In this document: piece by piece, positions 1 to 64,000 of the stretch | Layout: the number at the start of each line of letters is the position of its first letter | Numbering within the stretch: position 1 is the first letter of the stretch | Program-made: the position numbers and the translations under genes | Source of the DNA: Undibacterium sp. Jales W-56 | Lineage (GTDB): Bacteria; Pseudomonadota; Gammaproteobacteria; Burkholderiales; Burkholderiaceae_D | Assembly (NCBI RefSeq): GCF_025548535.1 | Contig: NZ_JAJLQW010000001.1 | Coordinates: 868,001 to 932,000, forward strand | DNA length: 64,000 nt | Direction: 5' to 3' | Notes under the pieces: model-generated | What the model saw: only the letters and a program-made list of their open reading frames with translations | Databases searched by the model: none | What the model was told of the DNA's origin: nothing

Positions 1-810
1 CTTGCTTGTTTTGCCGCCTGGTTATTGCTATTTCCAGTAGGTAGAGAGGCAGTTGTGCATACTTTGCAGGATGTTGGTGCTCGTATTGAGCGCCGTCTTG
101 AGAGTGTAAGAGGCTTGCCGGGGAGTGGTTTTGAGTCGGTCAGGAATAGCTTTAACGGCCTGCTAGAAGTGTGTTCAGTGTTTGTAACGCGACATGTGTT
201 GATATTGACGATTTGTTTGGTTGCGGTTTGCTTGCCGCCGTTAATTGCCTGGCTAGCCAGCGATAAAAACATGCTGGATGGTTTTGATGTCCCTACGAGG
301 CAAGTAAATTCTCAGGTTGCAGATCTGTTGAAAGGGGAGCAGTTGGCGCCTCCCGCCGCATTGCCTCCGCTGTTATTTACGACAGAAGAGGTGTTGCAAG
401 TAAGGCCGATGCTGTTCAGTGCCAGCAGGAATTGGCAACTGCTCGATAATGATTTTTCTCAAAGACTATTGCTTACTTTTAAGATCATGAAAGAAAAACA
501 TGGTTACGAGATGGCTATCCTGGAGGGCTATCGCAGTCCTGAGCGGCAAAACATGTTGGCAGCGATGGGAGTCAATGTGACCAATGCGCGTGCTTTTCAA
601 AGTTTCCATCAATATGGACTCGCGGCCGATTGTGCATTTTTACGCAACGGAAAATTAGTCATTTCAGAGAAGGATGAATGGACAATGCGCGGGTATCAGT
701 TATATGGCGAAGTTGCCGAGTCAGTTGGTTTGCATTGGGGAGGACGTTGGAAGATGATGGATTTTGGTCATACTGAGTTGCGCTCGTCCAACCTAATCAA
801 AAACAAGTGA
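1..810 (+). CDS. M15-family peptidoglycan peptidase, TagX-like (5' end outside window)
   Basis: The reading frame is open to the first base, so the true start lies upstream; the TTG at 25 is only an internal codon. A hydrophobic stretch at nt 199-255 looks like a membrane anchor. The C-terminal half has the M15C/VanY-like zinc-site pattern: SFHQYGLAADCAF (nt 601-639), the usual SxHxxGxAxD, and DFGHTEL (about 761-781), the usual DxxHxE. Such enzymes cut stem-peptide bonds (L-Ala-D-Glu or L,D cross-links). Lying 175 bp before tssM, it resembles TagX, which opens the wall locally for T6SS assembly. The zinc motif is seen; the T6SS role is inferred from position. Confidence 0.75.
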   Translation, partial: LACFAAWLLLFPVGREAVVHTLQDVGARIERRLESVRGLPGSGFESVRNSFNGLLEVCSVFVTRHVLILTICLVAVCLPPLIAWLASDKNMLDGFDVPTRQVNSQVADLLKGEQLAPPAALPPLLFTTEEVLQVRPMLFSASRNWQLLDNDFSQRLLLTFKIMKEKHGYEMAILEGYRSPERQNMLAAMGVNVTNARAFQSFHQYGLAADCAFLRNGKLVISEKDEWTMRGYQLYGEVAESVGLHWGGRWKMMDFGHTELRSSNLIKNK

Positions 811-985
811 TTGCTTCAAAACATATGCTGAAACATTTCTTAAATGCGTATTGCCATTTGTATTGCGGATGGTATGCCATCTCAAATGCAGCGCTTCGCT
901 TGTATGCAGTCAGGTGTAGTTGACTGATTCCTGGTCACCTTGATTTTCGATTATCTCATTTAAATTTTTTATTACTTATTTCATC

Positions 986-3900
986 ATGCATCGAATTTGG
1001 CAATTTTTAACTGATAAACGAACTTTGGTTGTCATTGGTTTTGTAGCGCTTGCGGCATTTTTGTTTTTATCTGCCGACTTATTGCAAATCTCGATGCTGT
1101 GGGCGGCAATTGTTTTCTCCATGGTTTTGCTGACGTATTTGGGATATCAGCTTTTGCTACGGGGACGAGAAAAGCGTTCTTCGCAACAATTCGGTCAGAT
1201 GTTGGAGCAGCAGGTAGATAAGCCAGGCAAGAGCATCGATGCAAATAAGACTGAGGTGGATTGGATCCGCAAGCGCATGCTCGATGCCATTACCACGATC
1301 AAAACATCAAAATTAGGTTTAGTCTCTGGCGAAGCCGCTCTGTATGAATTACCTTGGTACATGATTCTCGGGAACCCTGCCGCAGGTAAAAGTACCGCGA
1401 TTATCAATTCTGGTTTGCAATTTCCATTCGCTGACAAGAGCGGAAAAATCGTACAGGGTGTCGGCGGTACTCGTAATTGCGATTGGTTTTTCACTACCAA
1501 TGGGATTGTGCTCGATACTGCCGGTCGTTACTCTGTGAATGAGGAAGATCGGGGAGAGTGGTTTGGTTTTCTTGATTTACTGAAGAAATACCGTAAACGC
1601 GCGCCAATCAACGGCATTATTATTGCCGTCAGCATTACTGACCTGACGGGTAATCGTCCTGAGTTTGGTATTAATCTGGCCAAAAATTTGCGTCAGCGCG
1701 TACAGGAATTGACAGAGAGACTAGAAGTATTTGCGCCCGTTTACGTCGTCTTTACTAAAGCAGATTTGATTGCCGGTTTTAGTGAATTTTTTCTTGACAG
1801 TGAACGCACAGAGCGAGATCGGGTATGGGGGGCAACGCTTCCATACAATCTCAAAAGCGGCAATCAAGACATGCTTCATTTCTTTGATGAGCGCTTCGAT
1901 GAGTTATATGACGGCCTGAAGGAAATGAGTCTGGCAAGTATGTCACTCAATCGTGGGGATCGTATGCCTCCCGGTGTATTTACCTTTCCGCTTGAATTCG
2001 CTTCAATTAAAAATCCGCTAAGGGCCTTCATTGCGACTCTTTTTGAGGAAAATCCATTCCAGTTCAAACCAATTTTTCGAGGATTTTATTTCACGAGCGC
2101 CTTGCAAGAAGGTGCTTCGGTCAGTGCGTCATCGGAGCGTATTGCCCAGCGCTTTGATTTGAAAATGAAGGCGCAGCCAAAAGCAGAGATTTCTTCTCAG
2201 CATGGATTTTTCTTATTGGACTTATTCAGGAAAGTGATTTTTGCGGATAAGGATCTGGTTGCGCAGTACGCTAGCCGTAACAAAATAAAACTCCGTTACA
2301 CCACGTTTTTTGCAGCGACTATATTGGTTGGTCTCTTGCTTGGATCCTGGAGCTGGTCTTACCTAGGCAACAGGCAACTTGTCGCCAATGTCCAGGCAGA
2401 TCTGGATAAGGTGATAAAGCTTCAAGAAAAGCGGATTGATTTGCAGTCCCGTTTTGAGGCCTTGGAAATTTTGCAGGACCGTATCGAACAATTAAATCAA
2501 TATCGCACCGACCGACCATGGTCTCTTAGTATGGGCTTATATCAGGGCGATATTCTTGAACGTAAATTACGTGAAGAATATTTTTCCGGCATGAAAGAGG
2601 TGATGTTGAAACCTGTAGCTGGAAATCTTGAGGTGTTTCTGGCTGAAATGAACGCAAACGCCGGTAAATTAGAGCCAATGACAAAAACGCCGCAATTTGC
2701 AGGCGTATCTACGACTGCCGTCGCCAGTTCAACCGTCATCTCTGGTGCCGCCAGCACAACTGTGACGGCGAGCGCAAATGCCCAATCAGGACCTGTTGCC
2801 ACGGCAAATAATACTAATCTGGCTCAGCAGTTCAAAGATGCATCGCCAACGAACGTGGAAGATGCCTATAACGCGCTTAAAACTTATCTGATGCTGGGTG
2901 ACAAAACCCGTGCTGAGTCGAGTCATCTTAATGACCAGTTGACCCGGTTCTGGCGCGTCTGGCTGGAGAGTAATCGTGGTGCGATGTCACGTGAACAGAT
3001 GATCCGTAGTGCGGAGCGCATGATTGATTTTTATCTTACGCAAATGAGTGATCCGTCATGGCCTCAAATCGAGAATAAGCTGACTTTGGTTGATCAGTCA
3101 CGAGAAAACTTGCGCCGGGTAGTCAAAGGTCTGCCGGCACGTGATCGCGTTTATGCCGACGTGAAAGCCCGTGCTTCTACCAGATTCCCGGCTATTACCG
3201 TCGCAAAAATCGTCGGTGATGAAAATAAGGAATTAGTGGTAGGAAGCTATGCGGTACCCGGGACATTTACCCGTGATGCATGGAAAAATTTTGTACAAGA
3301 GGCATTTAAAGATGCAGCAAATAAAGAATTACAAAGTGCTGATTGGGTGTTGAAAACAGCATCGAAAGACGATCTTACTTTAGAGGGGAGTCCGGAGCAA
3401 ATTCAAAAGTCTTTGGTTGAGATGTACAAGACAGAATATGCCAGGGAATGGAAGAAATTTGTGCAAGGTATTTCTGTTGCCGAATTGAGTAGCTTCGATA
3501 GCGCAGTCGTTGCGATGAACCGCCTGGGAGATCCTCAAACATCACCTATTAACAAGATTGTGACTAGTATTTATCAGGAAACATCTTGGGATAATCCTTC
3601 ATTATTGAATGACAGTTTATCGCGTGCGCAAAAAGGTATCGTCGGCTGGTTTAAGGAGACGATACTTCGACAAAATCCGACCCCGGTAAATGTGAGCCTC
3701 GATATTAATGCACCGAAAACTGAAATACCTATGGGACCTGTTGGCCGTGAGTTTTCCGGGGTTGCCAGATTGGTCGGTGGCAAGGAGAAAGATGCATCAT
3801 TAATGCGTGGCTACATGGACGCTTTATCAAAGTTGCGTAGTCGATTTAATCAGCTTAAAAATCAAGGTGATACAGGGCCAGGCGCTAAGCAACTGATGCA

Positions 3901-4882
3901 GCAGACCCTGGAGGGAGGGAATTCTGAATTAGCTGAAGCATTAAAATATGTCGATGAGCAAATGTTGACCGGTATGACGGATGAACAAAAGACGGCGATT
4001 CGGCCATTGCTGGTAAGACCTTTAATACAAAGTTTTGCGGTGATCGTCAAACCAAGTGAAATGGAAGTGAATAAAACTTGGGTAGCGCAGGTTTATGAAC
4101 CATTCCAAAAAACCTTGGCGGGTAAATATCCTTTTACGCCGGACTCTAAAATTGAAGCCAGTAACTCAGAAATTGGCCAGATTTTTGGACCGGAAGGGGC
4201 TATCGCCAAATTTGCCAATACCTCAATGGGGGCGCTAATTGTCAGACGCGGCGATACCTTGGCGCCGAAAACATGGGCCAATATGGGGATTTCGTTAATT
4301 CCACAAGTGGTGACTAGTTTCCCCGGCTGGGTAGCGCCGTTGAGTGCTGGTGGCGTTGCCAGTGCAACTGGTGCAGAAGCGCAAACAGTATTCCAGATTC
4401 AGCCCTTACCGGTGCCGGGCACCTTGGAATATACGATTGAAATCGATGGGCAGCAATTGCGTTATCGAAATACGCCAGCTCAGTGGACGAACATGATTTG
4501 GCCTAACCCGCAAGGAACGCCGGGAGCGCGTATCACCGCGGTAACTTTTGATGGGAAAACTATTGAGCTGCTCAATCAACCGGGGCGTTTTGGTTTGGAA
4601 CGTATGATTAATACGGCTAGCCGTAAGCGTAAGGATGGCGGGGTATTTGAATTGTCCTGGACCAATAGTAATATCACAGTCGCGCTTAATTTGAGGACGA
4701 TCAGCAGTCCGCAAACCGCCGCCGGATCTAATTCGCCGCAGGGACAAGGATTTCGTGGCGTCAAACTTCCTGAATCTATCGTCGGCGGTGCTCCGACCAT
4801 GAGCGGCAGCCCTAATCCTTCTAATGTGTCATCGACAGTCACTTCCATTAGTGTCGCTGCGACCGTTGCAGGGGGCAAATGA
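986..4882 (+). CDS. tssM: T6SS membrane complex protein TssM (IcmF)
   Basis: 1298 residues, normal for TssM. Two N-terminal membrane segments (about residues 15-55) precede a cytoplasmic domain with Walker A GNPAAGKS at 129-136; a third membrane segment lies near 437-457, followed by the long periplasmic part that contacts TssJ. TssM, TssL and TssJ form the trans-envelope channel that docks the baseplate. A Ser/Thr/Ala-rich stretch (about residues 575-610) interrupts the periplasmic region and is probably a flexible linker. The stop overlaps the next start (ATGA), so it is co-translated with tagF. No clear Shine-Dalgarno precedes the ATG at 986. Family call is firm. Confidence 0.96.
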   Translation: MHRIWQFLTDKRTLVVIGFVALAAFLFLSADLLQISMLWAAIVFSMVLLTYLGYQLLLRGREKRSSQQFGQMLEQQVDKPGKSIDANKTEVDWIRKRMLDAITTIKTSKLGLVSGEAALYELPWYMILGNPAAGKSTAIINSGLQFPFADKSGKIVQGVGGTRNCDWFFTTNGIVLDTAGRYSVNEEDRGEWFGFLDLLKKYRKRAPINGIIIAVSITDLTGNRPEFGINLAKNLRQRVQELTERLEVFAPVYVVFTKADLIAGFSEFFLDSERTERDRVWGATLPYNLKSGNQDMLHFFDERFDELYDGLKEMSLASMSLNRGDRMPPGVFTFPLEFASIKNPLRAFIATLFEENPFQFKPIFRGFYFTSALQEGASVSASSERIAQRFDLKMKAQPKAEISSQHGFFLLDLFRKVIFADKDLVAQYASRNKIKLRYTTFFAATILVGLLLGSWSWSYLGNRQLVANVQADLDKVIKLQEKRIDLQSRFEALEILQDRIEQLNQYRTDRPWSLSMGLYQGDILERKLREEYFSGMKEVMLKPVAGNLEVFLAEMNANAGKLEPMTKTPQFAGVSTTAVASSTVISGAASTTVTASANAQSGPVATANNTNLAQQFKDASPTNVEDAYNALKTYLMLGDKTRAESSHLNDQLTRFWRVWLESNRGAMSREQMIRSAERMIDFYLTQMSDPSWPQIENKLTLVDQSRENLRRVVKGLPARDRVYADVKARASTRFPAITVAKIVGDENKELVVGSYAVPGTFTRDAWKNFVQEAFKDAANKELQSADWVLKTASKDDLTLEGSPEQIQKSLVEMYKTEYAREWKKFVQGISVAELSSFDSAVVAMNRLGDPQTSPINKIVTSIYQETSWDNPSLLNDSLSRAQKGIVGWFKETILRQNPTPVNVSLDINAPKTEIPMGPVGREFSGVARLVGGKEKDASLMRGYMDALSKLRSRFNQLKNQGDTGPGAKQLMQQTLEGGNSELAEALKYVDEQMLTGMTDEQKTAIRPLLVRPLIQSFAVIVKPSEMEVNKTWVAQVYEPFQKTLAGKYPFTPDSKIEASNSEIGQIFGPEGAIAKFANTSMGALIVRRGDTLAPKTWANMGISLIPQVVTSFPGWVAPLSAGGVASATGAEAQTVFQIQPLPVPGTLEYTIEIDGQQLRYRNTPAQWTNMIWPNPQGTPGARITAVTFDGKTIELLNQPGRFGLERMINTASRKRKDGGVFELSWTNSNITVALNLRTISSPQTAAGSNSPQGQGFRGVKLPESIVGGAPTMSGSPNPSNVSSTVTSISVAATVAGGK

Positions 4883-5868
4883 TGACTAAGAATGCCACTC
4901 AAACGGCGATCAGTTATTTCGGAAAAATACCTACCCGGGGTGATTTTGTCAAAGCGACAGATAGTCCGGCATTGATTTCAGTCATCGACGATTGGTTAGC
5001 GCAAGCTATGGAGTTATTGAGCTCAGATCCACGTTGGAAAATTACCTATGACACCGTGGTGCCGATGCATTTTGCTTTTATTGGGCCACGACGCAAGCGC
5101 GCTATTGCCGGGCATATCGTCGCCAGTACGGATGAGGCACAACGAAGATTTCCATTTATGGCGATGAGTACGATGGAGATTGAAGATCCATCGGAATTTG
5201 TACAGCGCCATCCTTTGGTATTAGCTCGTCTTTGGAAGAATATGCAGACCCTTGTCGGTGATGTTCTCGTATCTGAAAATCCAGGAAGCTCATTGCAAAA
5301 ACTGTCGGCAACGAACATTGATTTAGAGCTGAGTCCCACTGCTTACGAGGCGGCTTTCACGGATTTTTTAAATGTGCAAACGGTTGGTGCACTTGACGCT
5401 ATGTTGTTACAGACGGGTTTCACAGGATCTGTCCGGGAAGTCATGCTGGCCTTAGGCTTTTTGTTGGAGCCTGTCATGTCGAGTGGCTCCAGCCGCCTGG
5501 AAAAGAGTCTGGTGATTCCCTTGCCTGCAGACCCGATATATCGCTATTTGGCGGCATCGTTTTGGATGAATTTGATTGCCCCTTTCTTGTTAAAGGTCGA
5601 CTTTGAATTGGCAGTATTTTTTACTCAGATCCAACAAAAACCATCGATGATAGTTGGGTTTAGTGGCGCTTCACCGCGCACTCTGCAAGCGATCATGGAT
5701 GCTCAGGTCGGACTATCTCACCATATTCCGTTCGAAAATGTGCAATGGGTAGACGAACAGATTCATGCTAACTTCAAGATACAAAAGCTCTCCAGCTATC
5801 TGAATCAGCCTCATCTTTCGTTGAAATCCGCTCGCGACTCGTTCCGCGAAGCTTTTATTGGAGCTTAA
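4879..5868 (+). CDS. tagF: T6SS-associated protein TagF (ImpM family)
   Basis: 329 residues beginning with the family signature YFGKIPTRGDFVKA near the N-terminus. TagF/ImpM proteins are cytoplasmic post-translational repressors of T6SS firing in Pseudomonas and Agrobacterium, in some cases through Fha. No Fha or PpkA/PppA genes are seen here, so the partner is unknown. Its ATG overlaps the tssM stop by 4 bases; a second in-frame ATG follows immediately at 4882. The protein is longer than the compact ImpM domain, and the C-terminal third (about 200-329) is less recognisable. Confidence 0.9.
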   Translation: MMTKNATQTAISYFGKIPTRGDFVKATDSPALISVIDDWLAQAMELLSSDPRWKITYDTVVPMHFAFIGPRRKRAIAGHIVASTDEAQRRFPFMAMSTMEIEDPSEFVQRHPLVLARLWKNMQTLVGDVLVSENPGSSLQKLSATNIDLELSPTAYEAAFTDFLNVQTVGALDAMLLQTGFTGSVREVMLALGFLLEPVMSSGSSRLEKSLVIPLPADPIYRYLAASFWMNLIAPFLLKVDFELAVFFTQIQQKPSMIVGFSGASPRTLQAIMDAQVGLSHHIPFENVQWVDEQIHANFKIQKLSSYLNQPHLSLKSARDSFREAFIGA

Positions 5869-5872
5869 CGCT

Positions 5873-6649
5873 ATGCGTATTATGTTGTTTGTTTTATTGG
5901 TTGTTTCAAAACTGGTATGGTCTCAAAATGTGGCGCCGCCTGTTGCGTCTCCAGCCCCAGGGCAAGTCTTGGCCAGTGGCACCGTTCCAGATGAGGCAAG
6001 TAAAGCCAGTGTCTTGGCAAAATTACGTGAGCTTTATGGCGCAGACAGGGTTGTCGATCAGATTGCGGTGGGGCAGGTTGCATTACCAGCCAACTGGAAT
6101 ACTTATGTTCAAAAATTGATTAATCCTAATCTGAAGTTGATTAGTAGAGGGCAATTGAAGATCGATGGTAATACGGTCAGCGTTCGGGGCGAGGTTGCAA
6201 ATGAGGCGCAACGTCAGCAGATTGCCAGTGATATCGCGACCAATCTTAATCCGACATACACGGTGAACAATGGATTGCGCGTTTCCGCTTCAGAGCAAAA
6301 TATTCTAGACACAACTCTTGCAAACCGTATTATTGAATTTGAAAGTGGAAAAGCTGCACTGACGTCGGGTGGCAAAGCTATTTTGGACGAAATGGCACTG
6401 GCGTTACAAAAAATCAGTAACCGCAAAATTGAGGTAATAGGCCATACGGACAATCAAGGACTACGCGCATCGAACCTGTCGTTGAGTCAGGCCCGAGCGG
6501 ATGCGGTCAAGGTATATCTGCTTACCAAAAATATCAATGCAGATGTGATCACGACCTCAGGTCAGGGCTCTGATCGCCCCATCGCCAGCAATGAGACATC
6601 AGAAGGCCGTTCTCGCAATCGTCGCATTGAATTTAGGGTTGCACAATAA
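5873..6649 (+). CDS. OmpA-family T6SS accessory protein
   Basis: 258 residues. Start chosen at ATG 5873 (MRIMLFVLLVV), giving a signal peptide ending near VWSQ; the frame also has a TTG 15 bases upstream that overlaps tagF. A central BON-like segment (about residues 95-145) is followed by a C-terminal OmpA peptidoglycan-binding domain containing IEVIGHTDNQG and ARADAVKVYL, and RSRNRRIEFRV at the end. Such proteins anchor the secretion apparatus to peptidoglycan (compare TagL or the C-terminal domain of some TssL proteins). The TssL in this cluster lacks such a domain, so this gene may supply that function; that is inference. Confidence 0.85.
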   Translation: MRIMLFVLLVVSKLVWSQNVAPPVASPAPGQVLASGTVPDEASKASVLAKLRELYGADRVVDQIAVGQVALPANWNTYVQKLINPNLKLISRGQLKIDGNTVSVRGEVANEAQRQQIASDIATNLNPTYTVNNGLRVSASEQNILDTTLANRIIEFESGKAALTSGGKAILDEMALALQKISNRKIEVIGHTDNQGLRASNLSLSQARADAVKVYLLTKNINADVITTSGQGSDRPIASNETSEGRSRNRRIEFRVAQ

Positions 6650-6697
6650 TATGGCAGAGCTATTTTCTTGATCATCGACGCGATAAGTAGATGCAAA

Positions 6698-6729
6698 AAA
6701 ACAGCAGCCTTTTTGAAAGGCGCTGTTTT
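6698..6729. terminator. Bidirectional intrinsic terminator between OmpA-like gene and tssL
   Basis: The arms AAACAGC / GCTGTTT and GCCTTT / AAAGGC form a long stem with a TTG loop, one unpaired A, an A-run on the left and T-run on the right. It sits between two convergent transcription units and can serve both. A run of nine G residues (6730-6738) lies directly beside it. Confidence 0.8.
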
Positions 6730-6744
6730 GGGGGGGGGCAATTT

Positions 6745-7527
6745 TTAAGGTAATGTAATTGTCAGATTCGCTGCATGTGGCGTCATTTTAACAACATCGT
6801 TATATGCGTTAATATTGTTCTGTGTTGATTTCGTTAATTTCCAATGTAAGGCTGCGTAAGCAGAAATACTTATCAAGGCGAACACAGAGGCGATTACCCA
6901 AAGTGGCGTCTCATTGCGTAATTTATTCACTATTTGATCCGGGCGTTCTGCGTGTGGGGAAAATCCATTGCTCTTACCCTTCATATGAGCAATTTCATCC
7001 CCTAATCGTGCGGTCAAGTAATTGAGTTTTTCCGTACCTTCTATGATGTATTTGCCTTCAAACCCTAGCAATAAACACATATGGAATACTTCTAAGGCTT
7101 GTATGTGGGGGCTGCCTTTTGCTCTTAATTCCTCTAGTCGATGGAAGAAATTTTCTCCTGCCAATTGATCGCCAAACATGGCTAACTGCAGAGGACGTCG
7201 CTCCCATGCGCTCCGGATGTCAAACTGAGAGCGCAAAATAATCTCGTCAACTGCGGCACAAAATGCATATTTTGCGGCATGGATGTCATCAGCTGACGCT
7301 CCCATCTTCTTTGCATTTCGATCAAAATCGCTAAGAAATTGGGTCATTTTATTTAAAAAGCTCTCATCATCTTGAGGCGCGCAGCGATTCTTGAGCATGA
7401 ATAATGCGTAGAATCCGTCGTACATTAAATCTAATAATGAGTGTGCAGCTGATGATGAGTCATTGATTGAGCCTTCATAGCGTGTTGAGTTATTACTTAG
7501 CAAGGAGGGAGCTGCGTTCATATTCAT
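6745..7527 (-). CDS. tssL: T6SS protein TssL (DotU/IcmH family)
   Basis: 260 residues. A cytoplasmic helical DotU domain (about 20-190, with the typical AKYAFCAAVDEIIL and LLLGFEGKY) is followed by one C-terminal membrane segment near 216-237, as in inner-membrane TssL. No C-terminal peptidoglycan-binding domain is present. TssL joins TssM in the membrane complex and recruits the baseplate through TssK. It lies 8 bp after tssK on the minus strand and ends at the shared terminator. Two alternative starts, Met1 and Met3, exist. Confidence 0.96.
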   Translation of the reverse strand: MNMNAAPSLLSNNSTRYEGSINDSSSAAHSLLDLMYDGFYALFMLKNRCAPQDDESFLNKMTQFLSDFDRNAKKMGASADDIHAAKYAFCAAVDEIILRSQFDIRSAWERRPLQLAMFGDQLAGENFFHRLEELRAKGSPHIQALEVFHMCLLLGFEGKYIIEGTEKLNYLTARLGDEIAHMKGKSNGFSPHAERPDQIVNKLRNETPLWVIASVFALISISAYAALHWKLTKSTQNNINAYNDVVKMTPHAANLTITLP

Positions 7528-7535
7528 GGCGATAA

Positions 7536-8876
7536 TTAAGACGTTATAGCGATCAGTTCGATTTTGAGGTCACGAATCCCGGACGGGACATAAATTGAAA
7601 TAGACTGCGCCTGAAGCATGCGCTCGTACATCGCCCCTTTATTCTCGATAGAAAAATAATAGGTGTCTGGCCGTACTGGAACCGCCGCCGGCACTTGAGG
7701 CGAGTGAACCAGTTTCACGCCGGGCATTGCGGAAAGTACAAATTTTTCAACATCCTCTGGTGCACCGAGTTTAAAGCGCATAGGGACAATATCGACTAGT
7801 TCTATAGCAGGCATATCTGCAGCGACCGTAAGATAGAACTGTGTTTTTTCATCGATTTTGCCGGAGTCCAGTGAACCAAGATGATAAGAAGGTTTGATCT
7901 CAGAGAGCGCGATAGAAAAATACTTTGTTGAAATGACAGTGTCTAAAAGTTCCCGGATGATTTTATCCAATTTACTAAAACCAGGCCCAGGTTCAGCATG
8001 GTTGTACGGCGGTAAATCGGATAGGGAATAATTTTTTGAATACGTCATTAAAGCGCCCGCTAAGCTAAGTAATTGCTCGTACAGACGTTCCGGATGAAAA
8101 GCTGGATGGTGAAAATAATGTGTCAACTGTGCGAAGGCAGAACTCGCTGTATGCAGAAGCCAAAAAGAGGAAATGTCTCCTGATCTGAATTCTATAATGT
8201 TCTTATTTGGCTCTCGGTGGTGACCGTATAACGCATTGACCTTTGCTTGTAGCGCATCCATCAGTCGACGAAGTTGCGAATACAACATTGGCGAACTACG
8301 GATGGATAAACTGGGGGCGACGAAGCTTGGATCAATTTCAAAACCACCAGTGGATACTCTACGCAGTTGAACTGCAGGGAAACTGACATAGGAATCCCGT
8401 GCTTCAAATTCTGAAACGAGCCTTAAAGTTTTTTTTAGGAATGACAACTCCGCATTTGCTGCGTGTGTAAATAAGTCGGGTATTTCCTGATTTGATTGTT
8501 TGTAGCGGGTGCTGTTACTGATTTGTCCTGAGGCTGAAAAGTTACCGCCAAATCCCTTCATCACAGGAATTGCTACGTAGTAAATAATGGATTGTTGTGA
8601 CATCGGGATGTCGCTGAGATCGATATCATGCGGAAGTTCGTCTTGCAGAGAAGCTCTGACAATTTCTCCGTCTTGAAATATCAACGATAACTCAGTCGCT
8701 CGCAACGTGTTATTCACTAAAGCGTCTCTATCCCATTGAACTGCCGAGATGCCCCAAGCGTAAGGGTGTAGGGCACTAGTGACTTCATGCAATCGTTTCT
8801 CGTGATACAGATCTTGCCGTTGAAAATGTTGCGGGCGTAAAAATAAACCTTCGCCCCATAAAATTTTTGAAGTCAT
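7536..8876 (-). CDS. tssK: T6SS baseplate protein TssK
   Basis: 446 residues, the usual TssK size. The N-terminus ILWGEGLFLRPQHFQRQD is the family hallmark. TssK trimers link the baseplate wedges (TssEFG) to TssL/TssM. The gene lies between tssJ and tssL, the commonest order, and is separated from tssJ by an AT-rich gap of about 148 bp that may hold its own promoter. The ATG at 8876 begins MTSKILWGEG, so the start is secure. Confidence 0.97.
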   Translation of the reverse strand: MTSKILWGEGLFLRPQHFQRQDLYHEKRLHEVTSALHPYAWGISAVQWDRDALVNNTLRATELSLIFQDGEIVRASLQDELPHDIDLSDIPMSQQSIIYYVAIPVMKGFGGNFSASGQISNSTRYKQSNQEIPDLFTHAANAELSFLKKTLRLVSEFEARDSYVSFPAVQLRRVSTGGFEIDPSFVAPSLSIRSSPMLYSQLRRLMDALQAKVNALYGHHREPNKNIIEFRSGDISSFWLLHTASSAFAQLTHYFHHPAFHPERLYEQLLSLAGALMTYSKNYSLSDLPPYNHAEPGPGFSKLDKIIRELLDTVISTKYFSIALSEIKPSYHLGSLDSGKIDEKTQFYLTVAADMPAIELVDIVPMRFKLGAPEDVEKFVLSAMPGVKLVHSPQVPAAVPVRPDTYYFSIENKGAMYERMLQAQSISIYVPSGIRDLKIELIAITS

Positions 8877-9024
8877 GTGTTGTGCTAAATAATTGAAGAG
8901 GGTGATGCTGTGATTTATGTTGAGTCCAAATTATGGACTTTGAACAATCTTAAAATGAGTCAAATTTAAATTTATTAATATTTTGGCATATAAATGATGG
9001 ATTAACGTGAATATTTTTACAATT

Positions 9025-9633
9025 TTACTGGCAGCGCACTGGCCCTAGCAGCTTGCCTGGATTCTCTTTATCCAGCATGGCAGAACCTATTCCTACAGAC
9101 AGGGCACATGCATGAAGTCCGATCGTAATTCCGGATACCTCAGCTTCTTTTGCGACAAATGTCGCCCTCCAACGTTGTTGTGCCGGAGAACGAAATAAAG
9201 CAACAACCCCAATGAAATAAGCTTCTTTTGTTACCTTTTCAACGATTTCATAGCGTTGGCCGGGCACAAGCATCACTTCTTTTACTTCTAGCAAATCATT
9301 ACCGAGCAACTCTTTTTCTTTTTGTGGGTTCAGGAATACATCGAACGGTATCTGCTGAAACGCCGCACCTTGCCGCAACTTGTAAACCCGGGTGACTAAG
9401 GCTAGAGGACGTCCATTCGCGTCTACATTTAAATTTTCCGATGCATGCAAGCGGATAGCAATATTTCTCGGCGCCTGCTGTGCATCCGGTATTTCCGGCG
9501 CATCCGGTTTTTTAAGCCCCGTTGCTTCTAGTGCAATATTTGCCACAGAGCCAACTGTTGATACTGCGGCGCATCCTGCAAGGCTTACCGTTCCAGCTAA
9601 GTAGACAGTATTTATGAATCTGACATATTTCAT
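9025..9633 (-). CDS. tssJ: T6SS outer-membrane lipoprotein TssJ
   Basis: 202 residues with a lipoprotein signal ending in the lipobox LAGC (Cys at about residue 21). The body fits the TssJ/VasD beta-sandwich, with the typical loop KEKELLGNDLL and a segment on resistance to the TssM tip. TssJ is the outer-membrane anchor of the TssJLM complex. It is the first gene of the minus-strand trio tssJKL and is transcribed away from an AT-rich divergent spacer. A segment rich in Pro/Asp/Gln (about 43-55) precedes the folded domain. Confidence 0.92.
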   Translation of the reverse strand: MKYVRFINTVYLAGTVSLAGCAAVSTVGSVANIALEATGLKKPDAPEIPDAQQAPRNIAIRLHASENLNVDANGRPLALVTRVYKLRQGAAFQQIPFDVFLNPQKEKELLGNDLLEVKEVMLVPGQRYEIVEKVTKEAYFIGVVALFRSPAQQRWRATFVAKEAEVSGITIGLHACALSVGIGSAMLDKENPGKLLGPVRCQ

Positions 9634-9880
9634 TGGATAGGATGAGAGATGGTTAAGTTATTAAAAAATAATAATAAATATTTAATTAGATATTTAAATA
9701 GCATGAAAAATGTATTTTTTTGCATTTGTTTAAAATTATTACAATTTCCATGAATTAGTATCAATTTGAAACCAAAATATTATTGTAGTTTTATTATTTT
9801 GTCGTTATGATAATCCTATCAATTGCTTTAATGATAATTTAATTAATAGAATCATATTGTTTTGAAAGTAGTTTTGCTCA
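9634..9880. promoter_or_regulatory. AT-rich divergent promoter spacer tssJ / lipoprotein-tssBC operon
   Basis: 247 bp between two divergent transcription units, made mostly of A and T with several runs such as AATAATAATAAATATTTAATTAGATATTTAAATA (shown here in pieces: AATAATAATAAATA then TTTAATTAG). It must hold the promoters for tssJKL and for the tube/sheath operon. Composition this extreme is typical of targets of H-NS-like silencers, and many T6SS promoters are silenced that way. No sigma-54 type GG/GC box could be identified with confidence. Confidence 0.55.
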
Positions 9881-10477
9881 ATGGTAATTAAATCTCGACT
9901 TATTCCGTGTTTGATTCTATCGACGATCTTGAGCGCTTGCGTAACGGATCCGGTAAAAACAGGTGCACCTCTACCAATTGTTAAAATAGAAACCATGATG
10001 GCAGATGCGGAGTTGGCATCTGCAGCCGGGCAGCAAGACAAGGCATTGGCAATTTTAAAAAATGCTACCAACACCTTTCCAACCGATAAGGCGCCTTGGG
10101 CGCAAATGGCTCAAATGAAGTTTGATACGGCAAATTACGCTGAAGCCGTCATGAATGCACAGGAAGTTTTGCAGCGTGATCCTGTTGATAAATTGGCTAA
10201 TAGCATTATTGCCGTAAGTGGTTTGCGTCTATCAACTAAAGCATTAACTGATTTGAGTCAGCAGAACAATTTAACCGGAAGTTTGCGAACTGAAGCACAA
10301 GATTTGGCCAAGTTATTACGCGAAAGTCTGGGCGAAAATTTGCTGGTTCCCGCAAAAAATAAGTCTGCGTCGAATTCGGCTCCACGTCCATCAACCACAA
10401 AACCCTCTAATGTGGGGGGCGGAAAAGTGAGTGACAAAGATCAGGGTAGCTCGAATCCGTTTGGTGTTTTGAAATAA
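9881..10477 (+). CDS. TPR-containing lipoprotein of the T6SS cluster, function unknown
   Basis: 198 residues. A lipoprotein signal ends in LSAC (Cys at about residue 20). The middle (about 40-130) reads as two or three tetratricopeptide-like helical repeats, for example ASAAGQQDKALAILKNATN and APWAQMAQMKFDTANYAEA. The C-terminus is Ser/Pro/Lys/Gly-rich and disordered. It leads the tssB-tssC-hcp operon. TPR lipoproteins at this place recur in betaproteobacterial T6SS clusters, but I know no assigned function. A scaffold near TssJ at the outer membrane is one possibility. Signal and repeats are seen; the role is inferred. Confidence 0.8.
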   Translation: MVIKSRLIPCLILSTILSACVTDPVKTGAPLPIVKIETMMADAELASAAGQQDKALAILKNATNTFPTDKAPWAQMAQMKFDTANYAEAVMNAQEVLQRDPVDKLANSIIAVSGLRLSTKALTDLSQQNNLTGSLRTEAQDLAKLLRESLGENLLVPAKNKSASNSAPRPSTTKPSNVGGGKVSDKDQGSSNPFGVLK

Positions 10478-10551
10478 ATTTTCCCCGGTTATTTCATTGT
10501 TGATGGCTTAGTTTTTCTAAGTCTAATTTTTAGTTTTTTTTTGGAGTTGTC

Positions 10552-11061
10552 ATGGCAAAAAACGAAAGTGTTCAAAAGCGATTGCAAAAAGTTCGTCCAC
10601 CTAGAGTGCAGATGACTTATGACGTAGAGATCGGTGATGCTATTGAGAATAAAGAATTACCTTTCGTTCTTGGCGTTGTAGGTGATTTTGGTGGCAACTC
10701 GGAGCTTGAGCAGAAGCGTTTAAAAGACCGGAAATTCGTTTCACTGGATCGCGATAATTTTGATGAAGTCATGAAGGGTGTGGAGCCCAGAGCGACATTT
10801 CGCGTGGCAAACGAACTTAGCGATGAGGGCGGTCAGTTCGCCGTAGATTTGAAATTTAAATCTATGGAAGATTTTCGTCCTGAATCTATCGTTCAGCAAG
10901 TCGAACCATTAAAAAAATTACTGGAAGCCCGTACCAAACTGGCAGATTTGCGTAACAAATTAGCTGGAAACGACAAACTCGAAGATATCTTAAATGATGT
11001 CCTGAACAACACCGAAAAGTTGGTTAGTTTGAGCAAACAAACGACAAAGCAGGGGAGCTAG
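10552..11061 (+). CDS. tssB: T6SS contractile sheath small subunit TssB (VipA)
   Basis: 169 residues starting MAKNESVQKRLQKVRPPRVQ, followed by VQMTYDVEIGDA and ELPFVLGVVGDF, typical of TssB. TssB and TssC build the contractile sheath around the Hcp tube. A GGAG Shine-Dalgarno lies 7 bases before the ATG. The gene ends 1 base before tssC, so the two subunits are made together. Confidence 0.98.
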   Translation: MAKNESVQKRLQKVRPPRVQMTYDVEIGDAIENKELPFVLGVVGDFGGNSELEQKRLKDRKFVSLDRDNFDEVMKGVEPRATFRVANELSDEGGQFAVDLKFKSMEDFRPESIVQQVEPLKKLLEARTKLADLRNKLAGNDKLEDILNDVLNNTEKLVSLSKQTTKQGS

Positions 11062-11062
11062 C

Positions 11063-12547
11063 ATGTCAGCACAACTTAATACAATGTCTGCTAATCCAGG
11101 AGCTACTGAGCTTGCATTGCTTGATCAGATTGTTGAGCAAAGTAAGGTTGCAAAATCCAGTGTGGAGCATGCTCGTGCGAAGGATATTATTTCTGAGCTG
11201 GTCAATCAGGTGATGCAAGGTACAGTCGTTGTCTCTGATAATTTATCTGCGACGATTGACGCAAGAGTCGCTGAACTGGATCGATTGATTTCGCGTCAAT
11301 TGAGTGCGGTAATGCATGCGCCTGAATTTCAGAAATTAGAGAGTAGCTGGACAGGACTAAATTATCTGGTCAAGAACACGGCCACAGGTACTAGCTTAAA
11401 AATCAAATTGCTTAATGCCACAAAACGCGATCTGGTGAAAGATTTTCAGAGCGCTTTGGAATTTGACCAAAGTGCCATGTTCAAAAAAGTCTACGAGGAA
11501 GAATTCGGTACATTTGGCGGCGCTCCATTCGGTGCATTGTTAGGTGATTTCGAAATTACGCGTCAACCGGAAGATATGTATTTCGTTGAGCAAATGTCGC
11601 ATATCGCTGCAGCCGCTCATGCTCCTTTTATTTCTTCTGCATCACCTGAATTGTTTGGCTTGGAAACATACAGCGACCTGGGTAAACCGCGTGACTTGTC
11701 AAAGGTATTTGATACGGTTGAGTATGCAAAATGGAAATCTTTCAGAGAATCTGAAGATTCACGTTATGTTGGACTGACATTGCCTCGGTTCCTTGGTCGC
11801 TTACCTTTCAATCCTGTTGATGGTGCTACTGTCGAGGGCTTTAATTTCATTGAGGATGTCGATGGTACCGATCATCATAAATATTTATGGTGTAACGCAG
11901 CCTATGCCTTCGGTACTAAGTTGACGAAAGCGTTTGAGGATTTTGGCTGGTGTGCGGCAATTCGTGGTGTTGAAGGCGGCGGCTTGGTTGAGGGCTTGCC
12001 TACTCATACATTTAAAACCGACGAGGGCGAAGTTGCATTGAAATGTCCAACTGAAATTGCGATTACGGACCGCCGGGAAAAAGAATTGAGCGACTTGGGA
12101 TTCATTTCTCTCGTGCATTGCAAAAATACAGATTACGCGGCTTTTTTTGGTGCGCAGTCTGCACAAAAAGCAAAAAAATACAATACCGATTCGGCTAACG
12201 CCAACGCTGTATTGTCAGCTCAGTTGCAATATATTTTTGCGGTGTCACGCATTGCGCACTACATGAAAGCCATGATGCGCGACAAGATAGGCAGTTTTGC
12301 TGCAGCCTCTAATGTCGAAGATTTTCTGAATCGCTGGCTGACACAATATGTACTGCTTGATGATAATGCGAGTCAGGAGCAAAAAGCGCAATTCCCATTG
12401 CGCGAGGCATCTGTACAAGTATCCGAAATACCAGGACGTCCTGGCGTCTATCGCGCCGTGTCATTCTTGCGCCCACATTTTCAACTCGATGAGTTATCCG
12501 TTTCACTCCGTTTGGTCGCGGAGTTACCGCAGTCGACCAAATCTTAA
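11063..12547 (+). CDS. tssC: T6SS contractile sheath large subunit TssC (VipB)
   Basis: 494 residues, the usual size. Conserved stretches include SSWTGLNYLVKNT, FGALLGDFEI, RFLGRLPFNPVDG and the C-terminal LPREAS-like region (FPLREASVQVSEIPGRPGVY). TssC contributes the sheath handshake and the ClpV-accessible helix. It follows tssB almost without a gap and is followed 35 bp later by hcp with its own strong ribosome binding site. Confidence 0.98.
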   Translation: MSAQLNTMSANPGATELALLDQIVEQSKVAKSSVEHARAKDIISELVNQVMQGTVVVSDNLSATIDARVAELDRLISRQLSAVMHAPEFQKLESSWTGLNYLVKNTATGTSLKIKLLNATKRDLVKDFQSALEFDQSAMFKKVYEEEFGTFGGAPFGALLGDFEITRQPEDMYFVEQMSHIAAAAHAPFISSASPELFGLETYSDLGKPRDLSKVFDTVEYAKWKSFRESEDSRYVGLTLPRFLGRLPFNPVDGATVEGFNFIEDVDGTDHHKYLWCNAAYAFGTKLTKAFEDFGWCAAIRGVEGGGLVEGLPTHTFKTDEGEVALKCPTEIAITDRREKELSDLGFISLVHCKNTDYAAFFGAQSAQKAKKYNTDSANANAVLSAQLQYIFAVSRIAHYMKAMMRDKIGSFAAASNVEDFLNRWLTQYVLLDDNASQEQKAQFPLREASVQVSEIPGRPGVYRAVSFLRPHFQLDELSVSLRLVAELPQSTKS

Positions 12548-12582
12548 TTTTATATTGAATTTTTTACACAGGAAGGTGAATA

Positions 12583-13074
12583 ATGGCAATCGACGTCTAC
12601 TTGCAAATTGATGGTATCAAAGGTGAATCTACTGACGATACACATAAAGATTGGATAGAGTGCAAATCTGTTCAATGGGAAGTGTTACAGCCAAAATCAG
12701 CGACTGCTTCTACAGGCGGTGGCCATACTGCAGAGCGTTGCGAACATAAAGATATCGTTATCTCAAAGATTGCAGATTTAGCAAGCCCATTATTACTGCA
12801 AAACTGTTCCTCAGGAAAAACCATTGCTAAAGCAAAGCTGGAGTTCATGCGTGCAGATGGACAGGGTCAGCGTATCAAGTATTTTGAAGTTGAAATTGAA
12901 AATGTCTTGATTGGTAGCGTATCTCCGATGGTAACTGAAGGCGATATTCTGACTGAATTGGTTGGTCTGAAATATTCCAAAGTCAAATGGAAATACACGC
13001 AACAAAAAATTGGCGGCGGATCTGGTGGCAATACGTCTGGCGGATGGGATTTGTCAGCAAACAAGACAGCATAA
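12583..13074 (+). CDS. hcp: T6SS tube protein Hcp (TssD)
   Basis: 163 residues starting MAIDVYLQIDGIKGES, classical Hcp. It forms hexameric rings stacked into the expelled tube and can carry small effectors in its lumen. The Shine-Dalgarno AGGAAGG lies about 8 bases before the ATG, strong as expected for a highly made protein. The tail (from about residue 143) is a Gly/Ser-rich extension, GGGSGGNTSGGWDLSANKTA, longer than in minimal Hcp. A stem-loop follows the stop, and a candidate small effector is encoded next, which fits Hcp-lumen delivery. Confidence 0.98.
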   Translation: MAIDVYLQIDGIKGESTDDTHKDWIECKSVQWEVLQPKSATASTGGGHTAERCEHKDIVISKIADLASPLLLQNCSSGKTIAKAKLEFMRADGQGQRIKYFEVEIENVLIGSVSPMVTEGDILTELVGLKYSKVKWKYTQQKIGGGSGGNTSGGWDLSANKTA

Positions 13075-13099
13075 GTATTTGTAATTAATAAAGTAATTT

Positions 13100-13136
13100 C
13101 GATGTATTTTGCCGACCTAATCGACAGAATACATCG
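13100..13136 (+). terminator. Stem-loop directly after hcp, possible attenuator
   Basis: Perfect 9-bp arms CGATGTATT and AATACATCG, with a short CGA/TCG inner helix in the loop, begin 25 bases after the hcp stop. No T-run follows directly (the next bases are GGTTAAAAGG, then TTTTT further on). It may stabilise the hcp message or lower transcription of the downstream genes; it is a weak fit for a full terminator. Confidence 0.45.
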
Positions 13137-13223
13137 GGTTAAAAGGCTAGTTTTTATTTGTGCTCATGTGGTCTGAGTTTTACTGCGTTGTTGAATATTA
13201 ATTAGTCATTGAACGGAAAATTA

Positions 13224-13604
13224 ATGCCATATATTTTTGAAGAGGCTGAAATCCTTGAAGGTCAACCCCCATTGGGAAGTAAGCAATGCGTGGCTTTGGT
13301 TAAAGAGTTTGCAAAGGCACCTGCTGCATCCTTGTGGAGAGAGGGTGACGTAGTCAGGAAAAATCTTTCGTTGAAGAAGGGAACTGCAATTGCTACTTTC
13401 GTTGACGGAAAATATCCTAACCACGGTAGTGGCAATCATGCTGCATTGTATCTCGCTCAAGACGCACTCGGAATATGGGTAATCGATCAGTGGGCAAAGA
13501 GCGGCACTATACAAAAGAGAAGATTATCGTTCAAAGGAAAAGATAAGGATGGTAATTATGTCGATCCAAGTAACAATGGCGATGCATTCTCTGTCATCAA
13601 ATGA
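13224..13604 (+). CDS. Candidate T6SS effector, BPSL0067-family cysteine amidase
   Basis: 126 residues from ATG 13224 (the frame has a TTG 15 bases upstream). Cys22 in SKQCVALVKEF starts a helix and His72 in GNHAALYL starts a strand, the Cys-His arrangement of NlpC/P60-like and Tae-type peptidoglycan amidases; Asp88 (WVIDQW) could be the third residue. There is no signal peptide, as for proteins loaded into the T6SS. It lies between hcp and tssE and overlaps by 4 bases a gene for a secreted STY0301-like protein, a typical effector/immunity layout. The family match is by recall of BPSL0067; enzymatic activity is inferred. Confidence 0.78.
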   Translation: MPYIFEEAEILEGQPPLGSKQCVALVKEFAKAPAASLWREGDVVRKNLSLKKGTAIATFVDGKYPNHGSGNHAALYLAQDALGIWVIDQWAKSGTIQKRRLSFKGKDKDGNYVDPSNNGDAFSVIK

Positions 13605-14047
13605 GGCATAGGACAATAATGCTTTTGCCTCAGATTAAGTCGATACTATTTTTTGTTCTTATTGCGCCATCTTACCTGGCGTTTGCAGTTAATGCCGTAC
13701 CCGCTTGCCCTAGTGAATTACAGGTCGAACAAACAGTAAGTAAGCTACCTGAAGGCTGGACTGGATACAGCACAAATAAGAAACATCGATTTGTGAATGT
13801 CATGTTTTCGAATGGCGATCCAACACAGAGTTTCATACTGGTTCCCTCAAAAGAATTAAAAAGGAACAAGGAAGATATTGCAATCTGGCGTTTTGAACCG
13901 TCAGAAAAAGCTTATTGGATTTCTTGTATATATAGCGAGACCAAGGCAACTTTGGCAAGGGAATTACCTGACAACATTAAAATTTGTACGGTTGCATACG
14001 ATGCGAGATTCACTTCACCAGTCGTGAAAGAAATCAAGTGTGAGTAA
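13601..14047 (+). CDS. Candidate periplasmic immunity protein, STY0301-like
   Basis: 148 residues. A signal peptide (about 1-30, ILFFVLIAPSYLAFA) sends it to the periplasm, where it could block a peptidoglycan amidase delivered by neighbouring cells. The mature part has Cys36, Cys113, Cys133 and a Cys just before the C-terminal Glu, which may form disulfides. It resembles STY0301-family proteins, which commonly sit next to BPSL0067-like genes. The ATG overlaps the stop of the previous gene (ATGA), linking their translation. The immunity role is inferred from location, signal peptide and overlap. Confidence 0.7.
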   Translation: MRHRTIMLLPQIKSILFFVLIAPSYLAFAVNAVPACPSELQVEQTVSKLPEGWTGYSTNKKHRFVNVMFSNGDPTQSFILVPSKELKRNKEDIAIWRFEPSEKAYWISCIYSETKATLARELPDNIKICTVAYDARFTSPVVKEIKCE

Positions 14048-14163
14048 GTATATAGCCGCATTATTAGAAATGTATAACGGTTGCATAGTGCAGACAAATT
14101 TTTCAAACCAATCCAGTTATTCAGAACCAAAATTGAGAAAAATCAACACCTGAATGGAACAAA

Positions 14164-14658
14164 ATGAATGGCTTTGCACCGAGTCTGTTTGATCGTTTGA
14201 TGGGAGTAGGAACATCTGAAAATAAGAATCTCGGTGTTGTTTTGCGCTTATCGATAGAAGAACTGAAAGATACTGTCGCCAGAGATTTGGAGGCGCTGTT
14301 AAATACCCGAACAGTTTGGCCTGAGGCATTATTAAAGCGCTACCCCGAATGCCATAATTCTATCCTCACTTATGGATTGAACGATTTTTCTGGACTTAGC
14401 TTGGCGAGTACGGATGACCGTACTTATATTTGCCGTTGTCTGGAAAAAGCTATTTCTCGCCATGAACCCCGTCTAAGGAATGTACGCGCATCGCTTGAGG
14501 TTCGTGAAGGATCGATTAATCGACTTAATTTCGCGATATCGGCGTTACTGGTGGTTGATTTAGCGCGTGAACCCGTTAGTTTCGATGCGGTGCTTCAACC
14601 ATCTACCTTGCATTATTCGATTAGTAAAACGCGCCGCATGGCTCGTACAGGCGATTAA
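14164..14658 (+). CDS. tssE: T6SS baseplate protein TssE (gp25-like)
   Basis: 164 residues. The gp25/lysozyme-like fold starts with PSLFDRLMG and has the conserved EALLNTR, LTYGLNDFSGLS and EPRLRNVRASL. TssE is the sheath-initiating wedge protein of the baseplate. It lies 116 bp after the candidate immunity gene, and its stop lies only 1 base before the inferred TTG start of tssF. Confidence 0.96.
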   Translation: MNGFAPSLFDRLMGVGTSENKNLGVVLRLSIEELKDTVARDLEALLNTRTVWPEALLKRYPECHNSILTYGLNDFSGLSLASTDDRTYICRCLEKAISRHEPRLRNVRASLEVREGSINRLNFAISALLVVDLAREPVSFDAVLQPSTLHYSISKTRRMARTGD

Positions 14659-14659
14659 A

Positions 14660-16504
14660 TTGGACGAATTACTTCCCTATTATGAGCGTGAGCTCGGATT
14701 TTTAAGACGCTATTCACGCGAATTTTCTGAGCGTTACCCGAAGATCGCAGGCGGTTTATTGATGGCTGGCGAGGTTTGCGAGGATCCTCATATCGAGAGA
14801 ATGATTCAGTCATTTGCGCTGCTGAATTCTCGTATTTCAAAACGGTTGGATGACGATTATCCTGAGTTCACAGAAGCATTATTCGAAGTTCTGTACCCGC
14901 ATTATTTGCGACCTTTTCCTTCATGTTCCATTGCGCGCATAGAATATAGTGACGCAGTAAGGCAGATGACAGTGCCGGCGGTCATTCCTCGGGGAACTCA
15001 GCTGACAACAGGCCAGGTTAAGGGGGTTGCCTGCAAATTTAGAACTGCTTACGACGTTCATGTTGCGCCAATAGCTTTGTCTAAAGTCGTATTTGATCCG
15101 ATCTTAACGGTGCCTGACTCAGTCATTCTTCCTCCGTCTGCCACATCCAAAATCAGCATTACTATCAACGCTTTGTCGCAACAAATTAGTTTGAAAAAAC
15201 TAGCAATTCCTTCCTTGCGCGCATTTATTGATGGTGAGCCCTCATTTTGTGCGGCGCTCAGGGATACGCTATTTATGCGTGGTGTGAAGGCCTATATTGA
15301 AGTTCCGGGGCAGCTATCCTGGATTAGCTTGCAATCGTTGCCAATCAAGGCAGTTGGATTTCATGAAGACGACTCCTTGATCCCGTTTTCGTCGCGCTCT
15401 CATCCTGCATATCGTTTATTAACTGAGTATTTTTCATGTCCGGAAAAATTCAATTTTTTTGATATCGATTTACTCTCCTTGACGGCAGCCTTACCTGAAA
15501 ATTGCAAGGAATTTACTTTGCATCTGGCTCTCACTGGATTGAGAAGCGACTCTAATATCGCGCGCATGTTAAGTACGCTATCAACTAAGCATGTTGTGCT
15601 TGGATGTACGCCTGTGATTAATTTGTTTAGTCAGCACGGTGAACCGATACGTTTGACCCAGACAACCGAACGCTACCCGGTAATTGCAGATTCTCGGCGC
15701 GCCTATGCGTATGAAGTGCATTCAATAGATTCAGTGAAATTAGTACGACAAACGCCACAAGGTGAGTCCGTGACAGAGTTTCGTCCTTTTTATTCTTTGC
15801 GACATGGAGAACGGGCAGAAAAAAAAGGCCATTACTGGGTGATGCGACGGGATGACATGGTCGCACTAAAAAGTCCTGGTTATGAAACCGAAATATCCAT
15901 CGTTGATATCGATTTCGATCCTGCAGCGATTGAAACGGACACACTAAGTATTGAGCTCACCTGTACGAACCGTGATTTACCTGCGTCACTGACGTACGGC
16001 TTGCCAGGCGGCGATTTATTTTTAGAAGGTGGTTTGCCGATTCAATCAATTGGTTTTTTACGTAAACCATCTGAATCCTATTCTTTTGAACGGGGTCGCG
16101 GTGCGCATTGGCGTCTCATTTCTCATTTGTCCCTGAATCATCTCTCTTTGAGCAATGGTGGTTTGGAAGCATTTCAAGAAATGTTAACTTTATATGATCT
16201 GCCTTGCTCTGCAATTTCTCAACGGCAGATTAGTGGCATTGTCAGCATTGAACATAAGGCAGCTAAGGCTTGGCTGCCAGGTAATCCTTTTGCCTGTTTG
16301 GTGCGCGGTATTGAAGTTCGCATGACCATTGATGAAGAGGGTTTTGTAGGCAGCGGAATCCATATTTTTGCGGACGTAATTGATCGATTTCTGGGGCTCT
16401 ATGTGCATGCGAATAGCTTTACACAGTTGGTCATGGTGTCAAAAAGAAGTGGGGAGGAATTGTTGCGATGCTTACCGCGAAGCGGCGATTTGAGCCTAGT
16501 GTAA
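14660..16504 (+). CDS. tssF: T6SS baseplate protein TssF
   Basis: 614 residues from an inferred TTG start at 14660 that gives MDELLPYYERELGFLRRY, the standard TssF N-terminus. The frame is open 93 bases further upstream, but that stretch overlaps tssE and is not TssF-like. TssF with TssG forms the baseplate wedge. The body has the typical HYLRPFPSCSIARIEY and YFSCPEKFNFFDI segments. The 3' end overlaps tssG by 37 bases, so tssE, tssF and tssG are tightly coupled. Confidence 0.95.
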   Translation: MDELLPYYERELGFLRRYSREFSERYPKIAGGLLMAGEVCEDPHIERMIQSFALLNSRISKRLDDDYPEFTEALFEVLYPHYLRPFPSCSIARIEYSDAVRQMTVPAVIPRGTQLTTGQVKGVACKFRTAYDVHVAPIALSKVVFDPILTVPDSVILPPSATSKISITINALSQQISLKKLAIPSLRAFIDGEPSFCAALRDTLFMRGVKAYIEVPGQLSWISLQSLPIKAVGFHEDDSLIPFSSRSHPAYRLLTEYFSCPEKFNFFDIDLLSLTAALPENCKEFTLHLALTGLRSDSNIARMLSTLSTKHVVLGCTPVINLFSQHGEPIRLTQTTERYPVIADSRRAYAYEVHSIDSVKLVRQTPQGESVTEFRPFYSLRHGERAEKKGHYWVMRRDDMVALKSPGYETEISIVDIDFDPAAIETDTLSIELTCTNRDLPASLTYGLPGGDLFLEGGLPIQSIGFLRKPSESYSFERGRGAHWRLISHLSLNHLSLSNGGLEAFQEMLTLYDLPCSAISQRQISGIVSIEHKAAKAWLPGNPFACLVRGIEVRMTIDEEGFVGSGIHIFADVIDRFLGLYVHANSFTQLVMVSKRSGEELLRCLPRSGDLSLV

Positions 16505-17550
16505 TTCAACGTTTACTTGATGAGCCATATCGTTTCCAGTTTTTTCAGGCGGTAAGATTAATTGAGTTATGGTTGAAAAAAAATGGCGCATCAAGCGATT
16601 GCGCTGTTGCTGACTATGTACGTTTTAAAAATTCAATCTCCCTCAATTTCCCGGCAAGTGAAATTGAAGCTCTATCGTTACACCCTAAAACGCTGGAGGT
16701 AACGGACCTTGCGTTATTAGAAGCACTGCAGAAAGATGAACTTGATCACATCAGTCTGACACCTGCCTTTATGGGATTTTTAGGGGGTAATGGTGCCTTG
16801 CCGAACCATTACACAGAACAGATTGCCGCCCATTTATTGTATGAAAAGGATGATAGTCCGCGTGCCTTTCTTGATACGTTTTCAAATCGGGCACTGACTC
16901 TTTTTTATGAGGCATGGCGGAAATATCGCCTGGAGTTCAAATTCGAAGTTGAAGGAAAAGATCGCTTTTTACCTTTATTGCTCTCCTTGGCAGGTACTGG
17001 TCACTCTAATTTACAAGGGCGTCTGGATAACGATATTGATGGTATTTTCGATGAATCAATCGGATATTTTTCTACCGCGGTGCGGCATCGTCCTGCTTCG
17101 GCATCCTATATTCGTGGTGTGGTCAGTGAGTACTTTGCCGTACCTATTCAGGTGGATCAGTTTGTTGGTCAATGGTATGACGTACCGCAAGATCAGCAAA
17201 CAGCCTTAGGGGAAAACAATGCGGTATTGGGTTCTGTTGCATTGGTTGGCGCCCGAGTCTGGCAGCGTGACCTGCGTTTACGTTTGACACTTGGACCTTT
17301 AAGGAAAAAAGACTTTGATGCATTTTTACCAGGTGGAAAGTCCGCAAAATCTCTGGAAAAAATGTTGACCATGTTTACCAGTAGCTATCTCGAATATGAA
17401 ATTCAATTGGTACTAAATACCAAAGAAGTCAGTGGAATCAATTTGGCGTCCCGGCGCGACGGTGGTCGTTTAGGCTGGGATACCTTTTTGCTGTCAGGAG
17501 CGGAATCGAATAATCGCTGCGACGTTCGCTACGATATTCATGCGCTTTAA
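16468..17550 (+). CDS. tssG: T6SS baseplate protein TssG
   Basis: 360 residues. The N-terminus VIQRLLDEPYRFQFFQAVRL is typical TssG, as is FMGFLGGNGALPNHYTE. TssG and two TssF copies form the wedge that TssK binds. The start ATG at 16468 is internal to tssF, and about 30 bp separate its stop from clpV. Confidence 0.96.
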   Translation: MLTAKRRFEPSVIQRLLDEPYRFQFFQAVRLIELWLKKNGASSDCAVADYVRFKNSISLNFPASEIEALSLHPKTLEVTDLALLEALQKDELDHISLTPAFMGFLGGNGALPNHYTEQIAAHLLYEKDDSPRAFLDTFSNRALTLFYEAWRKYRLEFKFEVEGKDRFLPLLLSLAGTGHSNLQGRLDNDIDGIFDESIGYFSTAVRHRPASASYIRGVVSEYFAVPIQVDQFVGQWYDVPQDQQTALGENNAVLGSVALVGARVWQRDLRLRLTLGPLRKKDFDAFLPGGKSAKSLEKMLTMFTSSYLEYEIQLVLNTKEVSGINLASRRDGGRLGWDTFLLSGAESNNRCDVRYDIHAL

Positions 17551-17581
17551 TAAAAAATGTTAGATCAAGGAAGAAGCAGGA

Positions 17582-20317
17582 ATGAGCATTAATCTTAAAA
17601 CTCTGATTAGCAAACTCAATGAAACCTCGCGGGTTGCGGCTACCCGTGCAGCCAGTCTCTGTGTCGGTCTAGGCCACTATGAAGTAGATATCGAACATTT
17701 GTTTTTGGCATTGTTGGAACAGACAAATAGTGACTTCGTTCTTATTGCACGCAAGTCAGGCATCAGCACAGCGAGCCTGGATGCGGATCTTCGTAGCGAA
17801 ATCAGCCGCTTTAAAACAGGTAATACGCGCACACCTGTATTTTCTCCGCATTTACCTAAATTATTTGAACATGCCTGGCTTCTAGCCTCTCTGGATAACC
17901 GTGCTAATCAGATAAGTCAGATCAGAAGTAGTCACTTATTACTTGCGCTACTCACTGAACCTGATTTGGCACAGCTTGCTTATCGCGGTTCGAAGCTATT
18001 CGCTAAATTCAAATTGGATGACTTAAAACATCACATTCAAAAACTGACAGAAGGTTCGCAAGAATCTCAGGATGGTGGTATTGGACGGGATGATACGGAG
18101 CAGGATGGCTCAGATCCAGTGAGCGAAATGAACGGTCAGGCAGCGCAATCGAAGACACCTGCTTTGGATCAGTTCACTACGAATCTGACGCAACGCGCAC
18201 GCGATGGCAAGGTGGATCCCGTGATCGGACGCGATATGGAAATTCGCCAGACAATTGATATTCTGATGCGCCGACGTCAAAACAACCCTATTCTGACTGG
18301 CGAGGCAGGTGTCGGAAAAACTGCCGTAGTCGAAGGATTGGCTTTGCGTGTTGCATTGAATGATGTGCCTGATATTTTAAAGGGTGTTGAGATTCACACG
18401 CTCGACATGGGCCTGTTGCAAGCCGGTGCGAGTGTCAAAGGCGAGTTTGAAAATCGCTTAAAAAATGTGATTGATGAAGTCAAAAAAAGTTCACACGCGA
18501 TTATTTTGTTTATTGATGAAGCTCACACCATGATTGGCGCGGGCGGTCAGGCAGGACAAAATGATGCTGCCAACCTGCTAAAGCCAGCACTGGCAAGAGG
18601 GGAGCTGCGAACGATCGCAGCTACCACTTGGAGCGAGTACAAAAAATATTTTGAAAAAGACGCTGCGCTGGCACGTCGTTTTCAGGTGATTAAAGTTGAA
18701 GAGCCTACAGAGGCGGTTGCATGCGCCATGTTGCGCGGCATGGCACCGCTGATGGAAAGGCATTTTAACGTGCGTATCTATGATGAAGCGATCACTGAAG
18801 CGGTTCGTTTGTCGCATCGCTATATCAGTGGCCGGCAATTACCTGATAAGGCGATCAGTCTGCTCGATACAGCCTGCGCGAAAGTAGCTTTGGGTCAAAA
18901 TGCAACACCAGCTGTGCTGGAAGCGATCACAAAAAAACTGGAGCAGATGAATGTCGAAATAGCGATGCTTGAAAGAGAGCAAAGCAGTGGTATGAACCAT
19001 GCGGAACGGCTGTTTGAATTACGCAGTGTGAGTGAAATCGCTCACGCGGAAATCAAGCAACATACCGGTCAATGGGAAAAAGAAAAAATGCTGACGGAGC
19101 AAATTAAGACGGCTCGCGCCGCTTTAGAAGCATCTTCACTGTCAGACGGCTCAAAATTACCAACACCGTTACTGTCTTCCCTGGCATCAACTGCCAAATC
19201 AACTAAGAAAACGACTAAAGGATATGAGTTCGCCAGCGATATCCAGAAAAAAATTGAAGATCTGAAAATATTGCAAGGCGAGACCCCAATGGTGCCGGTG
19301 CAGGTCGATGGGCATGTTATCGCAGAAATTGTCGCTGCCTGGACCGGAATCCCCTTGGGGAAAATGGTCAAGGACGAAATAAAAACAGTGCTCAACTTGA
19401 AAGCATTGCTGGAAGAGCGCGTGCTTGGTCAATCCCATGCGATTGAGGCGGTTGCGCAAAGGGTGCGGACATCGCGTGCAAATCTGGATGATCCGAATAA
19501 ACCAAAAGGTGTATTTTTATTTGTCGGACCTTCAGGTATCGGTAAAACGGAAACGGCGCTGGCACTGGCTGATGTTTTGTACGGCGGTGAACGCAAACTC
19601 ATCACCATCAACATGAGTGAATATCAAGAAGCGCACAGCGTCTCTGGTTTAAAAGGATCACCTCCCGGTTATGTAGGGTATGGCGAAGGTGGCGTACTGA
19701 CCGAAGCAGTACGTCGTAATCCGTATAGCGTTGTTTTGCTGGATGAAATTGAAAAAGCTCATCCCGATGTTCTTGAATTATTTTTTCAGGTATTTGATAA
19801 AGGTGTGCTGGACGATGCAGAAGGGCGTGAAGTTGATTTTAAAAATACCATCATTATTTTGACCTCAAATGTGGCATCCAGTCTCATGATGCAAGCTTGC
19901 CTGAATAAACAGGCTCACGAGTTGCCTTCATCTGCGGAGCTGGAGCAGCAAATCCGTCCGCAATTGATGAAAGCATTTAAGCCCGCGTTTCTGGGGCGGT
20001 TAAAAGTAGTACCTTATTATCCGATTCCAGATGAGGTGCTTATTAAAATTATTGAGTTGAAGCTCTCTCATATCCAGAAGCGCATCGCCGTCAACCATAA
20101 GGCGACCTTTGTCTACGATGACGCCATGGTAGAGGCAGTGTTATCTCGTTGCACAGAGGTTGATTCCGGCGCCCGCAATGTAGATAACATTTTGAACGGA
20201 ACTCTTTTGCCAGAAATTGCTGAATCTGTCTTGGCTAAAATGGCGGAGGGCGTGGGGATTAGCAAAATTAAAGTCAGCGCAACAAAACAGGGACAGTTTA
20301 AATACACCATGAAATAA
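17582..20317 (+). CDS. clpV: T6SS AAA+ ATPase ClpV (TssH)
   Basis: 911 residues. The N domain (about 1-150) is of ClpV type and recognises contracted sheath. Two AAA+ modules follow: Walker A GEAGVGKT with Walker B FIDEAH, and GPSGIGKT with [11 protein letters not shown] middle coiled-coil (about 440-520) and a Ser/Thr/Lys-rich insert (about 515-545) lie between. ClpV unfolds TssC in contracted sheaths so subunits can be reused. The Shine-Dalgarno AAGGAAG lies ahead of the ATG, with the tssG stop just upstream. Confidence 0.97.
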
Positions 20318-20365
20318 GCTATGGCGGCTTTTTTTGTTTGAATCGCAGCGTTTAAATTCAAGTAA

Positions 20366-21634
20366 ATGCAGAGACAAACGATGAGTGATCTGATGAAGAA
20401 AAAATTAATAAAATTGTTTTATATCTCCGTTTTTTTTGCACTAGGTATGCCGGCTATACCGGCATTCAGCGGAGTGAATGAGGCTTTAATTGATTATAGA
20501 AATAGTCAATTTTCTGCTGCATTTGCCCAGTTCAGGCAGTTGGCAAATGCTGGTGACGCTGAGGCACAATATCATCTCGGTCTCATGTACGAAAACGGTC
20601 AGGGTGTGCCGCAAGACTACAAGTTAGCTATGACATGGTACAAGGCTGCAGCAGATCAGGAATATGCAAAAGCACAATTGAATTTAGGCAGTCTGTATGA
20701 CGACGGACGTGTCGTATCGCAAGATGCCAAGACTGCGATGATCTGGTACCGCAAAGCCTCCATGCACGGTAACGCGCAAGCGCAATACAAGCTGGCATTG
20801 ATGTATGCGAATGGCAAGGCCGTGAGCAAAGATGAAAAGACGGCCATTCTCTGGATGCGCAAGTCTGCAGAGCAGGCTGAGCCCAACGCCCAATATCAAC
20901 TCGGCTCGATGTATGAAAACGGTATCGGTATTGCGAAGGACGCTAAGCTGGCAATTCTCTGGTATCGCAAGGCCGCGGATCAAGGTAATGCCGGTGCACA
21001 GTTCAATATCGGACAGGTTTACGAAAACGGTCGTGGTGTGCCGCAAGATTACAATGCGGCGGTGAGTTGGTATCAAAAGGCCGCTCAACAAGCGCATCCA
21101 GAGGCTCAATATCGGTTGGGCGTCATGCTGGCGTTGGGGCGTGGTGTCAGGCAAGACGATAAGTCTGCGATGATATGGTTTCAGCAGGCAGCGGATCGCG
21201 GTCAGGCCAACGCGCAATATAATCTTGGTGCCATGTATGAGTCAGGCCAAATTGTTGCTCAAGACTATAAATTGGCCCTTGTCTGGTATCGAAAATCAGC
21301 GGAGCAAGGTATTGCTATGGCCCAGTACAATCTGGCTTCCATGTATGCCAACGGGAAGGGTGCGGCTAAAGACGATAAAGAGGCTTTGCTGTGGTATCTG
21401 AAGGCGGCGGAGCAAGGGCATGCAGAGGCCCAATTTAACTTGGGATGGGTGTACGCAAACGGCCAGGGTGTGACTGCTGACATAGAGCAGGCACACATGT
21501 GGTTCAATCTGGCAGCATCGAGTGGTGATAAAGATGCGATCAAAAATCGCAAAGTAGCCGAATCGATGATGACACCAAAACAGATTGAACATGCCCAAGC
21601 GATGGCTCGAGAGTGGCAGATGAAATACAAATAA
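20366..21634 (+). CDS. Secreted Sel1-repeat protein within the T6SS cluster
   Basis: About 422 residues. An N-terminal signal-like segment (LIKLFYISVFFALGMPAIPAFS) is followed by nine tandem 36-residue Sel1-like repeats (pattern AxAQYxLGxMYxxGxGVxxDxxxAxxWYxKAAxQG) between about residues 58 and 385. Such alpha-solenoids are protein-interaction scaffolds. It sits between clpV and tssA and reads in the same direction, so it is probably a T6SS accessory, but I know of no standard T6SS component of this kind. Start uncertain: ATGs at 20366, 20381 and 20393 are all possible. The repeats are nearly uniform in length, suggesting recent duplication. Confidence 0.88.
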   Translation: MQRQTMSDLMKKKLIKLFYISVFFALGMPAIPAFSGVNEALIDYRNSQFSAAFAQFRQLANAGDAEAQYHLGLMYENGQGVPQDYKLAMTWYKAAADQEYAKAQLNLGSLYDDGRVVSQDAKTAMIWYRKASMHGNAQAQYKLALMYANGKAVSKDEKTAILWMRKSAEQAEPNAQYQLGSMYENGIGIAKDAKLAILWYRKAADQGNAGAQFNIGQVYENGRGVPQDYNAAVSWYQKAAQQAHPEAQYRLGVMLALGRGVRQDDKSAMIWFQQAADRGQANAQYNLGAMYESGQIVAQDYKLALVWYRKSAEQGIAMAQYNLASMYANGKGAAKDDKEALLWYLKAAEQGHAEAQFNLGWVYANGQGVTADIEQAHMWFNLAASSGDKDAIKNRKVAESMMTPKQIEHAQAMAREWQMKYK

Positions 21635-21717
21635 TGTGACTGATCTGGATATGCTAATCATCCGTGACAAGAATTAATGCGCCGCTTAAATCCATCATCA
21701 CTATTTTAGGAAAAATT

Positions 21718-22764
21718 ATGTTTGCTGTTGACCAGCTTCTCTTGCCCATCAATCCAACGGATCCTTGCGGAGAAGATTTGTCTTTTTCAACTGAACTCGA
21801 TGCGATTGCCCAAGCGCGTCGTTTTGATGATCCTTCTCTAGATCAGGGCGAGTGGGTGGCCGAATTAAAGGAGGCTGATTGGCAGTTTGTTATAAAAAGT
21901 TGCTCGGATTTAATCCAATTTAAAAGTAAAGATTTACGCCTTGCTGTTTGGCTGGCCGAAGCCAGCGCAAAAATAAATCAGTTTCGCGGTTTAGGTGATG
22001 CCTATTTATTGTTGGCTGGGCTATGCGATAAATTTTGGGAGGGCTTGTATCCCTTACCAGATGAAGACGGGTATGAACAGCGTATTGGAAATTTACATTG
22101 GTTGCTAAAACGATCGGTACAATTAGTTCGTGAAATTCCGATTACTGAAGGTAAGGATACAGGGTATTCAACAATTCAATTTGAGCTTGCCCGAACAAAT
22201 GCGACAAATGCGGATAGCCAAGATGGCGGACATCATCATGGTCATCTCAAATTAGCGGATGTAGAGTCAGCGCGTAAAAAATCTTCCAGAGTTTTTTATC
22301 AGGGACTGCTCGCGGATGCACGTCATTGTCTTAGCGCATTGGTCGAGCTAGAGCAGGCTGTGGATGCCTGGTTAGGTGTGGATGGCCCCGGGTTCACTGC
22401 ATCCAAGGACGCGCTTGAGGCCGTTATCAGTCTCATCTTGCCATTTGCGCGAGATGTTGGTGCGCAAACAGATAATAATCCAGTCGAAGTGCCAGAAATG
22501 GCATCGCCTATTATAAATAATGATCAAAAGATGTTAGTGACAACACCGCTCACAGGCGCGATCCAAACGCGTACGCAGGCTCTCGCTCAGCTCCGTCTGG
22601 TGGCAGAGTTTTTCCGTAGAACGGAACCTCATAGCCCAGTCATTTATCTGGCAGAAAAAGCAGCAGATTGGGGGGACTTGCCTCTGCATGAATGGCTGAG
22701 AGCCGTCGTCAAAGACGAAGGATCATTGGTTCATATCGAAGAACTTCTTGGCATAAAGAGATAA
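21718..22764 (+). CDS. tssA: T6SS protein TssA (ImpA N-terminal family)
   Basis: 348 residues from ATG 21718 (MFAVDQLLLPINPTDPCGEDLSF), preceded by TAGGAAAA; a GTG 54 bases upstream in the same frame gives an unlikely N-terminus. The ImpA_N domain (about 10-120) holds the conserved CGEDLSF and DLRLAVWLAEA segments, and the C-terminal region resembles short TssA proteins that prime sheath polymerisation. It is the last T6SS gene; IS remnants lie downstream. Confidence 0.93.
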   Translation: MFAVDQLLLPINPTDPCGEDLSFSTELDAIAQARRFDDPSLDQGEWVAELKEADWQFVIKSCSDLIQFKSKDLRLAVWLAEASAKINQFRGLGDAYLLLAGLCDKFWEGLYPLPDEDGYEQRIGNLHWLLKRSVQLVREIPITEGKDTGYSTIQFELARTNATNADSQDGGHHHGHLKLADVESARKKSSRVFYQGLLADARHCLSALVELEQAVDAWLGVDGPGFTASKDALEAVISLILPFARDVGAQTDNNPVEVPEMASPIINNDQKMLVTTPLTGAIQTRTQALAQLRLVAEFFRRTEPHSPVIYLAEKAADWGDLPLHEWLRAVVKDEGSLVHIEELLGIKR

Positions 22765-22932
22765 GGGACATTATTCATTTAGCTTGGATAACAGAAGCGC
22801 TGGCGAACATATTTTCCCATGTGTGAGTCAATTAGCTGTAGTAGTCGGGACTTCATCTGACTAAATTTCCCACGGTTTAGTTGGACGGCAACGCGGCTCT
22901 ATTCCCAGCGTTATTCATATCACCGATAGTAA

Positions 22933-23111
22933 GACTCACGAGGTCAATACCTGGGGCGGGTCATTCGCGACATCGAGCGTAAGCTCCAGGCGCAACCGCA
23001 ATGACTGAGCGCTTCGCCAAACACATTCATGCACAGCAACGGCAAGACCGCGAAAAACGCCACAGCGTGCATGCGCCCGAAACAGAATGCATTGCCAAGG
23101 GCAACCCATAA
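22933..23111 (+). pseudogene. IS5-family transposase fragment, frameshifted
   Basis: Two adjoining frames give RGQYLGRVIRDIERKLQAQPQ (stop at 23002) and, shifted by one base from 23001, ERFAKHIHAQQRQDREKRHSVHAPETECIAKGNP. These match in order the IS5-group transposase stretch LGRVIRDIERK ... LARRVHxQQRQxRGRKVYSLHAPEVECIGKGKA. Both ends of the gene are missing. It is a decayed insertion sequence. Confidence 0.72.
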
Positions 23112-23116
23112 TGCAG

Positions 23117-23237
23117 TGTCGTTGCTGCGATGGATCCCCCCAGGTTGCTTGCAGGTCTTGATTATCTGGGCTTTGAATTCAGTGCTATGGCGCCGGTACT
23201 GACTGGGCGCAACCATTCCGTTCTGTTTCGTGTACAT
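23117..23237 (-). pseudogene. IS66-family tnpA (OrfA) 5' fragment
   Basis: From the ATG at 23237 the frame reads SQYRRHSTEFKAQIIKTCKQPGG, the N-terminal helix region of IS66 TnpA proteins (RRRHSxEFKAxVVxACxQPGxS). After the six-G run the match continues one frame over as SIAATTLHYGLP, so a frameshift lies in the G-run. The rest of the element is absent. It abuts the IS5 fragment tail to tail. Confidence 0.72.
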
Positions 23238-23634
23238 GTGTCCACCTATTAAATGGACACGATAATCTATGTTTCAGTATCCGCTTCAAGGTGATATTGC
23301 CGGGTGCTTACATTCGATCTCCTTTCAATTTCGGTAGATATGTCGTTTTTTACGCATATTTCCAGATAAAAATTCACTGTTATGTAATAAGTAACTGTTA
23401 ATCTGACATCTTGCCAAAAAGAATATATTTTGGTTTGCTCAGAAAACTTTCCTAGCTATGTAGATGTATGTGCCGCGGAAGGTATTTGCTAAAACAGAAC
23501 AATTAAGTTTGGCAGCCTGGAGCAATGTAGGTGATGGTCATCGCGTTTTTACCATCTGCTTGTCGTTTATTAATGTAATAAAACCTAGATCCACTCATGT
23601 TGAATAATCAAGTGAACCATTAAGGAGAATGTAA

Positions 23635-24114
23635 TTGAAAAAATTGTTGATTTCCCTTGTTCTGATGAGTCAGGCAGCTTTTGCCCTGGCAGATGGTAAA
23701 ACGGATTGCAATGCTGCAGCCGGCAGCTATCGCACTGGTACCGTAGTGGGTAGTCCGAAATTTGCGCGTGCGACACAGACGCTCAAAGGAGTTGGTCTCT
23801 CGCATACGCATATCCGGGTCCAGACCGATCAGGATGGCCAGATTTATGATGTTGCGATGGACAATGTGTATGCAAACGATTACGTGAAAAATTCCAGCTC
23901 GATACCAAAATCGCTTGCAGCGATTAAATTGGGCGACAAAGTGGAAATGTGCGGTCAATTGTATTCAAGCGGCTATGGTATTCACTGGGTTCATGATAAT
24001 TGCAATGTCACGCCAGACCGTGCCCATCCTGATGGTTTTGTCAAAAAAGTAGTGGGTGGAGTTGAAGGCAGCAATTTAGAATCAAGTCAGGCGTATTGCT
24101 ATTTGTGGAATTGA
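23635..24114 (+). CDS. Small secreted DUF3465-like protein
   Basis: 159 residues. Start chosen as TTG 23635 because AAGGAG lies 8 bases before it and the only nearby in-frame ATG (23629) is followed directly by TAA. A signal peptide ends near ALADG. The mature protein has four Cys and the segment SGYGIHWVHDN followed by HPDGFVKK, which recalls the C-terminal GVIHWTHHD...HPGGWI pattern of DUF3465. The fold is probably an OB-like beta-barrel; no function is known. A strong hairpin follows downstream. Confidence 0.68.
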   Translation: MKKLLISLVLMSQAAFALADGKTDCNAAAGSYRTGTVVGSPKFARATQTLKGVGLSHTHIRVQTDQDGQIYDVAMDNVYANDYVKNSSSIPKSLAAIKLGDKVEMCGQLYSSGYGIHWVHDNCNVTPDRAHPDGFVKKVVGGVEGSNLESSQAYCYLWN

Positions 24115-24135
24115 TTGGCGCTTGATTCGATCAAA

Positions 24136-24170
24136 CCTGATACCGGTATGCTGGACGCATCGGTATCAGG
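24136..24170. repeat. 10-bp perfect hairpin after the DUF3465-like gene
   Basis: Arms CCTGATACCG and CGGTATCAGG are perfectly complementary with a 15-base spacer. No T-run follows, so it is not a clear intrinsic terminator; it could still stop or protect the upstream transcript. Confidence 0.5.
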
Positions 24171-24265
24171 CGGATAGAAAATGGATGCTGCAAAAAATCA
24201 CATTATATTCAGAGCATCATTCATCTATTTTATTTTTCCTTAACTCACTAAGTTCGGTTTAATTT

Positions 24266-25165
24266 GTGACTTCATTTATTCGTTACTCACTGGCGGTTGT
24301 TGCGATCGGCTTATGCCTGGGAGCCTTTCTGTTATCCAGAGAGACCGAAGATCCCTCGGCGAAACTGCGGGCTACTACAGGCAAGATGCAGGATGCTGGC
24401 TCAAGGCCATCGCGTGCGTTGTATGGATCAATTTCTCCGTTTGGATTGGGGGAGCCGGTGATGGGCAATGACGAGACAATATCGCATGAGCTGAAATCGG
24501 CTGCCATTTATGGCCGTAACGGACGGCAGGTCGATTTTGGCGGACTTACGGCATTTGACTATATTTCTAAATGGACCGGATTGGCCAGGGCAGGCAGCGT
24601 AGAAGCCGCGTATAACGTCTATCAGGCGGAGTCTGTCTGCGCCAATAATGATGAAGCCATCGCCGAATACGATAGCGTTGCCGATCGTGATCAATTTTTA
24701 AATGAGCGTAAAAAATTAAGCAAATTATGTGAAGGCGTGACGCCCGTGCAGGTGCAGGAGCGGCTCCATTTCCTCGGCATTGCCGCGCGCTCAGGCAAAG
24801 TCGATGCGCAAATCGATTACTTTATGGAGGGACCATATGGTCGCCCCATTGACCTGAAAGAAAACCGTGACGATCCGATAGTCCAAAAATGGAAAGATGA
24901 CGCCATCACAGGACTAAAGTCCGCGGCTAGCCAAGGTGAGCCATTTGCGTTGGCCTTGCTTTCCCAGAGCTACGATATCGGTGAGCTGGTACCGCGTGAT
25001 GCCAAACTTTCTCTCAGCTACAAAGTCGCTGAAGCAGAAGCAAGAAATACGGTATGGTCGGACGTGCAGTTGCGCCGTAAGTTTGGCGCGCAGATGTCGG
25101 ATGCAGATTTTGAAAATGCGCTGCAAATGGGCAGGCAAATTGCCCGTGATTGCTGTAAAAAATAA
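24266..25165 (+). CDS. Membrane-anchored Sel1-like protein, function unknown
   Basis: 299 residues from GTG 24266. An N-terminal hydrophobic helix (about 8-24, LAVVAIGLCLGAFLLS) works as anchor or uncleaved signal. The body is mostly alpha-helical, with at least one Sel1-like unit near residues 215-260 (GLKSAASQGEPFALALLSQSYDIGELVPRDAKLSLSYKVAE) and a more diverged one earlier. A Cys pair near the C-terminus (DCCKK) is unusual. No family assigned with certainty. The start has no clear Shine-Dalgarno and remains uncertain. Confidence 0.7.
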   Translation: MTSFIRYSLAVVAIGLCLGAFLLSRETEDPSAKLRATTGKMQDAGSRPSRALYGSISPFGLGEPVMGNDETISHELKSAAIYGRNGRQVDFGGLTAFDYISKWTGLARAGSVEAAYNVYQAESVCANNDEAIAEYDSVADRDQFLNERKKLSKLCEGVTPVQVQERLHFLGIAARSGKVDAQIDYFMEGPYGRPIDLKENRDDPIVQKWKDDAITGLKSAASQGEPFALALLSQSYDIGELVPRDAKLSLSYKVAEAEARNTVWSDVQLRRKFGAQMSDADFENALQMGRQIARDCCKK

Positions 25166-25222
25166 CGCCGATCCACTACTGCGCGACAAAACGCCTGGCT
25201 GTTTCACGGCGCATTGTGTCTT

Positions 25223-25882
25223 TTACTGATTCGACTCGGACAATTTTTTCATGCCCGATGGTGTCGACGTTTCTTTTTTCTCCGCTTCTTCATCGCCATT
25301 GACTGAAGAATCGTCGAGGTAGCGTTCAAGCAGCTCAAAAAACTTCCCGTAAAAATCCCCGGTGGGTATCGTTTCGCTCGCGACTTTGACCAGCGAATCG
25401 TCGCTTGCGCCGAATGGTAAGGACACCGATCCCAGCGCGCCGACACCGATGCTGGCGGAGTTGGTGCTTTTCTTGAGTGAATAACGGTCGCGTACTGCAT
25501 TGGCAAATACGGTGGTGCTGTTGCTGCCTTTGCTGTCTGCCGCACAGACCACCGTGAATTCAATCTCGGCATGGATGTCGCTGTCGCGCTGGAATTTTCG
25601 GCGGCCCTTGACGAAGGCGGCTTTTGATTCGCTGATGACATAACCCTGGCTCAGCAAAGCGCGGCGCGCGGCTTCGCAGGAGGTTTTTTCTGTACCGGGG
25701 AAGCTATGGGTGAAGACGTCGGCGGAACCGAATTCTTCATCTTTTAAATGGGCTTTGTTATTGCTCAGGCCGCCGCCAAAGCTGCCGCAGCCAGTCAGCA
25801 CCAAAGCGGCAACAACGGTACTGAGCCGGTAAATTGATCGGCGTGGCGATGACGAGGCAAGATGTAAAAATAAAAAACGCAT
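25223..25882 (-). CDS. DUF2242 family lipoprotein
   Basis: 219 residues from ATG 25882 (MRFLFLHL); the frame is open a further 195 bases upstream, but that stretch overlaps hutC and has no protein-like character. The lipobox LTGC is near residue 34. The body matches the DUF2242 pattern found in Burkholderiales: CEAARRALLSQGYVISE, VKGRRKFQ, IEFTVVCAAD, DRYSLKKSTNSASIGVGALGS and SDDSLVKVASETIPTG. Function unknown. It lies just downstream of hutC on the same strand, 31 bp away. Confidence 0.88.
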   Translation of the reverse strand: MRFLFLHLASSSPRRSIYRLSTVVAALVLTGCGSFGGGLSNNKAHLKDEEFGSADVFTHSFPGTEKTSCEAARRALLSQGYVISESKAAFVKGRRKFQRDSDIHAEIEFTVVCAADSKGSNSTTVFANAVRDRYSLKKSTNSASIGVGALGSVSLPFGASDDSLVKVASETIPTGDFYGKFFELLERYLDDSSVNGDEEAEKKETSTPSGMKKLSESNQ

Positions 25883-25913
25883 TGGATCGGTATTTCTATA
25901 GGGGTAAAACGTA

Positions 25914-26624
25914 TTAAAAACTACCGGCAAACTGATAGCGCAGGCCAGGGTGCCACATGGTGACGATGGTGGCGATTTTACCTTTGGACAGGGTTTGGCG
26001 GTGTAACAGTAAGCAGGGTTCCTTGTAAGTGATGTGTAACATGTCACCAATATGCTTGGGCGGCAACAAGGCTTCAATCCGGTAGCTGACGCTTTCCAGG
26101 GGCGCCACCACCATCAGGTATTCATTCGGCGTCATGCTGGCGAAATCCTGTTCCAGATAATCCGGTGCAATAGCGGAATTCACCCAACGATCTTCGACCT
26201 GAATCGCGACCTCATTCTCAAAATGCACAATCACCGAATGAAACAAGCTGTGACCAATTTTCACCTTGAATTGTTGCGCCAGTATGTCAGTCGCTTTGAC
26301 CGCTTCGAGTTGATGGAGTTCACTGCGATGCGTATGGCCGCGTGCACGGACTTCCTCGGCAATGCTTTTGATCTCGACTAAAGTTGCCTGATATTTATGT
26401 TGTGCGACATAAGTGCCGGAGCCCTGGATGCGCGTCAAGATTTGTTCGCTGGTCAACTCGCGCACAGCCCGATTGACGGTCATGCGCGAGACGCTGAATT
26501 GTTCTGCCAGTGCGGCTTCGGAAGGGATGGCATCGCCTTCTTTCCAGGTGCCGGACTGGATTTCCCTGAGTAAATAATCCTTGATCCGCTGGAAGACCGG
26601 GGCATTTTTTGCTGGTGTGGACAC
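25914..26624 (-). CDS. hutC: Histidine utilisation repressor HutC (GntR family)
   Basis: 236 residues. A GntR winged-helix domain (about 8-75, EAALAEQFSVSRMTVNRAVREL) is followed by a UTRA ligand-binding domain (about 95-230) with EDRWVN and the late ALLPPKHIGDMLHI segment, as in HutC. It represses the hut genes and is released by urocanate. The gene is divergent from hutU, and a perfect palindrome lies in between. The 5' part of the next gene's open frame overlaps its 3' end, but the true start of that gene does not. Confidence 0.95.
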   Translation of the reverse strand: MSTPAKNAPVFQRIKDYLLREIQSGTWKEGDAIPSEAALAEQFSVSRMTVNRAVRELTSEQILTRIQGSGTYVAQHKYQATLVEIKSIAEEVRARGHTHRSELHQLEAVKATDILAQQFKVKIGHSLFHSVIVHFENEVAIQVEDRWVNSAIAPDYLEQDFASMTPNEYLMVVAPLESVSYRIEALLPPKHIGDMLHITYKEPCLLLHRQTLSKGKIATIVTMWHPGLRYQFAGSF

Positions 26625-26679
26625 GTCATTCCTGAAGAAATAATTTGCCGTATTGTCTCATACAAAAATCCTCTTGCAA

Positions 26680-26697
26680 AAGTTGTATATACAACTT
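26680..26697. promoter_or_regulatory. HutC operator
   Basis: The 18-bp sequence AAGTTGTATATACAACTT is a perfect palindrome, in the hutC-hutU spacer. It matches the known HutC recognition core TTGTATATACAA. It lies 55 bp from the hutC start and 97 bp from hutU, placing it to control both directions. Confidence 0.92.
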
Positions 26698-26793
26698 AAA
26701 CTAATCCCATTGATCCGGCATCGGCTGGCTTATGTGAATGTTAAGTGAATGAAATCAGATCAAACCTTAGGATAGAGACTGGAGACGGGAAAA

Positions 26794-28497
26794 ATGATGA
26801 ATAACGATCCACGCTGGGATGCAAGCCGCGAAATCCATGCACCACGCGGCGCTGAAAAGACTTGCAAAACCTGGGTAGCCGAAGCCGCCTACCGCATGAT
26901 TCAGAACAATCTGGATCCGGCCGTTGCCGAGAATCCCAAGCACCTGGTGGTGTACGGCGGCATCGGCCGTGCTGCACGCAACTGGGCTTGCTACGACCAG
27001 ATCCTGGCGTCCTTAAAAGAATTGGGCGAAGACGAAACTTTGCTGATCCAGTCGGGCAAGCCGGTCGGCGTGTTTAAAACGCATGAAGATGCGCCGCGCG
27101 TCCTGATCGCGAATTCCAATCTGGTACCGAAGTGGGCCAACTGGGAACATTTCAATGAGCTCGACCGTCAGGGTCTGTTCATGTACGGCCAGATGACGGC
27201 CGGTAGCTGGATCTACATCGGTACCCAGGGTATCGTGCAGGGCACCTATGAAACCTTCGCCGAAGCAGGGCGTCAGCATTTCGGCGGCGACTGGGGCGGA
27301 CGCTGGATTTTGACCGCAGGTCTGGGCGGCATGGGGGGCGCGCAGCCACTGGCAGCGAGTTTCGCCGGTGCGGTGTCTCTGAATATCGAATGTCAGCAAT
27401 CAAGCATCGACTTCCGTCTGCGTACCCGTTACGTCGACAAGCAAGCCAAGGATCTGGACGATGCCCTGGCGCTGATCAGGCATCATTGCGAGCGTAAGGA
27501 GGCGGTATCGATCGCCTTGCTCGGCAATGCCGCAGAGATATTGCCCGAGCTGGTGAAACGCGCCAAAGCCGGCGGCATGAAGCCCGATCTGGTGACCGAC
27601 CAAACCTCGGCGCATGATCTGATCAATGGGTATTTGCCGATAGGCTGGAGCGTCGAGCAATGGAAGGCGGCACAGCAGGACGCCAGCCAGCATGCCAGGC
27701 TGACTGCCGATGCGGCGCAGGGCTGCGCGGTGCATGTGCAGGCGATGCTGGATTTCCATGCGATGGGTATTCCTACCGTGGATTATGGCAATAACATCCG
27801 TCAGGTTGCGTTTGATAGCGGCGTTAAAAACGCTTTCGATTTTCCCGGCTTTGTTCCTGCGTATATCCGTCCGCTGTTCTGCGATGGCAAAGGCCCGTTC
27901 CGCTGGGTCGCTTTATCCGGCGATCCGGAAGACATTCGTAAAACCGATGCCAAGATTAAAGAACTGTTCCCGCAGAACAAAGGCGTGCATAAATGGCTGG
28001 ACATGGCCGGTGAGCGGATTGCCTTCCAGGGTCTACCGGCGCGTATCTGCTGGCTGGGCCTGGGCGAGCGTCACATCGCCGGCCTGGCATTTAACGAGAT
28101 GGTCAAAAACGGCGAACTGAAGGCACCGGTCGTGATTGGTCGCGACCACCTCGATACCGGTTCCGTCGCCAGTCCGAATCGCGAGACCGAATCGATGATG
28201 GACGGTACCGATGCGGTATCCGACTGGCCTTTGCTGAACGCCTTGTTGAATACCGCAGGCGGTGCGAGTTGGGTATCCTTGCATCATGGCGGCGGCGTCG
28301 GTATGGGCTACTCGCAGCATTCCGGCATGGTGATCGTGGCGGACGGTAGCGAGGCCGCGGCCAAACGCCTGGCACGCGTGCTGGTCAACGATTGCGGTTC
28401 GGGCGTGATGCGCCATGCCGATGCCGGTTATCCGCAAGCGGTGGCCTGTGCTGAACGCAATGGACTGAATTTGCCGATGATTAATAATAGTAAGTAG
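26794..28497 (+). CDS. hutU: Urocanate hydratase HutU
   Basis: 567 residues, standard length. HutU hydrates urocanate to imidazolonepropionate using tightly bound NAD+. Recognised blocks: [42 protein letters not shown], and the late [14 protein letters not shown] and [15 protein letters not shown]. It is the first gene of the hut operon, under the HutC operator. The gene is visibly richer in G+C than the T6SS block. Confidence 0.98.
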
Positions 28498-28520
28498 ATG
28501 AGGGTGAGCAAGTGAAGACT

Positions 28521-28544
28521 CCCTCTCCCGCACGCGGGAGAGGG
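28521..28544. repeat. GC-rich perfect hairpin between hutU and hutH
   Basis: CCCTCTCCCGC and GCGGGAGAGGG form an 11-bp perfect stem with a two-base AC loop 23 bases after the hutU stop. No T-run follows. It resembles the common intergenic element of the type TCCCTCTCCC...GGGAGAGGG found in many proteobacteria, and may tune message stability between hutU and hutH. Confidence 0.75.
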
Positions 28545-28625
28545 GACGATAAAGTTGAGTTTAAATAATTAAAAATGCAACCCGCACTATCCATCGGCCT
28601 CTTGGAGCATAAATGGCCCAGAAGC

Positions 28626-28641
28626 CGCATGGATATTGCGG
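28626..28641. repeat. 16-bp sequence repeated upstream of hutH and downstream of parE
   Basis: CGCATGGATATTGCGG occurs here and again at 43628-43643. Both copies form a small CGCA/TGCG hairpin. Each is intergenic, which suggests a dispersed element, though only this core is shared. Confidence 0.5.
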
Positions 28642-28673
28642 GATGCTTTGTTGAAGTGCCATAAAGGACAACC

Positions 28674-30218
28674 ATGAACATCAATACTTTCATCATTCGC
28701 CCGGGTCAAATGAGCCTGTCCGACTTGCGTGCGATCTGGCGCACGGCTTTGCCGCTGGCATTGGACGCGTCGGCTTATGAGGCGATTAATGCCTCGTCCG
28801 CGACGATAGATCGCATTGTCAAAAAAGGAGATGCGGCTTACGGTATCAATACCGGTTTTGGCAAACTCGCCAAGACCCGCATTCCAGATGAACAACTGGA
28901 ACTGCTGCAAAAAAACCTGATCCTGTCACACTCGGTCGGCTCCGGCGAATTGATCGCCGACGATGTCGTGCGCCTGATCCTGGTGATGAAAATCGCCAGC
29001 CTGGCACGCGGTTATTCGGGTATCCGTGCCAGCGTGATCGATAGCATGATTGCCTTGTACAACGCGGGCATCATGCCGGCGATTCCGGTCAAAGGTTCGG
29101 TCGGCGCATCCGGCGATCTGGCGCCCTTGTCCCACATGACCCTGGCCTTGATGGGCGAAGGCCAGGTGCGCGTCAATGGTCAACTGGTCGCTGCCAGACA
29201 AGCATTGGAAACTGCCGCTATCAAGCCGGTTGTTCTCGCTGCCAAAGAAGGCCTGGCGCTGATCAACGGCACGCAAGTCTCGACCGCGCTGGCATTGAAC
29301 GGATTATTCCTGGCCGAGCGCCTGCTCGAAGCGGCAACCATCACCGGCGCCTTGTCAGTCGATGCGGCCAAGGGCAGCGATGCGCCGTTCGATCCGCGCA
29401 TCCATGCGGTACGCGGCCAGCCCGGCCAGATCGCAACGGCAAAAATTTATCGCGAATTATTGAGCGGCAGCGAGATCCGCCGTTCGCATCTGGTTAACGA
29501 TGAGCGCGTGCAAGATCCTTACTGCCTGCGCTGCCAGCCGCAAGTCATGGGCGCCTGCCTCGATATCATCAACAACGCAGCACGCACTTTGTTGATCGAA
29601 GCGAATGCCGTCACCGATAATCCCCTGGTATTTCTGGATACCGGCGAAGTTATTTCCGGAGGCAATTTCCATGCCGAACCGGTCGCATTTGCCGCCGATA
29701 CCCTGGCCTTGGCGATTGCCGAAATCGGTTCGATTTCCGAGCGCCGTATCGCTCTGCTGATCGACGCAAGCCTGTCCGGCTTGCCGCCTTTCCTGGTGCC
29801 GAATTCTGGTTTGAATTCGGGCTTCATGATTGCGCATGTAACAGCGGCGGCGCTGGCGTCAGAAAACAAGTCCCACGCGCATCCGGCCAGCGTCGATACC
29901 ATCCCGACCTCGGCCAATCAGGAAGACCACGTCAGCATGGCGACCTATGCTGGCCGTCGTCTGCACGAAATGGCGCACAATACCGCCACCATCGTCGGTA
30001 TAGAATTACTGGCTGCCGCGCAGGGTGTGGATTTTCATCAGCCTTTAGAGACTTCCGCCAGCCTGGCGACCGTGCATCATGCGCTACGCCGCAAAGTCGC
30101 GTTCTACGATAAAGATCGTTTCTTCGCGCCGGATATCGCGGCGGCGAAACAGATGGTGCTGGATGGTGAATTGAGTGCACAATGTCAGCATTTATATAGC
30201 CATCTTTATCTGGCGTAA
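28674..30218 (+). CDS. hutH: Histidine ammonia-lyase HutH
   Basis: 514 residues. The motif [14 protein letters not shown] (Ala-Ser-Gly near residues 144-147) forms the MIO cofactor that removes ammonia from histidine to give urocanate. Other typical blocks: [33 protein letters not shown]. Second gene of the hut operon, 176 bp after hutU across a spacer containing a hairpin. The Shine-Dalgarno AAAGGA lies 8 bases before the ATG. Confidence 0.98.
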
Positions 30219-30395
30219 GGGCAAGCGGATAAAACCAGGCATTTCACTACCGGGATGCAGGAGCACAGGGAATACATGAGAGACATCGATTGGCCTTTGA
30301 TCGCGTGCTCTTGTTTGTCGCCTGAGTCTCGGTCCCCGGTGGTGCAAGCGGTGTTTCGATAAGCCGAACAATTTAACTAAACCAAATCAGTCATC

Positions 30396-31007
30396 ATGCG
30401 TAAATGGAGCCAGCAAGACTACAAAACCATGCCCTGGAAAAACGGCGGCGGCAGCACGACCGAGTTAGCGGTTTTCCCCGAAGGCGCGAGCCTGGAGCAT
30501 TTTGTCTGGCGTGTCAGTACCGCGCTGGTCAGCAGCGATGGCGCGTTTTCGCATTTTGCGCAGATCGACAGAAGTTTGGCGATTTTGTCGGGCGCGGGTA
30601 TGAGCTTGCATGCGGATAGCGACGGTATTCATACACCGTCTAGCGTGACGTTGACGCGCGATAGCATGCCGTATTATTTTGCCGGCGAGACACCGATCCG
30701 TGCGGAATTATTGGACGATCCCGTCCGGGATCTGAATCTGATGACGCGACGCGATGTATGCACGCATTTTATGCAACGCCTGGAAGCAGGCGAGCACTAT
30801 GTCACGGCGCAGGATGCACAGCAAATTCTGCTGTATTGCGCGCAGGGCCAGGCCATCTTGAACCGGGAAATCGACTTGCGGGAAGCGGATTTAGTCTTGC
30901 TCGACGAAGACCATGAGCGGGCAGGCGTACGCATGGTGGTGCAAGCCAATGAAGATAGCGTGCTCTACCTGATGCGCATCAGCTTTCTCAACCTTGCAGG
31001 TGCTTAA
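30396..31007 (+). CDS. hutD: HutD family protein
   Basis: 203 residues. The N-terminus MPWKNGGGSTTELAVFP and the FVWRVSTALVSSDGAFS segment are diagnostic of HutD, a double-cupin protein. Its biochemical role is not settled; in Pseudomonas it is thought to restrain hut activity by binding an intermediate such as formylglutamate. It ends 3 bases before hutI. Confidence 0.93.
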   Translation: MRKWSQQDYKTMPWKNGGGSTTELAVFPEGASLEHFVWRVSTALVSSDGAFSHFAQIDRSLAILSGAGMSLHADSDGIHTPSSVTLTRDSMPYYFAGETPIRAELLDDPVRDLNLMTRRDVCTHFMQRLEAGEHYVTAQDAQQILLYCAQGQAILNREIDLREADLVLLDEDHERAGVRMVVQANEDSVLYLMRISFLNLAGA

Positions 31008-31010
31008 ACC

Positions 31011-32216
31011 ATGACGAACGTATGGATCAATGTCCACCTCGCCACCATGGCAGACGGCTATGGCGAGATCCGTGATGCCGCCATCGTAGCCGCCGATGGC
31101 AAGATCGTCTGGCTGGGAAAGCAAGCGGATTTGCCCGATCAATATCAATCTGCGATCGCGCATGACGGACATGGCTGCTGGCTGACGCCGGGTCTGGTCG
31201 ACTGCCACACGCATATCGTCTATGCGGGCAATCGCAGCGATGAATTCGAAGCACGCCTGAACGGCGTCGCTTACGAAGAAATCGCACGCCAGGGCGGCGG
31301 CATTCTGTCCACCGTGCGCGCCACCCGGCTAGCCAGCGCCGCTCAGTTAAGGCAAGCGAGTTTGCCGCGCCTGCGCAATCTCTTGAAGGAGGGCGTGACC
31401 ACACTGGAAATTAAATCCGGTTACGGTCTGGATCTGGAAACGGAAGCCAAGATACTGCGCGTGGCGCGTCAATTCGCCAATGATTTTGCGCTGCGTGTTC
31501 AAACGACTTTTCTCGGTGCGCATGCCTTGCCGGCCGAGTATACAGGACGCGCCGACGACTATCTTGAGCTGGTGTGTGAACAGATGCTGCCCGCCCTGGT
31601 CGCCGAAGGCCTGGTCGATGCGGTCGATGCTTTTTGCGAAAAAATCGGCTTCTCACCCACGCAAACCGAAAAAGTATTTCAGGCTGCTCAGCGTCATGGC
31701 TTGCCAGTCAAGCTGCATGCCGAACAGCTCTCAGATCAAGGCGGCGCCGCACTCACCGCACGCTACCGTGGATTGTCTGCCGACCATCTGGAATACCTGT
31801 CGCAAGACGGCATCAATGCGATGGCGCAGAACGGCACGGTCGCGGTATTGCTGCCGGGCGCTTTCTACTTTTTGCGCGAAAGCAAATTGCCGCCGGTTGC
31901 CGCCCTGCGTGCAGCCCAGGTGCCAATCGCGATCTCTACGGATTGCAATCCCGGTACCTCGCCGATGACCTCCTTGCTGCTGGCGATGAATATGGCATGC
32001 ACCTTATTTCGCCTGACGCCCTTGGAAGCACTGGCGGGTACCACCAGGCATGCCGCACGCGCCTTGGGACTACAAAATCAGATCGGTACTTTAGAAGTAG
32101 GCAAGGCTGCCGACTTCGCTTTATGGGCGATCGACCGACCTGGCGACCTGGCTTACGCGATCGGCGGCAATCCCTGTACGGGTATTGTATTTGCGGGAGT
32201 GCCACGGCTTGGTTAA
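31011..32216 (+). CDS. hutI: Imidazolonepropionase HutI
   Basis: 401 residues, amidohydrolase fold. Metal-binding and catalytic patterns are in place: [45 protein letters not shown] and [10 protein letters not shown]. It cleaves imidazolonepropionate to N-formimino-glutamate. The 2-bp gap from hutD implies one transcript. No hutG or hutF follows. Confidence 0.97.
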
Positions 32217-32246
32217 ACTGGCACTTTAGTTTAATAGGGTCCTATC

Positions 32247-35200
32247 GTGACGACATCTGCCAGAGCGAATTTGCCATCAAGCCTGCAAGCGCATTTGAAA
32301 AAAAGCTGGCAAAGTCGCATCGGAAAAATCCTGATCAGTCTGGCGTGCCTCCTGATATTGCTCGCTTCGCTTAGTTGGTTATTTTTGCCGTCTTACGTCA
32401 AACGTATCGCCACCGAGCAAGTGCAGCAACAATTAGGACGCAAGCTAGAGATTGGCGCGATGCATTTCTCACCTTTCGCGCTGGCAATGACGGCGGATCA
32501 TCTCACCTTGTATGAGGCAGATCAAAAAACTGTCGCCGTTTCTGTCAAAAATCTATTACTCAACCTCTCGCTCAGTTCTGCCTGGCACCGAGCCCTGGTC
32601 ATTGATGAAATTCGATTGGGCGATCCTTACGTTCATCTGGCACGCACCAGCGCGGAAGACTATGGCCGTTATAATTTTTCGGACATTATCGACAAGATTG
32701 CAGCCCAACCCAAGAGCAGCAGCGCTCCCTTGCGCTTTTCGCTGGCGAATGTGCAATTGCAAAACGGCAGCATCACATTTGACGATCAGGTCGTCAAGAA
32801 ACAAACCAGGATAGAAGCGCTGCAAATTGCATTACCATTTTTATCTAACTTCCCGACAGAAGTGAACAGCTTCGTGCAGCCGATGTTGTCCGCCAAAATC
32901 AACGGCACACCTTTTGAATTGAAAGCGCGCAGCAAACCTTTTGTCGATAGTCTCGATACGACCCTGGCAATTGATATCGATCAACTCGATGTGCCCAATT
33001 ACTTGGCTTACGTCCCCATTCCAATGCCGCTGAAAATACATAGCGCGAAACTTTCCACCAGGCTGGATTTGGTATTTAGCCGTAAACAACAGCGCTCAGA
33101 AATACTCCTGTCCGGCAAGTTGCAATTGCATAAGCTTGCCGTGAACGACCACGCGGATGCCCCTTTGCTGCAAAGCGATGCAATCAGCGCGCAACTCAAG
33201 CAAGTCAATCTCTTGACCGGTGTCGCGGCAGTTGATCAGTTACAGATGGAGGCCCCGCAAGTCTGGCTCGACCTGGATAAAAAAGGTCAGTTGAACTGGC
33301 TAACATTAGCAAAGCCAGATGCCGATAAAAAAGCGGGATCGACCGCTGCCGTCGTCGCCAAGACAGCAGCGCCGGCACCTGGCAAAAAATCTGCCCCGGC
33401 ATTGACATTGAATATCCTGCAAATCAACAAAGGGCAAGTGCATTTCAGCGATGCCGTCCATTCATCGCCAGTCAGTACCATCAATCTAAAAGAGATCGCG
33501 CTCACGGTCAGGCAATTCAGCACCGATGCCGCAGCCAAGCCTGCCAGTATCTTGCTTCATCTGCGCACTGAGCAAGATGCACAGGCAACATTTGAAGGCG
33601 AATTCAGCAGCGCTCATGGCATGGCAGATGGTCAGATGGCGCTGACGACGCTGCCGCTGGAAGCCTATCAGGCTTATCTGAATCCGCTATTGGCTGCGAC
33701 ACTGGCGGGCAAATTGTCGGTGCAATCGCATCTGCATAGTCAGGATGGACAATGGCAAATCAGCGATCTGAATGCGCAATTGGCGGATTTCTCCATGCAG
33801 GCAAAGACCAAAGGCGAGGGCGGCATTGCGCTGAAGTCGCTGTCTTTGGGCAAGCTCAATCTCGATACGGCAAGCAGGCGGGTGAATGCGGCCAGTCTTG
33901 ACCTGCATGGCATCAAAGCCGATATCCGGCGCGATCAGACGGCAAAATGGAATCTGCAAAAATTCATGGTGGAGCACAAGGTATCTGTAGCAGATAACAG
34001 GACAGCGCCGATGAACACTCCTGCACCGGCGAGTGTTGCAGTGGAATCGGCAACAGCAAGCAAGCCAGTACCGGATCCATCAGCTACGCAAGCCTGGCAA
34101 GCGCGCGTGCAGAATGTTGCGCTGACGGATAGCCATGTACGGTTTGACGATTATTCGCGCTACCCTAGCGTCCATCTGGACATCGATAGCATTAACTTAC
34201 AAGCCAGCAATCTCAGCAGCGATCTGTCGCAAGCGGCTAGCCTGAAGTTGAAGAGCGTGCTGAACCGCAAAGGTACACTGAGTCTGAGTGCGGATGCTAG
34301 CAGTGGTTTGAAAAACATCACGGTCGCATTGGATGCGCAGACTTTATCTGTCGCCGCTTTTTATCCTTATTTCGCGCAGCAATTGAATGTGAGCTTGAGT
34401 CGCGGCGATGCCAGCGCCAAAGGTAAGCTGAGTATATTGAATGAAAAAGGGCAAGCGCCGAAAATCGCCTATGACGGTAATCTCAGGCTCAGCGACTTCC
34501 ACATGCTGGAAGGCAGCGATAACGAAGATTTCCTGACCTGGAAAACCATCGATATGGATGGTATCAGCGCTAAGCTGGGCAATGCGAAGCCTGCCGTGCT
34601 GTTGAAAAAATTAAACCTGGTCGATTTTTATGTGCGTGCGGTGCTGTCCGACAAAGGTAAGCTGAATCTGCAAAATATCATGGTCAGCAAAACGGCGGAA
34701 GTGCCTGGAGCGGCAGCAGGCACGGCGACCGCCGCCAATGCCGATGTAATTAAGAGCGTAATTAAGGATGTAACTAAGGACGCAACTAAGGATGTCACTC
34801 AAGATATCAACAGCATAGCAAGCACAGTCGCAGCGCCTGCCAGCGATACGGCAATAACTGCATCGGCTTCAGCGATCACGCCGGCGACCCAACCCGCAGT
34901 CGGTTCAGCGCAGGCAGCGAATCCTCTGATCATCCGCATCGCGCAAACCACGCTGCGCGGCGGGAATATCAATTTCACCGATAACTTCATCCGTCCGAAT
35001 TACAGCGCCAACCTGACCGGCGTCAGCGGCACCATCGGCGCCATCGCGTCCGATGATCCGCAAGCGGCGACCATAGAACTCACCGGGAAAATCGATAACG
35101 ATGCGCCATTAGTCATCTCCGGTTCGCTGAATCCCTTGTCATCGCCGATTTTCCTGGATATTAAAGGCAGCGCGAGCGGCATGGAACTGACGCGCCTGAC

Positions 35201-36116
35201 GCCCTATGCCGCCAAATATGCGGGCTATGCGATTGATAAAGGAAAGCTGTCGGTGCAGGTGTCGTATCGTGTCGAGAACCAGCAATTGAAAGCCGAGAAT
35301 GAAGTACGTCTCGATCAATTGACCTTCGGCGAAAAAATCGACAGCCCGACTGCGACTCATCTTCCAGTACAGCTCGCGTTGGCGCTGTTGCGCGATAACG
35401 ATGGGAAGGTGAATATCAATTTGCCGATTTCCGGATCTTTATCTGATCCGCAATTTTCCGTCGGTGGGATTATCTGGAAAGTGCTGGTCAATCTGATTAC
35501 CAAGGCGGTGACTGCACCATTCTCTTTGCTCAGTTCGGCGTTCGGCGGTGGTGAAGAACTCGCCTATGTGGAATTCGCACCCGGCATGACTGCGTTGACA
35601 CCGGATGCCATCAGCAAACTCGATAAACTCGCCAAGGCTTTGAATAATCGCGGCAGTTTGAGGATGGATATCCTGGGCAGAATCGACCCTGTTACTGATG
35701 CCGAGGGCTTGCGCCATATCAGCCTAGATAAAAAAATCAAGATCGCCAAATTGGCCAGCCTGCAAAAGAAAAATCCTCAGCTTGCGGGTGAACAGCTCAT
35801 TCCGGACGACGCCGATAAAAAAGCATTTTTGCAAGATGTCTATAAAGCAGAGAAATTCAGCAAGCCGCGTAATATACTCGGACTCGCCAAAACTTTGCCA
35901 GCCGAAGAGGTCGAGCGATTAATCCTCAGCAATACACCGGTAACACCGGATCACCTGCGTGAATTGGCGCAGCATAGAGCAGACATTGTCAGAGACTATC
36001 TGGAGCAAAAGGCGGGGGTCAGCAAAGACAGATTATTTTTGATTGCACCCAAGCTGAATACCGACGGAATTAAAGATAAAGGCTTGCCAAGCCGGGTAGA
36101 CTTTTTGATCAAATAG
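32247..36116 (+). CDS. DUF748 (AsmA-like) envelope protein
   Basis: 1289 residues from GTG 32247. An N-terminal membrane helix (about 26-50, ILISLACLLILLASLSWLFLP) is followed by a long repetitive beta-rich body with YNFSDIIDKI, the DUF748 mark. Long Ala/Pro/Lys linkers separate modules near residues 360-385, 590-620 and 810-885. The C-terminal 200 residues include a DUF748-type VEFAPGMTALTPDAISKLDKLAKAL segment recalling OmpA. Related AsmA/TamB-like proteins span the periplasm and may move lipids; function here is inferred. The linker near 34745-34810 holds a small in-frame repeat. Confidence 0.85.
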   Translation: MTTSARANLPSSLQAHLKKSWQSRIGKILISLACLLILLASLSWLFLPSYVKRIATEQVQQQLGRKLEIGAMHFSPFALAMTADHLTLYEADQKTVAVSVKNLLLNLSLSSAWHRALVIDEIRLGDPYVHLARTSAEDYGRYNFSDIIDKIAAQPKSSSAPLRFSLANVQLQNGSITFDDQVVKKQTRIEALQIALPFLSNFPTEVNSFVQPMLSAKINGTPFELKARSKPFVDSLDTTLAIDIDQLDVPNYLAYVPIPMPLKIHSAKLSTRLDLVFSRKQQRSEILLSGKLQLHKLAVNDHADAPLLQSDAISAQLKQVNLLTGVAAVDQLQMEAPQVWLDLDKKGQLNWLTLAKPDADKKAGSTAAVVAKTAAPAPGKKSAPALTLNILQINKGQVHFSDAVHSSPVSTINLKEIALTVRQFSTDAAAKPASILLHLRTEQDAQATFEGEFSSAHGMADGQMALTTLPLEAYQAYLNPLLAATLAGKLSVQSHLHSQDGQWQISDLNAQLADFSMQAKTKGEGGIALKSLSLGKLNLDTASRRVNAASLDLHGIKADIRRDQTAKWNLQKFMVEHKVSVADNRTAPMNTPAPASVAVESATASKPVPDPSATQAWQARVQNVALTDSHVRFDDYSRYPSVHLDIDSINLQASNLSSDLSQAASLKLKSVLNRKGTLSLSADASSGLKNITVALDAQTLSVAAFYPYFAQQLNVSLSRGDASAKGKLSILNEKGQAPKIAYDGNLRLSDFHMLEGSDNEDFLTWKTIDMDGISAKLGNAKPAVLLKKLNLVDFYVRAVLSDKGKLNLQNIMVSKTAEVPGAAAGTATAANADVIKSVIKDVTKDATKDVTQDINSIASTVAAPASDTAITASASAITPATQPAVGSAQAANPLIIRIAQTTLRGGNINFTDNFIRPNYSANLTGVSGTIGAIASDDPQAATIELTGKIDNDAPLVISGSLNPLSSPIFLDIKGSASGMELTRLTPYAAKYAGYAIDKGKLSVQVSYRVENQQLKAENEVRLDQLTFGEKIDSPTATHLPVQLALALLRDNDGKVNINLPISGSLSDPQFSVGGIIWKVLVNLITKAVTAPFSLLSSAFGGGEELAYVEFAPGMTALTPDAISKLDKLAKALNNRGSLRMDILGRIDPVTDAEGLRHISLDKKIKIAKLASLQKKNPQLAGEQLIPDDADKKAFLQDVYKAEKFSKPRNILGLAKTLPAEEVERLILSNTPVTPDHLRELAQHRADIVRDYLEQKAGVSKDRLFLIAPKLNTDGIKDKGLPSRVDFLIK

Positions 36117-36309
36117 CATTGCTTTTTTGCTCTAAGCAAGCGTCATTTAATAAGTATTTTCAACTGGTAAGTGGCGTGGAGTAATATAGGCGAAATACTG
36201 TTGCCGTAAGTGGCAAATACCGCCACTTCAGAAGATGGTCGTATTCTTTACTGCTGCGCCAATGCTTCAACGACACATCGAAGAGAATGCTTCAGCCGGA
36301 AGAGGGACT

Positions 36310-38721
36310 ATGATACAAGCTAGTCTGCCATGGAATGAAAAAGTCCGCCTAGCAGACTTACGTATGCTTGGTGTATTGGATACGCCGGCAGAAGAGCGTT
36401 TTGATCGCCTGACCAGAATTACACAGCGGTATTTTTCAGCGCCTATCGTACTTATTTCCCTGATTGACACCTATCGGCAATGGTTTAAATCCAGGCAGGG
36501 ACTGGATGCCACAGAAACGGGACGTGATATCTCTTTTTGCGGCCATGCGATTTTGCAAGACCGGATATTCATAGTTGAGAATGCTCTGCATGATATCCGA
36601 TTCTCAGATAATCCACTGGTCACAGGTTCTCCGGGCATTCGGTTTTATGCGGGAATGCCTTTAAAAGGTCCCAGTGGCTATAACATCGGTACACTTTGCG
36701 TCATCGATCGTCAGCCGCGCCAGTTTAGCTTGCTCGATCAGGCGATGTTGCAAGACATGGCTGCCCTGGTTGAAACAGAACTCAATGCCATCGATCTGGC
36801 CGAATTGCGTCGCCAGCGGGATCATGAGTTCGATTTACTGCAAGCCATCATGGAAAGCATGCGTTCTACGTTATCCGTGCGGGATGTGCAAGGACGCTAT
36901 CTGTTCGTCAATAGCGAATATGAAACCGTGCATCAACGACAGCGTTCCGACTTGCTAGGTAAGACTGCTTTTGATTTATTTGAACCGACATTTGCGCAGG
37001 CAAGCCATGATGCGGACCGGCAGGTCATTGCAAGTGGTGCGACATTGCAGTCACAGTCCACTATTGAGCAAAGCGACGGTATACATACCTATCAGGTCAT
37101 CAGAACTCCTTTGTTCAGGAAGAATCGCGAGATTTATGGCGTGTGTGTCGTCAGCACGGATATTACTGAGCGCCTGCTTTCTGAGAAAAAATTTCGCGAG
37201 AGTGAGGAATTGCTGTTATCCGTCATGAACAGCACAGATTCATTGATTGCCGTGAGGGATGTGCATAGTCGCTTTTTATTTGTTAACAGGCGTTATGAAG
37301 AACTGCTGCAGATATCGCATCAGAGTTTTGCAGGGAAATCTCTGGAAGAGGTTTATCCCGCGGATCTGGCGGAGCGCACCAGGTTCGACGACTTGGCAGT
37401 GTTGCAAAGCGGGCAGTCCTCTGTAAAGGAGGCTATCTTTTCCTTACCCGATGGCGATCGCTATTTCCATACCGTGCGTTCACCCTTGTTTGACCAGAGC
37501 CGACAAATTTATGGGCTTTGCATAGTAGCAACCGACGTCACGGAGATCAGGCTCAATGAGCAAGCTTTGCGAGCCAGCCAAGACCAACTGAAATCGCTGA
37601 ACCGGCAATTGGTCAAAAGTAGCGCTTTTCAAAAAGCAGTTTTGGATGTTGCGAATTTTTCTATCATTGCAACCGATACTGCGGGCGTCATACAGTTGTT
37701 CAGCGCCGGTTCGGAAAACATGCTGGGTTATCAAGCTAATGAATTGATAGGCAAGCACACGCCAGCTATTCTGCATGACCCTCTGGAGATATTGAATAAA
37801 TCAAAACAATCCAGCCTGGAATTACAGCAAGTCGTAGAGCCGGGATTTGATGCCTTTGTCGCTAAAGTGCGCAAAGGTGGTTATGACGAGCACGAATGGG
37901 CTTACTTGCGTAAAGATGGCTCCCGTTTGCCGGTAATGCTATCGATCTCTGCCTTGTTTGATGAGGCAGAAAACGTCATCGGATTCCTCGGGATTGCTTA
38001 TGATTTGACAGCCCAAAAGCGGGTAGAAAAAATGAAAAACGAATTTGTGTCTACCGTATCGCACGAACTTCGCACACCGCTGACTTCCATACGTGGATCG
38101 CTAGGCTTACTAACCTCGGGCAAAATGATGCATTTGCCACCTAAGGTAAAAGAGTTACTCGAGATCGCAAACGCGAATTGTGAGCGCCTGGTCCGACTGA
38201 TTAATGACATTCTCGATATCGAAAAAATTGAATCAGGTAATATGAAATTCGATTTTCATAGCCACAGTATGCAAGAGCTGATAGCGCTGGCGGTAGCCAC
38301 GACGCGCTCTTACGCCGATACCTATCAGGTGACTTATGAAGTGCTCGTACCCGACTATCCATTAATGGTGCTGGTCGATAGTGACAGGGTGATTCAGGTT
38401 ATGGTTAATTTACTTTCCAATGCCTGTAAGTTTTCACGACCAGGCAACATTGTGACCTTGCACCTTCAAGAAGTTGAGTCCGCTATCCGCTTATCTGTTC
38501 TTGATCATGGCACAGGAGTGCCAGCCTCGTTTCGTGCACAGATATTCCAGAAATTTGCTCAGGCAGATTCTTCCGATACGCGCAAAAAAGGTGGCACAGG
38601 GTTGGGCTTGAGCATTTGTAAGACAATTATTGAGGCGCATCACGGAAAGATCGACTTTGTCAGCGATCCAGGGGTACGGACCGAATTTTTCTTCGAGTTA
38701 CCTAGGATTGACTTGCCTTAA
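36310..38721 (+). CDS. GAF-PAS-PAS-PAS sensor histidine kinase
   Basis: 803 residues from ATG 36310 (GGAAGAGGG just upstream); the frame is open to an ATG at 36235. A GAF domain (about 15-165, with LGVLDTPAEERFDRLTRIT) is followed by two PAS domains in tandem (about 180-300 and 305-425; both have the near-identical VRDV...RFLFVNxxYE pattern) and a third PAS (about 440-565). The HisKA box has His585 in STVSHELRTPLTSIRGSL; the ATPase domain shows NLLSNACKF, DHGTGVP and GGTGLGLSI. There is no membrane segment, so it senses cytoplasmic or diffusible cues. It probably feeds the next two genes. Confidence 0.95.
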   Translation: MIQASLPWNEKVRLADLRMLGVLDTPAEERFDRLTRITQRYFSAPIVLISLIDTYRQWFKSRQGLDATETGRDISFCGHAILQDRIFIVENALHDIRFSDNPLVTGSPGIRFYAGMPLKGPSGYNIGTLCVIDRQPRQFSLLDQAMLQDMAALVETELNAIDLAELRRQRDHEFDLLQAIMESMRSTLSVRDVQGRYLFVNSEYETVHQRQRSDLLGKTAFDLFEPTFAQASHDADRQVIASGATLQSQSTIEQSDGIHTYQVIRTPLFRKNREIYGVCVVSTDITERLLSEKKFRESEELLLSVMNSTDSLIAVRDVHSRFLFVNRRYEELLQISHQSFAGKSLEEVYPADLAERTRFDDLAVLQSGQSSVKEAIFSLPDGDRYFHTVRSPLFDQSRQIYGLCIVATDVTEIRLNEQALRASQDQLKSLNRQLVKSSAFQKAVLDVANFSIIATDTAGVIQLFSAGSENMLGYQANELIGKHTPAILHDPLEILNKSKQSSLELQQVVEPGFDAFVAKVRKGGYDEHEWAYLRKDGSRLPVMLSISALFDEAENVIGFLGIAYDLTAQKRVEKMKNEFVSTVSHELRTPLTSIRGSLGLLTSGKMMHLPPKVKELLEIANANCERLVRLINDILDIEKIESGNMKFDFHSHSMQELIALAVATTRSYADTYQVTYEVLVPDYPLMVLVDSDRVIQVMVNLLSNACKFSRPGNIVTLHLQEVESAIRLSVLDHGTGVPASFRAQIFQKFAQADSSDTRKKGGTGLGLSICKTIIEAHHGKIDFVSDPGVRTEFFFELPRIDLP

Positions 38722-38937
38722 ATCGCTTTATTTGCACGAGTTCTGGTAAGCTTGTTTTTTTGTTTATTTCAAGATTAAGCCGGTAAAGCATCGTTGCTAC
38801 AAGTTGAAGAAAATGGCAAAGAGGGTTCGATATTCTCCAGCGCCTTTGTGGAGTTGTCTCCGTATCAAATTTGTGGCTCAATATGGCAATATGGGCAAGC
38901 ATCAATACAAGGAAATGCAAGTGTGCAAGGATATGCG

Positions 38938-39330
38938 ATGAGTGAGAAACCTCTGAATAAAATACTTTATGTTGAAGACGATGCGGACATTCAGACCGTT
39001 GCCCAGATAGCGCTGGAAGTAGTCGGAGGTTTCGAATTGATTAAATGCAGTTCAGGCAGCGAAGCCCTGGCGGCAATTCGTGCCGGCGCTATCCCCGATT
39101 TGCTGTTGCTGGACGTGATGATGCCCAATATGGATGGTCCGACGACCTTGGCAGAATTACGTAAATTATCGGTAACTGAAGATACCCCCGTCATTTTTAT
39201 GACAGCAAAAGTGCAATCCATTGAGCTCGATTATTACAAGTCACTGGGTGCGGTTGGCGTGATTGCCAAGCCGTTTGATCCTATGGAATTGTCCGGACAA
39301 GTGCTGAGCTTATGGAGCAAGGAAAGCTAA
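38938..39330 (+). CDS. Single-domain response regulator (CheY-like)
   Basis: 130 residues from ATG 38938 (MSEKPLNKILYVEDDAD); the same frame is open 144 bases upstream but that part is not receiver-like. Receiver residues are complete: Glu-Asp-Asp at 13-15, phosphoacceptor Asp59 (LLLLDVMMPNMDG), Thr89 and Lys111 (AKPF). No output domain, so it passes phosphate or binds a partner. It abuts the next gene (stop at 39330, next ATG at 39331), suggesting a phosphorelay kinase to receiver to Hpt. Confidence 0.93.
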   Translation: MSEKPLNKILYVEDDADIQTVAQIALEVVGGFELIKCSSGSEALAAIRAGAIPDLLLLDVMMPNMDGPTTLAELRKLSVTEDTPVIFMTAKVQSIELDYYKSLGAVGVIAKPFDPMELSGQVLSLWSKES

Positions 39331-40983
39331 ATGTCATCGGACAACTCTGGTTTGCAGGCGAAATTACAGGTTTTAGAAAATTTGTTTCGCGAAAGACTTC
39401 CTTCGAAAATTCAAGAAATGGAAGTGGCGCTGGAGCGTTTTTTAATTAACCCGCAAGATCAGGAGGCACTGACTTCCTTGCATCGTGCATTGCATACGAT
39501 GGCGGGATCAGCGGGAACATTTGGGTTTTCTGAAATTGGTGTAGATGCCCGTGAATTTGAAAAAAAATTAAAACCGATATTGACTGGTGAAACCTGGACC
39601 AAGAAAGAGAGGAACGCGTATGCCAAAGAACTACGTGCTTACTTTGAAGATGCGATCCTGTGCGCGGCAAATAAAATTATCCCTACCCTGCTCGAAGAAT
39701 CAGTAGAAAATCAAAAGGAAGATGCAAGCTCACGGCTGGTCTACATGGTCGATGATGATAACGAAACCACGCAATCGATCAAAGTCCAGCTTGAGCATTT
39801 TGGATACGAAGTGGTACTGATCACCCAACTTAAATCGCTGGCAGTGGCGATCGCAACGCGGCGCCCGGATATCGTGGTGATGGAATTCGGTTCTCCTGAC
39901 GGAAAAATGGCAGGCGCCGATGAAATAGCCAGGATCAAGTTACATGCCCGCCTGCATATCCCGACTATTTTTGTGTCACATGCCAGCAGTTTTGAAAATC
40001 GCTTGCAGGCAGTCAGGGCAGGCGGTGATGGCTACTTCACCAAGCCGGTTGATATAGTGGCTCTGACCGAACGTATCGACGCGGTAGTGGGGCGCGAAGA
40101 GCCGAAGAGTTATCGTATCCTGGTCATCGATGACGATGTCGTGACCTCGGAATATTACGGGGCGGTATTGCGTAATGCCGGGATGAGCGTCAGGACCTTG
40201 CATGACCCTGCACGCATGCTGAATACCTTAACGGATTTTCGGCCTGAATTGATTTTGCTCGATGTCTACATGCCGCTGTGTAGCGGTGTCGAGCTGTCCA
40301 AGATGATACGTCAGGATAATTCTTATCTGGATATTCCTATCGTCTTTCTATCCAGTGAAAATGACATGGCCAAGCAGTTGGAGGCGGTCAAGGCGGGGGC
40401 GGACGACTTTATCACCAAGCCGATAGAGGCGCAATTCCTGGTCTCCTCACTCGCCACCCGGGCGGAGCGCTATCGTTCCTTGCGTGCCCTGATCATGCGT
40501 GACGGACTGACTGGCCTGTACAACCATACTGCGATTAAAGAAGAGCTTGCCGCAGAGATTTCCATCGCCGGAAGAAATCAAACCTCACTGGCATTAGCGG
40601 TACTCGATCTGGATTTCTTTAAGAACGTCAACGATACTTATGGCCATCCGGTGGGCGATCAGGTGCTGCGCACTTTATCGCGTTTGCTTAAGCAAAGGTT
40701 ACGCCGCAGCGATATTGTCGGTCGTTATGGCGGCGAGGAATTCGTCATTATTTTCCCCGGCACTACCGCTAAAGTGGCCGGCAAAGTGCTGGATCAAATC
40801 AGAGTCGCTTTTAACAAGATAGAACAGCATGCGGAGCAAGGCGAGTTTTCGGTGAGTTTTTCGGCCGGGGTTGCAGATCTGGAGCAAACTATCGATGCTG
40901 ACGAATTATTTGATATCGCAGATTCCGCTTTATACCGTGCCAAGCAAGGCGGGCGCAACCGCATTGCGCTGGCCAGTCCGTGA
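39331..40983 (+). CDS. Hpt-REC-REC-GGDEF diguanylate cyclase
   Basis: 550 residues. Hpt domain (about 10-125) with His55 in LHTMAGSAGTFGF. First receiver (about 135-255) has Glu185 (IVVMEFG) in place of the phosphoacceptor Asp but keeps Lys238. Second receiver (about 262-375) is complete with Asp311 (LLDVYMP) and Lys363. GGDEF domain (about 385-548) has GGEEF at 467-471 and the inhibitory RxxD site RRSD at 458-461, so it should make cyclic-di-GMP under product control. Layout suggests Hpt to second-receiver relay. Followed by a good terminator. Confidence 0.95.
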   Translation: MSSDNSGLQAKLQVLENLFRERLPSKIQEMEVALERFLINPQDQEALTSLHRALHTMAGSAGTFGFSEIGVDAREFEKKLKPILTGETWTKKERNAYAKELRAYFEDAILCAANKIIPTLLEESVENQKEDASSRLVYMVDDDNETTQSIKVQLEHFGYEVVLITQLKSLAVAIATRRPDIVVMEFGSPDGKMAGADEIARIKLHARLHIPTIFVSHASSFENRLQAVRAGGDGYFTKPVDIVALTERIDAVVGREEPKSYRILVIDDDVVTSEYYGAVLRNAGMSVRTLHDPARMLNTLTDFRPELILLDVYMPLCSGVELSKMIRQDNSYLDIPIVFLSSENDMAKQLEAVKAGADDFITKPIEAQFLVSSLATRAERYRSLRALIMRDGLTGLYNHTAIKEELAAEISIAGRNQTSLALAVLDLDFFKNVNDTYGHPVGDQVLRTLSRLLKQRLRRSDIVGRYGGEEFVIIFPGTTAKVAGKVLDQIRVAFNKIEQHAEQGEFSVSFSAGVADLEQTIDADELFDIADSALYRAKQGGRNRIALASP

Positions 40984-41003
40984 TTTTTTGATTTAATCGA
41001 TGG

Positions 41004-41041
41004 AAAAAACGAGTGCCGCTTCAAACCGGCACTCGTTTTTT
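41004..41041 (+). terminator. Intrinsic terminator after the diguanylate cyclase
   Basis: CGAGTGCCG and CGGCACTCG arms around a CTTCAAAC-type loop, flanked by A-run and T-run. It lies 20 bases after the stop and can act in both directions, so it may also serve parC on the minus strand. Confidence 0.88.
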
Positions 41042-41048
41042 ATTGGGA

Positions 41049-41211
41049 CTGACGCAAAAGCCAAAACCTCTCACCACAGAGACACAGAGAAAAAGCAAGA
41101 GTAACCCTGCTCCATGGAATGTCGATATCAAAACGAATCCGCAAGCTGGATGCGCCTGTCAACACAAAATGCCTCTGAAAGCCGCATCCAGCCTGCGGAT
41201 TCAATGTGAGT
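41049..41211. repeat. Palindromic MITE-like repeat, copy 1 (3' truncated)
   Basis: Begins with the terminal sequence CTGACGCAAAA, then a segment with CCTCTCACCACAGAGACACAG, then a 20-bp inverted repeat: GAATCCGCAAGCTGGATGCG (41135-41154) and CGCATCCAGCCTGCGGATTC (41183-41202), one mismatch. It stops short of the 3' terminal repeat and runs directly into the parC stop. Copies 2 and 3 are at 52129-52350 and 54467-54628. Confidence 0.85.
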
Positions 41212-41219
41212 TAATACAT

Positions 41220-43556
41220 TTAACTGACGCGAGCGATGGTGAGCGGTTTTAATTTCGCTTCCAGCAACTTGCCTTTGCGCGCACGTTTGCCGATGTGAAT
41301 GCCCAGAGCGTTCGCGCTTAATGTCACTTCCTGAGGCTTCGTAGCGCGTCCGGTACCTGAGACTTTGACGCCTTTCTGGCTGATGGCTTGCGCTGCCAGC
41401 AGTTTTTCCTTGGCCTCAAGCTCCATCAGGATCACGCCGCGACCGCCGCTGGCGAGTTGCTTGATTTCCGTCAGGCCGAATACCAGCAGGCGTCCTTTTT
41501 CCGACAAGCAGGCAATTGCGCTGCTGTCTTCTGCCACCACCGTCGGTTGCAATGGTTCGTCGCCTTCTTCGAGTGTCATGAAGGCTTTACCCGCTTTCAT
41601 ACGGCCAACCATATCACCGGCCTTGGCGGTGAAGCCATAGCCGGCGCTGGATGCCAGCAAGAGCGTCGATTCGGCAGTGCCGGCAAAGTAATGCAGGATT
41701 TTGCTGCCGCTGGCCAGGTCGATCAGGGTCGTAATCGGCACGCCATCGCCGCGCGCGCCGGGCAGGGCGGCGACTGGGACGGAATACACGCGGCCATTAG
41801 AGCCGAACATCAGCAACTGGTCGACGGTGCGGCACTCAAAGGTGTTGTACAGACTGTCGCCGGCCTTGAAGGTGAATTGAGCATTGTCGTGGCCGTGACC
41901 CGTGCGGGCGCGTACCCAGCCTTTGTCGGAGATGACGACAGTGACGGGTTCATCGATGACTTTCTGTTCGATCGAGGCTCGTGCCGCTTCTTCGATCAAT
42001 GTGCGGCGCGCGTCGCCATATTGTTTGGCATCGGCTTCGATTTCTTTGATGATGCATTTCTTCATCGATGCAGGATTGTCGAGCAGATCTTGCAAACTGG
42101 TTTTTTCCAGACGCAATTCTTCCAGCTGCTGCTGGATCTTGATGGCTTCCAAACGGGCCAACTGGCGCAAGCGAATTTCCAGAATATCTTCGGCCTGGAT
42201 ATCGGACAGCCGGAAGGCCTCCATCAAGGCCGGTTTCGGTTCATCGGATTCGCGGATGATCTTGATCACCTTGTCGATATTCAGCAGTACCGCTTCGCGG
42301 CCTTCTAGAATATGGATGCGGTCATCGACCTTTTTCAGCTTGAATTGGGTGCGGCGGGTGACCGTGGTAAAGCGGAAGCCGATCCATTCCTTCAGGATAT
42401 CGAGCAGACCTTTTTGACGCGGGCGACCATCGCCGCCGATCATGACCAGATTGATCGAGGTCGAAGTTTCCAGCGAGGTATGCGCCAGCAACATCTGCAT
42501 GAACTCGGCCTGATCCTGATTTTTGGATTTCGGCTCCAGCACCAGGCGCACTGCGGCTTCGCGACCGGATTCGTCGCGTACCGCATCGAGCATGGACAAC
42601 ACGACTTGCTTCAGCGAAGCCTGCTCCGGCGTCAGGGTTTTTTTACCCAGCTTGATTTTTGGATTGGTGATTTCTTCGATTTCTTCGAGAATTTTTTGCG
42701 AAGAAACACCGTGCGGCAATTCGGTAATCACGGCTTGCCACTGACCGCGCGCCAGTTCTTCAATCTTCCAGCAGGCGCGTACCTTCATGCTGCCGCGACC
42801 GGCGGCGTAGATGTCGGCAATCGCGGCCGCAGGCGTGATGATCTGTCCGCCGCCCGGGAAGTCCGGCCCCGGGATCATGCTCATCAATTCGGCATGCTGC
42901 ATGGCCGGGTTGCGGATCAGCGCGACCGCGGCTTTCGCAACTTCGGTCAGATTATGCGAAGGTATTTCGGTCGCCATGCCGACCGCAATACCGGATGCGC
43001 CGTTCAGCAGGACGAAAGGCAGGCGGCCCGGCAGCAGGCTGGGTTCTTCAAACGAACCATCGTAGTTCGGCTGGAAATCGACCGTGCCGAGATCGATCTC
43101 ATCGAGCAGCAAGCGCGAGATCGGCGTCAGCCGCGCTTCGGTATATCGCATCGCCGCAGCGCCGTCGCCGTCGCGTGAACCGAAATTGCCCTGGCCATCG
43201 ATCAGCGGATAGCGCAAAGAGAAATCCTGTGCCATCCGCACCATCGCGTCGTACACGGATTGATCACCATGCGGATGCAATTTACCCAGCACATCACCGA
43301 CCACGGTCGCCGATTTACGCGGCTTGGCGGCGGAACTCAGACCCAGTTCATTCATCGAAAACAGGATACGGCGCTGTACCGGTTTTTGGCCGTCGCAGAC
43401 ATCCGGCAAGGCGCGGCCCTTGACTACCGAGATCGCGTAATCGAGATAGGCGCGCTCGGCGAAACTCGCCAGCGTCAGGGTCTCTCCTGCCTCGCCGCCG
43501 TTGCCACCGTTATCGTCATCAGGTGCCTGATCAAATAAATTTGCTTGTTCGCTCAT
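41220..43556 (-). CDS. parC: Topoisomerase IV subunit A (ParC)
   Basis: 778 residues. The breakage-rejoining domain has the catalytic Tyr in [12 protein letters not shown], and the C-terminal beta-pinwheel part carries FxxGxR-like blades. It decatenates daughter chromosomes with ParE. The quinolone-contact segment reads [12 protein letters not shown], with Gln and Asp at the positions of E. coli Ser80 and Glu84. It lies about 200 bp downstream of parE on the minus strand. The MITE-like repeat ends at its stop. Confidence 0.96.
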
Positions 43557-43602
43557 AGTGTCTGTTTTTACTTAAATTCGTTTGCGCAGTATTCATGCCG
43601 GT

Positions 43603-43625
43603 TTCCAGATATTTTTGTCCTGGAA
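43603..43625. repeat. Short hairpin in the parE-parC gap
   Basis: TTCCAG ... CTGGAA with the loop ATATTTTTGTC. A similar hairpin at 48700-48725 has the same ATATTTTTG core with different arms (TCCGGA-type), so the two may be one dispersed element. Confidence 0.4.
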
Positions 43626-43627
43626 TG

Positions 43628-43643
43628 CGCATGGATATTGCGG
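43628..43643. repeat. Second copy of the 16-bp intergenic repeat
   Basis: CGCATGGATATTGCGG, identical to 28626-28641, in the gap between parE and parC. Confidence 0.5.
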
Positions 43644-43753
43644 TTTGGTTTTTTTATGGCGTTTCCGTAAATCCGATTATCGGGATGCAGAGCAAGGCGC
43701 ACAACGTCGCGATACGCCGCTATGGGCCCGACAATGGGATTTGCCGGAGCCCA

Positions 43754-45745
43754 TCAAATATCAGCCTCTACCTCATTGCCGTGCTCTTCCAGCCAGGCGC
43801 GACGTGCAGCGGCTTCGCCTTTACCCATCAGCATATTGAAACGCGCTTCGGAAAAGGCTTGATCGAATTCGCCCAAAGAGACCGGCAAAAGACGGCGGGT
43901 GTCCGGGTTCATGGTGGTTTCCCACAACTGTTCTGCGTTCATCTCACCCAGGCCTTTAAAACGCGAGATCGCCCAGGCACCGTCTTTGACGCCGTCTTTG
44001 CGCAGCTTGTCTTCAATCGCGACCAGTTCGCCGGCATCCAGCGCGTACATCTTCTGGATCGGCTTTTTGCCGCGAGCTGGCGCATCGACACGGAATAGCG
44101 GAGGGCGCGCAATGCAGACGTGACCGCGTGCGATCAATTTAGGGAAATGTTTGAAGAACAGCGTCAACAACAAGACCTGGATATGAGAGCCATCCACGTC
44201 GGCATCGGACAAGATGCAGATCTTGCCGTAACGCAGATTCGACAGATCGGGATTGTCGTTCGGACCGTGCGGATCGACGCCGACCGCCACCGCGATATCG
44301 TGGATTTCGTTATTCGCAAACAGGCGATCGCGCTCGGATTCCCAGGAGTTCAGCACCTTGCCGCGCAAGGGCAGGATCGCCTGGAACTCTTTATCGCGGC
44401 CCATCTTGGCAGAGCCGCCGGCAGAATCGCCCTCGACCAGAAACAGTTCGTTGCGGGTGATGTCGTTCGATTCGCAGTCGGTCAGCTTGCCTGGCAATAC
44501 TGCCACGCCGGAGGATTTTTTCTTCTCGACTTTTTGCGCCGAACGCAGGCGGGATTGCGCTTGTTTGATGACCAGTTCGGCGAGTTTTTTGCCGAGATCA
44601 ACATGCGAGTTCAGCCACAGTTCCAGCGGCGGTTTGGTGAACGACGACACCAGACGCACCGCATCGCGCGAGTTCAGCCGTTCTTTGATCTGGCCCTGGA
44701 ATTGCGGGTCGAGCACCTTGGCCGACAGTACGAACGAGACGCGGGCAAACACGTCTTCCGGCAGCAATTTCACGCCTTTCGGTAACAGCGAGTGCATCTC
44801 GGCGAAGCTCTTCACCGCACCGAACAAGCCTTCGCGCAAACCGGATTCATGCGTACCGCCGGCCGGTGTCGGGATCAGATTCACATACGATTCGCGCACC
44901 GGCGCACCTTCTTCGGTCCATGCGACGACCCATGATGCGCCTTCGCCTTCGGCAAAACCGTCGGCGTCTTTACCGGCGAATTGTTCGCCTTCAAATAAAG
45001 GGATCAAGGGTTCGGCGTGGGAGGATTGGGTTAAGGCTTCGGTCAGATAGCCGCGCAAGCCCTGGTCGTATTGCCAGGTTTGCGTGTCGCCGCTCCTGGT
45101 ATTGATCAGTGTGACCTTGACGCCCGGTAGCAACACGGCTTTGGAACGCAACAGGCGCTGCAGCTCAGTTTGAGAAATGTTCGGCGAGTCAAAATATTTG
45201 GCGTCCGGCCAGATTGTGACGCGGGTCCCGCTCTTTTTGTCGCCACGCCCCAGTGCTTCCGAGGTCAAGGGTTCGATCACATCACCACTGGCGAAGGTCA
45301 GTTTATGCAAACCGCCTTCGCGCCAGACCGTGATCTCCAGGCGCGTCGAGAGCGCATTGGTGACCGAGACGCCGACGCCATGCAGACCGCCCGAGAACGC
45401 GTACGCGCCGCCGCTGCCCTTGTCGAATTTGCCGCCCGCATGCAGGCGGGTGAAGACGATTTCCACCGTCGGCACCTGCTCTTCAGGATGCAGGCCGACC
45501 GGAATGCCGCGCCCATCGTCTTCCACCGTCACGCTGTTGTCAGCGTTGAGTGTGACAACGATATTCTTGCAATGACCGCCCAGCGCTTCATCCGAGGCAT
45601 TGTCGATGACCTCCTGGATGATGTGCAAAGGGTTTTCGGTGCGGGTGTACATGCCCGGTCTTTGCTTGACCGGCTCCAGCCCTTTCAGGACACGGATGGA
45701 TGATTCGCTATAGTCGGAAGCTGTGGTGTTTTTCTTGGTGGCCAT
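43754..45745 (-). CDS. parE: Topoisomerase IV subunit B (ParE)
   Basis: 663 residues. GHKL ATPase part: ALGGHCKNIVV, EDDGRGIPVG, SGGLHGVGVSVTNAL. TOPRIM part: LFLVEGDSAGGSAK and SDADVDGSHIQVLLLT. Supplies ATP-driven strand passage to ParC. It is the upstream gene of the pair. The gap between it and parC holds a hairpin and a repeated 16-mer. Confidence 0.97.
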   Translation of the reverse strand: MATKKNTTASDYSESSIRVLKGLEPVKQRPGMYTRTENPLHIIQEVIDNASDEALGGHCKNIVVTLNADNSVTVEDDGRGIPVGLHPEEQVPTVEIVFTRLHAGGKFDKGSGGAYAFSGGLHGVGVSVTNALSTRLEITVWREGGLHKLTFASGDVIEPLTSEALGRGDKKSGTRVTIWPDAKYFDSPNISQTELQRLLRSKAVLLPGVKVTLINTRSGDTQTWQYDQGLRGYLTEALTQSSHAEPLIPLFEGEQFAGKDADGFAEGEGASWVVAWTEEGAPVRESYVNLIPTPAGGTHESGLREGLFGAVKSFAEMHSLLPKGVKLLPEDVFARVSFVLSAKVLDPQFQGQIKERLNSRDAVRLVSSFTKPPLELWLNSHVDLGKKLAELVIKQAQSRLRSAQKVEKKKSSGVAVLPGKLTDCESNDITRNELFLVEGDSAGGSAKMGRDKEFQAILPLRGKVLNSWESERDRLFANNEIHDIAVAVGVDPHGPNDNPDLSNLRYGKICILSDADVDGSHIQVLLLTLFFKHFPKLIARGHVCIARPPLFRVDAPARGKKPIQKMYALDAGELVAIEDKLRKDGVKDGAWAISRFKGLGEMNAEQLWETTMNPDTRRLLPVSLGEFDQAFSEARFNMLMGKGEAAARRAWLEEHGNEVEADI

Positions 45746-45942
45746 GCAATAAATACGTTGGAGTTGTGGCTTGTGTTGAAAATTAGGTATTATTTCGCAA
45801 AATTTGCAGGTGTTTGCAAGATTTCACTGTATTCTGGCAATCAATTTTTTGAACAACAGAGGCAAGAGCGCTGCTGTAAAGCGACTTCCCCCTGCTTGTT
45901 CATTTGCGGCTATTGTAGCTGCAATGTGTTGATGGATAAACG

Positions 45943-46770
45943 ATGTCACAAAAATCTCCTACGATCGCTATTCGACTGATTGGATTTTTACCCAAAGAAG
46001 AAGATACTTTTTCCAGCGTTCTTGCGGTCCTGCGCGAGAAAGGCTATCGCTACCTGTGCCTGAAGGATGGCAGCCTGCAAGACCCAGATCTGTTCATTGT
46101 GAATGCAGAAGATATCAAGGCCCTGGCGACGCTGTCCGACATTAATCCCGGCAGCGCGCAACCGGTGCTGTTGATTGGCAAGACCAAGGTGAGCTTGCCG
46201 TATGCAGTCATGCCGCGCCCGATTCGCTGGCGCAAATTATTCGATGTGCTGGATGAACTGGTTGATGAACGCCAGTTGCTGCTGACGACCTTGAGTGCAT
46301 ATGGCGAAGTCGCCGTGCCGGAGCGCCGTCGTCGCGAGCGGCTTGATCTTGATCTGACCGATCCTTCGGTGTATCAAAAAATGCGTAATTCCGCGCCTCC
46401 CAGGGGCGGGATTCTGATCATCGATAAAGATATGCGCTTCCGCGATTATGTGGCGGCGATTATGGATCGCTATCGTGTGCCGGTCGGGATGACCAATGAC
46501 GCCGAGAATGCGCTGGCGCTGGATGCCGAGTACAAATACGCGCTGACCATGATCAATACATCGACGCCGGATATTGATCCTTACGGCCTGTGCCGCTTGC
46601 TCAAAGCGCAGAATCAGGGCCGTAAAACCAGCGTCATCTTTTTGATCGACAAGACTTACGTTTATAACCAGGATTTTGCGCTCAGCGTGAACTGCGATGG
46701 CTTCCTGAATAAGCCCTTGTCACGCAAGCTGGTCTTATCGACGATTAAAAAATTCCTGCAACTCACGTAG
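45943..46770 (+). CDS. Tandem pseudo-receiver protein
   Basis: 275 residues. The C-terminal part (about 155-272) is receiver-like: IIDKD at 159-163 and Lys257 in LNKPLSR, but the phosphoacceptor position is Asn205 (LTMINTSTPD). The N-terminal part (about 6-115) also aligns to a receiver, with Asn54 (DLFIVNAED) at the acceptor site and Arg92 in place of the Lys. Two phosphorylation-dead receivers linked by an Arg-rich hinge (129-134) suggest a binding or scaffold role. It diverges from parE across a 197-bp gap. The fold assignment of the first half is less certain. Confidence 0.75.
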   Translation: MSQKSPTIAIRLIGFLPKEEDTFSSVLAVLREKGYRYLCLKDGSLQDPDLFIVNAEDIKALATLSDINPGSAQPVLLIGKTKVSLPYAVMPRPIRWRKLFDVLDELVDERQLLLTTLSAYGEVAVPERRRRERLDLDLTDPSVYQKMRNSAPPRGGILIIDKDMRFRDYVAAIMDRYRVPVGMTNDAENALALDAEYKYALTMINTSTPDIDPYGLCRLLKAQNQGRKTSVIFLIDKTYVYNQDFALSVNCDGFLNKPLSRKLVLSTIKKFLQLT

Positions 46771-46802
46771 CCCACCTCAGCTTGACCTGCTTTGGCAAGC
46801 GC

Positions 46803-47972
46803 TTATTTGCTCAATAAGCGCATACCTCTCTCCAGGCCTTCTATGGTAACCGGGAACATCCGGTTGTTCATCAATTGCTTGATGATCGATACCGATTGGC
46901 GGTACTGCCACAGGCCTTCCGGTTCGGGATTCAGCCAGATGAACTTGGGAAAGGTCGAGGTAAAGCGTTGCAGCCATTGCGCCCCGGCTTCGTCATTATT
47001 GTATTCAACCGAGCCGCCGGCCTGCAGAATCTCATACGGACTCATGGTCGCGTCGCCCACGAAAATCACCTTGGTATCCGGCGTGTATTTGCGCAGCACA
47101 TCCCAGGTCGGAAATTTTTCTGCATTGCGGCGGCGGTTGTTTTTCCATAAATAGTCGTACACGCAGTTATGGAAGTAAAAAAATTCCATGTTCTTGAATT
47201 CGGTTTTCGCGGCCGAAAATAATTCCTCGGTACGGGCAATGTGATCGTCCATGGTGCCGCCGACGTCCAACAGCATCAGGACCTTGATATTGTTCTTGCG
47301 CTCGGGCTGCATTTTGATATCGAGGTAGCCGGCATTGTTGGCCGTGGCCTTGATCGTGGCATCCAGTGCCAATTCATCTTCTGCTCCTTGGCGGGCGAAT
47401 TTTCGCAGGCGGCGCAGTGCGATCTTGATATTGCGGGTGCCGAGTTCGCGTTCATCATCGTAATCGCGGAAGCTGCGCGCCTCCCAGACTTTGACCGCAG
47501 TGCGGTTACCGCCTTTGCCGCCGATACGTATGCCTTCGGGATTTTGGCCGCCGTTACCGAACGGAGAGGTGCCGCCGGTACCTATCCATTTGCTGCCGCC
47601 TTCATGGCGCTCTTTCTGTTCTTTCAGTAGTTCTTGCAACCTGTTCATCAGCTTGTCGTAACCGAATTTTTCCAGCGCCGCTTTTTGTTCATCACTGAGT
47701 TCGCGCTCCATGCGCTTGGTCAGCCATTCCAGCGGAATTTCAGGATGCTTTTCAAAGATCGTATCGATACCTTTGAAGTAGAGCCCAAAGGCTCTGTCGA
47801 ACTTGTCATAGTGCGCCTCGTCCTTGACCATGATGGTGCGCGACAGGAAGTAGAAGTCGTCCATGGCCATGCTGATCAAACCTTTGTCCAGGGCTTCAAG
47901 CAGCGTTAAAAATTCCTTGATGGAGACAGGGATTTTTGCATCCTTGAGCGTATAAAAAAAATCGATCAGCAC
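46803..47972 (-). CDS. CoxE-like von Willebrand factor A protein
   Basis: 389 residues. A helical N-terminal region (MLIDFFYTLKDAKIPVSIKEFLTLLEAL) typical of CoxE/YehP-like proteins precedes a Gly-rich stretch (about 125-165) and the VWA domain (about 200-385). The metal-site motif is DVGGTMDD, not the classical DxSxS, as in CoxE members. Such proteins usually act with a MoxR AAA+ ATPase to insert cofactors or remodel complexes; no moxR gene is adjacent. The gene is followed closely by the divergent-running pseudo-receiver gene's end. Confidence 0.9.
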   Translation of the reverse strand: MLIDFFYTLKDAKIPVSIKEFLTLLEALDKGLISMAMDDFYFLSRTIMVKDEAHYDKFDRAFGLYFKGIDTIFEKHPEIPLEWLTKRMERELSDEQKAALEKFGYDKLMNRLQELLKEQKERHEGGSKWIGTGGTSPFGNGGQNPEGIRIGGKGGNRTAVKVWEARSFRDYDDERELGTRNIKIALRRLRKFARQGAEDELALDATIKATANNAGYLDIKMQPERKNNIKVLMLLDVGGTMDDHIARTEELFSAAKTEFKNMEFFYFHNCVYDYLWKNNRRRNAEKFPTWDVLRKYTPDTKVIFVGDATMSPYEILQAGGSVEYNNDEAGAQWLQRFTSTFPKFIWLNPEPEGLWQYRQSVSIIKQLMNNRMFPVTIEGLERGMRLLSK

Positions 47973-48006
47973 GGGTTACTCCTGCAAATGAGCTTGTTTT
48001 TCGTAT

Positions 48007-48603
48007 TTATGTCGTCTGGTATTTGTCGCGCATGTACTGCAAATTCTGTTTTACGCCTGGCCACTCATTTTGGATGATGCTGTACACCACCGTATCTCTG
48101 ACGCGTCCATCGGGCAATATCATGTGATTGCGCAACACGGCATCGCGCTTTGCTCCCAGACGTTCAATCGCCGCTTGCGAGCGATGATTGAACCAGTCGG
48201 TGCGGAATTCCACGGCGATACAGTCTAAGTGTTCGAATGCCTGGGTCAGCAACAAGAGTTTGCATTCGGTGTTCACTGCGCTACGCTGCACACGTCGGGC
48301 GTACCAGGTATAGCCGATTTCCAGGCGCTTATTATTATGATCGATATTGCAGTAACGCGTGGAGCCGACGATCTGGCCGCTCGCTTTTTCCCTGACGGCA
48401 AAAGGAATAGCCTTGGTTTGCTGCTGCAGTTCGAGTGCCATATCCAGCCAGTCCTGCGCTTTATCCGGATGCGGTACCGAGGTAAAGAAGAGTTTCCATA
48501 ATTCGCCGTCTGCTGCTGCAGCCTGGATCGCGGGCAGGTGTTGTTGCGTTAATGGTTCCAGGCTGACGTGCTGACCTTGTAGCGTAAACGGACTGCATTG
48601 CAT
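48007..48603 (-). CDS. GNAT-family N-acetyltransferase (RimJ/RimL type)
   Basis: 198 residues from ATG 48603, preceded by AAGGAAT; the frame is open a further 75 bases but without a good start. The N-terminus LQGQHVSLEPLTQQHLP and the IGYTWYARRVQRSAVNTECKLLLLTQAFE, RTDWFNHRSQAAIERLGA blocks are typical of RimJ/RimL-like acetyltransferases. The substrate is not predictable: possibly a ribosomal protein N-terminus, an amino acid or a peptide. Monocistronic between coxE-like and rpsT. Confidence 0.9.
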   Translation of the reverse strand: MQCSPFTLQGQHVSLEPLTQQHLPAIQAAAADGELWKLFFTSVPHPDKAQDWLDMALELQQQTKAIPFAVREKASGQIVGSTRYCNIDHNNKRLEIGYTWYARRVQRSAVNTECKLLLLTQAFEHLDCIAVEFRTDWFNHRSQAAIERLGAKRDAVLRNHMILPDGRVRDTVVYSIIQNEWPGVKQNLQYMRDKYQTT

Positions 48604-48699
48604 AAATATTCCTTTGTGACGACGATAATTTATTGAGTTTCCCGATATTTTTCCGGCAAGAACAGATACAGTGATCAATTATGATGATGAATACAACCA

Positions 48700-48725
48700 T
48701 TCCCGGATATTTTTGCTGTCCGGAA
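48700..48725. repeat. Short hairpin upstream of rpsT
   Basis: TTCCCGGA and TCCGGAA around ATATTTTTGCTG, similar in core to the hairpin at 43603-43625. It lies in the divergent gap between the GNAT gene and rpsT. Confidence 0.4.
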
Positions 48726-48776
48726 ATAGGTTTTGAATAGATTCTGGCATAGTGACATAATCGTTTTATACGATAC

Positions 48777-48805
48777 TTGCTAACTGAAAAAAAAACAGTT
48801 ATACT
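48777..48805 (+). promoter_or_regulatory. Sigma-70 promoter of rpsT
   Basis: TTGCTA (48777-48782) and TATACT (48800-48805) with a 17-bp spacer, 85 bp before the rpsT start. The spacer itself is an inverted repeat TAACTG / CAGTTA around nine A's. The match to the consensus is good. Confidence 0.75.
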
Positions 48806-48889
48806 GCAAAGCTGTACAGAATTATGCGGCGTGGCAATCTTGTGAGGTCACTTTGAACCCGTCGCTCTTGACCACGTTTAGGAAATCTC

Positions 48890-49153
48890 ATGGCAAATAC
48901 CGCACAAGCACGCAAGCGTGCTCGTCAAGCAGTAAAACAAAATGCACACAACTCCAGCCAGCGTTCAACGCTGCGTACAGCAATCAAAGCTGTTCGCAAA
49001 GCGATTGAAGCAGGTGATAAAGCTGCTGCTGCAACAATCTTCCAATCGTCTGTTTCAACGATTGATCGTATTGCTGACAAAAACATCATTCACAAAAACA
49101 AAGCAGCACGTCATAAGAGCCGTTTGGCTTCCGCTTTGAAAGCTTTGGCTTAA
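48890..49153 (+). CDS. rpsT: 30S ribosomal protein S20
   Basis: 87 residues, starting [18 protein letters not shown] with the usual Lys/Arg-rich helices and ending in ASALKALA. S20 binds 16S rRNA and stabilises the 30S subunit. It stands alone between its own promoter and an intrinsic terminator, as in most proteobacteria. Confidence 0.98.
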
Positions 49154-49208
49154 TTATTTAAGTCTGTTGTTGCTACCGTCGAAGGTGGCAATGCAAAAGC
49201 AGTCAATA

Positions 49209-49237
49209 AAAAACCGCAATCATGTATTGCGGTTTTT
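49209..49237 (+). terminator. Intrinsic terminator of rpsT
   Basis: AAAAACCGCAAT and ATTGCGGTTTTT form a perfect stem around CATGT, followed by more T's. It starts 55 bases after the stop. Confidence 0.92.
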
Positions 49238-49324
49238 GTTTTTGCTGTTCCAGATGAGGAATACCTTTGTCGATGACGGAGTTGAGGCCGTCACCGATAA
49301 GCTAAAACGATGAGCTAAAAACTT

Positions 49325-49768
49325 TTATTGCAGCGGCAGCCCTTCGATTTTGGTGCCGGGCTTGACGTTTTTCTGTTTAAACCATCCCAGATTCATTTCC
49401 AGTGCATAGCGCACAGTTTTTTTGGCGCAATGCGAATCGGTCGTTTCCGGCTGCATATCCTCGACGTTCACGATTTTTCCTTCGCCATCAATAAAGGCGA
49501 CCGAGAGCGGAATCAAGGTGTTCTTCATCCACATGCAGACACCGGCTGGCGCGCCAAAATCAAACACCATGCCTTCGCTCGCACCCATGCGCGTCCTGTT
49601 CATCAGGCCTTGCTGGCGATCCGCATCCGTGGCGGCGACTTCAGCTTGAATCACATTAATGCCGATGGACAATTGTTTAACGGGAAGCCTGGTTTGGGCG
49701 GTAGCGCAGGCGCAAGTCAAAGAAAGTAAAGCCAGAGCTGTAAGTTTGCGGACAGAAGAATTAGTCAT
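49325..49768 (-). CDS. DUF192 family secreted protein
   Basis: 147 residues. N-terminal signal with a lipobox-like LTCAC. The mature protein is a DUF192 domain: IQAEVAATDADRQQGLMNRTRMG, GMVFDFGAPAGVCMWMKNTLIPLSVAFID and VRYALEMNLGWF. The fold is known; the function is not. Transcribed opposite to rpsT and separate from rluE. Confidence 0.92.
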   Translation of the reverse strand: MTNSSVRKLTALALLSLTCACATAQTRLPVKQLSIGINVIQAEVAATDADRQQGLMNRTRMGASEGMVFDFGAPAGVCMWMKNTLIPLSVAFIDGEGKIVNVEDMQPETTDSHCAKKTVRYALEMNLGWFKQKNVKPGTKIEGLPLQ

Positions 49769-49946
49769 AAAATTTCAGTATATGAATTTGATGTTGGCGT
49801 GTTTGCAGGGGCGGGTAAATATAAAGCCCAATACGATAATTTTAAAACGTCAGTGTACTACGACGGATTTCATTCTTAATTGACAGATACATGTTGGAAA
49901 CAAAAAAAGCTCGGGAACCTGCTTTTTCATCGGGCTCATCATTGAT

Positions 49947-50516
49947 TTATGAGCCAGTCCGATTGAGGTGCTTAGGATCTACTTTGATCCAGGAGCCCGG
50001 CATTAGGGGGAAGTTTTCTAATGAAAATCCCCCGATAGCGCTGCGTATCAGCCGCAGCGTAGGCAAGCCTGCTGCCGCTGTCATGCGCCTGACTTGCCGG
50101 TTTTTCCCTTCGGTCAGACTGATGCATAGCCAACTGGTAGGGATATCTTCCCTGTGCCGTATCGGTGGATTCCTAGCCCAGATCCATTCCGGCGCATAAA
50201 TATGCTTCACCTCGCATGGTTTGGTAATGAAGTCACCTAAATCCAGCGGATTGCGCAATTTTTCCAAAGCCGCGCGATCAGGTTTGCCTTCAACCTGCAC
50301 CAGGTAAGTTTTTGCCTGCTTCAGGTCAGGATGGCTGATTGCATGCTGCAACTTACCGTCATCCGTCAGCAGCACCAGGCCCTCGCTATCTGCATCCAGG
50401 CGGCCGGCAGGGTAGACGCCTGGCACATCCACATAATCGGCCAGGGTCTGGCGGTCAGGATGTGCGGAAAATTGGCACATCACATTGTAAGGTTTATTGA
50501 GTAATATCAAATTCAT
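49947..50516 (-). CDS. rluE: Pseudouridine synthase, RluE/RsuA family
   Basis: 189 residues, no S4 domain. The catalytic Asp is in PAGRLDADSEGLVLLTDDG, followed by the KTYLVQVEG and GKNRQVRRMTAAAGLPTLRL segments. The compact form without S4 and the C-terminal SIGGFSL fit RluE, which modifies U2457 of 23S rRNA. RluE against other RsuA-family members is chosen by pattern only. Confidence 0.88.
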   Translation of the reverse strand: MNLILLNKPYNVMCQFSAHPDRQTLADYVDVPGVYPAGRLDADSEGLVLLTDDGKLQHAISHPDLKQAKTYLVQVEGKPDRAALEKLRNPLDLGDFITKPCEVKHIYAPEWIWARNPPIRHREDIPTSWLCISLTEGKNRQVRRMTAAAGLPTLRLIRSAIGGFSLENFPLMPGSWIKVDPKHLNRTGS

Positions 50517-50743
50517 GACGCTATGATAATCTGCGTTGTCTGGGAGGTGTTGATCCTGGCGCTGTAAACTGATGGCATCTAGTAAAATACTAGTGCATAA
50601 TACGAAATGGTAGTCTTGTGTCTTATATAAGAGTAAATATAAAGGCAGTTAAAACGTCCGATTATTAGCTAAATAAGAACGAGACAAGACTTGTTATGAG
50701 CGAAGTGCGACCCGCTAAATCGCCCAAATCTACGGAGAAAAAG

Positions 50744-51997
50744 ATGTACCAACATATTAAAGTTCCCGCTGAAGGTAAGCAAATTACCGTCAATGCCGAT
50801 TTCTCATTGAACGTTCCAGACAATCCTATCATCCCTTTTATCGAAGGCGATGGTACCGGCGTTGATATCAGCCCGGTTATGATCAAAGTGGTGGATGCAG
50901 CCGTAGCTAAAGCGTACGGCGGCAAGCGTAAAATCAGCTGGATGGAAATCTATGCCGGCGAAAAATCGACCAAAGTATACGGCCCGGACGTCTGGTTGCC
51001 GGAAGAAACGCTGAAAGTCCTGAAAGACTACGTCGTTTCCATCAAAGGCCCATTGACGACGCCAGTTGGCGGCGGTATTCGCTCCCTGAACGTGGCCTTG
51101 CGTCAAGAGCTGGATCTGTATGTCTGCCTGCGTCCAGTGCGTTATTTCAAAGGCGTGCCATCGCCAGTGCGTGAGCCGGAAAAAACGGACATGGTCATCT
51201 TCCGTGAAAACTCGGAAGACATCTATGCCGGTATCGAATTCGCAGAAGGCTCCGATCAGGTTAAAAAACTGATCAAGTTCTTGCAAGATGAAATGGGCGT
51301 CAAGAAAATCCGCTTCCCGGATACATCCGGTATCGGTGTGAAACCGGTGTCCCGTCAAGGTACTGAGCGTCTGGTGCGTAAAGCGATTCAGTACGCGATC
51401 GACAATGACAAGCCATCCGTGACCATCGTTCACAAAGGTAACATCATGAAGTACACCGAAGGTGGCTTCCGTGACTGGGCATACGCTCTGGCGCAAAAGG
51501 AATTCGGCGCAGAACTGATCGATGGCGGCCCATGGTGCAAATTCAAGAATCCAAAAACCGGTAAAGAAATTACGGTCAAAGATTCCATTGCTGATGCCTT
51601 CTTGCAGCAAATCCTGTTGCGTCCGAATGAGTACAGCGTCATCGCGACACTGAACCTGAACGGCGACTACATCTCCGACGCGCTGGCAGCGCAAGTCGGC
51701 GGTATCGGTATCGCTCCGGGTGCTAACTTGTCCGACTCTATCGCGATGTTCGAAGCCACGCACGGTACTGCCCCTAAGTACGCCGGTAAAGATTATGTGA
51801 ACCCAGGTTCTTTGATCTTGTCCGCTGAAATGATGTTGCGTCACATGGGCTGGCTGGAAGCCGCTGATCTGCTGATCAGCGCGACGGAAAAAGCGATTAC
51901 AGTCAAGAAAGTGACTTACGATTTCGCCCGTCTGATGGAAGGCGCTACTCAAGTATCTTGCTCAGGTTTCGGCGATGTCATGATCGAAAACATGTAA
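50744..51997 (+). CDS. icd: NADP-dependent isocitrate dehydrogenase
   Basis: 417 residues from ATG 50744 ([11 protein letters not shown]), with GGAG 6 bases before it; the frame is open 48 bases further. Key segments: [10 protein letters not shown], the substrate loop around [28 protein letters not shown] and [12 protein letters not shown]. It converts isocitrate to 2-oxoglutarate in the citric-acid cycle, and in E. coli its serine ([10 protein letters not shown]) is phosphorylated by AceK. Followed by an intrinsic terminator. Confidence 0.97.
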
Positions 51998-52021
51998 GAC
52001 AAGTGTTGATGCTCGGTTAGC

Positions 52022-52059
52022 AAAAAAGCCGGTTCTGCGTAAGCGAATCGGCTTTTTTT
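52022..52059 (+). terminator. Intrinsic terminator of icd
   Basis: AAAAAAGCCG and CGGCTTTTTTT arms, with GTTC/GAAT-type extra pairing and a CTGCGTAAGC loop, end in seven T's. Clear Rho-independent form, 25 bases after the icd stop. Confidence 0.9.
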
Positions 52060-52128
52060 ATTGATCGGTATTGGTGTATTAGTCTGCGTCAGAGTTGCTA
52101 AAGTCGGTCGGTGTTTTTAACGGTAGGG

Positions 52129-52350
52129 CTTACGCAAAAAGCAAAATCTCTCATCGCGGAGACTCGGAGACACAGAGGAAAAGCAAGAGTAAGCAGCGCC
52201 ATGGGATGTTGATATTAAAGGGTTTTTAGAAGTTACCTAAAACGAACCCGCAAGCTGGCTGCACCTGCTGGCACGAAATGCCTCTGAAAGCCGCAGCCAG
52301 CCTGCGGGTTCAATATGAGTTGTGGTAGGCGTTTTTCCGTTTTGCGTAAG
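52129..52350. repeat. Palindromic MITE-like repeat, copy 2 (full length)
   Basis: 222 bp bounded by an 11-bp perfect terminal inverted repeat, CTTACGCAAAA (52129-52139) and TTTTGCGTAAG (52340-52350). Inside is a hairpin with arms GAACCCGCAAGCTGGCTGCA (52244-52263) and CGCAGCCAGCCTGCGGGTTC (52292-52311). Compared with copy 1 the changes T to C and A to C in the left arm are mirrored in the right arm. No coding capacity. Confidence 0.9.
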
Positions 52351-52390
52351 TTTTAAGCGGTTTTTTCGCTTAAAACCAAGCTTGCCGACT

Positions 52391-53029
52391 TCACAAAATT
52401 GTCTGGTTCAACGCAAAGCGGATCAAATCCGCCTGCCCTTCAATATTCAGTTTACGCTTGATATTGAGCCTATGCGTTTCCACCGTCCTGACGCTCAGTC
52501 CCAGTTCGCGTGCAATGTGTTTGTTCGACTTGCCGGTCGCAATACTTTTTAAAATACATTGCTCTCTTTGGGTTAACAATTGCAGAGGATTTGCTGCTGT
52601 CGCCTGATTTTGCAGCCCTGAACTGAAATAGTTTTTGCCGGACATGACGTTTTCTATGGCGGTAATAATTTCTTCGGCAGGCGCACCTTTCAGCACATAG
52701 CCGCGCGCTCCGGCTTGCATGGCCTGGGATACATACTCCGCCTTTTCATGCATCGATAACATGATGATCGCGATATCCGGATATTCCCTGGAAAAGCGCG
52801 AGGTCAGGGTGATGCCGTTCACATTGCCCAAATTGATGTCCATCAAAATCAAATCGATCTTCAGGCTTGCCGCCAGGCTGAAAGCGTCTTCCGCATTACC
52901 CGCTTCGCCGGCGATATGAAAATGCGGGATGGTTTCTAAACGCGCTTTCAACCCATCCCTGACTAGCGGGTGATCATCGACTAGAAGTAAATTGATCGGT
53001 TTAGTGCTGATTATTGGCGGTACGTTCAT
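52391..53029 (-). CDS. NarL/FixJ-type response regulator
   Basis: 212 residues. Receiver (about 10-130) with DDHP, Asp in LILMDINLGNVNG and Lys in YVLKGA; LuxR-type helix-turn-helix (about 148-208) with LTQREQCILKSIATGKSNKHIARELGLSVRTVETH. It is the output half of a two-component system with the next gene, whose stop overlaps its start by 4 bases on the minus strand. Target genes cannot be read from the sequence. Confidence 0.95.
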   Translation of the reverse strand: MNVPPIISTKPINLLLVDDHPLVRDGLKARLETIPHFHIAGEAGNAEDAFSLAASLKIDLILMDINLGNVNGITLTSRFSREYPDIAIIMLSMHEKAEYVSQAMQAGARGYVLKGAPAEEIITAIENVMSGKNYFSSGLQNQATAANPLQLLTQREQCILKSIATGKSNKHIARELGLSVRTVETHRLNIKRKLNIEGQADLIRFALNQTIL

Positions 53030-54390
53030 TGCATACTCCTTGGAATCTGGGCGCTCACCTGAGTCCCGCCGGCATCAGAGCGCACTGCCAGCCGGCCATT
53101 CACGCTCGCCAGGCGTTCGCGCATATTGCTCAGGCCGATGCCATGCTTGGGATGGCTGGCGATACCTGGTACGTCGAACCCGGCACCATTATCGGCAATG
53201 ATCAAATTGACCATGCGCTGATCGCCCGATAATTCGATATCGACTTGCGAGGCATTGCGCGCATGCTTGTGGATATTGGTCAAGGCTTCCTGCGCAATCC
53301 GGAACAGTACGGTATTGCTGGTATCGCTCAGGCCGCTGATATCACCGAGGATTTGCAGGTGTACCGGCAAACCGCTGTCCTCCATGAATTCTTCTGCGAG
53401 ATGTTCAAACGCTACGGCCAGCCCCAGGTCATCCAGCATCGCAGGCCGCAAATCATGCGAAATTCGTCTTACCTCCCCCAGTGCTTCATTCAATTGCGAG
53501 GTGGCTCTTGTGAAGGACAGGCGTGCCGATTCCGTGTCGGTTTTCGGCAATCCCAATTTTGCAATGCCTGATTCGATTTGCAGCTTAATCGAGACCAGCA
53601 ACTGACTGATGCCATCATGCAGATCGCGCGACAGGCGGGCGCGCTCATCCTCCTGCGAGCGCACCACGCTTTGCGCCAAGGCCTTTAACTTTGCTTCCGC
53701 TATGCGTGATTCGCTGATATTTAAAGCCATACCGGAAACCGCAATCAACAAGGCACTGATGACCGCGATACTGGTGATCCAGAACATCGTACTCTGGCTG
53801 TTCCTGGTATTCTGCGCATCGATTTTATTCAGTGCATTATCGACGTCATCGAGATAAATCCCGGTACCCAGCACCCAGCCCCAGCGCTCCAGTGCCACCA
53901 CGTAACCCAGTTTGGGCGCAACCTTATGGGTTGAAGGTTTTTCCCATAGATAACGCACGGCGCCGCCGCCTTCCTTGGCTTTGGCGATCAATTTGCGAAT
54001 GGTGAAGTTGCCTTCCGGATCGGTCAAATTCCACAGGTCTTTACCGACCAGATCGCTTTGGCGCGGATGCATCAGGTTTTTGCCCTGCATGTCGTACAGA
54101 TAGAAATAGCCGTCATCGCCGAAATCGAGTTTGGCTAAAATCGCTTTCGCTTCTTCTTGTGTTGCGGCATTTTGTAGCTGCGCGTTATACAGCTTGGAAA
54201 TCGCTGCCACACCGAGATTCACATAATGCTTGAGCTCGGTTTCTTTACTCGCCAGATAAGCTTGCTCTACCGTATTGCGCTGTTGCTGCGCCAGCAAGTT
54301 CGTCTGATAAAACACCGCAAGCGCGATCGCCGCAAACGATAAAAGTAGCGGAATGATCGCAAACAGGATGATTTTATAGCGCAGCTTCAT
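53026..54390 (-). CDS. Cache-domain sensor histidine kinase (HisKA_3)
   Basis: 454 residues. Two membrane segments (about 8-30 and 200-222) flank a periplasmic Cache sensor (about 35-190, with GDDGYFYLYDMQGKNLMHP and the WGWVLGTGIYLDDV end). The HisKA_3 box has His in ARLSRDLHDGISQ, and the ATPase domain shows HARNAS and DNGAGFD, GIGLSNMRERL. It senses a small periplasmic ligand, probably an organic acid or amine. Co-translated with the downstream regulator. Confidence 0.95.
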   Translation of the reverse strand: MKLRYKIILFAIIPLLLSFAAIALAVFYQTNLLAQQQRNTVEQAYLASKETELKHYVNLGVAAISKLYNAQLQNAATQEEAKAILAKLDFGDDGYFYLYDMQGKNLMHPRQSDLVGKDLWNLTDPEGNFTIRKLIAKAKEGGGAVRYLWEKPSTHKVAPKLGYVVALERWGWVLGTGIYLDDVDNALNKIDAQNTRNSQSTMFWITSIAVISALLIAVSGMALNISESRIAEAKLKALAQSVVRSQEDERARLSRDLHDGISQLLVSIKLQIESGIAKLGLPKTDTESARLSFTRATSQLNEALGEVRRISHDLRPAMLDDLGLAVAFEHLAEEFMEDSGLPVHLQILGDISGLSDTSNTVLFRIAQEALTNIHKHARNASQVDIELSGDQRMVNLIIADNGAGFDVPGIASHPKHGIGLSNMRERLASVNGRLAVRSDAGGTQVSAQIPRSMQ

Positions 54391-54466
54391 AGTGGCTAAG
54401 GTATCAGATTCTTATGGAAATGCTGGCACAATCTGAGCGCATCATGGATATCTCAAATAAATAGGA

Positions 54467-54628
54467 CTTGCGCAAAAAAACAAAACCTCTCACCGCCGAG
54501 ACACGGAGGATAGATTAAAACGAACCCGCAATCAGAATGCGCCTGCTGGCACGAAATGCCTCTGAAAGCCGCATCCAGCCTGCGGATTCAATAGAAGTTG
54601 AGATAAGCCGTTTTCCGTTTTGCCTAAG
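54467..54628. repeat. Palindromic MITE-like repeat, copy 3 (shorter form)
   Basis: 162 bp. Terminal repeats CTTGCGCAAAA and TTTTGCCTAAG are imperfect. The left hairpin arm GAACCCGCAATCAGAATGCG (54522-54541) has several mismatches to the right arm CGCATCCAGCCTGCGGATTC (54570-54589), so the stem is decayed. The loop CTGGCACGAAATGCCTCTGA is the same as in copy 2. A segment of the left part is deleted relative to copies 1 and 2. Confidence 0.85.
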
Positions 54629-54639
54629 TACTAATAAAA

Positions 54640-54662
54640 AAGCCTCGTGACGAACGAGGCTT
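54640..54662 (-). terminator. Intrinsic terminator of yggX
   Basis: AAGCCTCG and CGAGGCTT arms with a 7-base loop; read on the minus strand it is followed by TTTTTT. It sits 32 bases after the yggX stop. Confidence 0.85.
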
Positions 54663-54693
54663 GCGTTTTTTGTAGATAACTCTTTTATGCGAT

Positions 54694-54966
54694 TTATTCC
54701 GTCGGCGGCACGTAGCCGGAAGCCGCATCCGCGCCATCGCCAAAGAAATGTTTTTCCATTTGCGTGGCCAGGTATTTACGGGCACGGGTATCGGCCAGGT
54801 TCAGGCGATTTTCGTTGACCAGCATGGTCTGGTGCTTGAGCCAGCCTGCCCAGGCTTCTTTGGACACGCTTTCGTAAATTCTCTTGCCGAGTTCACCTGG
54901 ATACGGAGGAAAATCCAAACCTTCAGCTTCTTTGTCTAACTTAATGCAGTGGACCGTACGGACCAT
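54694..54966 (-). CDS. yggX: Fe(2+)-trafficking / oxidative damage protection protein YggX
   Basis: 90 residues. The N-terminus [32 protein letters not shown] with the conserved Cys7 and the [16 protein letters not shown] block is classical YggX. It is thought to protect iron-sulfur clusters from oxidants. Monocistronic, with its own terminator, directly downstream of argA on the same strand. Confidence 0.97.
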
Positions 54967-55004
54967 GGTAAAACTCCTATCAATCTTTGAAATAACGTCC
55001 CAGA

Positions 55005-56315
55005 TTATAACTGCTTAATCAAGACCAGCGATTTACGCTGCCAGTTATACATTTTTTGCCGGTCTTTCGGCAAATCGTCGACTGACGCCTTGACGAAACC
55101 GCGTTTCAGGAACCAGTGTTCGGTGCGGGTCGTCAGGACAAACAGGGAATGGAATCCGGCCCGCCGTGCGCGTTTTTCCATATGCTTGAGTATCCGCTCG
55201 CCATCGCCCTGGCTTTGCACCTCGGGATTCACGGTCAGGCAGGCCATCTCAGCCATTTTTTCGAACGGGAATGGGTACAGTGCTGCGCAACCGAAGATCA
55301 CGCCGTCATGCTCAATGACGGAGAAATAGTTGATTTCGCGCTCGATCAGTTCGCGACCGCGCTTGACCAGGGTGCCATCGGCCTCCAGCGGTTCGATCAG
55401 TTTGATAATGCCGCCGACGTCTTCAATCGTGGCTTCGCGCAGGCTTTCCAGATTTTCATGGCTGACCATGGTGCCGACGCCATCATGCGTGAACAACTCC
55501 AGCAGCGCCGAACCATCCATCTGATACGGCACGATGTGCACCCTCGGCACACCGCCGCGCGACGCCTTGATCGCGTGCTCCAGGTAGAAGGCCGAATCCA
55601 GCGGCAAATAGTTGGCCCTGATCTCCTGTTCGGCCTGCACCGAGGACAATTCGCGCAATTCATCATTGTCCTGATCCAGCATCATGGGCGTTTCACTGAT
55701 AAAAATCAGCTTGTCCGCGCGCAATGAGGTGGCCGCGGCAACCGCCACATCTTCCATGGTCAGATTGAAGGCTTCGCCGGTCGGCGAGAAACCCAGCGGC
55801 CCGAGCAAAACCAGACTGCCGGCGCTCAAGATCGCATGAATCGTTTCATATGCAACCTTGCGCGCAATGCCGGTCAGGCCAAAATCCACGCCATTCACAA
55901 TGCCGATCGGCTTGGCCGTCACAAAATTACCGGAAATAATCCGGATCGCCGAATGCGCCATCGGGGTATTCGGCAAGCCCTGGCTGAATGCGGCCTCGAT
56001 ATCCAGACGCAATTCACCGGCCGCTTCCTTTGAACATTCCAGCGCCGCGGTATCCGTGATGCGCACACCGTTATGAAAACTGCCTTCGACATTGCGTAAA
56101 GCCAGTTGCTCTGCGACCTGCGGGCGCGAGCCGTGCACGATCACGATCTTGATGCCCAAGGCATGCAACAGCGACAGATCTTGCGCCAGCACCGGCAAAG
56201 CACCCGCCATGACCAGTTCGCCGGGAAAGGCTACCACAAAGGTTTTGCCGCGGAAGGCATGAATGTAAGGCGCGACCGAGCGCAGCCATTGAACGAATTG
56301 AACAGGATTTTCCAT
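55005..56315 (-). CDS. argA: N-acetylglutamate synthase ArgA
   Basis: 436 residues. An amino-acid-kinase domain (about 18-280, [18 protein letters not shown] and [20 protein letters not shown]) and a GNAT domain (about 290-436, [29 protein letters not shown]) make the classical ArgA. It catalyses the first step of arginine biosynthesis and is normally feedback-inhibited by arginine. The ATG at 56315 lies only 12-24 bases from the hrpA start on the other strand. Confidence 0.97.
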
Positions 56316-56339
56316 GGGCAGATTATAATGCGCTCCGCT

Positions 56340-59300
56340 ATGTCTGCTAATAATTCATCCAAAAATTCTCCCCAAAAAGCCACGACTGATTTACGTCAAT
56401 TGCGTGATAGCCTGCGTCAGGCGCAACGAGTCAAGGCAGGGGAGGCTGAAAAATCCTCTGCGGTAAGGCCCACTGCACCCCAAAATAAGACGGACCAGCC
56501 CGCCAAGCCTGCGACCGCAGCAGATAGTAAAGCTGCTCAGGCTGGGGCAAATGTCCCGCCAGAGCGTGCGCTGCCGTTCCGCAATCCGCCGCCAGTCATT
56601 AGCTATCCCGAGGAATTGCCGGTCTCGGGCAAGCGCGCCGAAATCGCCGAAGCCTTGCAAAAGCACCAGGTCATCATCGTCTGTGGCGAAACCGGTTCAG
56701 GCAAGACCACCCAATTGCCGAAGATTTGTCTGGAGCTGGGGCGCGGTCAGAAAGGCTTGATCGGCCATACCCAGCCACGCCGGATTGCCGCCTCATCGAC
56801 CGCCAAACGGATTGCGCAAGAGCTGAATTCGCCGCTAGGCGAGCACGTCGGCTTCAAGGTGCGCTTTACCGATACGCTGACCAAGGGCGCGTCCGTCAAA
56901 CTGATGACCGACGGTATCTTGCTGGCCGAGACCCAGACCGATCCGCTGCTTCGGCAATACGACACCATCATCATCGATGAGGCGCATGAGCGCAGCCTGA
57001 ACATCGATTTTCTGCTCGGTTACCTCAAGCAGCTATTGCCCAAGCGCCGCGATCTTAAAATCATCATCACGTCCGCGACCATTGATGCACAACGTTTTGC
57101 CAATCATTTTGCCGACGATTCTGCCAATCCCGGCGGCCCGGACCCAAAGCCGGCGCCTGTAATCGAAGTATCCGGTCGCCTGTATCCGGTTGAGGTGCGT
57201 TACCGTCCGGTGCAGGAAGATGAAAAGGATAAAGAGCGCGATCTGATGACGGCGATCACCGATGCGGTCGATGAACTGTGCCGCGTCGGTTCTGGCGATG
57301 TGCTGGTATTTTTGCCGGGCGAGCGCGAAATCCGCGATGCCGCCGAAGCCTTGCGCAAGCATCATCCTGAGCATGTAGAGATTTTGCCGCTGTTTGCGCG
57401 CTTATCCGCCCAGGAGCAGGAGCGCGTCTTCAAAGTCAGCAATGCCCGCCGCATCGTGTTGGCCACCAACGTGGCCGAGACTTCGCTGACCGTGCCGGGT
57501 ATCCGCTACGTGGTCGATACGGGGCTGGCACGCGTCAAGCGCTACAGCTATCGCAACAAGGTTGAACAATTGCAGATCGAGCCGGTCGCCCAGTCGGCTG
57601 CGAATCAGCGCGCAGGTCGTTGCGGTCGCGTGGCGGCGGGTGTTTGCATCCGCCTGTATGAAGAAAGCGATTACATTCAGCGACCGAAATTTACCGAGCC
57701 GGAAATCCTGCGCTCGTCCCTGGCCGCCGTTATCTTGCGCATGAAATCCTTGCATCTGACCGATGTAGAGACCTTTCCGTTTATCGAGCCGCCACCCGGC
57801 CGGGCGATTGCCGATGGTTACCAATTGCTGCAAGAACTGGGCGCGATGGATGAGGCCAATCATCTGACGCCGACTGGTCGGCAGCTTGCCAAATTGCCGC
57901 TCGATCCGCGTGTCGGCCGCATGATTTTGGCAGCGCGCGACAATCAGGCTTTGAGTGAAGTGCTGATCATCGCCGCTGCCTTGTCGGTGCAGGACCCGCG
58001 CGATCGTCCGATGGAGGCGCAGGCCGCCGCCGATCTCGCGCATAAAAAATTCGCCGATGACAAATCCGAATTCACCTCGTACCTGAAAATCTGGAAATGG
58101 TTTGAAGACGCGATTGAACATAAAAAAACCAATCGCCAGCTGCAAGATAATTGCCGTGCGAATTTCCTCTCGCAAATGCGCCTGCGCGAATGGCGCGATG
58201 TGCATAGCCAGTTGCTGACGATAGTCAAAGAGCAGGGCTGGCGCATGAACGAAGCGCCTGCCACCTATGAGCAATTGCACACCGCCTTGCTGACGGGTTT
58301 GCTCGGCAACATCGGGTATAAATCCGATGAAGAAGCGCATTACCTGGGTGCCCGCGGCATCAAGTTTTATATCTGGCCGGGATCGGCATTAGTGAAGAAG
58401 GCTGGGCGCTGGATCATGGCAGCGGAGTTGGTCGATACTACGCGCTTATACGGTCGTTGCATCGCTCAACTGCAACCCGAGTGGCTGGAGAAAATCGGCG
58501 GCCATTTACTCAAAAAATCGTATGGCGAACCGCGTTGGGAAAAGCGTACCGGGCAAGTCTCGGCATTTGAGCGGGCTACATTGTATGGCCTGGTGGTCTA
58601 CAGCCAGCGGCGTATTCAGTATGGCCTGACCCATCCGGCCGAAGCACGCGAGATTTTTATCCGCGATGCGCTGGTCGGCGGCGAACTGGAGACCCGCCTG
58701 GCGTTCTTTGCCCACAACCAAAAACTGGTGCGCGAGATCGAGAATCTGGAGCACAAGTCGCGTCGCCTGGACGTATTGGTCGATGATGAATTGATTGCGG
58801 CGTTTTACGATCAACACATCCCGGCAGACGTCTATAACGCCGTATTGCTGGAGCAATGGCATCAAGAAGCGGTCAAGGCGCATCCTAAGCTGCTGTACCT
58901 GAACAAAGACGAATTGATGCGCCACGAAGCGGCGGGCATCACCACCGACCTGTTCCCGAAAACCATGCAAGTCAGCGGCGTTGCGCTGCAACTCAGTTAT
59001 CACTTCGAGCCGGGCAGTGCGCGCGACGGCGTGACCCTGAGCGTGCCGCTGTTCTCGCTGAATCAGGTCTCGGCTGAGCGTAGCGAGTGGCTGGTACCCG
59101 GCATGCTGAAAGAAAAAGTCCATCTGCTGATCAAGTCGCTGCCGCAAAAAATCCGCCGTCATTGCGTGCCGCTGCCGGATTATGCCGCAGGTTTTGCTGA
59201 GCGCAATGAGTTCGGTAGCGGCAATCTGCTGGATGCGGTGATTGCCGATATCCGTGAACAGACGGGTTTGCTGTGCAAGACCACCGACTTCAAGTTCGAA

Positions 59301-60455
59301 ACGCTGCCTATCCATCTGACGATGAATTTCAAGGTTGTCGATGAACACGGTCGCCAGCTCGACATGGGACGCAACCTGTCGAGTCTGCGCGCCGAATTTG
59401 GCGGACAAGCCAGGGAGAGTTTTCAGCGGATTGCCTCTGCCGAAAAGCTGGCCTTGCTGGAATCGGGCAAGCAGAATAATGCGCAGTCGCTAGCCACCCA
59501 GAATGCCGGCGCCGATCGCGCGGATCGTCATTCCGGCGCAGGCCGCAATCCTGCGTCATCCACCAGTTCCACGGCAAAAGCGGGCACGGCGCAACAGGCA
59601 AAATTCCAGGAGAACCTGACCGCCTGGAGCTTCGACGAACTGCCGGAATTGCTCGAAGTCCAGCAAGGCAAACAAACCCTGATCGGCTATCCGGCGCTGG
59701 TCGATAAGTTGACGCATTGCCATATCGAAGTCTTCGACGATCCCGATGAAGCCGCCCGCGTACATCGTATCGGCATGCGTCGCCTGTTCGCTTTGCAGTT
59801 GAAAGAACAGGTCAAATTCCTGGAGAAAAATATCCCGGGCTTACAGCAAATGGGCATGCAATTCATGGCATTGGGTTCGCAGGAGGAATTGCGCGATCAG
59901 ATCATCCAGACGGCATTGGAACGCGCCTGCCTGCAGCATCCGCTGCCAACGAATTCCGGCGAGTTCAATAAACGTCGCGAAGAAGGCAAGGGCAGGCTGA
60001 ATCTGCTGGCCAATGAAATCGCCCGGCTCGCCGCACAGATTCTGGCGGAATATTATGGTCTGCCGAAAAAACTGCAAGGCATCAAGGCGCATGCGGCAGC
60101 CGAGCGCGATATACAAACGCAATTGCAGCAACTGATAGGCAAGCGTTTTATCGCTGACAACGATTTCACCCAACTCTCGCATTTTCCACGCTACCTCAAG
60201 GCGATTACGGTACGCCTGGAGAAGCTACGCGCCGACCCGGCCCGCGACGCGAAATTGCTGGCGGAATGGAATAGCGTCGCCCAGCCCTGGCAACGCGCAC
60301 CGCGTAAAACCGGCAACGATGCTGATCCTAAACTGACCGAGTTCCGCTGGTTGCTGGAGGAGTTGCGGGTATCCTTGTTCGCCCAGGAATTGCGTACGCC
60401 GATGCCAGTGTCGGTCAAGCGATTGCAGAAGGTGTGGGAAAGTATGCAGCGTTAA
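56340..60455 (+). CDS. hrpA: ATP-dependent RNA helicase HrpA
   Basis: About 1371 residues, near the usual 1300; ATGs at 56328 and 56340 are both possible. A Gln/Lys/Ala-rich N-terminal tail (about 1-80) precedes the DEAH core: GETGSGKTTQ (Walker A), DEAHERSLNIDFLLG and SATIDAQ, then helicase C, HA2, OB-fold and DUF3418. It resolves stalled or colliding ribosomes and structured RNA in bacteria. Near residues 1040-1080, inside DUF3418, a Ser/Ala/Gln-rich insert holds a palindromic element read in frame (RHSGAGRNPAS). Shares a very short divergent start with argA. Confidence 0.96.
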   Translation: MSANNSSKNSPQKATTDLRQLRDSLRQAQRVKAGEAEKSSAVRPTAPQNKTDQPAKPATAADSKAAQAGANVPPERALPFRNPPPVISYPEELPVSGKRAEIAEALQKHQVIIVCGETGSGKTTQLPKICLELGRGQKGLIGHTQPRRIAASSTAKRIAQELNSPLGEHVGFKVRFTDTLTKGASVKLMTDGILLAETQTDPLLRQYDTIIIDEAHERSLNIDFLLGYLKQLLPKRRDLKIIITSATIDAQRFANHFADDSANPGGPDPKPAPVIEVSGRLYPVEVRYRPVQEDEKDKERDLMTAITDAVDELCRVGSGDVLVFLPGEREIRDAAEALRKHHPEHVEILPLFARLSAQEQERVFKVSNARRIVLATNVAETSLTVPGIRYVVDTGLARVKRYSYRNKVEQLQIEPVAQSAANQRAGRCGRVAAGVCIRLYEESDYIQRPKFTEPEILRSSLAAVILRMKSLHLTDVETFPFIEPPPGRAIADGYQLLQELGAMDEANHLTPTGRQLAKLPLDPRVGRMILAARDNQALSEVLIIAAALSVQDPRDRPMEAQAAADLAHKKFADDKSEFTSYLKIWKWFEDAIEHKKTNRQLQDNCRANFLSQMRLREWRDVHSQLLTIVKEQGWRMNEAPATYEQLHTALLTGLLGNIGYKSDEEAHYLGARGIKFYIWPGSALVKKAGRWIMAAELVDTTRLYGRCIAQLQPEWLEKIGGHLLKKSYGEPRWEKRTGQVSAFERATLYGLVVYSQRRIQYGLTHPAEAREIFIRDALVGGELETRLAFFAHNQKLVREIENLEHKSRRLDVLVDDELIAAFYDQHIPADVYNAVLLEQWHQEAVKAHPKLLYLNKDELMRHEAAGITTDLFPKTMQVSGVALQLSYHFEPGSARDGVTLSVPLFSLNQVSAERSEWLVPGMLKEKVHLLIKSLPQKIRRHCVPLPDYAAGFAERNEFGSGNLLDAVIADIREQTGLLCKTTDFKFETLPIHLTMNFKVVDEHGRQLDMGRNLSSLRAEFGGQARESFQRIASAEKLALLESGKQNNAQSLATQNAGADRADRHSGAGRNPASSTSSTAKAGTAQQAKFQENLTAWSFDELPELLEVQQGKQTLIGYPALVDKLTHCHIEVFDDPDEAARVHRIGMRRLFALQLKEQVKFLEKNIPGLQQMGMQFMALGSQEELRDQIIQTALERACLQHPLPTNSGEFNKRREEGKGRLNLLANEIARLAAQILAEYYGLPKKLQGIKAHAAAERDIQTQLQQLIGKRFIADNDFTQLSHFPRYLKAITVRLEKLRADPARDAKLLAEWNSVAQPWQRAPRKTGNDADPKLTEFRWLLEELRVSLFAQELRTPMPVSVKRLQKVWESMQR
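59524..59556. repeat. Palindromic repeat inserted in frame in hrpA
   Basis: CGTCATTCCGGCGCAGGCCGCAATCC-type sequence (shown split: CGTCATTCCGGCGC, AGGCCGCAATCC). ATTCCGGC (59530-59537) and GCCGCAAT (59542-59549) are arms with one mismatch around GCAG. It matches the common intergenic family TCGTCATTCCCGCGxxxGCGGGAATCC. Confidence 0.7.
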
Positions 60456-60502
60456 GCTTTAGTGAATGAAGTCCGACATAAAGTCATTTCTCCAATCAGA
60501 AT

Positions 60503-61042
60503 ATGAAAACTGCTCTGCTAGTCATCGATGTACAACGCGGCCTGTTCGACGATGAGCCGCGCCCTTTCGAGGCGGATGAGGTTGTCGCCCGTATCAATGT
60601 GCTTACGGATCGCGCCCGGCAAGCCGCTGTGCCGGTGGTGTTCATCCATCATGAACGGCAGAGCGGGGTGCTGGAATATGGTTCCGACAGCTGGCAACTG
60701 GAACGCGGATTGATGTCTAAAGACGGCGACGTGCATCTGCGTAAAACCACACCGGATTCTTTTCTGCGCACCGAACTTGGCGCGCTGCTGGCGCAATGGG
60801 GAACCGGGCAACTGGTGATCTGCGGCTATGCGTCCGAGTTCTGTGTCGATACCACGACCCGACGCGCGGCGGCTTTGGGTTTCCCGGTGATACTCGTTGC
60901 CGATGCGCATACGACGCATGACAAGGCGCATGCGACTGCGGCGCAAATCCGTGCACATCACAATGCGACTTTGCCGGATATAGGTAGCTTTGGTCCGGTG
61001 ATAACGGCGCGACTTACTGCCGATGTCAAGTTTGCAGATTGA
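60503..61042 (+). CDS. Isochorismatase-family cysteine hydrolase
   Basis: 179 residues. The catalytic triad Asp9 (LVIDVQRG), Lys81 (HLRKTTPDSF) and Cys114 (YASEFCVDTT) is complete, and the cis-peptide region is normal. Members hydrolyse isochorismate, nicotinamide or small amides such as N-carbamoyl compounds; the substrate is not predictable here. Separate from hrpA by 47 bp, and convergent with the next gene. Confidence 0.92.
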   Translation: MKTALLVIDVQRGLFDDEPRPFEADEVVARINVLTDRARQAAVPVVFIHHERQSGVLEYGSDSWQLERGLMSKDGDVHLRKTTPDSFLRTELGALLAQWGTGQLVICGYASEFCVDTTTRRAAALGFPVILVADAHTTHDKAHATAAQIRAHHNATLPDIGSFGPVITARLTADVKFAD

Positions 61043-61124
61043 AGATTTAGAGTAAACCTTCCCCTATCTGATTTATTGGAATGAGCTGGTATCTGTTTAT
61101 CTGGCGGATATTGCAGCGCTTGAC

Positions 61125-61850
61125 TCAGTCGCTCAGATAGCTACGTACTATTATTGTATAAATCCCGTTGTCGCGTATTGTTTTTAAGCCCTTATTGAAC
61201 AGATCACGCGTAGCGATTTGCTTGAAACCGATAGTCCGTGGCAACGGTTTAAAAATCGGATGGACCGTATATTCTTCTAATGCGGTTTTTTTGCCGTGAA
61301 GCAGATAGGCGAAATATAAAAAAGCCCGTCTGTCCATCACGATGACATCGCCGCGACCCGCTTCCAGCATGGGCAATTGGGAGCGTTGATCACCGACCTC
61401 AATGTAAAGCGGATTGCCCTGGGCCGCTTTGGCAAACTCCGGACCCAGCACACGCTGTGCATTGCGAAAAGCAATTACCCGTTTATTCGCCAGATCCATG
61501 ATGCGGTTCAGATGCAAATTCCGGTTGCTTAAAGTCACCGCAATATTATCGAATTCAATCACCGGATCCGAAAAATAGACATGCTCGCTATCAGCAGGAA
61601 TGCCGGCAAATCCAGCGTCGGCAGTACCGTTTTGTACTTCGATTTCCATCCGTTTGTTATTCGAAATGACGAATTTGATCTTGACGCTTTGCGTTGCAAA
61701 AGCCTGTTCGATAATGTCGCAGGCAATTCCCCGACGAGGACCGTCGAGCACATAAGGTGGAATCGGGGAAACATGAATGATCAACTCAGCATTCGCACGG
61801 AACATCAGCAGCATACTGCTTAGCAAGGCAAATAAGCGGAGTAGTTTCAT
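61125..61850 (-). CDS. Periplasmic solute-binding protein (SBP_bac_3-like)
   Basis: 241 residues. A signal peptide ends at about 21 (LLMFRANA). The mature part has the polar amino-acid binding-protein pattern: PPYVLDGPRRGIACDIIEQAF, NGTADAGFAGI and the ANKRVIAFRNAQRV hinge region. No permease or ATPase gene lies nearby, so it may belong to an orphan or to a sensory system. Ligand unknown. Confidence 0.85.
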   Translation of the reverse strand: MKLLRLFALLSSMLLMFRANAELIIHVSPIPPYVLDGPRRGIACDIIEQAFATQSVKIKFVISNNKRMEIEVQNGTADAGFAGIPADSEHVYFSDPVIEFDNIAVTLSNRNLHLNRIMDLANKRVIAFRNAQRVLGPEFAKAAQGNPLYIEVGDQRSQLPMLEAGRGDVIVMDRRAFLYFAYLLHGKKTALEEYTVHPIFKPLPRTIGFKQIATRDLFNKGLKTIRDNGIYTIIVRSYLSD

Positions 61851-62326
61851 CTTTTACCTTGTGTGTTTAGCCGTGTACGCATGCATCTCATCGACTGATC
61901 GCAGCTATATCGTTGTCATCGAACAATCTTGGCTGAAACAGGTGCGAAAAGCAAGTCAGGGCTGGGCAGGCAAATCGTCTTTTGCCGCAGGTGACCGGAC
62001 TAGCGCCAGCTAAAGCTCAACGGGGGGAGGCAAGATTTCGCCGATGCAGCGCCAGGCAGTCTTATGCGCAATTGGCAGATGACTCGCGCCTGGTTTATGT
62101 GCTGTACAGCAGGAATAATCCGGTTCTTGCCGGTGAGTAGCAGCTATCTATTTTGTCGACAACTTTTACATCTTGCTCAAACAGGTTTGTTTAAAAACCT
62201 CGCCATCGTTCATCCTGCGCGCCAAGCGCTTGTTTTTATTCGTATTTTTCTGACTCAAACCGGAAATCTACTGGCAGGCATGTTTAATGCTAATTTTTCA
62301 ACATTCCGAAAAACATGGTGCCATGA
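61851..62326. other. 476-bp gap, no gene recognised
   Basis: Between the binding protein and the lipoprotein gene. It holds a 12-bp palindrome TGCTGTACAGCA at 62100-62111 and no other clear signal. A short open frame at 62064-62330 lacks any protein-like pattern. It must contain the promoters for both flanking genes. Confidence 0.6.
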
Positions 62327-62926
62327 ATGATTTTTCCCCGTCTCTGTTTAATCGTCGGTGCAGTTTTTGCATTACTCAGTGCCTGCGGCGGCGATGATGC
62401 CGGTCGTGCCATCAAGAAAGATGCCGTTGCCGAACACATCGTTGAGTTGGCTGACGTGCCCGCCGTCAATCAATGCCTGCAACAAATCGTCCAGCAACTC
62501 CAGCAAAGCATCGGCACAGACCCTGCACAGACGTCGCTGAGCTGGCATTGCGCTGCCGGCACCTATCGCGGCATGACACCGCAGGGACGTGATTGTTCTT
62601 TGCAGGTCGATGCAGAGAATCAACTATTCCGCTTTGCCCATGATGGCGAACTCATCGCGATCAAATGGGAAATCGTCGCGCACAACATGGCGGGTCAGCC
62701 GGTGCGCAATCTGGAGAGCGCCAGCAACGGCGCCCGGGCTGGCATACAACTCACGCGTTTCAGCGCCGGGCCGACGCCGCTCACAGAGGCGCTGGTACTG
62801 CGTAGCGGTGCCGGAAATAAAGGTCGGGCAGCGCTGCCGCAAGTCAGTTATCAAAGGTCGGCTGGCAGTGAAGGCGGCAGCGGTATCAGCAACAGCAAGG
62901 TAGTGCAATGCAGTTTGGGTAAATAA
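62327..62926 (+). CDS. Putative lipoprotein, function unknown
   Basis: 199 residues. The signal ends in a lipobox ALLSAC (Cys at about residue 21), followed by GGDDAG. The middle has Cys46-type and Cys72-type residues that could pair, and a segment QPVRNLESASNGARAG. No family recognised. It ends 12 bases before the PEP-CTERM gene, so a shared transcript is likely. Confidence 0.75.
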   Translation: MIFPRLCLIVGAVFALLSACGGDDAGRAIKKDAVAEHIVELADVPAVNQCLQQIVQQLQQSIGTDPAQTSLSWHCAAGTYRGMTPQGRDCSLQVDAENQLFRFAHDGELIAIKWEIVAHNMAGQPVRNLESASNGARAGIQLTRFSAGPTPLTEALVLRSGAGNKGRAALPQVSYQRSAGSEGGSGISNSKVVQCSLGK

Positions 62927-62938
62927 AGGGAGAACGCA

Positions 62939-63679
62939 ATGAAACTAAGTCAGGGACATCGATGGATACGGGCTGGGCTGGCGATGCTGTGCACGCTCGC
63001 CATGGCAATGACACATAGCGCGTCGGCCAGCATCGTCGGCTATCACAGCGACAGCGCATTCGCTACCAGCCTGACCGGTCTGGGACTAAGTAGCAGCACA
63101 GTCAATTTTGATGCACTCGCTGCCGGGACCACCTACAGCACCGGCACCGGTACCGGCGGATTGACATTCTCGCTGAGCAGCGTTGATATTCTGGCGATGC
63201 CGGCAATCTGCAACTTATTCTGGACCACTTCCGGCAGCAATTATCTGGGGTTGAATAATAACGATTGCGCGCTGGAAGCCGGCGATGCGCTGACCATTAA
63301 TTTCGCTGGCGCTGCGCGTGGTTTCGGACTGTGGGTGATTGGCGGATCCGATCTCAGCGACGGTGACGTGACCCTGAGCAGCGGCGCGGACAGCGTCTCT
63401 AACCTGGGGCCGGCGTTGCTGACGGATGGCGCCGGCAGCTTTGCATATTTCCTCGGCCTGGTCGGTAGCAATAGCGGCGATACATTCAGCAGTGTCACTC
63501 TAAGTGATCTGACTCCATCGAGTACCCGTCTATTGGCGATCTCACTGGACGATCTGGTCGTGGCGACGGCAGGGACGACCAATCAGGTGCCTGAACCGGC
63601 CAGTCTGGCATTGCTGGCAGTCGGACTCTGCTTACTGCTGCGCCGCGTTACTGGTGCCGGATCGGGAGAGCAATCATGA
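62939..63679 (+). CDS. PEP-CTERM sorting-signal protein
   Basis: 246 residues. A signal peptide (about 1-31) precedes a Ser/Gly/Thr-rich beta-type body (VNFDALAAGTTYSTG and similar). The C-terminus has VPEPASLALLAVGLCLLLRR, the PEP-CTERM tripartite signal: PEP motif, hydrophobic helix and Arg cluster. Such proteins are cut and sorted by an exosortase, often with exopolysaccharide production. AGGGAG lies 10 bases before the ATG. The stop overlaps the next start (ATGA). Confidence 0.93.
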   Translation: MKLSQGHRWIRAGLAMLCTLAMAMTHSASASIVGYHSDSAFATSLTGLGLSSSTVNFDALAAGTTYSTGTGTGGLTFSLSSVDILAMPAICNLFWTTSGSNYLGLNNNDCALEAGDALTINFAGAARGFGLWVIGGSDLSDGDVTLSSGADSVSNLGPALLTDGAGSFAYFLGLVGSNSGDTFSSVTLSDLTPSSTRLLAISLDDLVVATAGTTNQVPEPASLALLAVGLCLLLRRVTGAGSGEQS

Positions 63680-64000
63680 AAACGCTGTCAGCGCTTGGCC
63701 TGCGATTCTGCCTGTGGATGACTGTGCTGGCATCGACAATGATTGCCGCACTGCCAGCGGCGGCGACACCTTTCATCGGTGAAATCCGCTGCTTTGGATT
63801 TAATTTTCCGCCTAGCGGCTGGGCGTTACTGAACGGACAGTTACTCTCTATCGCTGACAATACCGCTTTATTTGCCCTGATCGGTACCACCTACGGCGGT
63901 GACGGCGTCAGCACCTTTGCAGTGCCGGATATGCGTGGCCGCATGATGGTGCATCAGGGCACCGGAGCGGGTTTGAGCAACTACACCATGGGTCAGTTGT
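63676..64000 (+). CDS. Secreted tail-collar domain protein (3' end outside window)
   Basis: Starts at ATG 63676 overlapping the PEP-CTERM stop by 4 bases, and is cut by the right edge after about 108 residues. A signal peptide (about 1-30, LPAAATP) is followed by a phage tail-collar/microcystin-dependent protein domain: FIGEIRCFGFNFPPSGWALLNGQLLSI and ALIGTTYGGDGVSTFAVPDMRGR. The family otherwise forms phage fibre tips, but versions with signal peptides occur in bacterial surface proteins. Translational coupling suggests a shared surface role with its neighbour. Confidence 0.85.
   Translation, partial: MKTLSALGLRFCLWMTVLASTMIAALPAAATPFIGEIRCFGFNFPPSGWALLNGQLLSIADNTALFALIGTTYGGDGVSTFAVPDMRGRMMVHQGTGAGLSNYTMGQL

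Follow-up and report, generated by a model that had tools for sequence, protein, structure and literature searches.

Three copies of a hairpin-bearing repeat

The window, that is, the whole stretch of 64,000 nucleotides of Undibacterium DNA that was analyzed, holds three copies of a dispersed repeat, each built around a hairpin that we call H (Table 1). All three were recovered by a covariance model of the hairpin (E <= 1.7e-13), and no open reading frame of 90 or more amino acids overlapped them. An earlier sequence-only reading had located the three copies correctly, but their limits were corrected to those of the table, and the terminal inverted repeat that it described for copy 2 is 16 bp long rather than 11 bp. 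The arm pairs quoted in that reading for copies 1 and 2 were both found in the sequence. The left arm of copy 3 is decayed, as that reading noticed; the z-score of its fold was only -1.5, and 20 of 200 shuffles folded equally well. For copy 1, a right terminal repeat was not found even with two mismatches allowed. Its module M recurs in copy 3, and the version in copy 2 is more diverged. Copy 2 also carries a remnant of a second, unrelated miniature inverted-repeat transposable element (MITE), of which nested copies with both ends visible were seen at two other loci (L013 and L026).

Table 1. Positions, within the window, of the repeat copies, their parts, and the genes beside copy 1
Feature	Position	Strand	Remarks
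GGDEF-type gene	39331-40983		neighbor of copy 1, by inspection
Topoisomerase IV subunit A-like gene	ending 41220		neighbor of copy 1, by inspection
MITE copy 1	41044-41212	+	right end absent, with similarity lost at about 41212 (by eye)
Module M, copy 1	41067-41089	+	one arm of a second dispersed palindrome (CCTCTCACCACAGAGACACAGAG)
Hairpin H, copy 1	41136-41201	+	covariance model 57.8 bits; fold z -6.3
MITE copy 2	52124-52355	+	complete, both terminal repeats; 5-bp flanks AACGG / AGCGG (locus L001)
Left terminal inverted repeat, copy 2	52124-52139	+	YAGGACTTACGCAAAA type
Second, unrelated MITE	52220-52237	-	18-bp remnant (one end) nested in copy 2
Hairpin H, copy 2	52245-52310	+	covariance model 70.1 bits; fold -45.1 kcal/mol, z -5.2
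Right terminal inverted repeat, copy 2	52340-52355	-	
MITE copy 3	54462-54633	+	complete, interior shorter (172 bp); perfect 5-bp flanks ATAAA / ATAAA (locus L021)
Module M, copy 3	54486-54508		
Hairpin H, copy 3	54523-54588	+	left arm decayed; covariance model 70.2 bits

Copy number, ends, and target duplications

The element is a 210-bp nonautonomous transposon (MITE) with 16-bp ends of the sequence YAGGACTTACGCAAAA. The 55 full copies in the genome, defined as those whose match spanned both ends, gave the consensus ends TAGGACTTACGCAAAA...TTTTGCGTAAGTCCTA. A BLAST search of the genome returned 65 match rows, with some copies yielding two rows, and a 13-base portion of the end was found at up to one mismatch in 153 genomic places versus 16 for the same pattern read backwards. 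The hairpin gave at least 123 matches, 102 of them distinct among the matches listed; together with copy 1 of the window and seven lower-scoring loci, from a search that covered 19 of the 23 loci L078-L100, these amount to at least 110 distinct places, and the suggestion of many copies in the genome made by the sequence-only reading is right. When registers of 2 to 12 bp at offsets of 0 to 3 were compared, the best match between the flanks was that of the 5 bp directly outside the ends (mean 0.749 versus 0.415 for shuffled flanks, z 14.3). These target duplications matched at four or five of the five bases in 41 of the 55 full copies and at all five in 21, with 14 copies lacking a four-of-five match. 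The targets are AT-rich and mostly intergenic; according to a greedy longest-ORF rule, used in place of annotation, none of the 55 full copies lay inside a heuristic ORF of more than 150 amino acids, with three unclassifiable at the locus edge.

The same ends are carried by autonomous elements of the IS701 family. Of 20 other genomes searched for a 15-mer from the end, 17 contained it, and none contained the same 15-mer read backwards. Across the bacterial family it occurred in 30 of 145 genomes, this one included, and in 12 of 44 genera, with four hits altogether for the backward control. Two loci with the 15-mer left end are L431 and L443, the former with a complete autonomous element of 1099 bp (L431:614-1712) in which the ends enclose a 337-aa ORF assigned to IS701 by NCBIfam model NF049921 (379.5 bits against a cut-off of 250); its 5-bp flanks do not match (TCACC / TGAAT). 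An IS701-family element on a Paraburkholderia plasmid is identical to the MITE at 16 of 16 end bases and has perfect flanks (ACCTC/ACCTC), and the Planktothrix element recorded under the name ISPlag1 has the ends CAGGACTTACGCA / TGCGTAAGTCCTG and the flanks TTCAA/TTCAA (by eye). A target duplication of 5 bp is common to the MITE and to these two autonomous elements. In Nodularia the right end alone was visible in the stretch inspected. Contigs of a virus collection (L332, L342, and L346) hold elements about 100 bp long that have these ends and perfectly matching 5-bp flanks; over 66 stretches with the 15-mer in that collection, the only good-ended pairs were about 100 bp apart. Within Undibacterium, short transposase pieces adjoin such an end at L461 (one mismatch, the end 79 bp before the piece) and at L460, a contig-end piece in genome G054. 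The search for ends near transposase pieces allowed four mismatches, a looseness at which 17 background hits, some of them possibly MITE ends, were counted in 19,449 bases; use was therefore restricted to matches with zero to two mismatches. The mobile element proposed by the sequence-only reading is supported by the 16-bp inverted ends, the duplication of 5 bp at the target, a copy number above 100, and the IS701-family elements with identical ends elsewhere. A full transposon with the same ends, which that reading suggested looking for, exists in other genomes, but a search of the 20 contigs of this draft genome for an IS701-type transposase gave 0 matches.

The absence of the transposase from this genome bears on present activity and not on origin. 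Two DDE_Tnp_1 matches in the genome were considered as partners and rejected, one belonging to what we take to be an IS5-like element, which has other ends and an intact MITE nearby, and the other showing only a loose end match with three mismatches. In genomes G014 and G015, exact ends lying 0.8 to 6.5 kb apart were inspected; those that could be paired belonged to small MITEs, the rest stood alone, and the DNA between them held no transposase that we recognized. A plasmid search with the whole MITE gave three records with short matches confined to module M.

Hairpin H with and without MITE ends

Hairpin H was matched in 18 of 42 Undibacterium genomes, with a patchy distribution among species, five of the genomes having over 100 matches each. 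A MITE end (up to three mismatches in 14, for which we estimate a chance level of about one in 46) lay within 140 bp of 35 of 40 hairpin loci in the genome of the window versus 3 of 46 hairpins in relatives. These 46 came from four (G006, G013, G015, and G057) of the 17 relatives with matches and were obtained by picking 50 places from 89 match rows, omitting opposite-strand rows of the palindrome, and removing four identical orthologues. By the same longest-ORF rule as above, the nearest gene end was a 3' end for 28 of 37 of the relatives' hairpins, and 2 of the 46 lay inside a heuristic ORF of more than 150 amino acids. Because 43 of the 46 hairpins from these four relatives lack MITE ends nearby, H looks captured by the MITE. 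Free-standing versions of module M without MITE ends were likewise found in relatives. An exact search for the hairpin core GGCACGAAATGCCTCTGAAAG in a species-genome collection, from which the genome of the window was possibly excluded, gave 0 matches.

The free hairpins of relatives covary. For the 36 of the 46 that are exactly 66 nt long, the stem had 69 double changes versus 37.8 +/- 4.6 in shuffles, and Watson-Crick cells numbered 569 of 756 versus 517 +/- 8, in a test whose shuffles leave relatedness in place and whose stem was named by the analyst. RNAalifold alone predicted only three pairs, without covariation. In a further test of sister-species hairpins, 29 double changes were counted versus 15.0 +/- 3.0, a number reached by 0 of 500 shuffles. 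For the MITE-borne hairpins the same counts were made on 75 distinct cores from the genome plus copy 1 of the window (76 copies, all 78 nt; later-fetched loci excluded), and here there was no clear excess, with 13 double-change cells versus 8.9 +/- 2.3 (largest shuffle, 16) and 1468 Watson-Crick cells versus 1461 +/- 5. The statement that both arms had changed together is therefore literally true of the bases quoted but not above chance over the 76 copies, and the selection on the stem, or conversion between its arms, that had been read from these changes is unsupported for these copies. Variation over all pairs of copies was 0.14-0.15 in hairpin H, 0.15-0.18 in the ends, and 0.33 in the spacer and right subterminal part; for 19 copies identified only from their ends, the respective values were 0.17-0.20, 0.11-0.13, and 0.37-0.41. 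Hairpin H varies less than half as much as the spacer and right subterminal part, which a purely passive passenger would not do.

These results bear on three other explanations of the repeat. Were it a structured RNA, with the stem kept by selection in every copy and the mobile look incidental, then the strong folds of copies 1 and 2, the conservation of the hairpin beyond that of the spacer, and the covariation in relatives would all be accommodated. Such an RNA gene, however, has no use for 5-bp target duplications, the 76 MITE copies lack the clear excess of double changes, and copy 3 barely out-folds its shuffles; in addition, no Rfam family was found in the window at the gathering score, and three hits over nine loci at E <= 1 all fell below it. 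We regard this explanation as most improbable. As a dispersed repeat the element is a transposon, whereas the hairpin that it captured may have originated as a structured RNA, since the stems of sister species covary beyond shuffles. It is unlikely, too, that the arms were kept alike by correction within the hairpin, one arm being copied from the other to give compensated bases. Of the 13 compensated double changes, three do fall in a single copy (L084), but the total is not clearly above shuffles, and the right-arm variant AGATTGCG is common to L084, L078, and L093 and recurs in L167/L268, a free-standing hairpin, so common descent accounts for these copies too.

A third explanation would make the hairpin a REP sequence dispersed by a REP-associated tyrosine transposase (RAYT), with the flanking ends inserted later. 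The abundance of the palindrome in five genomes and its patchy species distribution are in keeping with this, as are two Y1-transposase genes in the genome of the window and 24 matches in seven hairpin-bearing relatives. Against it, the palindrome flanking the RAYT-like gene (L195) of this genome is another one, GTAGGTnCGATTAGCGCAGCGTAATCG (by eye), and some RAYT genes adjoin other GTAG-type palindromes (by eye). At 20 of the 26 Y1-transposase loci (two locus pairs overlap) a search out to about 1.5 kb gave no R1 hairpin at E <= 1, and the six loci with a hairpin, about the number expected by chance from hairpin density by our own estimate, never had hairpins on both sides of the gene; no RAYT gene bracketed by the H palindrome was found in the 26 loci of eight genomes. 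We consider a RAYT origin very unlikely.

Proposed origin of the mosaic MITE and comparison with known systems

We conclude, with a probability of roughly 93%, that the repeats are copies of a mosaic MITE with IS701-family (ISPlag1-type) ends that was moved in trans and whose interior consists of one arm of palindrome M and a complete hairpin H. The nature of the ends points to an IS701 transposase that, supplied in trans, would have cut out and inserted the MITE, each insertion duplicating, on this model, 5 bp of AT-rich and mostly intergenic target. The interior would have been assembled from the two dispersed repeats, in an order of capture that we infer, M and H both existing alone in other Undibacterium species. 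The hairpin would then have reached its at least 110 places through amplification in this lineage. The full copies average 86% identity to the consensus, so the burst was probably old, and the transposase gene may since have been lost from the genome or may lie in an assembly gap. More tentatively, H may be an undescribed Undibacterium repeat family, with a covarying stem of 17-21 bp, a conserved loop, a location mostly at gene 3' ends, and no RAYT. On this view the sequence of H would have a function, either as a DNA hairpin that a protein binds or as an mRNA 3'-end element, and in this species the IS701 MITE would have domesticated H, which would be kept since it aids the spread or tolerance of the MITE; we think this possible but doubtful.

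The transposon is of an ordinary kind, and for the captured hairpin no description was found. Literature searches on the end sequence, module M, Undibacterium palindromic repeats, MITEs, IS701 with MITE, and ISAba11 yielded no description of the element or of its hairpin. The analysis links abundant small repeats of the genus to a named transposase family and defines their ends and target duplication exactly. The hairpins of relatives covary and the MITE-borne copies do not clearly do so, a clean illustration of how misleading compensated bases can be when just two copies are compared. Over all copy pairs, the passenger hairpin is as little varied as the ends required by the transposase, and its occurrence both alone and inside the MITE makes selection on passenger hairpins testable.

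The closest known relatives are IS701-family elements of the ISPlag1 type (NF049921, transpos_IS701_2), which have the same 16-bp ends and 5-bp target duplication; the MITE differs from them in lacking a transposase gene, in its length of 210 bp versus about 1.1 kb, and in an interior derived from other repeats. ISAba11 is assigned to the IS701 family in one report (PMC8472584) and, in another, yields a characteristic 5-bp direct repeat (PMC7885321), which agrees with the target duplication of the MITE. As general features of bacterial MITEs, a review (PMC10969869) gives inverted ends and direct repeats, AT-rich targets between genes, transcripts that form stem-loops, and an origin from insertion sequences. 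The Correia elements of Neisseria and MITEAba12 of Acinetobacter share such general features with the Undibacterium element. The latter differs from both in its ends and target size, the target of Correia elements being TA, and in an interior hairpin that is an independent repeat in sister species. REP and BIME palindromes with their RAYTs resemble H, which is likewise palindromic, has more than 100 matches in some genomes, and lies mostly nearest gene 3' ends; H differs in being about 66 nt long with a conserved loop, in showing no GTAG-type motif that we could see, and in bracketing no RAYT in the loci tested. The BrickBuilt-type MITE of Porphyromonas, with its internal minisatellite, and the Tn3-derived TIME mosaics are likewise described as nonautonomous and as carrying or assembling other sequence, with transposase families and passengers that differ from those of the Undibacterium MITE.

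Copies of the repeat and the origin of its ends

The dispersed repeat, present in three copies within the window, is very probably (roughly 93%) an IS701-derived MITE carrying captured palindromes. The sequence-only reading had expected many copies in the genome, and we found its internal hairpin (H) at no fewer than 110 distinct places in the window's own genome (4,185,614 bases in 20 contigs, searched whole), because the 102 listed hairpin-model matches, each a distinct place, are joined by window copy 1 and seven lower-scoring loci (L080, L082, L083, L090, L095, L098, and L099). A covariance model of the hairpin gave at least 123 matches, BLAST returned 65 rows for the repeat, and a 13-base end with at most one mismatch occurred at 153 places versus 16 with the pattern reversed. 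Among the fetched copies 55 reach both ends; their consensus is 210 bp, TAGGACTTACGCAAAA...TTTTGCGTAAGTCCTA, to which they are on average 86% identical (range 75.5-92.3%).

Flank registers of 2 to 12 bp at offsets 0 to 3 were scored for the 55 full copies against flanks shuffled among copies, and the best register was the 5 bp immediately outside the ends (mean match 0.749 versus 0.415 shuffled, z 14.3). Target duplications, which the sequence-only reading had advised looking for, were thereby recovered: the 5-bp flanks agree at four or five bases in 41 of the 55 copies (all five in 21), and 14 copies are without such agreement. Window copy 3 is flanked by ATAAA/ATAAA and copy 2 by AACGG/AGCGG; copy 1 is missing its right end. 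ISAba11 is placed in the IS701 family in a passage of PMC8472584, and its "characteristic 5-bp direct repeat" is described in a passage of PMC7885321.

A full transposon with the same ends, which that reading had also advised seeking, was identified at L431 as a 1099-bp element around a 337-aa ORF, which NCBIfam assigns to the IS701 family (379.5 bits, cut-off 250) and which carries the Pfam domains DDE_Tnp_1, DDE_5, and DDE_Tnp_2; matching flanks are absent at this autonomous element. A relative on a Paraburkholderia plasmid is identical at 16/16 end bases and has flanks ACCTC/ACCTC, ISPlag1 of Planktothrix (so named in its record) has by eye CAGGACTTACGCA ends and flanks TTCAA/TTCAA, and a Nodularia relative showed the right end alone within the stretch examined. 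Searching the window's genome for an IS701-type transposase gave no matches. Matches were obtained in 12 of 68 genomes searched, five of the 12 being Undibacterium. G007 holds a distant open frame (35% identity) without such ends; G015, G022, G052, and G054 hold short pieces, two of which (L461 in G015 and L460 in G054) adjoin an end with one or two mismatches. Of 20 other genomes searched, 19 of them from the same genus, 17 have the same 15-mer end, as do 30 of 145 family genomes including the window's own (12 of 44 genera), in some as a single hit. The loci read with this end are mostly MITEs of ∼67, 100, and 200 bp with different interiors. In G095 and G150, two drafts from other genera, contigs repeatedly begin ∼125 bp away from the end, the pattern expected of a multi-copy element that has collapsed; it was by reading such loci that the L431 element was obtained.

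Probably captured palindromes inside the MITE

Over all pairs of the 55 copies, mismatch was 0.14-0.15 in the hairpin, 0.15-0.18 in the ends, and 0.33 in the spacer plus right subterminal region; for the 20 closest pairs the values were 0.07-0.08, 0.10-0.13, and 0.14, respectively. The low hairpin variation is not solely an artefact of hairpin-based copy finding, because 19 copies found by their ends alone also show low hairpin mismatch (0.17-0.20 versus 0.37-0.41 in the spacer plus right subterminal region; 0.11-0.13 in the ends, the selection criterion). At end-found loci the hairpin core was present in 16/16 end pairs counted, and all 19 of these loci that were scored with the H model matched it. 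The low mismatch in the hairpin therefore points either to sequence constraint on the captured parts, acting in the source lineage or in place, or to exchange of sequence between copies at those parts.

Stem covariation was assessed in 76 MITE hairpins (75 distinct ones among the loci fetched, to which window copy 1 was added; 24 pairs), with a null in which the 3' bases were dealt out anew among copies. Watson-Crick cells numbered 1468/1824 versus 1461 ± 5 shuffled, and compensated double changes 13 versus 8.9 ± 2.3 (largest shuffle 16), both measures leaning upward within the shuffle range. The two examples of compensating change quoted in the sequence-only reading are among the 13, but the total is within what shuffling yields, and stem selection is left without clear support in the MITE copies.

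The module M, CTCTCACCACAGAGACACAGAG, is one arm of an independent dispersed palindrome. A MITE query matched 18 of 24 other Undibacterium genomes, the matches listed falling in its first 85 bases; the M palindrome was also matched in G037, a genome from a different family, and short M matches lie on cyanobacterial and other plasmids. At 28 relative M loci, some overlapping, both inverted arms were found in 8 by a strict pattern and an IS701-type end at one. The MITE of the window's genome keeps a single M arm, and a MITE in G014 has both.

Features of the repeat and associated elements (window positions unless a locus is named)
Feature	Position	Remark
MITE copy 1	41044 to about 41212	
MITE copy 2	52124-52355	
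MITE copy 3	54462-54633	
H in copies 1, 2, 3	41136-41201; 52245-52310; 54523-54588	
M in copies 1, 3	41067-41089; 54486-54508	
Weaker H-model match	28579-28644	37.4 bits
Weaker H-model match	43581-43646	23.7 bits
Second-MITE remnant	52220-52237	one 18-bp end only, in copy 2
RAYT-like gene	L195 (G000:C14:490335-490655)	window's own genome
Insertion sequence	L101, 1073-1905	

The hairpin outside the MITE

A hairpin-only search gave weak matches in 16 of 43 genomes, own included; most of the 18 relative loci inspected are, by eye, a palindrome without the MITE, and L168, L177, L179, and L186 resemble chance matches in coding sequence. The H model was built with 17 pairs on 15 sequences, of which relatives supplied 12 and the own MITE 3; at E ≤ 0.01 and with stricter filters, it has matches in 18 of the 42 Undibacterium genomes. 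The family is strikingly patchy: five genomes, among them the window's own, have 106 to at least 123 matches, three have 45, 36, and 35, ten have 1-16, and the other 24 have none at this threshold. Such a distribution suggests that a trans-acting partner has been gained and lost. The two weaker matches in the window have no MITE end nearby at two or fewer mismatches. An IS701-type end lies within 140 bp of H at 3 of 46 hairpins from four relatives, near chance, versus 35 of 40 own loci; by eye, L241 and L257, which are among the five own loci lacking it, resemble the loci of relatives.

A REP-associated tyrosine transposase (RAYT) was considered as the partner of H and rejected: in 26 Y1-transposase loci from eight genomes (two locus pairs overlap), hairpins were detected with the H model in six, and no gene had H on both sides. 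The window's genome has two Y1-transposases. By eye, the RAYT-like gene at L195 has inverted palindromes of its own, GTAGGTnCGATTAGCGCAGCGTAATCG, on its flanks, and these differ from H; this is a classical REP arrangement and is separate from the MITE finding.

The hairpins of relatives covary on the stem named by the analyst, a qualification that applies because RNAalifold alone gave only 3 pairs, with no covariation, on the 15-sequence alignment. On the named stem that alignment has 29 double changes versus 15.0 ± 3.0 (reached in 0/500 shuffles) and a covariation score of 0.225 versus 0.127; 36 relative hairpins (21 pairs) have 69 versus 37.8 ± 4.6, with 569/756 Watson-Crick cells versus 517 ± 8. 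The nearest gene end was 3' for 28 of 37 relative hairpins scored with heuristic ORFs (of 46 in all, 7 edge cases and 2 that fall within an ORF went unscored). The free-standing loop is also matched exactly in a MAG contig labelled Parvularculaceae (L400), perhaps misbinned. This free-standing family is the part that specialists would want to follow.

Nested elements and relation to known elements

Nested in several copies of the first MITE (L013, L026, and others) is a second one, unrelated to it, whose ends are GGGAACTTCTAAAAACCC. By eye its insertion spot, ATAT|TAAA|ACG, is the same in several copies, with TAAA duplicated; at L018, L226, and L244 it lies to the right of the hairpin. The insertion sequence at L101 is one that we take to be IS5-like; its transposase is divided between two overlapping reading frames close to an A-run, possibly a programmed frameshift. 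An IS701-derived MITE is a known kind of element; the interior of this one is unusual.
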